DNA from: a virus
Reading direction: 5' to 3' (one strand)
IMG/VR virus record: IMGVR_UViG_3300025853_000260
Location: 1-37,587 of that record
Length of the DNA: 37,587 nucleotides
The notes under the pieces are model-generated. The model was not told the origin of the DNA and ran no database searches. It saw only the letters and a program-made list of their open reading frames with translations. A program made the translations under genes and the position numbers. Of the stretch, positions 1 through 37,587 are shown one piece after another. Within the stretch, counting starts at the first letter, position 1. The number at the start of each line of letters is the position of its first letter.

Positions 1-680
1 AAGCACTTGCTGTTCGTTTCGACACTGCTCTTGCTAAAGTGTTCATCGCTGCTGCTCGTACCGGAGCTAACTTGACTCAAGTTGGTAAAGGCGGAAGCAT
101 CCTCGACATCAGTGCTAACACCTTCGTTAACTTCGGAGACGCTAATGCCGACGCTGGCGATCCTACTGGTGCTGAGTTGGTAGCTGCTTTGTTTAGTGCT
201 GCTCAACGCATGGACGAACACGATGTTCCTAGTGACGGTCGTTTCTGTGTATTGCGTCCTCAAGAGTACTACAAGCTTATCACTGGTGCTGACGATTCCA
301 ACAGCTTCTCTCTTACTTCTGCTATCAATAAAGATATCGGAGGAGCCGGAAGTCTTGCTGCTGGTAACATTCCACAGATCGCTGGTATCAGCATCTTCAA
401 GTCAAACCACATCCCATCAACTGACCTCAGCGGTACTTCTACTGGCGACGGTGAGTCTAACAACGATGTGTTTGGCGGTAACGGAGTAGGATACAACGGA
501 AACTTCACCACCACTAAAGGTATTGTTTCTCATTCTGCTGCTGTAGGAACTGTTAAACTGCTTGATCTTGCTACCGAATCCGAGTATCAGATCGAGCGTC
601 AAGGTACGCTTTTTGTTGCGAAGTATGCTATGGGTCACGGAGTTCTCCGTCCAGAGTGTGCTATCGAATTGATCGCATAA
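1..680 (+). CDS. Major capsid protein (T7 gp10-like), 5' end missing
   Basis: The frame is open from base 3 to the TAA at 678-680 and gives about 225 residues; a GTG at 39 is internal, since coding clearly continues upstream of it. T7 capsid proteins are about 345 residues, so roughly the first 100-120 are outside the window. The protein would form the icosahedral shell. It is identified by its place directly upstream of tail tube A and by its capsid-like C-terminal half. Codon use is strongly biased: isoleucine is ATC or ATT, never ATA, and arginine is CGN, never AGA. This fits very high expression and is unlike most other genes here. Scaffold lies at the far end of the window, which suggests the map is circularly permuted. 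Confidence 0.85.
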   Translation, partial: ALAVRFDTALAKVFIAAARTGANLTQVGKGGSILDISANTFVNFGDANADAGDPTGAELVAALFSAAQRMDEHDVPSDGRFCVLRPQEYYKLITGADDSNSFSLTSAINKDIGGAGSLAAGNIPQIAGISIFKSNHIPSTDLSGTSTGDGESNNDVFGGNGVGYNGNFTTTKGIVSHSAAVGTVKLLDLATESEYQIERQGTLFVAKYAMGHGVLRPECAIELIA

Positions 681-755
681 CCTGTTTTCTCTCGGTGTTG
701 GGAGGTCTGTGATTCGTTCCGCTCCCTCCATCGGGATTACTTTTTTATACATATC

Positions 756-1340
756 ATGGCACTGACGACGAAACTAGAAGCTGTAAACATTATGATCTCC
801 GTTATCGGGGAAGCACCAGTTAATTCATTAGGTGTAGGTACAGGCTTTATTCCGGTATCTGTTTCGCAAGCTGAGTCAGTCCTAGATGAAACAACAAAAG
901 CTGTCCAATCAGAAGGATGGCACTTTAACACCGAGCACGAGTATCCACTTACACCAGACGCAGTAACGCAAAAGATCACACTGCCTGGTAATACACTTAA
1001 TGTGGACCTCGACCCACAAATTTATACAGACTCCGATCCTGTGCAGCGAGGGCGTAAATTGTACGACCGTAAGAACCACACGGATATATGGACGAAAGAA
1101 GTGAAAGCTTCGATAACTTTTGAATTAGACTTCGAGGAATTGCCTGAGCAGTTTAGACACTATATCACAGTGAAATCAGCTCGTATCTTTGCTAGTCGCT
1201 TTTTAGGTAACAGAGAAATAGAAGGGTTTGCGTTACGAGATGAGATTGAAGCAAAAGCTAGGGCTATTGAAAGCGACTCAGAAAATGCAGACAGAACTAT
1301 CTTTGATAGCTACAGCGTACTTAGAGTATTAGATAGATAA
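756..1340 (+). CDS. Tail tubular protein A (T7 gp11-like)
   Basis: The product is 194 residues, against 196 in T7 gp11. It would form the adaptor ring between the portal and the tail nozzle. The N-terminus, with an LEAVNIMISVIGEAPV stretch followed by residues predicting a helical bundle, is typical of the family. The gene follows capsid after a 75-base gap and is separated from the next gene by only 3 bases. The ATG has an AT-rich leader without a Shine-Dalgarno sequence. Confidence 0.9.
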   Translation: MALTTKLEAVNIMISVIGEAPVNSLGVGTGFIPVSVSQAESVLDETTKAVQSEGWHFNTEHEYPLTPDAVTQKITLPGNTLNVDLDPQIYTDSDPVQRGRKLYDRKNHTDIWTKEVKASITFELDFEELPEQFRHYITVKSARIFASRFLGNREIEGFALRDEIEAKARAIESDSENADRTIFDSYSVLRVLDR

Positions 1341-1343
1341 GCG

Positions 1344-4300
1344 ATGCCTCTGTTAGTTAACAGTGTTCCTAACCTAGCACAGGGAGTATCTCAACAACCC
1401 GACAGTCTTAGGTATCCCGGTCAATGTGACGAACAAGTCAATGCTTGGGCTACTGTTGTAGAAGGATTAGTAAAGCGTCCGAATACAAACTTTGTAAGTA
1501 AAGTAAGTACAAGCAGCGGAGCTGGTTTATTCACACACTTCGTAAAGAGAGATGAAGACAATAAGTACTGTGTTACTGTGTCTCTTGGTGGTGTAGGTGT
1601 TATTGATTTAGACAGTGGTAACAATATATCAGTAGCTACTACATCTATTGCTACTAGTTATCTCAGCGGTATCAGTAGTCCGTTAGCAGACATACGAGCA
1701 CTGACAGTAGCTGACTATACATTCCTTGTTAATAAGAAGAAGGAAGTAAAGGTAGATACAAACCCAGACTTTTTATCTAAAGATATACGAGACGACAACG
1801 GTAAGTACAATGCTTTAGTGTTTGTCAAGATGGGCGACTATGAAAAGACCTACGACATAATCCTAGAAGGTAAAGAGGTACCGTATGGAGGTACAGGTCA
1901 TACAAGCAACAAGACTCCTCCTGGTGGGCATACATACGAAAGTGGTACAAGTGCTCACGGAGTTAACGCAGACACAGAAGTTATAGCTGAAGATTTAGAG
2001 ATAATACTAAATGCTTACTTTGGTAGTGATAAGATCGTAGCGGGTCTTAGTATGTCAGGTGGTAGCGGATTTACTCCAAGTCAAACAAGACAAGGTTCCA
2101 CTGGTAGCACTGTGACTTACTCCTTTGCTATCGAACAGTTTGAAGATGACGGTAGCGGTAATCCAGACTTAGATCAAAAAGTAGGATACGGTGCTGGTGG
2201 TACACTTATTATAGGAAGTAACGGAGCTGTACAGTCTTTCCAAGTTACACACAAAGGTACAGGGTACGACAACACACAAACAACACCAGGTACTTACGAT
2301 AAACCATTTGTACTTACTATCACCAAAAACACTAATTCTACATTTTGGGTTCGTCCTAAGACTATTAGAGGTAGAGGTCGTTACGAGACATCCACAAGTA
2401 AAACGGTATACACATCTTTCCCTTCTACTCCTGGCGTTGTTATGCCAACCTTTAGTCCTACTTTACCTACAAGTGCTAGTTATACAGTAGAGCGTCGAGG
2501 AGCTGTTCTAAAGATACAAGCAGATCACGACTTCTCTATACGCACAGAAGATGGATTAGCGAATGAAGGTTTAGGTGTAGCTTATAAAGAAGTAGCTAGT
2601 ATAACAGACTTACCCAAGCGTTGCTTCAATGACTTTAGGGTGCGTATCAGAGGCGATGCAGATATAGATCAAGATGATTACTATGTTATCTTCGCTACTA
2701 AAGATCGTGAAGATTACGGTGAAGGTAGTTGGGTAGAGACTGTTGGATGGGATGACGGACCAGAAGCTAAGCGAGCAAGCACAGGTATAGATACTACTAT
2801 TGATTATACTACTATGCCTATCACTCTTGTAGCTGATGGTTATGATGCGGTTACAGGAAAAGTAACTAGCTTCACTTTACAAGCTCCCAATGAGTACGGT
2901 AATGTCGTAGAGAACAACGGTGTTTACTACAATTTAGTAGAACCTCATATATCTGACGCTGATACTGAACCAGGTACTGGTGCTGATTGGCAAGACTACT
3001 GGGTAGTTACAACAACTGTTAGTTCAGCTAAAGCTTGGAGTACCAATGTACAGTATGTAGAAAGAGCTGTAGGGTACGGACAAAGGAACGCTGGAGACAA
3101 CGGAACCAATCCATTCCCGTCTTTTGTAGGTAGTACCATCAACGATGTATTCTTCTTTAAGAACCGTTTAGGATTCCTCACAGATAGTAATGTTATCTTT
3201 AGTGAAGCAGATGAGTACTTTAACTTCTTCCGTACTACTACACAGCAGTTGTTAGATAGTGCTCCGATAGATGTAGGACTTAGTCACACTAAAGTAGCAG
3301 TTCTGCAATACGCTAAAGCATTCCAAGAGAAGCTGATGTTGTTCAGTGACTCTAGTCAGTTTGTACTTAGAGGAGCAGATGTGTTATCACCTAAGACGGT
3401 AGCTATATCACCAGTCAGTGAGTACGATACAACAGATAATGTTGAACCGTTAGTACTAGGCAACTACATCTACTTTCCGTTTAATCGGGACAAGTACGTT
3501 GGTATGTACGAATACTATGTAGATAGTAACACTGAGGTATTTGAAGCACAGGAAATAACAGAGCATGTATCTAAGTATATACCGTCTTCTGTTAGGATGA
3601 TGGCTGGTTCTACTACCCAGAATACAGTGCTTGTACAATCACTATCTGAACAAAGTTCTTTGTATGTTTATAAATACTTCTGGAGTGGCAAGGAAAAGAT
3701 ACAAAGTGCTTGGCAGAAGTTTACTCTTGGTGGTACTAGTGCTATCAGAGGCTTTGATTTTGTAGATAGTACATTGTATTTATTGATAGATCACAACAGT
3801 GAGTTATACCTAGAGAAGTTAATACTAGAAGAAGGATATGTAGATAAAGGCGACGGAGCTTCGCTAGGTGAGTATTTCGGATGGGATTCTGCTTACCCAA
3901 TACTATTGGATTGTAATACATCTTACTTTGAGGGTGTCACACATCAGTACGACGCTGTTAACAATGTTACTACTTTATCTAATATACCACTGCCTGTATC
4001 AGCTGATGATGTTACTAATGATGTAATTCAAGTGTGGAGTAAGTACGGTCGTAAGTATAACTTTACTAGGGTAGACGATTCTACGATTACTATAGAAGGT
4101 CAATTGTACGATTATGTTACTTATAACGGTACGATCTATAAATGTAATCTTAGCCACGACTCAGGAGTTAGGGACAAAGGGACACACCTAGTTGACAATT
4201 ATAAACCAGACGGTTCATTCGGTAGTACTGTTTGGTCTACACTAACAGGTGACGAAGCAGCTAGAGTAACTACAGCACCAGAGTGGCAACAAGATGTATG

Positions 4301-4712
4301 GTACGAAGGATACGAGAACTTTGTTATAGGGTATACATACAATATGTTGTACAAGTTCTCCGATCAGACACTGAAGCAACCTACTGAAAAAGGAGGACGC
4401 AGTGCATCTAACTACACATACCAGACACTTAGAACAGGTAGCTTGAACTACGCTGATACCGGATTCTTTCAAGTAGAAGTAACACCTAAACACAGAGACA
4501 GTTACTACTATCCATTTAACTCTAACTTACTGGGAGAAGGAGCACTGGTTAATAAGTTCACTCCACAAGACGGACACTTCAGATTCCCTATACAAGCACA
4601 GCCTGGTCAAGTAGATATAGAGATTACAAGTAGTTCTGCCTTGCCTGTTAAGCTGTTAGGTGCAGAGTTTGAATCGATGATAATACCGAGGACTAGAAGA
4701 TATGGAGCTTAG
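1344..4712 (+). CDS. Tail tubular protein B / nozzle (T7 gp12-like), enlarged
   Basis: The product is 1122 residues, about 330 longer than T7 gp12 (794). It would form the six-subunit tail nozzle. The N-terminus (VPNLAQGVSQQPDSLRYPGQ) and the block PFPSFVGSTINDVFFFKNRLGF near residue 590-611 are family hallmarks. Part of the extra length is a Gly/Thr-rich region near residues 235-310. Two short modules, near residues 525-553 and 922-970, resemble small carbohydrate-binding repeats (YxLxxxH...PGTGxxWxxYW and YNGTIYKCNLSHDSG). A glycan-binding role is inferred. The last 11 bases overlap the next gene. Confidence 0.93.
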   Translation: MPLLVNSVPNLAQGVSQQPDSLRYPGQCDEQVNAWATVVEGLVKRPNTNFVSKVSTSSGAGLFTHFVKRDEDNKYCVTVSLGGVGVIDLDSGNNISVATTSIATSYLSGISSPLADIRALTVADYTFLVNKKKEVKVDTNPDFLSKDIRDDNGKYNALVFVKMGDYEKTYDIILEGKEVPYGGTGHTSNKTPPGGHTYESGTSAHGVNADTEVIAEDLEIILNAYFGSDKIVAGLSMSGGSGFTPSQTRQGSTGSTVTYSFAIEQFEDDGSGNPDLDQKVGYGAGGTLIIGSNGAVQSFQVTHKGTGYDNTQTTPGTYDKPFVLTITKNTNSTFWVRPKTIRGRGRYETSTSKTVYTSFPSTPGVVMPTFSPTLPTSASYTVERRGAVLKIQADHDFSIRTEDGLANEGLGVAYKEVASITDLPKRCFNDFRVRIRGDADIDQDDYYVIFATKDREDYGEGSWVETVGWDDGPEAKRASTGIDTTIDYTTMPITLVADGYDAVTGKVTSFTLQAPNEYGNVVENNGVYYNLVEPHISDADTEPGTGADWQDYWVVTTTVSSAKAWSTNVQYVERAVGYGQRNAGDNGTNPFPSFVGSTINDVFFFKNRLGFLTDSNVIFSEADEYFNFFRTTTQQLLDSAPIDVGLSHTKVAVLQYAKAFQEKLMLFSDSSQFVLRGADVLSPKTVAISPVSEYDTTDNVEPLVLGNYIYFPFNRDKYVGMYEYYVDSNTEVFEAQEITEHVSKYIPSSVRMMAGSTTQNTVLVQSLSEQSSLYVYKYFWSGKEKIQSAWQKFTLGGTSAIRGFDFVDSTLYLLIDHNSELYLEKLILEEGYVDKGDGASLGEYFGWDSAYPILLDCNTSYFEGVTHQYDAVNNVTTLSNIPLPVSADDVTNDVIQVWSKYGRKYNFTRVDDSTITIEGQLYDYVTYNGTIYKCNLSHDSGVRDKGTHLVDNYKPDGSFGSTVWSTLTGDEAARVTTAPEWQQDVWYEGYENFVIGYTYNMLYKFSDQTLKQPTEKGGRSASNYTYQTLRTGSLNYADTGFFQVEVTPKHRDSYYYPFNSNLLGEGALVNKFTPQDGHFRFPIQAQPGQVDIEITSSSALPVKLLGAEFESMIIPRTRRYGA

Positions 4713-5148
4713 AATAGATGAAGCACAACTTGATATGGATGCTCCTGATCTGTATGAGGACTTACGGGAGGAAGATATGTTAGAGATTCTTGGATTGATG
4801 CACCACCCTAGAGATGCTGTGTATATGTCGTACGCTACATCCAGCAAGTGCTACAGTGTAAAAGATGAAAGCAACTATCTATACTGCTCATTTGGAGTAG
4901 CTCCTATCAACGGTACTAATATCGGAAGTGCTTGGTTATTAGGTACTAGAAGATTACCAAAGATTAAGAAGTTCTTCTTACAACACTCTAAGGAGCGGAT
5001 GCAGGAACTACTGAATGGATTTGATTACTTAACTAACTTTGTTATGCGTACTAACACACTGAGCATTAGATGGTTGGAGTGGTTAGGTGCTGAGTTTAAC
5101 GATTGTCAGTACGATAACTATCTGTCATTTATATTAGAGAGGAAGTAA
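4702..5148 (+). CDS. Internal virion protein A-like (T7 gp13-like)
   Basis: The product is 148 residues (T7 gp13 is 138), placed exactly between the nozzle and gp14-like genes. An N-terminal acidic helix is followed by a compact alpha/beta region with YLYCSFGVAPINGT and AWLLGTRRLPKIKKFF, which recalls the acetyltransferase-like fold of this family. In T7 the protein is needed for assembly of the internal core or ejection proteins. The start overlaps the end of the nozzle gene by 11 bases, suggesting translational coupling. Assignment rests on position, size and fold impression. Confidence 0.75.
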   Translation: MELRIDEAQLDMDAPDLYEDLREEDMLEILGLMHHPRDAVYMSYATSSKCYSVKDESNYLYCSFGVAPINGTNIGSAWLLGTRRLPKIKKFFLQHSKERMQELLNGFDYLTNFVMRTNTLSIRWLEWLGAEFNDCQYDNYLSFILERK

Positions 5149-5153
5149 TTGTT

Positions 5154-5762
5154 ATGTGTTTTCCAGGATTACCAGCAGTAATGGCAGGGCTAGCAGTAGC
5201 CTCTGGGGGTGCTCAGTATTTAGGTGCTAGGCAACAAGCTAAACAACAAGAGAGATACCAACGACAAGCACAAGCAGCAGAACGGTTACGATTCCAACAA
5301 GAACAAACTTCGATGCGTATGCGTCAAGCACAGGAGCAGGAAGCTGTTGGACGGGAACTTGAACAAGTCAGTCGTAAATCACAAGCAGCACTTGCGAGAG
5401 CTAGAGTATCCGCTGGAGAAGCTGGTGTGGCAGGTGCGTCCGTTCAAGCTTTGATGAGTGACTATATGAGACAGGAAGCTGGGTACAGAGCTGCGTTGTT
5501 AAGACAACAAGAGATGGGCGGTTTAGCTACAGGACTCGGACTTGAACAAGCAGGGTTTGCTACGAGACAGCGTCAGATCGGAATAGCTCAACCAATCAGT
5601 AGACCGAATGTACTTGGTTCGTTGTTACAAACTGGAACGGCTGCTCTTGGGGCTTATGGTGCAGGACTTCAGATACAAAGTATGGCTGGAGGTGTGCCTT
5701 CAATACCAACAGGTTCAGTACCTACGGTAGATGCTAGAGGTCTTCCTCAGTACACTATTTAA
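5154..5762 (+). CDS. Internal virion protein B (T7 gp14-like)
   Basis: The product is 202 residues (T7 gp14 is 196). It starts with a hydrophobic Ala/Gly-rich segment (residues 1-24), then a long Gln/Arg/Ala-rich helix or coiled coil (about 25-110), then a Gly-rich hydrophobic C-terminal third. This matches ejected internal core proteins that insert in the outer membrane during DNA entry. GAGAGGAAG lies 8 to 16 bases upstream of the ATG, one of the better ribosome-binding sites here. The next gene begins 2 bases after the stop. Confidence 0.85.
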   Translation: MCFPGLPAVMAGLAVASGGAQYLGARQQAKQQERYQRQAQAAERLRFQQEQTSMRMRQAQEQEAVGRELEQVSRKSQAALARARVSAGEAGVAGASVQALMSDYMRQEAGYRAALLRQQEMGGLATGLGLEQAGFATRQRQIGIAQPISRPNVLGSLLQTGTAALGAYGAGLQIQSMAGGVPSIPTGSVPTVDARGLPQYTI

Positions 5763-5764
5763 TT

Positions 5765-8122
5765 ATGGCTAGAGAACGAGTACAAGTACAAGGACTAGGG
5801 GATGTTGCTCCTGGTATTCAGCCTACCATTCAACGAGCAGGTCAGTACGGCATTCAGGTGCAACGAGCTGGTCGTAATAAGTTGATGGATTTAGCGGATG
5901 CTTTGTCACAGGTTAATCCTATGCTACAGCAGTACGGACAAGTAGCGGAACAAGAAGCACAACTATTTGAAGAGGAGCTGGCACGGAAGAGTCCGGAAGA
6001 AGTACAAGCCATGCTCAAGAAGACGGAGGGAGAACTAGACAAACAAGTACGACGAGGTGCTATGGGTTGGTTGACTTCTCCGTTGAATCAGAAGAGGAAG
6101 ATGCAAGCTGTAGGTGCGTTGTTACACGACGACTACGAAAGGCAGCTTAAAGCTCAAGTACAAGACCCAGCTAATGCGGATGCAGATATAAACGAATTGA
6201 TAGCGGGTGTTAAAGATAATCTACGCAATCAATATGGTTCTCTACAAAGTACTTTTGTTAACGAAGGTTTTGAAGGTGCTATCAGAGAAACAACAAGAAG
6301 ATATACATTAGCACACGATTCGTTATCAACAGCACAAGCTAGAAATCAACTTTATCGAGCAGGTAAAAATGTATTATTTAATTCAGCTATTTTAATAAAA
6401 GATGAAGTAACAGGTAATACTAGAATGGCTGATGCTGATTTACTTAATCAATGGTACGAAGAAAACCAAGGAGCACTTACACCAGCTGAGTTACTTAAAT
6501 TACGAAAAGAGGTTACATTAGAGCTTGCACAAAGAGACCCAGACTCAGCTAGAAATTTTTTAAATTATACTACAGGATTTAAAGTAGGTACATCTAAAAT
6601 GTCTGAAGCTATGGGCATAAAAGGGGAAGATGTTTTCTCTATGTACGGTGCTGAAGAAGCTGACATATATGAGGATATTGATAAAATAGAATTACAAGCC
6701 CAAGCTAAAAATGTACACGCTGCTAATCAAGAGTTTGCTGTTATAGATGAATTAGCTGTGGACATAGGTATGGCTCTTAAAGCTGGTCAAGTTTTTGTTA
6801 CTAAAGAAGGTGAGGAGATTTCTAACGAAAAACAAGCAAAGACATATCTTTTAAATAAATTACAACAATCTGATAATATTTTAGTTAGAGGAAGTAACGG
6901 TGTTAAGACGGTCGAAACTGCTTTGAAGTTATTTGAAACTGAACCTGATAACTTTATACCATTCTTTAATAAAATAAGAAACGCAGGTTTAGATAACAAC
7001 CTAAACAACAGACTTAAGCAAGCTGAGAGTTTTATATTGAGCCAAAACTTGATGGAGGTTCAAGGAGCTGATGGTATAGGTAAACAGATAATTAATCCTT
7101 TATATCAACGATTTGCTTCAGAAATAAGATTTGAATTAGATGAGGAGCGTAGACAGAAAATAAGAGAACTTAGTAGCGGTAATTATTTAAATGTAAAAGG
7201 AGAAGAAGTTAGAAGCACAGCTTGGGATAGCGAAGTAATGGAAGACATGGCTCGATGGGATAGATATTACCATGAACAGTTCCAAACAAGATTAAATGAA
7301 AAGATTAACGGCAAGCTTGAACAAGATAAAAAAGATGCCGAGGAAGCTAGTAAACAAAAAGCAACTAGAGAAATAATAGAAGGTAAATCGTTTTTAGACC
7401 CAACTACACCTCTAAGTGAAGCAACTACTCTTTACAAAGATTTACCTAATATATTTAGTGCTTTCACTAATCCGTATGATTTGGAATCTAATTTAAGAGA
7501 AGGCGATTTAGAGGACGCAAGATCATGGGTTGAGAATTTTGAAAAACAAACCTTAAAAACTAAAACGGTTCCTTTACCAGTGTTAGGATCAATTCCTATA
7601 CTTAGTTATAGAAATGAATTAGAAAACACTATTAAACTTATTCAAAACCCTAAAACTTCTACGGAATCAAAAGAAAAGGCTCAAAAGTTGATGTCCTTAT
7701 ATTTATTTGCTAAAGGGTTGTATACACCTGAAAACATAGCTAACGGAAATGTTAATATAGAAGTAGGAGGTACACCTGAAACAACTAAATTAATGCCTGT
7801 GAGACAAGCTGAAAGAAAAGGTTTTACAATTTTAGAGAGAGGACTTGGAGCTTACGGGGGTATTGCTGAAGTAAAAGTACCTGCTGTAGAAGGGGTTAAT
7901 TATAATGTAAGAATTGACAGAGAAGCTGTTAAAAGGTTTGCTGAAATTTTCCCTATGATACCTAAAGAAAGACTTATAGAGATGTCCAGAGTTGGAACTG
8001 ATGATCTTTCTAAGGAACAAGCTATGTACGAAGCGATACATAATGTCACGCCTGATGAAGCCGCATTGAAGGCTTGGATAGAGAAACAGAGAGACTTAGC
8101 TCAAAAAATTTATAAAAATTAA
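5765..8122 (+). CDS. Internal virion protein C (T7 gp15-like)
   Basis: The product is 785 residues (T7 gp15 is 747), largely predicted helical and charged, with no membrane segment. In T7 this core protein is ejected into the host and spans the periplasm with gp16. The N-terminal part (to about residue 175, base 6290) uses balanced codons. Beyond that the gene becomes much richer in AT, with AGA arginine and AAA lysine codons, and this composition continues into the next gene. No Shine-Dalgarno precedes the ATG. Confidence 0.85.
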   Translation: MARERVQVQGLGDVAPGIQPTIQRAGQYGIQVQRAGRNKLMDLADALSQVNPMLQQYGQVAEQEAQLFEEELARKSPEEVQAMLKKTEGELDKQVRRGAMGWLTSPLNQKRKMQAVGALLHDDYERQLKAQVQDPANADADINELIAGVKDNLRNQYGSLQSTFVNEGFEGAIRETTRRYTLAHDSLSTAQARNQLYRAGKNVLFNSAILIKDEVTGNTRMADADLLNQWYEENQGALTPAELLKLRKEVTLELAQRDPDSARNFLNYTTGFKVGTSKMSEAMGIKGEDVFSMYGAEEADIYEDIDKIELQAQAKNVHAANQEFAVIDELAVDIGMALKAGQVFVTKEGEEISNEKQAKTYLLNKLQQSDNILVRGSNGVKTVETALKLFETEPDNFIPFFNKIRNAGLDNNLNNRLKQAESFILSQNLMEVQGADGIGKQIINPLYQRFASEIRFELDEERRQKIRELSSGNYLNVKGEEVRSTAWDSEVMEDMARWDRYYHEQFQTRLNEKINGKLEQDKKDAEEASKQKATREIIEGKSFLDPTTPLSEATTLYKDLPNIFSAFTNPYDLESNLREGDLEDARSWVENFEKQTLKTKTVPLPVLGSIPILSYRNELENTIKLIQNPKTSTESKEKAQKLMSLYLFAKGLYTPENIANGNVNIEVGGTPETTKLMPVRQAERKGFTILERGLGAYGGIAEVKVPAVEGVNYNVRIDREAVKRFAEIFPMIPKERLIEMSRVGTDDLSKEQAMYEAIHNVTPDEAALKAWIEKQRDLAQKIYKN

Positions 8123-8128
8123 TAACAC

Positions 8129-11100
8129 ATGAAGGTAGAACATTTTAAGTTAGACTACAATCCAGTAGAGATTCCAGAGTTCGGGATGACTGATTATATG
8201 TTGGATGCCGTAAAAAGCATACCAGCCGGACTTGAAGACATGGCTCATGGTGTGTATAACTTAGGGGATTTTCTTTCGTTTGATGTGTTACCCGATTGGG
8301 ATGAAGAACGATTCTTTGAGAGACCTAAGACATTAGCGGGTGATTTAACAGCTGGATTAATACAATATGCTGTGCCTTTTGGTGTTATTGGTAAAGGGTT
8401 GAGTAAAGCAGGTAAACTAGCTAAAGGAGTAAAACCAGGTAAACTCTTAGATTTAAAACCGCAGGGATATTTAGCTGCGGATGTTGCTACTAATTTCATA
8501 GCGTTTGATGGGCAGCAAGAAAGATTATCTAACTTCTTAAAAGAGATAGACCAACCTGAGTTTACACAAGCCGTCACAGATTATTTAGCAGCTGATCCTG
8601 AAGATACTGAATTAGAAGGTAGACTGAAAAATGTATTAGAAGGTGCGATGATTGACGCTGGTGTTGGAGGTTTATTCAAGTTGTTCTCCACATCTCTTAA
8701 AGCCTCTAAAAGATTCACAAAAGAAATAGCGGATGGGGCAACCAAAGAAGATGCAGTAACCACGGCTATGATGCAGTACCAAGACGAAGCTAAGACTATC
8801 GATGCTTTTTCTGATTTAGATAAGTCTACTGCGGTTGAGGATGTTGGTTTTTCTGAGTTACCTGATTTAAGAGTAAGACTTGGAGCTAGTCCTGATTTAG
8901 TAGATGATTTTGATGAAGCTATAAGAATAATACCACCTCCATTTAAAACATACCCAGAAGCAGGTTTAGCTGAATTACAACCTAAAGGTGCTGGGGTATT
9001 AAAGAAAAGGCTTATTAAGAAGTTTGCTCTTGGAGGTGACATTGAAGGAGCTGAGGAAGTAGAGAAGTTTATAGATGTTCTAGGTGAGCGTATGTTTGGC
9101 GATGTTAAAATATCAGTAACAAACAAAATATCATCGGAAGGTAGATACAACTGGGGATCAAACATCATGCAGCTTCGTAAAGACATGGTGGAAAGAGGAG
9201 GATTAGAAAGAACAGCTATACACGAACTATGGCATAGTTTAAGTCGTTACTTACCGAAAACAGATTTAGATAAACTTACTAAAGAATTTAAAAAAGAAAG
9301 ACTGAAGTATATTAAAAGTTTTGGTGTAGAGTTAGACGAAGGGACGCAAGACTTATTAATGAGGTCTGATAGTTTAAAAGATTTACTTAAACTTCCCGAA
9401 AGACCTAAAGATTTACCTAAAGAACTAGACGACTTTTTATCAGGTAATCAGTTTACAGATAAGAACTATAGATTTTTAGATATAGACGAATACTTTGCTG
9501 AGTTAATGACTGATGAGTTTTTAGCTAGGTCTGGTAAAGGTGAGTTTGATAGAGCTACAGCTAGAGGTTTTAAACAAATTGCTAGAGATGTAGCTATAAT
9601 TTTAAAAGATTTGTTTGCTTCTTTACAGGCTAAGTTAGGCTTCAAACAACAACGTAAGATATTTAATGACTTTCTAGCTCAAAGAAATATTGTAAAACAA
9701 AGACAGTATAATTTAGATCAGAGGTTTAGATATTTACGCACAACTTCAGACCTTCCGGAATTAAAAGATACAATTAGTAAATTTGCTAAGGATGTTGATA
9801 CTTCTACTTTGAAGATAGGAGGTAGACAAGCTGTAAAAGGATTAGCTAAACAAACAGCTAAATTACCAGCAGGTTTACAAGTAGAAGGAGTAGCTCAGTT
9901 ACAGGATGTTATGGCTGACGAGTTACTTAAAGACGGTAGGAAAATGCAGGAACTAACTGATGAGCTTCTTGAAGAAGGGGCTATTATGGAGTTAGCTAAC
10001 TTACTAGGAGCAGATGGTAAATACCTAACAGGTTTAGTTGAAGCTGCTAGAAAAGATCAAACTACTTTGTTCCGTATAACTTCCAGGATGGCAGCTCTTA
10101 AAAAGTTAGCTTTAGAAAATGGAAAAGAAATAATAGACATAGCTAAGAACTACAAAAATAGCGGAGCGAAAATGATGCCTGAAGAGCGGGAAATTATGGA
10201 AGCCCGTTTAAAAGGTTTGTTTGAACAACAGTTACACATTCAAGCAGGTCATTCAGGATTGGCTAGTGGTTTCGGTAGGGGTTTAAAAAGCGTGAAGATG
10301 GGTACTAAAGTTACTCTAAGCGACGCAGAGATTAAGAACGCACAGCTCAGACAAGAATACCTCAGTAAGAGAGGCGGTCTAACGATGGACAAAATGGTAG
10401 AAGGTATATTGATTGCTGAACAAAATGGAGGTGATGATATATTTGCTGCTGTTATTGGGTTGAATAAACAAGTGCGTGGCACTGCTGGTGGTAAGATGTT
10501 AGACATGTTACAAGAGTACTACAAGAACTCACTGATGTGGGGACCTAGAACACTTACTACTAACTACCTAGGAACAGGATTAGCTCACTATCTTAAAAAC
10601 TTTGAAAGGTCTATAGGAGGTTGGATGAGTGCTGACCCAGCTGTAAAGCAAGCTACTGCTAATGCGTGGGGTTCTTCTATGAGTTTAGTAGAGCAAGTAA
10701 GTTTCTTTTTGAAAGCTTGGAAGACAGATGGTTCTCAATTTATAGGAGATGCAGGTTCCGCTTTTGTTGAGGGTACTGGTTCTAGTATCGGATCAATAAC
10801 AGGCAAGAATGTACAACAAGTATTAGGAACTGAGATTTCGGACGGTATTAAAGAAGCTATAGATTATGCAGGGAAATGGGTTAGATTACCTAATAGGTTT
10901 AATTTCTCGGTGGATCAAATGTGGAAGTCAAACCAATACAGAAGTAGAGCTTATGCACAGTTAACTTTAAAAGCTTACGACTTAGGTCTTAGGGAACCGC
11001 AAGAAATAGCTAAGTATATACATGACTCTTTTGAAGCTTTAGTAACTAGATCAAACAGAAACTTTTCAGAACAAGCTTTATTTAGGGAAGCTGATGAATT

Positions 11101-12667
11101 AGTACAAGGACCTTTCCAAACTCCGGCTGATAGATCGAAAGCAGTAGCTGATTATGTGCAAGGCGAAAAAGCGTCTAAGTTAGAAAGAGCCAGAGAGTTA
11201 GGTTTGGTTGATGAAAATTTAGAGGATAACGCAGCTTTAATACAACTTACTAAAGATTTTATTGATCCAAATGTTAGAGCTGCTGAAGAAATTTCATTCT
11301 CTGCTGAGTTAGGTCCAATTGGAGCTGCTGTACAGAATTTAGTTACTAAAACAAAAATAGGATTCTTAGTTGCTCCTTTCGTGCGAACTCCTACAAATAT
11401 CTTAAAATTCTCTTTTGATAGATTATCAGCACCAACACGACTAGCTATTAATAAGTTAAGAGCATCAGATGCTTGGGCTAAATTAGAACCTGGTTACAAA
11501 GCTAGAATAGAAGCTTTAGAAAACGGAGGGAAAGGGTTAGAGCAAGTTCGTAAGTCGATGCTAGAACAACTCAAAGCTGTTAAAGACGACGGAACTCCAG
11601 ACCTTATTGCTAGAGCAGAGGCTAGAGGTAAATTAGCATTCGGCACTATGTTGAACTCAGCTCTGTTTAGTGCTGTGCATATGTTCGGTGATCGTATAAA
11701 CGGTGGCGGTCCAGAAGATTACAAACAAAGACAAATGTGGTTAAATGCAGGTAATCTTCCTTATAGTATAAAGATGGGAGATACTTGGGTTAGTTATCAA
11801 AGACTTGATCCACTCGCTACCATGATCGGTGTATATGCTGACATGAAAGATTTAGCGGAAGATAATAAATTAACTAGTGCGGATGAGTCTGATTTGGAAA
11901 GATTGATGGCTATCGGTATGTGGACTGGTATTAGAAACTTCACTAGCAAATCTTATTTATCAGGTTTAGATCAAGTTTTAAGCGTATTGCGAGGACAAAC
12001 ACCTGCTGGTAAATATGCTGGTGGTATGACCGCTGCTTTTCTTCCTAATATTTTAGCACAGGGACAGTCCATAACAGGCGATCAAGAAATGAAAGAAATA
12101 AGAGGTTTCGCTGATATAGTGCTTAGAAAAATACCTGGTACTACTTTAGACTTAAAACGCAGTCCTTTAGGAGAACCTGTTGTAAAACAATACTTTGAAG
12201 GATTAGCAGGTATATTAAACCCATTAAATCCTATAGCATTCGGTATTGATAATAATGATGTTGTAGCTAAAGAGCTTGCTAATGTTGGTCATGGGTTTTC
12301 CATGCCTTCTACTAAATATAAAGGAGTTATAGAACTTACAGATTTTATCGGGTCTAATGGTAGAAGTGCTTACGATAGGTGGTTAGAGTTATCATCTGAA
12401 GTAGTACTGAATGGAAGAACTATGCGACAAGCTTTAGGTGATTTAATAAAAGATAAAAGATACCAAGCACTTGATCCTAAATCTTTTAGCGGTCTTCCTA
12501 GTCAAAGAGTTAAATACATTAGAAGAATTATAGATAGATACAGAAACGCTGCTAGAGCTGAAATGTTTAATGAGTTCCCAGAAATCGCAGAGCTTAATAG
12601 ACAAGTAGCAGCAAGTTTACAATCTGGCGTATCACGAGAAGATGTGCTTGAACTCCTAACTCAATAG
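8129..12667 (+). CDS. Internal virion protein D (T7 gp16-like) with zincin-like domain
   Basis: The product is 1512 residues (T7 gp16 is 1318). Position and size mark it as the largest ejection protein. I see no lytic transglycosylase domain at the N-terminus, where T7 gp16 carries one. Residues 365-369 read HELWH, preceded by RTAI, and DEYFAELM follows at 453-460, so His365, Glu366, His369 and a later Glu form a plausible gluzincin zinc site. The rest is mainly helical, with long segments like those of large polyvalent phage proteins. A protease acting on host envelope or virion proteins during entry is inferred. Codons are AT-rich. Confidence 0.85.
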   Translation: MKVEHFKLDYNPVEIPEFGMTDYMLDAVKSIPAGLEDMAHGVYNLGDFLSFDVLPDWDEERFFERPKTLAGDLTAGLIQYAVPFGVIGKGLSKAGKLAKGVKPGKLLDLKPQGYLAADVATNFIAFDGQQERLSNFLKEIDQPEFTQAVTDYLAADPEDTELEGRLKNVLEGAMIDAGVGGLFKLFSTSLKASKRFTKEIADGATKEDAVTTAMMQYQDEAKTIDAFSDLDKSTAVEDVGFSELPDLRVRLGASPDLVDDFDEAIRIIPPPFKTYPEAGLAELQPKGAGVLKKRLIKKFALGGDIEGAEEVEKFIDVLGERMFGDVKISVTNKISSEGRYNWGSNIMQLRKDMVERGGLERTAIHELWHSLSRYLPKTDLDKLTKEFKKERLKYIKSFGVELDEGTQDLLMRSDSLKDLLKLPERPKDLPKELDDFLSGNQFTDKNYRFLDIDEYFAELMTDEFLARSGKGEFDRATARGFKQIARDVAIILKDLFASLQAKLGFKQQRKIFNDFLAQRNIVKQRQYNLDQRFRYLRTTSDLPELKDTISKFAKDVDTSTLKIGGRQAVKGLAKQTAKLPAGLQVEGVAQLQDVMADELLKDGRKMQELTDELLEEGAIMELANLLGADGKYLTGLVEAARKDQTTLFRITSRMAALKKLALENGKEIIDIAKNYKNSGAKMMPEEREIMEARLKGLFEQQLHIQAGHSGLASGFGRGLKSVKMGTKVTLSDAEIKNAQLRQEYLSKRGGLTMDKMVEGILIAEQNGGDDIFAAVIGLNKQVRGTAGGKMLDMLQEYYKNSLMWGPRTLTTNYLGTGLAHYLKNFERSIGGWMSADPAVKQATANAWGSSMSLVEQVSFFLKAWKTDGSQFIGDAGSAFVEGTGSSIGSITGKNVQQVLGTEISDGIKEAIDYAGKWVRLPNRFNFSVDQMWKSNQYRSRAYAQLTLKAYDLGLREPQEIAKYIHDSFEALVTRSNRNFSEQALFREADELVQGPFQTPADRSKAVADYVQGEKASKLERARELGLVDENLEDNAALIQLTKDFIDPNVRAAEEISFSAELGPIGAAVQNLVTKTKIGFLVAPFVRTPTNILKFSFDRLSAPTRLAINKLRASDAWAKLEPGYKARIEALENGGKGLEQVRKSMLEQLKAVKDDGTPDLIARAEARGKLAFGTMLNSALFSAVHMFGDRINGGGPEDYKQRQMWLNAGNLPYSIKMGDTWVSYQRLDPLATMIGVYADMKDLAEDNKLTSADESDLERLMAIGMWTGIRNFTSKSYLSGLDQVLSVLRGQTPAGKYAGGMTAAFLPNILAQGQSITGDQEMKEIRGFADIVLRKIPGTTLDLKRSPLGEPVVKQYFEGLAGILNPLNPIAFGIDNNDVVAKELANVGHGFSMPSTKYKGVIELTDFIGSNGRSAYDRWLELSSEVVLNGRTMRQALGDLIKDKRYQALDPKSFSGLPSQRVKYIRRIIDRYRNAARAEMFNEFPEIAELNRQVAASLQSGVSREDVLELLTQ
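9221..9235 (+). other. HExxH zinc-binding motif within the gp16-like gene
   Basis: These 15 bases encode HELWH at residues 365-369. The flanking RTAIHELWHSL is the usual helix of zinc metallopeptidases: two His ligands and a catalytic Glu. A candidate third ligand is Glu454 or Glu458 in DEYFAELM. Activity is not shown by sequence alone. Confidence 0.7.
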
Positions 12668-12683
12668 TTAATAATATATTATC

Positions 12684-14747
12684 ATGGCAAACACCTATGT
12701 AGACTACACTGGCGACGGGAACCAAACCTCCTTTGCCTACACTTTCGCAGTTCTATCCGGACAGCAAGAAAACCACATCATTGTCGGAGTAGACGATTCC
12801 ACAACAACAGGAGGAAAGTTTGAAGTAGTTGACTCTGCGGACTATACGATAGACACATCAGCAGGTACAATCACTTTTGATACAGCTCCAGAATTAGGTG
12901 CTCGTATACGAATCAGAAGAGACAGTGACGCATCCACTCTGCTTGTTGACTTTAAGAACGGTACAGTGCTACCAGAGAGAGATTTAGATTTAGCTTACTT
13001 ACACAACTTATTCTTAAACGAAGAGATTGAAGAAGGTAGCGGTAAGAAGACTTTAGTTAAAGATGCTAACGGTAATTACGACGGTGACTCTGTAAAGCTG
13101 GTTAATCTGGCTGATCCGGAGAACGCACAAGATGCTGTTACTAAATCATATGCAGACGGCAGATATGTAGACGAAGCTGGGGATACAATGACAGGTAACC
13201 TAGATATGGGTTCCAATGAAGTCACTTCTTCTGCTGTACCGTCCGGTAATAACTCTCTTACTAACAAGTCCTATGTAGACGGAGAGGTAGCTACTGAAGC
13301 TGCTGCTCGTATAACAGGAGACTCTGAGCAAGTAACTAAAGCGGGTGATAGTATGTCTGGTGATTTAACCATGACTAGCCCAGCTAAAGTCGTACAAGCT
13401 GCTGCTCCTACCACTGCTAATGATCTGACTAATAAGAACTATGTAGATGGTGTTGTTGCAGCTGGTGATGCGTTAAAGGTTAATAAGAGCGGTGATACGA
13501 TGACGGGTGCTCTGACACTACCAGGAACCGATCCAAGCAGTGATAATCACGCTACTAGAAAACGCTATGTAGATCAGCAGATTGCTGTTGCAGTATCTTC
13601 AGGTACTCCAGGTGGACCAATTGACACAGCTAATATAGCAGACGACGCTGTTACTGCTGCTAAGTTAGATCACACCACTGTTACTCCCGGTTCTTACACT
13701 AACACTGATATTACAGTGGATGAGAATGGACGGATTACAGCTGCTTCTAGTGGTTCCAGTGGTGCAGGTGCTACGAATCTTAGTAATACACCCGGTACTT
13801 CATCTGTAGAAATCGAATCGTCTAGCGGTACAAATACTACGGTTGCAGGTGCTACTACTAGTTTAGCCGGTGTGATGACAGGTGCTGATAAGACAAAGCT
13901 AAACGGTATTGCTACAGGTGCTACCGCTAACTCTAGTGACGCTACTTTATTAGCAAGAGCTAACCACACAGGTACACAGACTGCATCTACTATCTCAGAC
14001 TTTGATACAGAAGTAGCTAATAATACGGCAGTTGCAGCAAATACAGCGAAGGTAACTAACGCTACACACACCGGAGATGTTACTGGTGATACTGCTCTGA
14101 CCATTGCTAACAGTGCTGTTACTACAGCTAAGATCGCTAGTGGTGCTGTTACCGCCACACAGATTCAAGTTAATGCTGTGGGTCAAGCTGCTATGCAAAA
14201 CGATTCTATAGGCACTAATGAACTGATTAACGATGCTGTTACCTTTGCTAAGATGCAGAATATCAACACTGCTAAAGTAATAGGTAGAACAACGGCTGGT
14301 AGTGGTGATCCTGAAGAAGTATCTATATTAGATGATGATACGATGGCGACAGCTTCTGCTACTTCATTAGCTACATCTGAAAGTATTAAGGCGTATGTAG
14401 ATGCTCAGGTAGTTAGTGTCTCTAAGTACGCTAGTGGATGGTTTAACGACACTACAGGATTAGCTAACGGAGGTACTTATAGTTTCACACATGGATTAGG
14501 AACTGCTGAAGCTCAGATTCAAATATGGATGGCTACAAGTAGTGCAGGTGCTAATATTAAACTAGTTCCAACTCACGATACTGATGGAACCGCTAACAGA
14601 GGAGCATCTATAACGGCAATTAGTTCTACAACTTTAACAGTTCAGTTAACTGATAGCGGCTGGACTCATTTAAATTCTAATGGCTCAAGAACGAATGGAA
14701 ATTGGGGAACTACATACACACACATTAAAGTAGTAGTAATAGGATAA
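12684..14747 (+). CDS. Tail fibre protein (T7 gp17 N-terminal anchor)
   Basis: The product is 687 residues (T7 gp17 is 553). Residues 1 to about 155 match the T7 fibre anchor that attaches to the tail (ANTYVDYTGDGNQTSFAYTF, LPERDLDLAYLHNLFLNEE). Residues about 164-299 hold three copies of a fibre repeat of the form GDTMTGxLxL...TNKxYVD. A long Thr/Ala/Asn-rich shaft follows, with ADDAVTAAKL-type repeats. The last 110 residues form a probable beta-rich tip (YSFTHGLGTAEAQIQIWM). It would bind the host receptor. A long open frame on the other strand inside it is a shadow. Confidence 0.9.
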   Translation: MANTYVDYTGDGNQTSFAYTFAVLSGQQENHIIVGVDDSTTTGGKFEVVDSADYTIDTSAGTITFDTAPELGARIRIRRDSDASTLLVDFKNGTVLPERDLDLAYLHNLFLNEEIEEGSGKKTLVKDANGNYDGDSVKLVNLADPENAQDAVTKSYADGRYVDEAGDTMTGNLDMGSNEVTSSAVPSGNNSLTNKSYVDGEVATEAAARITGDSEQVTKAGDSMSGDLTMTSPAKVVQAAAPTTANDLTNKNYVDGVVAAGDALKVNKSGDTMTGALTLPGTDPSSDNHATRKRYVDQQIAVAVSSGTPGGPIDTANIADDAVTAAKLDHTTVTPGSYTNTDITVDENGRITAASSGSSGAGATNLSNTPGTSSVEIESSSGTNTTVAGATTSLAGVMTGADKTKLNGIATGATANSSDATLLARANHTGTQTASTISDFDTEVANNTAVAANTAKVTNATHTGDVTGDTALTIANSAVTTAKIASGAVTATQIQVNAVGQAAMQNDSIGTNELINDAVTFAKMQNINTAKVIGRTTAGSGDPEEVSILDDDTMATASATSLATSESIKAYVDAQVVSVSKYASGWFNDTTGLANGGTYSFTHGLGTAEAQIQIWMATSSAGANIKLVPTHDTDGTANRGASITAISSTTLTVQLTDSGWTHLNSNGSRTNGNWGTTYTHIKVVVIG

Positions 14748-14750
14748 CAA

Positions 14751-15002
14751 ATGATCGAATCTCTATCTGGTCTTTTAAATACCGCTCTAGCTATTGCCCT
14801 TGGAGTTATCGGTTGGATTATTAAACGCATGATCGAACGCTTAGACCTTGGTGATAAACGGATGACTAAGATAGAGGTAGAGTTAGCTGCTCAACGGGAA
14901 AGAGATAGAGCTGTTGAAGAAAGGATAGCTAAGGTAGAGGAAGCAATTAAAGAAGTTCACAACAAACTAGATAGAATGTTAGAAGTATTAGTGAGGAAAT
15001 AG
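14751..15002 (+). CDS. Small membrane protein, putative holin (position of T7 17.5)
   Basis: The product is 83 residues: one N-terminal membrane segment (about residues 7-23, LLNTALAIALGVIGWII) followed by a charged helical coiled coil (28-80). It follows the fibre gene after 3 bases, where T7 has its holin gene 17.5 (67 residues, also one membrane segment). Holin function is inferred from position and topology. AGGATAACAA stands before the ATG. An inner-membrane accessory role is the alternative. Confidence 0.45.
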   Translation: MIESLSGLLNTALAIALGVIGWIIKRMIERLDLGDKRMTKIEVELAAQRERDRAVEERIAKVEEAIKEVHNKLDRMLEVLVRK

Positions 15003-15004
15003 TT

Positions 15005-15133
15005 ATGCCCAAAAAAGGATTATATTACAACATTAACAGAAGAAAGAAACTAGGTATCAGCCGTAGCAAAAAGAAGTCTACTATATCTGCTAAAGCTTAC
15101 GCTAATATGAAGCGTGGGTTTCCGAAGAAGTAA
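15005..15133 (+). CDS. Small very basic protein, 42 residues
   Basis: The product starts MPKKGLYYNINRRKKLGISR and ends KRGFPKK. It is rich in Lys and Arg with almost no acidic residues. AGGAAAT precedes the ATG, and the stop overlaps the next ATG (TAATG). Short proteins of this type recur in marine tailed phages next to a second basic protein, as here. Nucleic-acid binding is plausible from charge, but no function is known to me. Confidence 0.7.
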   Translation: MPKKGLYYNINRRKKLGISRSKKKSTISAKAYANMKRGFPKK

Positions 15134-15375
15134 TGGCTAAGTCTGTATCACTATCCCTCGGTAGAGGTGAGAAGTCCCGTAAGGGTGGGCTGACTGCTAA
15201 AGGTAGAGCTAAGTACAATCGTGCTACTGGTTCTAAACTGAAAGCTCCTCAGCCTGGTGGTGGTCCTAGAAAGCGTTCCTTCTGTGCTCGGATGTCTGGA
15301 GTCAAAGGACCAATGAAGGACAGTAAAGGTAGACCAACAAGAAAAGCTTTAGCGTTGCGTAGATGGAAATGCTAA
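15133..15375 (+). CDS. Small basic protein (DUF6321-like)
   Basis: The product is 80 residues, rich in Lys, Arg, Gly and Ser. The central PGGGPRKRSFCARMSGVKGP and the C-terminal GRPTRKALALRRWKC match a family of unknown function common in marine phages. The start overlaps the preceding stop by one base, and the end overlaps the next gene by 13 bases, so the three genes look translationally coupled. DNA binding or virion packing is possible from charge only. Confidence 0.7.
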   Translation: MAKSVSLSLGRGEKSRKGGLTAKGRAKYNRATGSKLKAPQPGGGPRKRSFCARMSGVKGPMKDSKGRPTRKALALRRWKC

Positions 15376-15626
15376 GACGACCTAAACCACCCCGTATCCA
15401 TCCGCTTACCTTTCAAAGCCGGACGCTTGCTGCTGTATCCAGTGCTAGTGTTACGGAAGCATTAGAAGCTACACAAGCAGCACAAGTTCTTACAGATTCT
15501 ATTACATCAGACCCTGACATCATCGGTGTGAGTGGTGGTAACGCTGCAATGAGTGATCCACAGATTGATGCTCAAGGTGCTACAGCTAGTGATAATTTAG
15601 ATGTTTACAATGGAGGAGGAGCATAA
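15363..15626 (+). CDS. Hypothetical protein, 87 residues
   Basis: An N-terminal basic Pro-rich stretch (RRPKPPRIHP) is followed by an Ala/Ser/Thr-rich acidic region with few hydrophobics, suggesting a disordered or fibre-associated protein. It starts inside the end of the upstream basic gene; a second in-frame ATG at 15369 is an alternative start. The stop is followed by CAAATG of the next gene. I do not recognise the family. Confidence 0.6.
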   Translation: MEMLRRPKPPRIHPLTFQSRTLAAVSSASVTEALEATQAAQVLTDSITSDPDIIGVSGGNAAMSDPQIDAQGATASDNLDVYNGGGA

Positions 15627-15629
15627 CAA

Positions 15630-15863
15630 ATGGCAACTTTCAGTAAAAGAATACAGCTTAGAAACGATTCCGCTACGAACTGGAGCACAGCCAACCCTGT
15701 ACTTTTAGAGGGGGAAATAGGTATCGAGATCGACCCTGCACGCAACAGAATTAAGATAGGTGACGGGACGACTGCTTGGAACGATCTGCCTTACTTCCTT
15801 GACGCTCGTGAAGAAGAAGTAGGTGATTACCAGGATTTCCTTGACGGCTTAACTACACCCTAA
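15630..15863 (+). CDS. Fibre-associated protein with Mtd_N-like domain
   Basis: The product is 77 residues. Residues 6-55 follow the pattern IQLRNDSATNWSTANPVLLE, then GEIGIE and KIGDGTTAWNDLPY, typical of the N-terminal domain of phage major tropism determinant and related receptor-binding proteins. Here the domain stands almost alone with a short acidic tail. A role as a structural or trimerisation module near fibres is inferred. GGAGGAGCATAACAA precedes the ATG, giving a good ribosome-binding site. Confidence 0.7.
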   Translation: MATFSKRIQLRNDSATNWSTANPVLLEGEIGIEIDPARNRIKIGDGTTAWNDLPYFLDAREEEVGDYQDFLDGLTTP

Positions 15864-15871
15864 TATAACAC

Positions 15872-16216
15872 ATGAGTAGCTTACTTACACAATTAGGACA
15901 GAAGGTTAAAGCCAAGCTTGATAACAAGCTGAATACATCGGGAGGATTGATTAGTGGTACGCTATCTGTTTCTCAATCTATACAGTTCGGATCGTATCAA
16001 GCATCGTCTCTACCTACCAACGGTACATCAGGTCGTGTTATCTATGTAACAGATGGTGACGGAAACGGTGGTCCTTGTATGGCTGTAGACGATGGTACTG
16101 ATTGGAAGATCATAGAACTTGGAAGTACAGTAGCTGCTGTTACTCACTTACTTGCGGAAAACGGAGACAGCTTAACTACAGAGCTGGGTGACATTTTAAT
16201 GATTGAACCTGTTTGA
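15872..16216 (+). CDS. Fibre-like structural protein, 114 residues
   Basis: The N-terminus MSSLLTQLGQKVKAKLDNKL is nearly the same as that of the next gene, marking the two as sharing an attachment module. A short beta-rich region (SGRVIYVTDGDGNGGPCMAV) follows, a motif of small phage fibre tips. The C-terminus ends LTTELGDILMIEPV, which recurs in the 66-residue protein at 32777-32977. A minor virion protein or fibre is inferred. Confidence 0.65.
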   Translation: MSSLLTQLGQKVKAKLDNKLNTSGGLISGTLSVSQSIQFGSYQASSLPTNGTSGRVIYVTDGDGNGGPCMAVDDGTDWKIIELGSTVAAVTHLLAENGDSLTTELGDILMIEPV

Positions 16217-16280
16217 CAGATATAAGCTCTCCTAATAACTTTATTTCACACAACTAACCCACAACAAAGGATTATATATT

Positions 16281-17297
16281 ATGTCTAGTTTGCTTACCCA
16301 ATTGGGTCAAAAAACCAAAGTAGAGCTTGATAAGAAGCTTGCCCTCGCAGGAGGAACAATGACCGGAGCTTTGACGCTCTCAGGTGCTCCTACTGCCTCC
16401 CTTCACGCTGCTACCAAAGCTTATGTTGATAGTGTTGCTTCTGACACTTCAGCTCTTCAGTCCGAAGTAGATGCTACTCAAACTGGTGCTGGTCTTGGTA
16501 CTGACGGTTCTTATTCCGCTAACGCTTCGACCAACTATCTTGGTTCTGTAGCCAGCCTTAAAGCTGCTGACGAAGCTCTTGATAGCCAACTTAAAACTGT
16601 TGCTGATGCTGTATCTTCTAACGATAGCGACATCTCCAGCCTTCAGTCCAGCGTTAGCTCCAACTCTTCTGCTATCTCGACTCTTCAGTCTAATGTTAGC
16701 TCCAACGACTCCGACATCGCTACCTTGCAAAGCAATGTTAGCTCAAATGACAGTGATATTTCTTCACTTCAATCTGATGTTAGCACGCTGCAAAGCAATG
16801 TCTCTTCGAATGATTCGGACATCTCCACCCTTCAAAGCAATGTTTCCAGCAATGACAGCGACATCTCCGCTCTTCAAACTCAAGCTGGATCGCTCGCTTC
16901 TGACGGTAACTCCGCTTCCTTCTCCGGTAACATCTCCGCAGCCAATGCTACTTTCAGTGGTAACTTGACTGTTAATGGTACTACGACTTCCGTAAACACC
17001 ACTAACATCGATGTAGCTGACAGCATCATGAACCTTTCTAAAGGTGCTGCTTCCGGAACAAATGCTTCTAATGACGGTGGTTTCATCGTGGAGCGTGGTT
17101 CTGCTGAATCCAATGTGGCTCTGATCTGGGACGAAGGAGACGACAAGTTCAAAGTTCTCACCACTTCTGCAACTGCTGCTGCTACTGACATCTCTTCGAC
17201 TGACAGTTCAGCTGCTGCTGCTAAGTTTGATGCAGACCTCTACCACAACGGAACTGAATTAGGAACCGTTGCTGAGTTCGAAGCTGCTTTAAGCTAA
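16281..17297 (+). CDS. Coiled-coil fibre protein, probably abundant virion protein
   Basis: The product is 338 residues. Residues 1-20 (MSSLLTQLGQK...) match the preceding protein. Residues 23-51 hold one GGTMTGALTL...AATKAYVD fibre repeat. Residues 111-201 form a coiled coil of 14-residue units (SSNDSDISxLQSNV). The C-terminal 120 residues contain NLTVNGTTTSVNTTNIDVAD and IWDEGDDKFKVL, as in many marine phage fibres. Codons are as biased as in capsid: no ATA and no AGA. The gene has its own 64-base leader and ends in a strong terminator, so high expression is likely. It may be a fibre or a capsid decoration; I cannot tell which. Confidence 0.75.
   Translation: MSSLLTQLGQKTKVELDKKLALAGGTMTGALTLSGAPTASLHAATKAYVDSVASDTSALQSEVDATQTGAGLGTDGSYSANASTNYLGSVASLKAADEALDSQLKTVADAVSSNDSDISSLQSSVSSNSSAISTLQSNVSSNDSDIATLQSNVSSNDSDISSLQSDVSTLQSNVSSNDSDISTLQSNVSSNDSDISALQTQAGSLASDGNSASFSGNISAANATFSGNLTVNGTTTSVNTTNIDVADSIMNLSKGAASGTNASNDGGFIVERGSAESNVALIWDEGDDKFKVLTTSATAAATDISSTDSSAAAAKFDADLYHNGTELGTVAEFEAALS
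16611..16883 (+). repeat. 14-residue coiled-coil repeats with scrambled codons
   Basis: Six units of 14 residues (two heptads each) plus one inserted 7-residue half-unit (VSTLQSN) encode VSSNDSDISxLQSN-like repeats. The protein units are nearly identical, but the 42-base DNA units use different synonymous codons, for example AGCTCCAAC, TCTTCGAAT and TCCAGCAAT for the same Ser-Ser-Asn. Confidence 0.85.
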
Positions 17298-17321
17298 GCT
17301 TTATTGCTCTCATATCATCAA

Positions 17322-17350
17322 GGGGCGGTTCTTCGGAGCCGCCTCTTTTT
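17322..17350 (+). terminator. Strong rho-independent terminator with UUCG tetraloop
   Basis: A 10-pair stem (GGGGCGGTTC with GAGCCGCCTC, two G-U pairs) closes on a cUUCGg tetraloop and is followed at once by TTTTT. It lies 24 bases after the coiled-coil fibre gene and 37 bases before the small terminase gene, so it separates late structural transcripts from the packaging genes. Confidence 0.92.
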
Positions 17351-17386
17351 GTTTACAAAGATAACAACTATTAATACAGTAGGTAT

Positions 17387-17644
17387 ATGCTAAGTCATAC
17401 CGAAGGAAGTAAACTGCACGACAAGATAGCTGGTGCGTATCGTAACTGTATTGATCTGATGGAAGCTGAGGGGGAGTACAACGCTGCACTACTAAACGGA
17501 GCTAGACAGTTCCTTAAGGATAACAATGTTGTTATGGACTCAGGAATGGGTACACCTCTACAAGCGTTAGCTGATGACTTAAAGACTTTACCTTTTGAAG
17601 AACAAGAAACACCAAGAGATACCACCCAAGCTACGGGACTTTAG
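17387..17644 (+). CDS. Terminase small subunit (T7 gp18-like)
   Basis: The product is 85 residues (T7 gp18 is 89). It is helical with GAYRNCIDLMEAEGEYNAAL and an acidic C-terminal half, directly upstream of the large terminase, as in T7. It would recognise the concatemer and regulate the large subunit. Its last 50 bases overlap the large-subunit gene in another frame. The leader contains AATACAGTAGGTAT before the ATG and no clear Shine-Dalgarno. Confidence 0.8.
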   Translation: MLSHTEGSKLHDKIAGAYRNCIDLMEAEGEYNAALLNGARQFLKDNNVVMDSGMGTPLQALADDLKTLPFEEQETPRDTTQATGL

Positions 17645-19286
17645 AAACTTCCTGTACCTGGTTTGGAAGCATCTAAATCTTCCTGACCCCACCGAGCTAC
17701 AATACGACATCGCTGAGTACCTGCAACACGGTCCAAAGCGGTCTGTTATCATGGCGTTCCGTGGGGTAGGTAAGAGCTGGATAACAAGTGCTTTTGTAGT
17801 ACATCAGCTGCTGCTGGACCCATCTAAGAACATACTTGTTGTATCAGCATCTAAGAATAGATCAGATGACTTTTCTACATTTACCTTGCGAATCATTCAA
17901 GAGATTCCCATTTTACAAGGATTAAAGCCATCAGAGAACCAACGATTCAGTAAGATAGCTTTCGATGTAGGACCTGCTCCAGCCTCTCACGCACCCTCTG
18001 TTAAGTCACTTGGTATATCATCTCAGCTAACAGGATCTCGTGCTGATATAATTGTAGCAGACGATGTCGAGGTAGCTAACAACAGTGCTACACAAGGAAT
18101 GAGAGATAAGCTGGATGAACAAGTAAAAGAGTTCGACGCTATCATTAAACCCTTGGACTCCTCCCGGATCATCTTTCTTGGTACTCCTCAATGTGAGGAC
18201 AGTATATACAACAAACTGCGAGAGAGGGGCTACAAGAGCCGTATATGGTCTTCAGAGTATCCGGATGATACTGAGGCTATAAACAACTACGGAGGCGATC
18301 TAGCACCCCTTATAGCGGATAACATAACTCCTGAGACAGTCGGTACTTCTACAGAACCCCTTAGGTTCACTGATCTAGACCTAGAGGAAAGAAAGATGTC
18401 GTACGGTCGTACCGGGTACGCTCTTCAGTTCATGCTTAATCCTAAGCTGAGTGATGCTGATAGATACCCATTAAAGATTAACGATCTGGTAGTGATGGAT
18501 GTAGATGTGGATGTAGCTCCGGAAAAGATCGTGTGGTCTAGTGACCCTGATAACTGTGATAGAGAGTTACCTAATGTAGGACTAGCGGGGGACAGGTACA
18601 GAAGACCTGCTAACACTGTTGGGGATATGATACCGTACACAGGCTCTGTCCTATCTATTGACCCGTCTGGTCGTGGTAAGGATGAAACAGGGTACGCTGT
18701 AGTAAAGATGTTAAACGGTCAGTTGTTTGTTCCGGATGCTGGTGGTATAAGAGGTGGTTACGATACCAAAACCCTACAACAACTCGTAGCTATCGCTAAA
18801 GATAACAAAGTTAATAAGGTAGTCATAGAGTCTAACTTTGGAGATGGTATGTTTATGGAGCTGATAAAGCCTCTGTTTAGAACAACATATCCTGTGACTA
18901 TAGAAGAAGTCAGACATAACAAACAGAAGGAGCTACGGATAGTAGATACCTTAGAACCTGTACTTAACTCTCATAGACTTATCGTTGATCCTACTGTTAT
19001 AAATAACGATTACAGGTCTGCTCTATCCTATCCTATTGAACAACAAACTAGGTACATGCTTATGTATCAGTTATCTAGGATAACAAGAGATAAAGGTAGC
19101 TTAGTACATGATGACCGTCTTGATGCTTTATCAATAGCTGTTGGTTATTGGGTGCAGCAAATGGCTGCTGATGTTAACCAATCTATGATTGATAGACAAC
19201 AAGAACTGCTGAATGAAGAACTAGATAGCTTTGTTAACAGCTTCCATAAGAATAATAACAAAACTTCTGCTCAACTGTGGATGTAG
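17595..19286 (+). CDS. Terminase large subunit (T7 gp19-like)
   Basis: The product is 563 residues (T7 gp19 is 586). It is the ATP-driven DNA packaging motor and nuclease. Walker A is AFRGVGKSW (about residues 54-62), Walker B DIIVADDVE (151-159), a coupling motif IFLGTPQ (193-199). The RNase H-like nuclease starts at SIDPSGRGKDETG (354-366), with further acidic residues in IESNFGDGMF and HDDRLDALS. The start is a TTG at 17595, chosen because KLRDFRNFLYLVWKHLNLP aligns with the T7 N-terminus and no ATG lies before Walker A. Confidence 0.93.
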   Translation: MKNKKHQEIPPKLRDFRNFLYLVWKHLNLPDPTELQYDIAEYLQHGPKRSVIMAFRGVGKSWITSAFVVHQLLLDPSKNILVVSASKNRSDDFSTFTLRIIQEIPILQGLKPSENQRFSKIAFDVGPAPASHAPSVKSLGISSQLTGSRADIIVADDVEVANNSATQGMRDKLDEQVKEFDAIIKPLDSSRIIFLGTPQCEDSIYNKLRERGYKSRIWSSEYPDDTEAINNYGGDLAPLIADNITPETVGTSTEPLRFTDLDLEERKMSYGRTGYALQFMLNPKLSDADRYPLKINDLVVMDVDVDVAPEKIVWSSDPDNCDRELPNVGLAGDRYRRPANTVGDMIPYTGSVLSIDPSGRGKDETGYAVVKMLNGQLFVPDAGGIRGGYDTKTLQQLVAIAKDNKVNKVVIESNFGDGMFMELIKPLFRTTYPVTIEEVRHNKQKELRIVDTLEPVLNSHRLIVDPTVINNDYRSALSYPIEQQTRYMLMYQLSRITRDKGSLVHDDRLDALSIAVGYWVQQMAADVNQSMIDRQQELLNEELDSFVNSFHKNNNKTSAQLWM

Positions 19287-19690
19287 TAGTAGGTGCTGTT
19301 GTAGTTAGTGTAAATACATATATAGGTTTATTTATAAACACACCTATCCTTAAAACGGAACCTTATAAAACAAGTATTAGTCACACCTTTAACTATTTAG
19401 CGAAAGAACGAAGTATGAGCTAAATCAGTAGCTGTAACTAATCTGTTAGAGCTGAAGCGTCTACTAAGTAATCTTTGTTAAAAGAAAGCTGTAGCAGTAG
19501 GCAGCTAATACGACTCTTAACCACTTGCTTGTACACTTGACCTATACATACAAATAATAACTTTAAAACTAACTCTAAAGTACTATCTTAATATCAATAT
19601 TATAACGATCTCAAACCGAAGGGACTTTGTAAAGCTTATTTTCTAGGACCCGCTTAAACACTGGTCAAAAATCTTGTTGTAGTTTAACCT
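19287..19690. other. Non-coding region after terminase; candidate genome end
   Basis: No convincing gene lies in these 404 bases. The region has the position of the T7 terminal repeat and left end. Near its start a bulged hairpin can form (ATAGG at 19322-19326 with CCTAT at 19343-19347, plus TTTA with TAAA inside). TAATACGACTC at 19506-19516 equals the recognition half of a T7 promoter, without the TATA/GGG half. I see no clear host-type -35/-10 pair. A terminal repeat cannot be proven in a single-copy map. Confidence 0.5.
19506..19516 (+). promoter_or_regulatory. T7 promoter-like 11-mer, probably incomplete
   Basis: TAATACGACTC is identical to positions -17 to -7 of the T7 RNAP consensus, but the following TTAACCAC does not match ACTATAGGG. 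The phage RNAP here differs from T7 at the specificity loop (for example Glu where T7 has Asn748), so use as a promoter is doubtful. Confidence 0.2.
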
Positions 19691-19945
19691 ATGAAAAATT
19701 CTCGTATAGCTGTATACTATAACAACATCATGAATATCAACGAACAAACAGACACCTTCCAGTACGAACTGGCAAAGCTTATATACCGATTCAAACGAGA
19801 GTACGATCTTAACGACTACACAATAGCCGGATGCCTGGACTTCGCTAAGCTGTCTGTACTAACTGAAACAGATGATGTTATCTTTGAAGGAGACTTTGAC
19901 GAGATTGTAGAGGACGAAGACGATAGCTTTGAGCCTCAGTTCTAG
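19691..19945 (+). CDS. Hypothetical early protein, 84 residues
   Basis: The product has a helical middle (FQYELAKLIYRFKREYDLND) and a strongly acidic C-terminus (DFDEIVEDEDDSFEPQF). An in-frame ATG at 19730 would give a 71-residue protein beginning MNINEQTDTF and may be the true start, as the first 13 residues look less structured. It stands alone between two non-coding stretches near the presumed genome end, where T7-like phages place early host-takeover genes. Function unknown. Confidence 0.6.
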   Translation: MKNSRIAVYYNNIMNINEQTDTFQYELAKLIYRFKREYDLNDYTIAGCLDFAKLSVLTETDDVIFEGDFDEIVEDEDDSFEPQF

Positions 19946-19993
19946 GAGAGTATATAGGACTTCCAAAAAGATTTGGTAGAAAAATCTGAGGGG

Positions 19994-20039
19994 CTTACGC
20001 TATATACGCGTGCGTTAATTACCCCCGCGTACCCGTAAG
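19994..20039 (+). other. Nested two-stem hairpin
   Basis: The outer stem is CTTACG (19994-19999) with CGTAAG (20034-20039). The inner stem is TACGCG (20005-20010) with CGCGTA (20026-20031), with a 15-base loop TGCGTTAATTACCCC. There is no T-run directly after it, so it is not an obvious terminator. A structured leader or a packaging or processing signal is possible. Confidence 0.6.
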
Positions 20040-20097
20040 TATTTTATAGGGCAGGGGTATATGATTCGCATAATACACATTATGTCTAATAGCTTTT

Positions 20098-20110
20098 GTT
20101 GATTATCAAC
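20098..20110. promoter_or_regulatory. Perfect 13-base inverted repeat, possible operator
   Basis: GTTGAT and ATCAAC flank a central T. ATCAAC recurs at 20165-20170 and 20198-20203. This symmetry suits a dimeric DNA-binding protein, but no regulator gene is evident in the window. Confidence 0.35.
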
Positions 20111-20251
20111 GATTTATGCAAACTAGATAGATTCTGAAGTAAACTGCATCAATTATCTTCGCAAATCAACAGAGATTGCTAGGCCTTTGCGTCACTAATC
20201 AACTGCTGTTATCTAGTGCAGTTAGTGTATTTGCATGAATTACTTGTATAT

Positions 20252-20384
20252 GTTCTTTTCGCTTTCAAAGTTCTAAGTTCAAATATAAATGAACTAAATG
20301 AACAGATTGAAACGCAACTTATGTAGTGATTAGGCTTTGTAATAACATCAATCAGTTGAACTTATACAAACATCATTTGAACTT
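20252..20384. promoter_or_regulatory. Cluster of GAAC/GTTC sites upstream of early operon
   Basis: Seven GAAC or GTTC words lie within 131 bases. TTGAACTT occurs directly repeated at 20356 and 20377 (21 bases apart, two helical turns) and inverted as AAGTTCAA at 20275. AAATGAAC is repeated at 20287 and 20296. They end just before the first early ATG at 20391. An operator or iteron-like array is inferred. Confidence 0.4.
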
Positions 20385-20390
20385 TTTTTG

Positions 20391-20726
20391 ATGGAGCTAT
20401 GGATGAAACTCTGTAATGAGTGGGATCGGCAAGGCAATTCAGTCTTGTTAGAAACAAAATTCAAAATGACAGATATACTAAACCTCGAAGCTCTCTCAAC
20501 AGAGGCATACTTAAAACTACTCAGACTCGACAAGGAATTAGTCAGGACTCCTGATTACATTGGTCTTGCTTACTTCTGGCATCATGATTTCAGACATTAC
20601 TTAAGAGATGCGAGCTACGCCAAACGGAGAAAGATTCATAACCAATGGCTTTATTGGGGTCTTGATTTTGATAATCCTTGCGATAAAGCATGGCAGATCG
20701 TCCGAAAAATCACAGGACTCAACTAA
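20391..20726 (+). CDS. Hypothetical early protein, 111 residues
   Basis: The product is rich in Trp, Tyr and charged residues (GLAYFWHHDFRHYLRD, NQWLYWGLDFDNPCDKAWQIV), soluble and helical. I chose the ATG at 20391 over a TTG at 20388; ATG at 20403 is also possible. It is the first gene of a tightly packed early operon and follows the GAAC cluster. I do not recognise it. Host takeover is likely only by position. Confidence 0.6.
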   Translation: MELWMKLCNEWDRQGNSVLLETKFKMTDILNLEALSTEAYLKLLRLDKELVRTPDYIGLAYFWHHDFRHYLRDASYAKRRKIHNQWLYWGLDFDNPCDKAWQIVRKITGLN

Positions 20727-20781
20727 TTACTATCAATCAACTCAATAAAACAAGCGACATTGTCGAAAACGATTAATACAC

Positions 20782-20940
20782 ATGAAAATTACCACCGAAA
20801 AATTACCTGACCGCCTTATTAATCTTGATGATTGTCAGATGCCTAAAGCTTCACAACGCCTCGAGAATTGTTTCATCGGGTGCTGTATCTGTGCTTCATC
20901 CGTTGCGTCTTGGCTTATGATCCTTTGGCTTGCAAACTAA
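20782..20940 (+). CDS. Small membrane protein, 52 residues
   Basis: A soluble N-terminal half (MKITTEKLPDRLINLDDCQM) is followed by a hydrophobic Cys-rich C-terminal segment (residues about 29-51, CFIGCCICASSVASWLMILW) that can span a membrane. The leader TTAATACAC precedes the ATG. It contains the first copy of the TTACCTGACC motif (20803-20812). An early membrane-targeting protein is plausible; function unknown. Confidence 0.5.
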   Translation: MKITTEKLPDRLINLDDCQMPKASQRLENCFIGCCICASSVASWLMILWLAN

Positions 20941-20962
20941 CCGACAAACATTACCTGACCAC

Positions 20963-21253
20963 ATGAAACTTAAATATCTACTTATTGGTGCAAACCATGA
21001 CCATGACGAAATCGTAAAAATCTTTAAAGCTGATGTCACAATGGATATTATCAATGAACATTTGAAATCTTACCTGTCCGAAATTGATTGTGCCATTGAT
21101 TGCTTACAGGATTTATCTGACCGCTTCCATGAGCTACAACAGGAACTAAAAGATGATGGATTCGATCATGAAACTTATGATGTTATTAAACATTACCTAA
21201 TGGAATATCGAGAAACTTTTGTGACTATTGAGGAAACCGAGTTATGTCAGTAA
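20963..21253 (+). CDS. Hypothetical early protein, 96 residues
   Basis: The product is acidic and helical (HDHDEIVKIFKADVTMDIIN, LSDRFHELQQELKDDGFDHE). An upstream TTG at 20930 would add 11 residues and overlap the preceding gene, but the ATG at 20963 is preferred. TTACCTGACC ends two bases before that ATG. The gene overlaps the next by 10 bases. Function unknown. Confidence 0.6.
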   Translation: MKLKYLLIGANHDHDEIVKIFKADVTMDIINEHLKSYLSEIDCAIDCLQDLSDRFHELQQELKDDGFDHETYDVIKHYLMEYRETFVTIEETELCQ

Positions 21254-21510
21254 GCTTTATCTACCAAAACCTAACCTTCTATTATCGTATCGATTCTCAC
21301 AGCTCCGCCATGGTATTTATCGCTTGGGGGTGTCGTGAGTTACCGATTTCTGGAGAAGCTCACAGCAAAGAGCACATGATGGAAGATATCAAAGGAAAAC
21401 TCAAACAGTATTACAGGAATAGGAAACCTAACGAATGCAAAGAATGCGGATTGACAAGCCAGAAGTTTGAAGCACAAGATACCTGCCCAGAATGTTTAAC
21501 CGATGAATAA
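21244..21510 (+). CDS. Hypothetical protein with C-terminal zinc ribbon
   Basis: The product is 88 residues. The C-terminal third has CKEC and CPEC pairs separated by 13 residues, a small zinc ribbon. The N-terminal part is beta-rich (FIYQNLTFYYRI, AMVFIAWGCREL). GAGGAAACCGAGTT precedes the ATG, which lies inside the upstream gene. Zinc ribbons suggest binding to nucleic acid or to a host protein; the exact role is unknown. Confidence 0.65.
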   Translation: MSVSFIYQNLTFYYRIDSHSSAMVFIAWGCRELPISGEAHSKEHMMEDIKGKLKQYYRNRKPNECKECGLTSQKFEAQDTCPECLTDE

Positions 21511-21682
21511 TAACTTAACCGACCCTTCTAAACTTGAAACGCTTGACGATATATCTATCCAGACTTTGATCGATCATTACTTAAAGCTACAGGAACAATT
21601 ACCTACCAGCTTACGTGTCCGTGATAGGCTCGTGGAGCTACAACAAGAACTACTAAATAGAACTACTACTACTAATGAATAA
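21503..21682 (+). CDS. Hypothetical protein, 59 residues
   Basis: The frame starts at an ATG overlapping the upstream gene's end by 8 bases and stops within the next gene's start (ATGAATAA). The product is helical and acidic (TLIDHYLKLQEQL, RDRLVELQQELL), with a Thr run at the end. Tight coupling on both sides supports it as a real gene. Function unknown. Confidence 0.55.
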   Translation: MNNNLTDPSKLETLDDISIQTLIDHYLKLQEQLPTSLRVRDRLVELQQELLNRTTTTNE

Positions 21683-21893
21683 AGAAAAATACTTAGTCGC
21701 TTATATCCTTAAAAATCCAAACAATGATCTAACTCGTAGACATCCTTTATTAAAGCAAAGTCTTGAGTTACAAGATTATTATATAACATACGACACACTA
21801 GAGGAAGCTGAAGAAGAATACGAAAACCTTAAACAATGGGACAAATGTTACTCGTGCAACATCTGCAAAGTAATTAAATCAACCGACTACTGA
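21675..21893 (+). CDS. Hypothetical protein, 72 residues
   Basis: The product has a YLVAYILKNPNNDL start, an acidic helix (DTLEEAEEEYENLKQWD) and a CYSCNIC cysteine cluster near the end. It overlaps the preceding gene by 8 bases. A function is not recognisable; a metal site at the C-terminus is possible. Confidence 0.55.
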   Translation: MNKEKYLVAYILKNPNNDLTRRHPLLKQSLELQDYYITYDTLEEAEEEYENLKQWDKCYSCNICKVIKSTDY

Positions 21894-21911
21894 GGCGTGA
21901 TAACATATCAA

Positions 21912-21983
21912 ATGAGTACCTTAACCTTTTTCTGCATCTGCTTTTTTATACTTGTCGGAATTGCAATCCTTTACCGAGACTAA
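21912..21983 (+). CDS. Tiny membrane peptide, 23 residues
   Basis: MSTLTFFCICFFILVGIAIL followed by YRD forms one hydrophobic membrane segment with a short charged end. ATG and TAA fit neatly between the neighbours (18 bases after one, 7 bases before the next). Such peptides are easily missed. It could also be chance, since it is very short. Confidence 0.35.
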   Translation: MSTLTFFCICFFILVGIAILYRD

Positions 21984-21990
21984 TAAACCT

Positions 21991-22155
21991 ATGAAAGAAC
22001 TATTACTACAACCCGCTGACATGATTGAAGAATTAATGTACCATATTATGTGGAATGAGTTTGACGGGGAGCTGAACCCAGATCATAAATACTTTCCACT
22101 TTACCTGTCCTTGCAACAGCTGTTGGAGGATGAAACACGGAGATTGGAAGAATGA
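21991..22155 (+). CDS. Hypothetical protein, 54 residues
   Basis: The product is acidic and helical (MKELLLQPADMIEELMYHIM, LQQLLEDETRRLEE). The ATG at 21991 is preferred to a TTG at 21952 that would overlap the upstream peptide. Its TGA overlaps the ATG of the HNH gene (ATGA), indicating coupling. Contains a TTACCTGTCC copy at 22101. Function unknown. Confidence 0.6.
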   Translation: MKELLLQPADMIEELMYHIMWNEFDGELNPDHKYFPLYLSLQQLLEDETRRLEE

Positions 22156-22787
22156 AAACAATAGAAGATTTTAAGCGTAACAAGTCAGGTCATAGAAGTT
22201 CAGGCAAGTTTCTAGATCAAGTAGCATTGTACACAGGAAATCCTCCTAAAACTTATAAGATGGGAGCTGCACACCCTTTCGTTCAAGGTTTAGTCTATAG
22301 AAATTGGGTTAGAGACAAGGAATTTTGGTGCACACCTGACAATCTTGAGGCTTATGTTGAGAGACAACGAAATTGGAAACAATCAAAAAGAGGTAAACAA
22401 AGTGCACATAAGTACAATACTTCAGCGAAGAAAAAAGAAGTGAATGCTAGATACAATAAAACAGATAAAAGCAAAAAATGCCAAACGAGATACAGAGACA
22501 CTGACTCTAGAAAAATTAGTAGTAGGCGTTATGCTAGCAGGCGAAGAGCTATCATCAAAGATTCCTTAAAGAGCCTGAGTGCAGAGGATGAACTTATTAT
22601 TAAACATTATTTTGATTGGAGTGTAAGATTGGAGAGTAAGTTAGGTGTAAAGTTTGAGGTGGATCATATAATACCACTAACATCAGGCGGTTACCACCAC
22701 CCACAAAATTTACAGATAGCACCTAGAGTTTGGAATAGAAGAAAAGGAAACAGAAACACTAACCGCTGGCTACCTAACGGACTATGA
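22152..22787 (+). CDS. HNH endonuclease, probably free-standing homing type
   Basis: The product is 211 residues. A basic, repeat-like middle (about 75-135) probably binds DNA. The HNH core is at residues 158-191: FEVDHIIPLTSGGYHH, then PQNLQIAPRVWNRRKGNR. Asp161-His162, His172/173 and the Asn residues fit the family. It overlaps both neighbours by 4 bases (ATGA), so it has been built into the operon. Its AGA-rich, AT-rich codons differ from those of the neighbours and suggest separate acquisition. It may cut competing phage genomes or promote its own spread. Confidence 0.85.
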   Translation: MKTIEDFKRNKSGHRSSGKFLDQVALYTGNPPKTYKMGAAHPFVQGLVYRNWVRDKEFWCTPDNLEAYVERQRNWKQSKRGKQSAHKYNTSAKKKEVNARYNKTDKSKKCQTRYRDTDSRKISSRRYASRRRAIIKDSLKSLSAEDELIIKHYFDWSVRLESKLGVKFEVDHIIPLTSGGYHHPQNLQIAPRVWNRRKGNRNTNRWLPNGL

Positions 22788-22975
22788 GACAATACGATTT
22801 ACCTAACTACGATGATTGGCTAACCGAACCTTACGATAGACTATATGAAGACATTGACCCTGGACTTGAAGAACATATTAATAACCTCCGTGAAATGGAT
22901 TATGAGGACGATCAAAGGGACTACTGCGAAGCGTACAAGCTCTCCTTCCTTGAAATCGAGCACCACCTCAAGTAG
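22784..22975 (+). CDS. Hypothetical acidic protein, 63 residues
   Basis: The product is very acidic and Tyr-rich (DLPNYDDWLTEPYDRLYEDI, REMDYEDDQRDYCEAY). The start overlaps the HNH stop. Small acidic proteins at this place in T7-like phages can mimic DNA (T7 0.3 Ocr is one), but nothing beyond charge supports that here. A competing frame at 22845-23045 is basic and looks like a shadow. Confidence 0.6.
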   Translation: MRQYDLPNYDDWLTEPYDRLYEDIDPGLEEHINNLREMDYEDDQRDYCEAYKLSFLEIEHHLK

Positions 22976-23034
22976 TGATTTATTCTGGGAGGCGGAGGCT
23001 GATATAATACGAACCGATTTACTTGACCGCAAAG

Positions 23035-23277
23035 ATGTACCCTGAAAGACACTTAGTACAAGGCACAGCTAGACATGATTTGGACTACAGCACGATAGAT
23101 CATAAAGCTATCAACGATGGGTTTCAACAGTTCTGGATGATGACAGAGATTTACGGGTTCGAGCGGAACAAAGACGGGACATACAAGCGAACCGAAGACG
23201 GGCGATTGATTGCTATTCGTTCCAATAAACCACGCATGAAACCGAAGGGAAACTTTGATTGGTTTGAGAATCTATGA
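23035..23277 (+). CDS. Hypothetical protein, 80 residues, upstream of RNAP
   Basis: The ATG at 23035 is preferred over a TTG at 23023. The product contains GFQQFWMMTEIYGFERNKDG and a basic C-terminal half (RSNKPRMKPKGNFDWFENL). Its TGA overlaps the RNAP ATG (ATGA), so the two are translationally coupled. A degenerate TTACTTGACC lies just before the start. Function unknown. Confidence 0.6.
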   Translation: MYPERHLVQGTARHDLDYSTIDHKAINDGFQQFWMMTEIYGFERNKDGTYKRTEDGRLIAIRSNKPRMKPKGNFDWFENL

Positions 23278-25595
23278 GTGGACATGTAGCTAAGATGAGG
23301 GAGTGGGGACGGACGCAGTATCGTAACCGACAAGCCAAGCTGAGACAGGAGGGAGAGAGTAGTCACACAGCATCGTGCAAGCGTATGTTACAAAGTATGT
23401 GTCCGAAGTTAGGGGACAGAGTGAAGCACATCATCGATCAGTTCTCTAGTCCGGGATACACAACACCACTTTACCTGACCTTCGTTATGGATATGTGTCC
23501 GTATGAGATAGCTGTTATTGCTTTGCGTACATTCCTTAATAACTTAGACAACCACTTAGCTATCGGGAAGATGGGTTATCGTATAGGTAAAGCATTTGAG
23601 AATGAAGCTCGGTGGAAGTATGCTTTGGAGAACCTGAGTCTGAATAAGCAGGACTTGTTAGCTATACCTGACCGTAAAAAACAGAGTAAGATCAAGCAGT
23701 TCTATAAGTATGAGGATGTCCGTTTTGAATTGTGGCATCACAAAGCTAAGGTGGGTTTAGGACTGTGGTTGTTAGAGGAGATCAGACAGCAGACTGGTCT
23801 CTTCAAAGTGGGGATGCGTGATAGTACGAGCAGTAAGATGCCGGAACGCTTTGTCTTACCTACCTCTGAGTTTAAAGATTGGATACATCGCTTTGATAAG
23901 TGGAAGGAAGCAGGGCAAGTATTTAAGATGGCATTACCTGACCGTCCAGTTGATTGGCATGGATTGATAGGTGGTGGATACGATATTGAACAGCTACCTG
24001 CACAGAAATTCTTCACGGGTAAACCTGTTGAGTGGTTTGAAGGAAATAACTACGACCACGTCATGTCTGCTGTTAACCGATTACAACAGGTGGAGTGGCA
24101 GATCAACACGGACATGTTAGATATTACGTTGAAGTGTTGGGAGAATGAACGAGTAGTAGGTAACATCCCACAATTTGGAGAGATCCCTGAGCAACCATAC
24201 TATACAGGTGGTGATGAGCAGGAGCTGAGTATCTGGAAGTTAAAGCAGAAAGATATTAAACAGACCAACGCTAGTAACAGCTCCAAAAGATTCCAAGCTT
24301 GTCGTATCCTACACCTCGCTAAGATGTACAGTAAGTGGGCAAAGATATACTTTCCGTATCGTTGTGATTACCGAGGTAGAGTGTACGCTATTCCGTACTA
24401 TCTACACCCACAAGGTTCTGACTTAGCTAAGAGTTTGTTGGACTTTAAGAATGGTCAACAAGTGGTGGATGAAGAGGACTTAGAAGCTGTACTTGTCCAC
24501 GGTGCTAACATGTGGGGAGTAAAAGGTACACGAGAGGAGAGACTGGAGTGGGTAGGTAAACGCAAGGACTTTATTCTTGAAGCAGCGAATGATCCACACG
24601 GTACAGATTGGTGGACAGATGCTAGTGATCCGTTCTGTTTCCTGCGGTTCTGTTTAGAGTTCAAGAAGTACACAGAGGAGGGGTACGGATATGTTAGTTA
24701 CTTACCTGTGCGTCAGGACTGTAGTAACAATGGTATGCAGATACTTAGTTTGTTATTACGGGACAAGGACACGGGCAGGATGTGTAACCTGGTGGAAGAA
24801 GACAAAGCTAATGATATGTATCAATATGTAGCAGATCGTATACACGATGAGTTAGTTAAGGATGGTGGTGTTATTGCTAAGACTTGGATGCAGTACGGTA
24901 TCAAAAGAAAGATAGCTAAGATGGCAGTGATGAACCGTCCGTACGGTGCTACCAGTTACAACTTAGTACAGGATTTATTTAAGAGTATAGGAATCAATCA
25001 TCCGTGGAGTAGTACAGGTGAGATGTTAACTGCTGTCATCTGGATAAGTAATATCATTAACAAGATAGCAGATGAGGTATGTGAACCAGTAAAGAAAGTA
25101 ATGAAGTATTTACGGGAGACTATCCGATGCTTACCTTACGAGAACGGTATTACTTGGACTACACCTACAGGATTCAAAGTTAAGCAGAGCTTTCGTAAGT
25201 ACAAGAAGGTAGATTTAGAATCTGTATTTGATAACACTACTGTATATGTGCGTACCCACACTGAGTCAGATGAGATAGATACCAAGCACCACGGCAACGC
25301 AGTCACTGCTAACTTTATCCACAGTCTTGACGCTTGTATTGTACATCAAGTAGCGAATCAAGTTGACTTTGACTTAGCTACCATACATGACTGCTTTGTG
25401 ACACACGCTTGTAATGTACGAAAATGTAATACGATTGTACGACAAATGTACCATAAGACTTTTTCTGTTGATCTCTTGACTGAGTTCCGAATGGAGCAAA
25501 TCAACAACAACCCGACCGCAGAACTTCCATCCGTGCCGGAACTTGGTGACTTAGATGTTACCGCAGTAAAGCGTATGAAGTATCTGTTGTCTTAA
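23274..25595 (+). CDS. Single-subunit DNA-directed RNA polymerase (T7 gp1-like)
   Basis: The product is 773 residues, about 110 shorter than T7 RNAP (883), mainly in the N-terminal promoter-binding half. It would transcribe middle and late genes. DYRGRVY lies at 365-371, QDCSNNGMQ at 481-489 (catalytic Asp482 = T7 D537), KRKIAKMAVMNRPYG at 544-558 (Arg545, Lys549, Tyr557 = T7 R627, K631, Y639), FIHSLDA at 681-687 and IHDCF at 704-708 (His705, Asp706 = H811, D812). The specificity loop region (about 640-665) differs from T7, so promoters should differ. Confidence 0.97.
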   Translation: MSGHVAKMREWGRTQYRNRQAKLRQEGESSHTASCKRMLQSMCPKLGDRVKHIIDQFSSPGYTTPLYLTFVMDMCPYEIAVIALRTFLNNLDNHLAIGKMGYRIGKAFENEARWKYALENLSLNKQDLLAIPDRKKQSKIKQFYKYEDVRFELWHHKAKVGLGLWLLEEIRQQTGLFKVGMRDSTSSKMPERFVLPTSEFKDWIHRFDKWKEAGQVFKMALPDRPVDWHGLIGGGYDIEQLPAQKFFTGKPVEWFEGNNYDHVMSAVNRLQQVEWQINTDMLDITLKCWENERVVGNIPQFGEIPEQPYYTGGDEQELSIWKLKQKDIKQTNASNSSKRFQACRILHLAKMYSKWAKIYFPYRCDYRGRVYAIPYYLHPQGSDLAKSLLDFKNGQQVVDEEDLEAVLVHGANMWGVKGTREERLEWVGKRKDFILEAANDPHGTDWWTDASDPFCFLRFCLEFKKYTEEGYGYVSYLPVRQDCSNNGMQILSLLLRDKDTGRMCNLVEEDKANDMYQYVADRIHDELVKDGGVIAKTWMQYGIKRKIAKMAVMNRPYGATSYNLVQDLFKSIGINHPWSSTGEMLTAVIWISNIINKIADEVCEPVKKVMKYLRETIRCLPYENGITWTTPTGFKVKQSFRKYKKVDLESVFDNTTVYVRTHTESDEIDTKHHGNAVTANFIHSLDACIVHQVANQVDFDLATIHDCFVTHACNVRKCNTIVRQMYHKTFSVDLLTEFRMEQINNNPTAELPSVPELGDLDVTAVKRMKYLLS

Positions 25596-25615
25596 CACCG
25601 ATAAATAAAATAGAT

Positions 25616-26248
25616 ATGGCACTGAAAAGTAGAACCAAACATCAAATAATAAAAGCAAAGGGTACAGCTAGGTATCCACACATCACAGAACCTTACAAGA
25701 AATTTGAGCCAGAGTTTGGCGTGTTTACTTGTGATGTTATTGTTGATAAGGAACAAGCTGATGCTATCAAAGCTACACTAAGACCACTGTATGAACAGGA
25801 GTTACAGGAAGCACAACAAGAGAACCCATCTAAGAAGCTGATGCAGCGTGAGTTTCCTATTACTGAAATGGACGGTGGGTTCTTAATCAAAACTAAGATG
25901 GAAGGTGGAGGAAGAAACAAAGGTACGGGTGAAACATATCATCGTTCAATGCCTGTGTATGATTCCAAAGCTCAACCAATGGATAAAGATGTACAAGTCC
26001 TAAGCGGTAGTGAAGTAGTAGTAGCTTTTCGTCCTAGCTTTTACAACAGTCCGGCTATTGGTTTTGGGGTGACCTTTAAGTTGGAAGCTGTTCAAGTCTT
26101 GAAGCTCGGTGAAGGAGGAATGTCAGCTGTAGCAGCTAGTTCTTTCGGTTTTACTGAACAAGAAGAAGGATTTGTTAATGGCGGTGAGAACTTAGAGGGT
26201 GGATTCGATGCGGAAGAAACGGAAGAAGAGGTCATCGCCAACTTCTAA
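25616..26248 (+). CDS. Single-stranded DNA-binding protein (T7 gp2.5-like)
   Basis: The product is 210 residues (T7 gp2.5 is 232). An OB-fold-like beta region (FGVFTCDVIVDKEQADAIK, VVVAFRPSFYNSPAIGFGVT) is followed by an acidic tail EETEEEVIANF ending in Phe, the family's signature for contacting DNA polymerase and helicase. It coats ssDNA during replication and recombination. The last 41 bases overlap the endonuclease gene, where the acidic tail is read in another frame as a basic N-terminus. Confidence 0.9.
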   Translation: MALKSRTKHQIIKAKGTARYPHITEPYKKFEPEFGVFTCDVIVDKEQADAIKATLRPLYEQELQEAQQENPSKKLMQREFPITEMDGGFLIKTKMEGGGRNKGTGETYHRSMPVYDSKAQPMDKDVQVLSGSEVVVAFRPSFYNSPAIGFGVTFKLEAVQVLKLGEGGMSAVAASSFGFTEQEEGFVNGGENLEGGFDAEETEEEVIANF

Positions 26249-26708
26249 GTACCGCTCTGGATTCGAACAAACCTTAGCTAACCAGCTACAGCGTAGTGGT
26301 GTTGCTTTTGAGTACGAGACTTTGAAGCTTGAATACCGAAAGGTTGCTACCTACACTCCCGACTTCATACTACCCAACGGCATCATCATTGAAGCTAAAG
26401 GTGTGTGGACGGTGGACGATAGGAAGAAGCATCTACTAGTACGAGAACAACATCCACACTTAGACATCCGTCTCGTATTTATGAATGCTTCTAACAAGAT
26501 ACGGAAAGGAAGTGACACCACATACGCCCGCTGGTGCGAAAAGAAAAACATAATATATGCAAATAAAACTATACCAAAATCATGGCTTTCACAAACACAC
26601 ACCAACCCTGTCCAAAGTGCGGATCAAGTGATGCAAGAGCCATTAACGACGACGGAAGCTGGCATTGTTTCAGCTGTAACAGTCACGCTGGAGGAGGAGA
26701 ACGAGTGA
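26208..26708 (+). CDS. Endonuclease I, Holliday junction resolvase (T7 gp3-like)
   Basis: The product is 166 residues from the ATG at 26208 (T7 gp3 is 149); a GTG at 26199 would add three. The catalytic set Glu20 (SGFEQTLANQL), Asp52 (YTPDFILPNG), Glu62 and Lys64 (IIEAKG) matches T7 E20, D55, E65 and K67. It resolves branched DNA and helps degrade host DNA. It overlaps the SSB gene by 41 bases and the primase gene by 127 bases; the last 42 residues lie in that second overlap and look unstructured. Confidence 0.92.
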   Translation: MRKKRKKRSSPTSKYRSGFEQTLANQLQRSGVAFEYETLKLEYRKVATYTPDFILPNGIIIEAKGVWTVDDRKKHLLVREQHPHLDIRLVFMNASNKIRKGSDTTYARWCEKKNIIYANKTIPKSWLSQTHTNPVQSADQVMQEPLTTTEAGIVSAVTVTLEEENE

Positions 26709-28159
26709 GCGAACCAACACCGAGAGAGTTTGTCAACGGATCACCTCAAGCAATAGCACGAAGAAACCTGACTGAAGATACTTGTCGGAAGTGGGGGTAT
26801 TGGATGGGCAGTGTGAACGGACAGCCTGTACAAATAGCTAACTATAAAACAAGAGACGGTAAGACATGTGCTCAGAAGCTACGGTTTGCTGACAAGTCAT
26901 TCGCTACAAGAGGAGAGTTGATTGGTTTGTATGGTCAGCACCTGTGGCGGGACGGAGGCAGACGAGTAGTTGTTACTGAGGGTGAGGTGGATGCGTTAAG
27001 TGTCAGCCAAGCTTTCGATAACAAGTGGCCTGTCGTCAGTGTACCTAACGGAGCAGGAGCAGCTAAGAAGTTCGTTGCTCAAGCTATCGACTGGTTAGAT
27101 CGTTATGAACAAGTAGTGTTCTGCTTTGACATGGATGATGTCGGACGAAAGGGAGCAGCAGAATGTGCGGCACTCTTAACACCTGGTAAAGCACACATCG
27201 CAGAGCTACCACTAAAGGATGCTAACGACATGCTTGTTGCTAACAGAAGTAAAGAGTTAGTACAGTGTTTGTTCGACGCTCGTGAGTACAGACCGGACGG
27301 CATCGTAAACGGTAAGGAGTTGTGGGATGTTATCTCTCATAAAGAGGAACACAAAAGTAAACCGTATCCGTTTATCGGGCTGAACAGTATCACTCACGGT
27401 ATGAGGTTGGGTGAACTTGTAACTGTTACTGCTGGTAGTGGTATCGGTAAGTCTTTGTTCTGTCGTGAGATCGCACACCATCTGTTAGGGTTGGGTGAGA
27501 CTGTTGGTTACATAGCTCTTGAAGAATCCGTCAGACGCACAGCACTAGGTATCATGGGTATCCACATGAACAAACCACTACATCTCGATGATGATATGTT
27601 AGATGAAAAGGAGATGAGACCTGCGTTCGATAGGACTGTGGGTAACGGTAAGTTCTACACCTACGATCACTTCGGGAGTATGGAGAGTGACAATCTTCTG
27701 TCCAAAATAAGGTACTTAATTAAGGGCTTTGATTGTAAGTGGATATTCCTAGATCACCTATCGATTGTTGTTAGTGGTATCCAAGGAGACGATGAACGCA
27801 GACTGATTGATAATACAATGACCAAGCTACGATCTCTTGTTGAGGAGACAGGGTGTGGTATGGTACTTGTCAGTCACTTGAAGCGTGTGGATACTGGACA
27901 TGAAGAGGGTGGACGAGTAAGTCTGCATCACCTCCGAGGGTCTCAAGCAATCGCACAGCTAAGTGATATGGTCATCGGATTGGAACGCAACCAACAAAGC
28001 GACAGGCTATCTAACGAAACAAAAGTAAGAGTACTGAAGAATCGATTCAGCGGTGAGACCGGACACTGTAGTACATTGTACTATAACATAGACACCGGAC
28101 GATGCACTGAGGAAGAGAGAGCGAGTACCTTTGAAGAAACAAATAATGAACCATTCTAA
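26582..28159 (+). CDS. Bifunctional primase-helicase (T7 gp4-like)
   Basis: The product is 525 residues (T7 gp4 is 566). The N-terminal zinc finger has Cys10, 13, 29 and 32 (CPKC, CFSC). The TOPRIM primase core has VTEGEVDALS (131-140) and CFDMDDVGRKG (181-191). The hexameric DnaB-like helicase has Walker A AGSGIGKS (284-291), Walker B WIFLDHLS (about 387-394) and VSHLKR. It primes lagging-strand synthesis and unwinds the fork. The ATG lies inside the endonuclease gene in another frame, with no Shine-Dalgarno. No obvious internal start for a helicase-only form is seen. Confidence 0.96.
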   Translation: MAFTNTHQPCPKCGSSDARAINDDGSWHCFSCNSHAGGGERVSEPTPREFVNGSPQAIARRNLTEDTCRKWGYWMGSVNGQPVQIANYKTRDGKTCAQKLRFADKSFATRGELIGLYGQHLWRDGGRRVVVTEGEVDALSVSQAFDNKWPVVSVPNGAGAAKKFVAQAIDWLDRYEQVVFCFDMDDVGRKGAAECAALLTPGKAHIAELPLKDANDMLVANRSKELVQCLFDAREYRPDGIVNGKELWDVISHKEEHKSKPYPFIGLNSITHGMRLGELVTVTAGSGIGKSLFCREIAHHLLGLGETVGYIALEESVRRTALGIMGIHMNKPLHLDDDMLDEKEMRPAFDRTVGNGKFYTYDHFGSMESDNLLSKIRYLIKGFDCKWIFLDHLSIVVSGIQGDDERRLIDNTMTKLRSLVEETGCGMVLVSHLKRVDTGHEEGGRVSLHHLRGSQAIAQLSDMVIGLERNQQSDRLSNETKVRVLKNRFSGETGHCSTLYYNIDTGRCTEEERASTFEETNNEPF

Positions 28160-28164
28160 TAAAT

Positions 28165-30039
28165 ATGAGAACACTATTCTTTGATGTTGAAACAAATCCT
28201 ATAGAGGACTTCACCAATCTGACGGACTTACACACTGTACACTGCTTGTCTGTGTACGATCCAATGACTCCTAAGATGGTGACCTTTGCAGGAGATAGTA
28301 TACACCGTGGACTGACAGCACTAGCGGAAGCAGACCGTATCGTCGGACACAATGTTATTAAGTTTGATATACCAGCACTTAAGAAGCTGTACGGATTCTC
28401 TCCACCTCTTGTTAAAGTAGTAGATACCTTAGTATTATCTAGGTGTATCTTCTCTGACCTACGCAACGAGGACTTCGGTCGTAACAACTTCGATCCTAAA
28501 CTTGTAGGTAGTCACAGCTTGAAAGCTTGGGGACACCGGATGGGTAAAGCTACGAAGCTGACATACGGAGAAGAAGACGGAGCATTCGATCACTACAACG
28601 AGGAGATGAAGAAGTACTGCGAGAGAGACTGTATAGTTACACAGCTGTTGTACGATTATCTACTCACTCAAGAGCCTAGCAATCAGATGATAGCTATCGA
28701 ACACTGGTTTGCATTTATTATATCTCAACAGGAACGACACGGTTTCAGCTTTGATCTTGATAAAGCAGACAGACTGACAGCCAAGCTTACATCTATACGA
28801 GCTGAGTTGAAAGACGAACTGCAACAGATGGTAGCACCCAAGGTTGAAGAGATGAAGAGTCCTGCTGGTTGGACACTGAAGATAGAGAGTGAAGATCAAG
28901 TAGAGATACTCAGTGCTGAGACCAAGGTGAAACTAAAGGAACAACTGAAAGCTAGAGGTCTAAAGCAGACTCTGTTAAAGGAAGCAAAGAAGCAAGGTAA
29001 CAAACAAAAGACTACACTGTTCAACCCTGGTTCCCGACAACAGATAGCAGCCGCATTAGCTGACCTTGGATATGATCTACCAAAAGAACCAGATGCTACC
29101 ACACCTAAAGTAGACGAGGGAGTACTGAAGAAGATAGATCATCCAATAGCACAGAAGTTGTTAGACTATCTCCTCGTACAGAAAAGACTTGGTCAGTTAG
29201 CAGAGGGAGAACAAGCGTGGTTGAAGCTGGCTAAGAAGGGAAGAATACATGGCAGTGTGAATACAAATGGAGCGGTGACCGGGCGGTGTACACACAGTAA
29301 TCCAAATGTAGCACAGGTTCCTGCTTGTCGTGTACCGTACGGTGAAGAGTGTCGAGGATTGTTCGGTGCGGGTGTTGGTAAGAAGTTGGTGGGGTGTGAT
29401 GCTAGTGGGTTGGAGCTACGGATGTTAGCACATTACTTAGCATTCTACGACGGAGGAGAGTACGGTAAGATCGTAACAGAAGGAGACATCCACACAGCTA
29501 ATCAACAAGCTGCTGGACTGGAGACACGGGACCAAGCTAAGACATTTATCTATGCTTTCCTTTACGGAGCTGGTGATGCAAAGATTGGAGACATCGTAGG
29601 AGGTACAGCTAGAGAAGGACAGATGTTAAAGCGTAAGTTCCTATCCAACCTACCAGCTCTGAATAGACTGCAACAAGACATCAAAAGAAAAGTAGAGAAC
29701 GGTGGTACATTGATGGGACTGGATGGTAGATTGTTACGCATACGCAGTAGTCACGCAGCACTGAACATGTTACTTCAATCAGCCGGAGCAGTGTGTATGA
29801 AGGTAGCTTTGATACAGTTGTACCATGCACTCGGTAAGAGTAAGTGGCAGCACGGTAGAGAGTACGCATTCGTTGCTAACATACACGACGAGTTCCAGGC
29901 AGAAGTAATACCGCAACACGCAGAAGACTTCGGTAAGTTAGCAGTGAAAGCTATTCGTGTAGCTGGTAAAGAACTGAAGCTGAATGTACAACTCGACGGT
30001 GAGTACAAAGTAGGTACAACATGGGCGGAGACTCATTGA
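28165..30039 (+). CDS. Family A DNA polymerase with 3'-5' exonuclease (T7 gp5-like)
   Basis: The product is 624 residues (T7 gp5 is 704). The exonuclease has FFDVETN (Asp7, Glu9), GHNVIKFD (Asp68) and YCERD (151-155). Polymerase motif A is GCDASGLELR (Asp412), motif B RDQAKTFIYAFLYGAG (Arg455, Lys459, Tyr463), motif C IHDE (573-576). Tyr463 corresponds to T7 Tyr526 (E. coli Phe762); Tyr at this site is common in virulent phages. A thumb insert near 225-290 is present, but I cannot say whether it binds thioredoxin. It starts 5 bases after the helicase gene. Confidence 0.97.
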   Translation: MRTLFFDVETNPIEDFTNLTDLHTVHCLSVYDPMTPKMVTFAGDSIHRGLTALAEADRIVGHNVIKFDIPALKKLYGFSPPLVKVVDTLVLSRCIFSDLRNEDFGRNNFDPKLVGSHSLKAWGHRMGKATKLTYGEEDGAFDHYNEEMKKYCERDCIVTQLLYDYLLTQEPSNQMIAIEHWFAFIISQQERHGFSFDLDKADRLTAKLTSIRAELKDELQQMVAPKVEEMKSPAGWTLKIESEDQVEILSAETKVKLKEQLKARGLKQTLLKEAKKQGNKQKTTLFNPGSRQQIAAALADLGYDLPKEPDATTPKVDEGVLKKIDHPIAQKLLDYLLVQKRLGQLAEGEQAWLKLAKKGRIHGSVNTNGAVTGRCTHSNPNVAQVPACRVPYGEECRGLFGAGVGKKLVGCDASGLELRMLAHYLAFYDGGEYGKIVTEGDIHTANQQAAGLETRDQAKTFIYAFLYGAGDAKIGDIVGGTAREGQMLKRKFLSNLPALNRLQQDIKRKVENGGTLMGLDGRLLRIRSSHAALNMLLQSAGAVCMKVALIQLYHALGKSKWQHGREYAFVANIHDEFQAEVIPQHAEDFGKLAVKAIRVAGKELKLNVQLDGEYKVGTTWAETH

Positions 30040-30040
30040 T

Positions 30041-30478
30041 ATGAAGACAGATACTTGTACTAAATGTGGAGAGACTAAAGCACTTGAAGATTTTACACGC
30101 TGTAAGAAATCTAAAACAGGATACAGAAAAACTTGTAAGGATTGTAGGCGTGTACAACAACGCAAGTGGATGGATGAAAACTCAGATCACTTCAAAGCTT
30201 TATGTCGTAAGCAACATCTTAAAGTTAGGTACGGAATAACACCTGAAGATTATGATGTTATGCTACAGAAACAGAAGGGTAAATGTGCTATCTGTGATAG
30301 GCACGGTCAGAGTCCTGGTAACAAAAGATTGCTAGATGTAGACCACTGCCACAAGACAGGGAAGATAAGAGGTTTGTTATGTAACAGATGTAATCAATCA
30401 ATGGGTAAAGTTAAAGATGACATTGATCTGTTAAAGAAGTTTCTAGCTTACCTAATTAGTTGGGAGTATAGAGATTAA
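30041..30478 (+). CDS. Recombination endonuclease VII-like HNH nuclease
   Basis: The product is 145 residues. A first zinc site is Cys6, 9, 32 and 35 (CTKC, CKDC). A second is Cys82, 85, 114 and 117 (CAIC, CNRC), enclosing LDVDHCHKTGKIRGLLCN, the catalytic His-Me finger of the endonuclease VII family. It sits one base after the DNA polymerase stop and is AT-rich. T7 has no such gene here. A mobile, free-standing nuclease or a supplementary junction nuclease are both possible; the first is more likely. Confidence 0.85.
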   Translation: MKTDTCTKCGETKALEDFTRCKKSKTGYRKTCKDCRRVQQRKWMDENSDHFKALCRKQHLKVRYGITPEDYDVMLQKQKGKCAICDRHGQSPGNKRLLDVDHCHKTGKIRGLLCNRCNQSMGKVKDDIDLLKKFLAYLISWEYRD

Positions 30479-30480
30479 CG

Positions 30481-30942
30481 ATGGACGAGATACAATACGA
30501 CAGCTACACTACCCTTGCATACCTCTATGATACACAAGACCTCACCATGCCATCATCAAACGCACAACGGATAGGAGCCATCGCAGAGACTCGCTTCATA
30601 GCTGAATGTTTAGAGCGAGACTTTGAACCACACACGCCAACGACTCCTATGCCTTGGGACTTTATTGTCCACTGTCCGGCTGGTGATCTAAAGGTACAAG
30701 TAAAGAGTTCCTCTTGCACAGTTGGATCGTGTTACTCTGTAAATACAGGATGTGGAAACAGTACTAAGGCACACATTCCAAACATTGTAGATATAGTAGC
30801 AGTATACTTAGTACCTATCAATGAGTGGTGGATGATACCGCAATCAGAGATGACATGTGTTACACTGCGGTTATATCCAGCACACACAAGCAAAAGCAAA
30901 TACAAGAAATATCAAAACAATTGGAGCGTATACTATGAGTAA
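30481..30942 (+). CDS. PD-(D/E)XK nuclease of the I-Ssp6803I type
   Basis: The product is 153 residues. Its core follows RIGAIAETRFIAECLERDFE (Glu36), then PWDFIVHCPAGDLKVQVKSS with Asp60 and Gln73-Val-Lys75, the D...QxK pattern of group I intron-associated PD-(D/E)XK homing nucleases. No intron is apparent nearby. It starts 2 bases after the endonuclease VII-like gene and its end overlaps the exonuclease start by 8 bases. A start at ATG 30547 is possible. A homing nuclease is inferred; a repair or degradation role is the alternative. Confidence 0.75.
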   Translation: MDEIQYDSYTTLAYLYDTQDLTMPSSNAQRIGAIAETRFIAECLERDFEPHTPTTPMPWDFIVHCPAGDLKVQVKSSSCTVGSCYSVNTGCGNSTKAHIPNIVDIVAVYLVPINEWWMIPQSEMTCVTLRLYPAHTSKSKYKKYQNNWSVYYE

Positions 30943-31852
30943 AACTACACTACTAATCGACGCAGATGTGTTAGCATTTGAAGCAGCTGTTGTCGCAGAA
31001 GAGCCGATACAATGGAAAGAAGAACTGTGGACTGTACACGCAGACATGGCATTAGCTAAAGCTCGTGTGATAAATAAGATACAGGAGTTCAGAGATAACT
31101 TAAGATGTGAGAATGTAGTGCTGTGTCTATCAGACCGTGCTAACTTCCGACGCAAGCTATTCCCTGACTACAAAGCAAACCGTGCTAAGTCACGACTGCC
31201 TATCATACTTAGACAAGTAAAGCAGTGGATCATCGATGAACTTGGTGGCGTGCTGTGGAATAACTTGGAAGCTGATGATGTTATATCTATCCTAGCTACT
31301 GACAAAGCAATGGATGAAGAGACGATCATTGTTAGTATAGACAAAGACTTCAAGAGTGTACCAGGTATCTTCTACGATTATAACAGAGGAGAGTACCACC
31401 AACCATCCATTGAAGAAGCAGATAACTTCCACTTGATACAAACACTGACCGGAGATTCAACGGATGGATACAGTGGTGTACCAAAGGTAGGAGCTGTTAC
31501 TGCTAAACGACTACTAGATAAACATGGATACACATGGGAGACTGTTACAAAATGCTACGAAGATGCTGGACTCACTGAACAAGATGCTTTGATGAACGCA
31601 TGGATGGCAAGATTACTACGAGCAGAGAACTACTGCTTCAGAACTAAAACAATAAAGAAACTATGGACACCGAAGAACTACCAAACCAAGGATATACTAG
31701 AAACTTCAGCACTGGGGCAAGGCGTGATGGGGACGATGGACGGGGACGACCCAGCCTTATACCTCCGGTCGCCTTACGCAGTCTCGCCAAAAGATTTGAA
31801 GCTGGCGGAAAGCTTTACGGAGACGACAACTGGAAACAAGGATTCCCACTAA
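30935..31852 (+). CDS. 5'-3' exonuclease (T7 gp6-like)
   Basis: The product is 305 residues from the ATG at 30935 (T7 gp6 is 300). Metal-binding acidic residues are in LIDADVLAFE (Asp10, Asp12), LEADDVIS (Glu112, Asp114, Asp115), VSIDKDF (Asp136, Asp138) and GDSTDGYSGVPKVG (Asp184, Asp187), the helix-hairpin-helix of the FEN family. It removes RNA primers, degrades host DNA and makes ends for recombination. Residues from about 243 on are read from DNA that also codes the next gene and look non-conserved. Confidence 0.93.
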   Translation: MSKTTLLIDADVLAFEAAVVAEEPIQWKEELWTVHADMALAKARVINKIQEFRDNLRCENVVLCLSDRANFRRKLFPDYKANRAKSRLPIILRQVKQWIIDELGGVLWNNLEADDVISILATDKAMDEETIIVSIDKDFKSVPGIFYDYNRGEYHQPSIEEADNFHLIQTLTGDSTDGYSGVPKVGAVTAKRLLDKHGYTWETVTKCYEDAGLTEQDALMNAWMARLLRAENYCFRTKTIKKLWTPKNYQTKDILETSALGQGVMGTMDGDDPALYLRSPYAVSPKDLKLAESFTETTTGNKDSH

Positions 31853-32028
31853 GTAGATTATATGACTCGATGTTTAGACATTTGTTGGGGCTGGCTGAGG
31901 GGGACAACTCTGAAGACCATGCGGGTGCTATCTTATGGAATGCTTCAGCTTGGATATGGACGGAGCAAAAGATTAAAGAAGGAAAGCTGCCGCAAGAACT
32001 ATCAGATATAAGTTATAGAGATGAGTGA
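31663..32028 (+). CDS. dATP/dGTP diphosphohydrolase-like protein (MazZ/DUF5664 family)
   Basis: The product is 121 residues. Family blocks are FSTGARRDGDDGRGRPSLIP (15-34), KRFEAGGKLYGDDNWKQG (43-60), FRHLLGLAEG (71-80) and EDHAGAILWNASA (84-96), with Glu46 and Glu84-Asp85 as likely metal ligands of an all-alpha pyrophosphohydrolase. It would convert dNTP to dNMP and pyrophosphate, adjusting pools. The first 190 bases overlap the exonuclease gene in another frame. No PurZ- or DatZ-like gene is visible, so a 2-aminoadenine genome is not supported. Confidence 0.8.
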   Translation: MDTEELPNQGYTRNFSTGARRDGDDGRGRPSLIPPVALRSLAKRFEAGGKLYGDDNWKQGFPLSRLYDSMFRHLLGLAEGDNSEDHAGAILWNASAWIWTEQKIKEGKLPQELSDISYRDE

Positions 32029-32227
32029 TAATGAAATAGTATTACCAGCGTTGAGTAAGTCTTTGATAGAAAAGCTTGACAAACTGTTCCCGGATAAATG
32101 TCCCCTCTTGACAGACTCTGATAGAGATGTATGGTTTAAGGTAGGACAAAGAAGTGTAATTAATTATTTACAACAGACTTACGACGAACAATTACAAGAC
32201 AACATCATCACCAAAGACTTAGAATAG
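32021..32227 (+). CDS. Hypothetical protein, 68 residues
   Basis: The product is helical and slightly acidic: SKSLIEKLDKLFPDKCPLLT, DVWFKVGQRSVINYLQQTYD. It overlaps the diphosphohydrolase gene by 8 bases. Similar short proteins recur near this locus in marine podoviruses, as far as I recall. Function unknown. Confidence 0.6.
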   Translation: MSDNEIVLPALSKSLIEKLDKLFPDKCPLLTDSDRDVWFKVGQRSVINYLQQTYDEQLQDNIITKDLE

Positions 32228-32229
32228 CT

Positions 32230-32439
32230 ATGTGTTTCTCACAGCCTAACATCCCACCTCCCCCTCCTCCACCAGCTCCACCACCACCGCCATTACCTAC
32301 GGCAGAACGAGCTGTTACTAAGAGGGCTACTGAACCTACTAAGCGTAAGCGTGGTACACAGCAACTAACAGCTACTCGCCGTCCTACTTTAAGCATGGGT
32401 GCAGCTAACGGTGGTACAGGAGTACAGCTTTCACAATAA
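32230..32439 (+). CDS. Proline-rich small protein, possibly T7 gp7.3-like
   Basis: The product is 69 residues. MCFSQPNI is followed by an almost pure Pro/Ala stretch (residues 9-22), a basic middle (RAVTKRATEPTKRKRG) and a C-terminal tail SMGAANGGTGVQLSQ. T7 gp7.3, also small, basic and located upstream of the portal, ends in a comparable Ser/Gly-rich tail and is a tail-assembly protein. The link rests on position and tail pattern only. Confidence 0.5.
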   Translation: MCFSQPNIPPPPPPPAPPPPPLPTAERAVTKRATEPTKRKRGTQQLTATRRPTLSMGAANGGTGVQLSQ

Positions 32440-32459
32440 CAATAGTAATATAAATATAT

Positions 32460-32777
32460 ATGAGCCTTCGCACACTAGATAAAAAGACTCTACTCTCATC
32501 TGTTACATCTTCAGGGGCGGGTAGTGCATTCGGGTCTGAGCGTACTAAGGGTTGGACATTTGTCATAGCCACTGAGTCCGCTGGAGCTGCAACAATAGAT
32601 ATAGAAGCTTACATTGGAGGAGCTTGGCATGTAGTACACAGTCAATCAGTATCAGCCGAAGGATCGGTTATGGTACGAGATGACCACGGACACTACGAAA
32701 AGCTAAGAGCTAATGTAAGTGCTTACACATCAGGAACCCACAGCGTCTACGCTACTGGAACTGTTGACTCCCTATAA
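32460..32777 (+). CDS. Small structural-type protein, 105 residues
   Basis: The product is beta-rich and Ser/Ala/Gly-rich with IDIEAYIGGAWHVVHSQSVS, resembling a small beta-sandwich of virion accessory proteins. An AT-rich leader (AATATAAATATAT) lacks a Shine-Dalgarno. The TAA overlaps the ATG of the next gene by one base. It belongs to a run of six small genes before the portal. Function unknown; a virion role is inferred. Confidence 0.55.
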   Translation: MSLRTLDKKTLLSSVTSSGAGSAFGSERTKGWTFVIATESAGAATIDIEAYIGGAWHVVHSQSVSAEGSVMVRDDHGHYEKLRANVSAYTSGTHSVYATGTVDSL

Positions 32778-32977
32778 TGTCCATTGAGTTCACATCAGGA
32801 TTTGAAAAGCCCAGCGGTATCATCGCATTCCCTGGTAACTTTATTCGACCAGCTTTTGAAAAGCTCTACGGATTTGATGCACCACAAGAGGAAGTCATTG
32901 ACGGAGCAATCTTTACAGAAGCTAGTGAACCATTGACAACAGAACTAAACGAAATATTATTATTTGAACCAGCTTAA
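32777..32977 (+). CDS. Hypothetical protein, 66 residues, shared C-terminal module
   Basis: The C-terminal LTTELNEILLFEPA resembles LTTELGDILMIEPV at the end of the protein at 15872-16216, 17 kb away. The N-terminal half (FEKPSGIIAFPGNFIRPAFE) is not recognised. The shared ending suggests a common attachment or folding module for virion accessory proteins. Confidence 0.55.
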   Translation: MSIEFTSGFEKPSGIIAFPGNFIRPAFEKLYGFDAPQEEVIDGAIFTEASEPLTTELNEILLFEPA

Positions 32978-32982
32978 TACTC

Positions 32983-33468
32983 ATGGCTAATAAAAAAATT
33001 ACAGAACTTACCGAGCTGACAACACCAGCGGGTGCAGACATACTTGCAATCGTTGACGACATAGCGGGTACAGCGACCACTAAGAAAGTAACCGTTACCA
33101 ATCTAATGGGGCAAGCATCTGCCTCTAACTTATCAAGCTACGACTTTAATGGTAATGCGATCAGCAACTTTGACGCTTCTATTAACGATCAAACAGGAAC
33201 CACATATACATTAGTAGCTGGAGACAACGGTAAAGTAGTTGTGTTAGACAATGCTTCTGCTGTAACTGTCACAGTACCAAGTGGTTTAGGAGCTGGTTTT
33301 AACTGTAGCTTCGTACAAAAAGGAGCAGGTCAAGTAAGCTTTGCTACTTCCAGTACTACCATTAACAACAGACAGTCCCACACTAAGATCAACGGACAGT
33401 ACGGAGTAGCTAGTATAGTAGCTTACGCAACTGACACCTTTGTTCTTGCTGGAGATACTGCTTCCTAA
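32983..33468 (+). CDS. Fibre-like virion protein, 161 residues
   Basis: The N-terminus MANKKITELTELTTPAGADI is the common start of short phage fibre or head-fibre proteins. The C-terminal half (TYTLVAGDNGKVVVLDNASA, VTVPSGLGAGFNCSFVQKGA) is a beta-rich tip found in many marine phage fibre proteins. No enzymatic motif is visible. It lies in a run of accessory structural genes before the portal; binding to host surface or capsid is inferred. Confidence 0.7.
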   Translation: MANKKITELTELTTPAGADILAIVDDIAGTATTKKVTVTNLMGQASASNLSSYDFNGNAISNFDASINDQTGTTYTLVAGDNGKVVVLDNASAVTVTVPSGLGAGFNCSFVQKGAGQVSFATSSTTINNRQSHTKINGQYGVASIVAYATDTFVLAGDTAS

Positions 33469-33470
33469 TA

Positions 33471-34229
33471 ATGTTCGTTCTTCCGACATTCAATCTTGGG
33501 GTAGTAGGTAGTCCTACAGGTCCGGCAGCATTTCCTAATGCATACTCCATGTCTTTTGACGGGACTGACGATTATCTCTCTAACCTTGAGTCAGGACCGC
33601 TCTTCAATTGGGGGGCTAACGATCATTCTATATCTGCTTGGGTGAAACCTGATACTGTAGCTATCTCAGGTGGTTATACTAACCCGTATCAAAGTCGTAG
33701 CATAGTTTCTAGGGCTAATGTGTACTTTGCATTGTATCTTACAAGAGACGGATATCCTGCTTTATATTGGTATGCTGGAGGAGTTAAAACATTAATAGCT
33801 ACATCCACAGTCTCGACAACAGCGTGGACTCATGTAGTTGGTACATGGAATGCTAATGGTTGTGATATTTATGTAAATGGTACTCTTGAGAACAGTAACG
33901 CTACTCAATCACCCGCTGATGCGTCCTCTAGCAATAACCAGTTTTATATAGGTAAGCATGGTTTTGGTGCTCAGAATTATTACGGAGGCTTAATTGACGA
34001 AGTCGCGGTTTTTGGTAATGAGTTATCATCCACTCAAGTTAGTGATATTTACACAGGAGATGGTGATTTATCTACCTATGCTACAGATAATACTTTGAAT
34101 TTAGATAACTGGTGGAGGATGGGAGATTCGGACTCAGGAACCGGTACTACTGTCACTGACTTAGGCAGCGAAGGCTATGATTTAACATTAACTAATGGTG
34201 CTTCATTTGATAGTGATACTCCATTTTAA
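33471..34229 (+). CDS. LamG/concanavalin-like lectin-domain protein
   Basis: The product is 252 residues. Residues 25-190 follow the laminin G-like jelly-roll pattern: YSMSFDGTDDYLSN, HSISAWVKPD, AWTHVVGTWNANGCDIYVNG, GLIDEVAVFGNELSSTQVSDIY, then DNWWRMGDSDSGTGTTVTDL. This fold often binds glycans. It is probably displayed on the virion for surface adhesion; location is inferred from its structural-gene neighbours. It starts 2 bases after the preceding stop. Confidence 0.8.
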   Translation: MFVLPTFNLGVVGSPTGPAAFPNAYSMSFDGTDDYLSNLESGPLFNWGANDHSISAWVKPDTVAISGGYTNPYQSRSIVSRANVYFALYLTRDGYPALYWYAGGVKTLIATSTVSTTAWTHVVGTWNANGCDIYVNGTLENSNATQSPADASSSNNQFYIGKHGFGAQNYYGGLIDEVAVFGNELSSTQVSDIYTGDGDLSTYATDNTLNLDNWWRMGDSDSGTGTTVTDLGSEGYDLTLTNGASFDSDTPF

Positions 34230-34232
34230 GTT

Positions 34233-34463
34233 ATGAAATATATTTTAATTAACACATCGGATTTAAGTTTAATTGATTTTAACCAAGTAGCTCAAACATC
34301 TGTTGACACGCTCCGTTACTCGGTAGACGGTACTAAGACCTTTGTTAAATTTAAAGGCGACACTCCTAGCTTTCTAATAGGTGAACCACAGTACACACGG
34401 GAAGAGATGTTAAGTATTTTAAGTGGGGAGGATTGGTTTAATCCTGACGAAGTACTTCAATAA
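34233..34463 (+). CDS. Hypothetical protein, 76 residues
   Basis: The product has an N-terminal beta region (KYILINTSDLSLIDFNQV), then YSVDGTKTFVKFKGDTPSFL, and an acidic end. The final A overlaps the portal ATG (TAATG), so it is coupled with the portal. It may accompany the LamG protein, for example as an assembly partner, but no family is recognised. Confidence 0.6.
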   Translation: MKYILINTSDLSLIDFNQVAQTSVDTLRYSVDGTKTFVKFKGDTPSFLIGEPQYTREEMLSILSGEDWFNPDEVLQ

Positions 34464-36019
34464 TGCACGAAACAGCTCAAGGGTTATATCACTCGTTGGA
34501 GAACCAGCGGTGGTCATTTTTAGACAGAGGTCGTACATCTTCTGAGCTTACGCTTCCTTATGTACTACCGCCTGACGGACATAACTACGCTACTAAGTAC
34601 TACACACCGTATCAAGGTATCGGAGCTAGAGGTGTACTGAATCTAAGTAGTAAGTTATTGTTAGCACTGTTACCACCTAACGCTCCATTCTTTCGTCTGG
34701 TTATAGATAGATATGAACTGGACAAAGCAAAGCAGGAGTTAGGACCAGAGGGTGGTGAGCAGTTACGCACAGACTTAGAGAAAGCATTAGCTGATGTAGA
34801 GCGTAGTGTATCACAGGAAGTAGAAGTACAGAACTTCAGGAACGGTATCTTCCAAGCACTAAAGAACTTACTTATTACTGGTAACAGTTTGTTGTACTTA
34901 CCGGACGAAGGTGGTATGCGTGTGTTCAAGCTTGATCGTTATGTCGTCAAGAGAGACCCAATGGGTAATGTTACACACATAGCAGTGAAAGAAACTGTAG
35001 CTCCTATGATGCTTCCTGAATCTGTAAGAGAAGAAGTATATCGTCAGGAAAAGGAGAACAGCTGTGACCTCTACACCGCAATCGTCAGAGAAGGAGATAA
35101 GTACAAAGTCTACCAGGATGTTAAAGGAATGCTCATCGAAGAAAGTATGGGTGAGTATCCGATTGATAAGTCCCCGTGGCTCCCGTTACGCTACACCCAG
35201 ATTGATGGAGAGGACTACGGCAGAGGCTTTGTTGAAGAGTACCTCGGAGACTTAAAGAGTTTAGAAGCACTGACCAAAGCAATCGTAGAAGGTAGTGCAG
35301 CAGCAGCTAAAGTATTGTTCATGGTTAATCCGAATGGTACAACAAGAGCACGGACATTAGCTGAAGCTCCTAACGGTGCGATTGTACAAGGGTCGGAAGG
35401 AGATGTATCTGTGTTGCAGTTGAATAAGTTTAATGACTTCCGTACTGCACAAGCCACAATGAATGGTATAACAGATCGTCTCAGCCAAGCATTTCTTTTG
35501 ACATCGGGAGTTGTTAGAGATGCAGAGAGAGTGACTGCTGAAGAGATACGCATGTTAAGTCAAGAGCTTGAAGCTGCTCTGGGTGGTCTCTACTCTCTGT
35601 TATCTCAAGAGCTACAGCTTCCTATTGTCAGTCGTTTGATGGACAAGATGTCTAAGAGCAAGCGTCTACCTAAGATACCTAAAGATATTGTTAAGCCTAC
35701 TATTGTTACTGGTGTTGAAGCACTTGGTCGTGGTAATGATCTTAACAGATTGGATATGTTCTTAGCAGGTGCTAATCAGATAGTAGGACCACAAGCAGTT
35801 ACTCAATACTTAAATGTATCTGACTACTTCAAGCGTCGTGCTACTGCTCTTGGTATTGAGACTGAAGGGCTGATCAAGACAGAAGAAGAAATTCAACAAG
35901 CTATGCAACAAGCTCAGATGATGGAGATGGCACAGAAACTCGGAGCACCCGCAGTAGCACCAGCTATCAACGCAGCACAGGAGCAGTACATGGCACAACA
36001 ACAACCACAAGAGGAATAA
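34463..36019 (+). CDS. Portal / head-tail connector protein (T7 gp8-like)
   Basis: The product is 518 residues (T7 gp8 is 536). Twelve copies would form the portal through which DNA is packaged and ejected. Hallmarks are the N-terminal LENQRWSFLDRGRTSSELTL, YATKYYTPYQGIGARGVLNL, LPLRYTQIDGEDYGRGFVEE and ERVTAEEIRMLSQELEAALG. The C-terminus is Gln/Met-rich. It is followed after 3 bases by scaffold. Confidence 0.95.
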   Translation: MHETAQGLYHSLENQRWSFLDRGRTSSELTLPYVLPPDGHNYATKYYTPYQGIGARGVLNLSSKLLLALLPPNAPFFRLVIDRYELDKAKQELGPEGGEQLRTDLEKALADVERSVSQEVEVQNFRNGIFQALKNLLITGNSLLYLPDEGGMRVFKLDRYVVKRDPMGNVTHIAVKETVAPMMLPESVREEVYRQEKENSCDLYTAIVREGDKYKVYQDVKGMLIEESMGEYPIDKSPWLPLRYTQIDGEDYGRGFVEEYLGDLKSLEALTKAIVEGSAAAAKVLFMVNPNGTTRARTLAEAPNGAIVQGSEGDVSVLQLNKFNDFRTAQATMNGITDRLSQAFLLTSGVVRDAERVTAEEIRMLSQELEAALGGLYSLLSQELQLPIVSRLMDKMSKSKRLPKIPKDIVKPTIVTGVEALGRGNDLNRLDMFLAGANQIVGPQAVTQYLNVSDYFKRRATALGIETEGLIKTEEEIQQAMQQAQMMEMAQKLGAPAVAPAINAAQEQYMAQQQPQEE

Positions 36020-36022
36020 CAA

Positions 36023-36805
36023 ATGGCTGAATTACACCGAGTAGAGATTAACGAAAAAGCACCGAATGAAATCGAACCCGAAGAGAAACCAGCGGAAGTC
36101 ACCGAGCAACAAACCACGGAACTACCGCAAGAAGAGAACGACCGCCCGCAATGGCTCCCCGAAAAGTTCAAGAGTGCGGAAGACATGGCACAAGCGTACT
36201 CCGAGCTGGAAAAGAAACTTGGACAACCTAAGGAAGAAGCTACGGAAGAACCTGAACAAAGTGAAGCGGAAGCTGAGAACAAAGAAGAACAAGCTGAAGA
36301 GAATGTTAGTGAAGCATATCAAACGATTGCGGAAGCAAGTAAAGAGTTCTTTGAAAACGACGGTACACTTAGTGAGGAAACTTATAACGCTTTAGAAAAA
36401 GCAGGACTTCCTAGAGATTTAGTTGACAGCTACGCAGCTGGTCAGCAAGCATTATTACAATCTGAAGAAGCTCAAATACAAAGCGTTGCGAACGGTCAAT
36501 ACGATGCGATGGCAGAGTGGGCGAATGAGAATTTACCACAAGAAGAGATCGATGCTTTTGATGAGGCGGTCACCGGGGGTACAGTTCAACAAGCTAAATT
36601 AGCAGTGCAAGGATTGTACGCCAGGTATCAGAATGCTACAGGTAGTACTCCTAAGTTAACACAGGGAGCAGTATCTGGTACATCAACCATGCCATTTAAA
36701 AGTATGCAGGAGTTAGCACGAGCACAGTCTGATCCACGCTATCGTTCCGGTGATAAAGCATATCACGAAGAGATTGACAGACGGTTGGCAGTTAGTAATA
36801 TTTGA
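36023..36805 (+). CDS. Capsid scaffolding protein (T7 gp9-like)
   Basis: The product is 260 residues (T7 gp9 is 307) and extremely rich in Glu and Gln (EPEEKPAEVTEQQTTELPQE and more), with WLPEKFKSAEDMAQAYSELE, a common phage scaffold motif. The C-terminal KSMQELARAQSDPRYRSGDK is also typical. It guides capsid assembly and then leaves. GGAATAACAA precedes the ATG. A hairpin and two membrane genes follow, unlike T7, where capsid is next. A basic frame inside (36066-36395) is an offset shadow. Confidence 0.92.
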   Translation: MAELHRVEINEKAPNEIEPEEKPAEVTEQQTTELPQEENDRPQWLPEKFKSAEDMAQAYSELEKKLGQPKEEATEEPEQSEAEAENKEEQAEENVSEAYQTIAEASKEFFENDGTLSEETYNALEKAGLPRDLVDSYAAGQQALLQSEEAQIQSVANGQYDAMAEWANENLPQEEIDAFDEAVTGGTVQQAKLAVQGLYARYQNATGSTPKLTQGAVSGTSTMPFKSMQELARAQSDPRYRSGDKAYHEEIDRRLAVSNI

Positions 36806-36832
36806 TACAGTAGATAGTTCATTCATACACAG

Positions 36833-36887
36833 ACCCCTATCTAGGTTTTTTTTGTTTTGCATTTTGTTTCGCCTAGGTAGGGGTTTC
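36833..36887 (+). terminator. 13-bp-stem hairpin with T-rich loop after scaffold
   Basis: ACCCCTATCTAGG (36833-36845) pairs with CCTAGGTAGGGGT (36872-36884) over 13 positions with one G-U. The 26-base loop is almost all T and G (TTTTTTTTGTTTTGC...). TTTCTGTTT runs across the 3' edge of the stem. It ends a few bases before the next ATG (36893). It may be a terminator that limits transcripts passing from portal and scaffold to the membrane genes. Confidence 0.6.
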
Positions 36888-36892
36888 TGTTT

Positions 36893-37267
36893 ATGATAAA
36901 GTCTATGGCAACAGAGATAGGCGAGAATGTACAAGTAAAAGCTAACCTCGCATTCATGGCTAAAGTAATAGCTGTGGTGGGTAGCGTGGTTTGGGGATAC
37001 AGTGTTATATGGAACAAGATCAATGAGCTGGATAACGGACTAGGTCGGGTACAACATGAGGGTACTATGCTAGGCGATCTATCGGCACGGATGTTACACA
37101 TTGAGAAGTTCGCAGAACAATCCAAAGGAGACCTAGATCATCTCATGTCACTACAGGATGCACCTATAACATCTGACTATCAACAGTTTGAGCGGATCAA
37201 ATACTTAGAGAAAGAGTTAGATATACTTAGAGGTAAGTTTGATTATTTTATATACGGAGTAAAGTGA
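36893..37267 (+). CDS. Membrane protein with coiled coil, possible lysis protein
   Basis: The product is 124 residues, or 120 if the ATG at 36905 is used (MATEIGENVQ). One membrane segment spans about residues 20-41 (FMAKVIAVVGSVVWGYSVIW). The rest is a charged helical domain (ARMLHIEKFAEQSKGDLDHL, RIKYLEKELDILRGKFDYFI). Topology resembles inner-membrane spanin or holin-like proteins, but no spanin partner or lipobox is visible. It starts 6 bases after the T-rich end of the hairpin. Confidence 0.5.
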   Translation: MIKSMATEIGENVQVKANLAFMAKVIAVVGSVVWGYSVIWNKINELDNGLGRVQHEGTMLGDLSARMLHIEKFAEQSKGDLDHLMSLQDAPITSDYQQFERIKYLEKELDILRGKFDYFIYGVK

Positions 37268-37271
37268 AGAG

Positions 37272-37587
37272 ATGGGCGAGTTACTTATGTTATTTATCAC
37301 GGGTGGTGGTAGCACTGCTATGGGGGCGATTCTTAAAGGTGTATTTGGTTATGTGTTTGAAGCTAAACAACAAAAGCACGATCTTGAAATGGCGAGAGAG
37401 GCTCGTGCGTCTGATAATTTCCTTCGACTACAAGCTGAAATCGCTAAAAGCGGTACTGGGGAGTTTGTTTCTTTTACTCGTCGTATTCTTGCTGTTATCG
37501 GGGTGTCTACGCTCTGTGCTTGTATCATCCTCTGTACCCTCTTCCCCTCCGCAGAAATCGTCACCCTTACCAACGCAGACGGAGAGG
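37272..37587 (+). CDS. Membrane protein, possible 3TM-type holin, 3' end missing
   Basis: The frame opens at ATG 37272 and remains open to the window end, giving 105 residues. A Gly-rich N-terminus (LLMLFITGGGSTAMGAILKG) is followed by a charged helix (EAKQQKHDLEMAREARASDN), then LQAEIAKSGTGEFVSFTRRI leading into a hydrophobic segment (AVIGVSTLCACIILCTLF). The helix-then-RRI/RP-hydrophobic pattern recalls the holin family of gene-transfer-agent type. Holin function is inferred. It probably joins the capsid gene in a circular map. Confidence 0.5.
   Translation, partial: MGELLMLFITGGGSTAMGAILKGVFGYVFEAKQQKHDLEMAREARASDNFLRLQAEIAKSGTGEFVSFTRRILAVIGVSTLCACIILCTLFPSAEIVTLTNADGE

Follow-up and report, generated by a model that had tools for sequence, protein, structure and literature searches.

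The window analysed here comprises positions 1 to 37,587 of IMG/VR virus record IMGVR_UViG_3300025853_000260, a stretch of 37,587 nucleotides. It belongs to a large group of uncultured T7-like phages of marine and estuarine origin, represented by more than 100 contigs and two RNA polymerase (RNAP) clades; the phages appear to be strictly lytic. At its right-hand end, the late region closes with the gene for the terminase large subunit (DNA maturase B; 17595..19286, + strand). The early block lies downstream, and its final gene encodes a single-subunit phage RNAP (23274..25595, + strand). Outside the group, the best relatives of this RNAP were those of pelagiphages at about 30%, and a host search with the RNAP against genome contigs gave only a weak Prevotella match with 27% identity. 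No consistent sigma-70 promoter candidate was found upstream of the block, and no known RNA families or tRNAs were found in the window. The early genes carry two exact short words on one strand, TTACCTGWCC (W, A or T) and AACCGA, which are rare or absent in later genes. A literature search on the two words returned nothing relevant.

In the window, exact TTACCTGWCC occurs six times on the + strand (20803-23943) and never on the − strand. The copy at the block start, TTACCTGACC at 20803..20812, is read in the LPDR frame of a 52-amino acid ORF and is the first TACCTGWCC past the terminase. A second TTACCTGACC at 20951..20960 is intergenic, 2 nt ahead of the ATG at 20963, and forms with a TAACCGA 13 nt upstream a stop/word/word/start junction cassette. 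TTACCTGTCC is found in coding sequence at 21070..21079 and 22101..22110, both in the YLS frame, and the RNAP gene contains TTACCTGACC at 23471..23480 (YLT frame) and 23934..23943 (LPDR frame). Seven close copies had been counted in a first-pass annotation of the sequence; six are exact, and the seventh, ATACCTGACC at 23664..23673 in the RNAP gene, has one mismatch located outside the 9-mer core TACCTGACC. The statement that none occur elsewhere applies to exact copies but not to one-mismatch copies, six of which lie outside the block (9528−, 13189−, 18590−, 24702+, 29056+ and 33328−). Further one-mismatch copies within the block were located at 21113, 21611 and 23019; the one at 21611..21620 (+), TTACGTGTCC, is spelled in the way that the second RNAP clade favours. 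The 17-base context shared with one mismatch (22096 and 23466) and the use of two reading frames had been described correctly. Against a Markov expectation for the whole + strand, TTACCTGACC was seen 4 times (0.03-0.09 expected) and TTACCTGTCC twice (~0.02 expected). An equal density in codon-preserving shuffles, named beforehand as a refuting outcome, was not seen: the early genes, entered as eleven segments of which two were out of frame, contained 5 copies compared with 0.10 expected, and 0 of 2000 shuffles reached 5.

AACCGA was counted 12 times for the early block of the window, all on the + strand. A lone copy at 19614..19619 lies ahead of the block, and the copy at 20939..20944 overlaps a stop codon as TAACCGA. 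The others were located at 21235..21240, 21498..21503 and 21517..21522 (both TTAACCGA), 21881..21886, 22822..22827 (CTAACCGA), 23012..23017, 23190..23195 and 23240..23245, and in the RNAP gene at 23325..23330 (codons 18-19, AAC CGA) and 24075..24080. The four-codon window with the strongest synonymous conservation in the RNAP gene is TAACCGA at codons 17-20, and within nucleotides 1-1500 of the gene AACCGA was the second most enriched 6-mer. When early/late and strand contrast were scored for ~3,950 6-mers, AACCGA ranked first in each of two phage clades tested separately. A direction test, with the strand taken relative to transcription, gave 386 versus 6 AACCGA contexts. A separate count of unrelated contexts gave 78 versus 6 for this word. 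AACCGA ends sharply at its six bases, with no preference in the flanking ones, and its single-base variants showed no comparable enrichment. Late genes avoid it on the coding strand, where 3 copies were seen compared with 65.7 expected (depletion rank 23 of 3,498); TCGGTT was seen 14 times in late genes compared with 44 expected.

The same arrangement was found in relatives. Among 45 relatives whose early block was full-length, TTACCTGWCC averaged 4.8 copies on the + strand and 0 on the − strand, and AACCGA averaged about 11 per block in relatives; both words together amount to ~15-17 per block, and the long word alone to ~5. In most relatives the words start ~1.5-3 kb downstream of the terminase, with few before that. 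In the terminase gene itself, 0 TACCTGWCC were seen versus 4.0 expected, few being expected for this word alone. The sites lie at differing places, with equal density in all three reading frames and in intergenic positions; most are coding, and the flanks carry little or no information. At the central W position of the long word, A and T were equally free (174:177), with C and G rare (8 and 1). Of 42 intergenic TACCTGWCC, 23 sit 0-10 nt ahead of a predicted start, a stop-AACCTTACCTGACC-ATG junction cassette recurs, and in eleven loci the block opens with TTTGACAGCTTACCTGTCCG ~60 nt past a terminator-like hairpin. For the RNAP sites at 23471 (codon ~67) and 23934 (codon ~221), the word was present at the aligned codon in 23/70 and 44/70 RNAPs, respectively, and for the site at 23664 the core was present in 22/70. 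Loss of the motif with the protein kept, also proposed as a sign against it, was therefore not observed in close relatives, but it was in the diverged RNAP clade; across clades individual sites are not conserved, and homologous positions differ in sequence while the protein is kept. The earlier suggestion that protein conservation is not the whole cause is borne out by the use of all frames and intergenic positions, by the excess over codon shuffles and by the synonymous conservation of TAACCGA. Pelagiphages, roseophages and T7 showed no enrichment of AACCGA or TACCTGWCC.

How the long word is spelled varies with the RNAP clade. In the early blocks of RNAP clade 1, TACCTGWCC averages 4.82 copies versus 0.34 in those of clade 2, and TACGTGWCC rises from 0.53 to 2.48; on the − strand of early blocks both spellings are absent in either clade. 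In clade 2, TACGTGWCC ranks above every other variant with one or two substitutions, and it heads the 9-mer list of locus L281 taken alone. RNAPs are 68% identical within a clade and 43-48% between clades. The primase, DNA polymerase and terminase of the window are about equally diverged from those of L230, which has the same word, and of L255 and L159, which have the other. AACCGA is unchanged between the two RNAP clades. The RNAP link comes from a single contrast between two clades and from one further genome, L242; a small gene linked to the RNAP could therefore be the reader instead. The L242 RNAP, used as a query for a third type of RNAP, returned only itself, and a profile search returned only clade 1. 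The first-pass annotation had contained neither the second word nor its late avoidance nor the link to the RNAP clade.

Of the proposals in that annotation, a regulatory recognition site is supported, and an RNA-processing site may also apply. The reading that we favour, with a probability of roughly 0.4, is that TTACCTG[A/T]CC (TACGTG[A/T]CC in the second clade) acts as a pause or termination word for the phage's own single-subunit RNAP. The RNAP as reader, and pausing or termination as the effect, are inferred. By analogy with T7, the early block is probably transcribed by the host polymerase. The block carries dispersed, directional and sequence-exact words on the nontemplate (coding) strand, which would then be scattered in the genes read by the host polymerase and absent or avoided in those read by the phage polymerase. 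Whether it came from late promoters across the junction of the genome ends or from some promoter at the left end, the phage polymerase would be stopped or slowed by the words on running into the early block, and the early genes, including its own, would be switched off after the early phase. AACCGA follows the same early/late partition, possibly with a different reader: it is unlike any known pause word and common to RNAPs that are only 43-46% identical, which makes it awkward for one polymerase to read both words.

In function, the long word would correspond to the class II signal of T7. Signals of this class have the core ATCTGTT and work as duplex, with a crucial role for the nontemplate strand (PMC11617373). 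The T7 signals (concatemer junction, PTH, rrnB T1) and the words described here are short, directional and nontemplate-strand elements in the context of a phage RNAP, with similar spelling (TAT/CCTGT/W); TACCTGW and T7 TATCTGT differ at one position by eye, a likeness that may be due to chance. The core differs, however, being TACCTGWCC here, and the early block has no excess of ATCTGTT (51 + versus 43 −). T7 has one class II word per genome, compared with 5-8 long words and ~12 AACCGA here, spread over a 3-5-kb coding block with a second, unrelated word. Sequence inspection revealed no U-run downstream of the window sites; class II termination needs one, so that the sites would at best cause pausing.

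Several other readers were considered. Possible, though doubtful, is a stoperator-like system, in which a phage DNA-binding protein on asymmetric operators along the early block, pointing with transcription, blocks elongation as well as initiation at the block start. Repressor sites of the mycobacteriophage L5 type are asymmetric 13-mers; a genome has more than 20 of them, located in promoters and in short spaces between genes. They point along transcription, and reversal abolishes their function (PMC9283540, PMC6550527). The words resemble them in being multiple, asymmetric and of one orientation relative to transcription, with ~5 long words or ~15-17 of both words per block. Some lie in short intergenic spaces at start or stop codons, as in the recurring cassette, and some stand at the start of the early unit, as in the eleven hairpin loci. 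The A/T freedom at one position suits duplex DNA. In contrast to cluster A stoperators, the words lie in the early block of phages that look strictly lytic, mostly in coding sequence, and the long word tracks the RNAP clade; a blocker of the host polymerase would not require late genes to avoid AACCGA. No helix-turn-helix or repressor was detected with PHROGs or Pfam among 16 small and unassigned window proteins. Silencing at the RNA level is similarly possible but doubtful. It would involve an endoribonuclease or RNA-binding protein, encoded by the phage or recruited from the host, that clears early mRNA at the words, as T4 RegB does at GGAG, with late genes avoiding them. The strand specificity, position independence, early enrichment and late avoidance match the pattern reported for RegB on early T4 mRNA (PMC3014915), where a word likewise marks early and not late messages, and the crispness of AACCGA would fit. 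However, RegB sites lie mainly in translation initiation regions, whereas the two words, of 6 and 10 nt, occur at all positions. AACCGA sites were no more unpaired than letter-permuted controls (0.593 versus 0.574, p 0.41), and no RegB/RelE/MazF-type protein, nor any endoribonuclease of RelE/YoeB fold, was found among the same 16 proteins, where remote homologues are possible. An equal choice of A or T at the central position is unusual for RNA recognition and fits a duplex-DNA reading better, and the clade link of the long word would be left unexplained.

It is improbable that TTACCTGWCC is a short promoter of the phage RNAP upstream of late genes. A nonanucleotide promoter serves the yeast mitochondrial RNAP, the spelling switches with the RNAP clade, and no longer repeated promoter stood out among repeated 18-mers of the window. 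However, no conserved melting or initiation region follows the sites, which lie mid-gene with none at late gene clusters, and AACCGA and its late avoidance would not be accounted for. A signal of the Chi-like or genome-entry kind, read as the DNA enters by its left end, is very improbable: short words that are polar, exact and close to that end would suit it, but it sits poorly with a pair of unrelated words, with avoidance on the coding strand of late genes and with a spelling tied to the RNAP clade, and Chi-like end protection was ruled out by the scarcity of words in the first 1.5-3 kb past the terminase. That the words are an artefact, whether of coding bias, of paralogy among small genes or of a spreading repeat, is scarcely credible. 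Peptides able to encode the long word (LPDR, DRxxELQQEL) are common to some of the small early genes, and TGTCCGTGA may derive mostly from this source. Chance or codon bias was ruled out by the codon shuffles, the strand control, the single-base variants and the unrelated contexts, and protein conservation as the cause by the presence of words in all frames and between genes. The spreading repeat suggested earlier is disfavoured by near-uninformative flanks and the active avoidance of AACCGA in late genes.

The limitation by T7-like phages of their own very processive polymerase on early genes is usually ascribed to single terminators and host-polymerase inhibitors. The word pair and the RNAP-linked spelling suggest signals that separate two phases of infection. 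More tentatively than for the pause/termination reading itself, we propose a "keep out" code, by which a lytic phage would mark a temporal gene class with many polymerase-specific stop or pause words in the coding strand of genes reserved for the host polymerase and purge them elsewhere, the spelling co-evolving with the phage polymerase. If true, such a dense directional word code in coding sequence would add a new level to temporal control, would account for synonymous constraint in phage genes and would supply sequence-specific pause signals for new single-subunit polymerases. A precedent for the pause/termination reading exists in T7-like phages, where ATCTGTT is kept off the + strand except at the left end, as AACCGA is kept out of late genes here. 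T7, T3, YeO3-12, 13a, K11, KP32 and SP6 each have exactly one + copy of ATCTGTT, at position 158-239, close to the terminal repeat of the left end, with 0-4 copies on the − strand. In the records of 13a and K11, this spot is annotated as concatemeric junction.

The window is a 37.6-kb virus record that holds a T7-like phage genome, circularly permuted, with the gene order capsid and tail, terminase (17595-19286), small variable genes, RNA polymerase (RNAP; 23274-25595), SSB, endonuclease, primase, DNA polymerase, exonuclease, and portal. The nearest named phages to its RNAP were mostly pelagiphages, with an identity of only ~30%. Most gene starts lacked a Shine-Dalgarno sequence, which may bear on the host. 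The motif TTACCTGWCC (W = A/T; "long word") had six exact copies on the plus strand, all within 20803-23943, and none on the minus strand, with a Markov expectation of <0.1 for each form. Codon-preserving shuffles of the early genes gave 0.10 expected copies versus 5 observed; two of the 11 shuffled segments (20784 and 20964) were out of frame, and the copies in the RNAP gene are unaffected by this.

A search with the window RNAP yielded 80 related loci with RNAP identities of 68-100% (clade 1). TTACCTGWCC was present on the plus strand in all but one of them and never on the minus strand. The sites lay in the early block (the small variable genes between terminase and RNAP) and in the initial portion of the RNAP gene, and their positions differed among loci. 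Its only loose position was the central A/T (A/T 174:177, C 8, G 1). Unbiased k-mer counts recovered the core TACCTGWCC and, more strongly, a second word, AACCGA, found 2-17 times per locus on the plus strand (mean 10.6) and almost never on the minus strand. The number of unrelated contexts holding AACCGA was 78 on plus versus 6 on minus. Strand bias of its single-base variants was modest at most, and no information was found in its flanks.

With the loci aligned at the start of the RNAP gene, the two words rose ~2.5-3 kb upstream, extended into the gene and vanished past it; relative to the end of the terminase gene, they started mostly 1.5-3 kb downstream. Within the block they occupied all three frames and the intergenic spaces at similar density (per kb, ~2.0 coding and 2.2 non-coding for AACCGA, 0.6 and 0.9 for the long word). 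Intergenic long words frequently formed a junction cassette, stop codon - AACCTTACCTGACC - 0-9 nt - ATG, at times with TAACCGA overlapping the stop codon. In 11 loci (6 distinct sequences) the block opened with TTTGACAGCTTACCTGTCCG ~60 nt past a terminator-like hairpin. A dyad, TTTGACAG-CTTAC-CTGTCCG, followed the hairpin at the block start and was conserved in the loci L057, L074, L076, L134, L141, and L230, with a second TTACCTGTCCG ~40-50 nt downstream. A third plus-strand word, TGTCCGTGA (21616 in the window), was enriched in the relatives' early blocks; it often overlapped the long word (TTACCTGTCCGTGA / TACGTGTCCGTG), and its occurrence was due in part to a conserved 59-aa gene.

The strongest synonymous conservation among four-codon windows of the RNAP gene was at CGT AAC CGA CAA, which contains TAACCGA. 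AACCGA was observed 162 times versus 32 expected from codon shuffles in RNAP nucleotides 1-1500, where only one of 2,368 words was more enriched. In late genes it was observed 3 times versus 66 expected, the 23rd lowest of 3,498 words. The relatedness of the sequences inflates the significance of these ratios, and a word's rank within the full list is more reliable. The complement of AACCGA, TCGGTT, was less depleted in late genes (14 versus 44). The neighbors of AACCGA in this depletion ranking were palindromes such as GAATTC and CTGCAG. Palindromic restriction-type words were strongly avoided in the relatives' late genes (GAATTC 0 versus 70 expected, CTGCAG 2 versus 106), and GCGC-containing words were near zero there. 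When 6-mers were compared between early and late genes and between strands, AACCGA came first of ~3,950 in clade 1 and also, in a separate analysis, first of 3,879 in a second clade.

This clade 2 set comprised 60 loci with RNAPs 43-46% identical to that of the window. Their blocks held 16.6 plus-strand AACCGA each. The mean count per block was 4.82 (clade 1) versus 0.34 (clade 2) for TACCTGWCC and 0.53 versus 2.48 for TACGTGWCC, with no minus-strand copy of either. TACGTGWCC ranked top among all one- and two-substitution variants in clade 2, and in a single locus, L281, it headed the 9-mer list. At sites homologous to clade 1 words the clade 2 sequence differed and the protein was kept. In primase (~80% identity), DNA polymerase (67-72%), and terminase (86-88%), the window was as far from L230, which has its word, as from L255/L159, which have the other one, whereas RNAP identity was 68% within and 43-48% between clades. 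Long-word spelling thus follows the RNAP and not the replication or packaging genes, a link that rests on one clade contrast. Neither word was enriched in L242, a phage with the same backbone and a 32% identical RNAP; AACCAA was over-represented in the early block of this single genome (14 on plus versus 3 on minus), a hint that it may replace AACCGA in a phage with an unrelated RNAP type.

The words are exact, directional, and position-independent; for any reader, they would have to be of benefit in early genes but detrimental in late genes, where AACCGA was avoided and the long word absent, though few copies of the latter were expected there. The phage RNAP is the leading candidate reader. 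Pausing at the words would account directly for the early/late split, and RNAP recognition also for the spelling that tracks it. We give a probability of roughly 40% to the words being directional pause or termination signals for this polymerase. By analogy with T7-like organization, the early block would itself be transcribed by the host polymerase. AACCGA, which both clades share, may have a reader of its own. Like the words, the stoperators of mycobacteriophage L5 (PMC9283540, PMC6550527) point one way relative to transcription, and they lie between genes, as do some copies of the words; no matching protein was found among the window proteins scanned, and such a system appears rather unlikely. 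An RNase of the T4 RegB kind (PMC3014915), reading the words in early mRNA, would share the early/late logic. Here too the scanned window proteins contained no match, RNA accessibility did not favor RNase recognition of AACCGA, and we consider this explanation unlikely.

A precedent for signals read by the phage polymerase is the T7 class II signal, whose core ATCTGTT acts as a duplex in which the nontemplate strand is crucial (PMC11617373). Exactly one plus-strand ATCTGTT was found in each of T7, T3, YeO3-12, 13a, K11, KP32, and SP6, located between 158 and 239, close to the left terminal repeat, with 0-4 copies on the minus strand; the 13a and K11 records annotate the spot as concatemeric junction. 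In gh-1, imperfect copies were located at the left end and the sole plus-strand copy elsewhere, at 15814. By inspection, TACCTGW is similar to T7 TATCTGT, a likeness that may be due to chance.

Ahead of the early genes, a 440-nt non-coding stretch (19945-20388) with a GC-rich inverted region (TACGCTATATACGCGTGCG) may represent the end region of the genome. TAATACGACTC, the 11 bases with which the T7 promoter begins, occurred exactly once, at 19506-19516, between terminase and early block.
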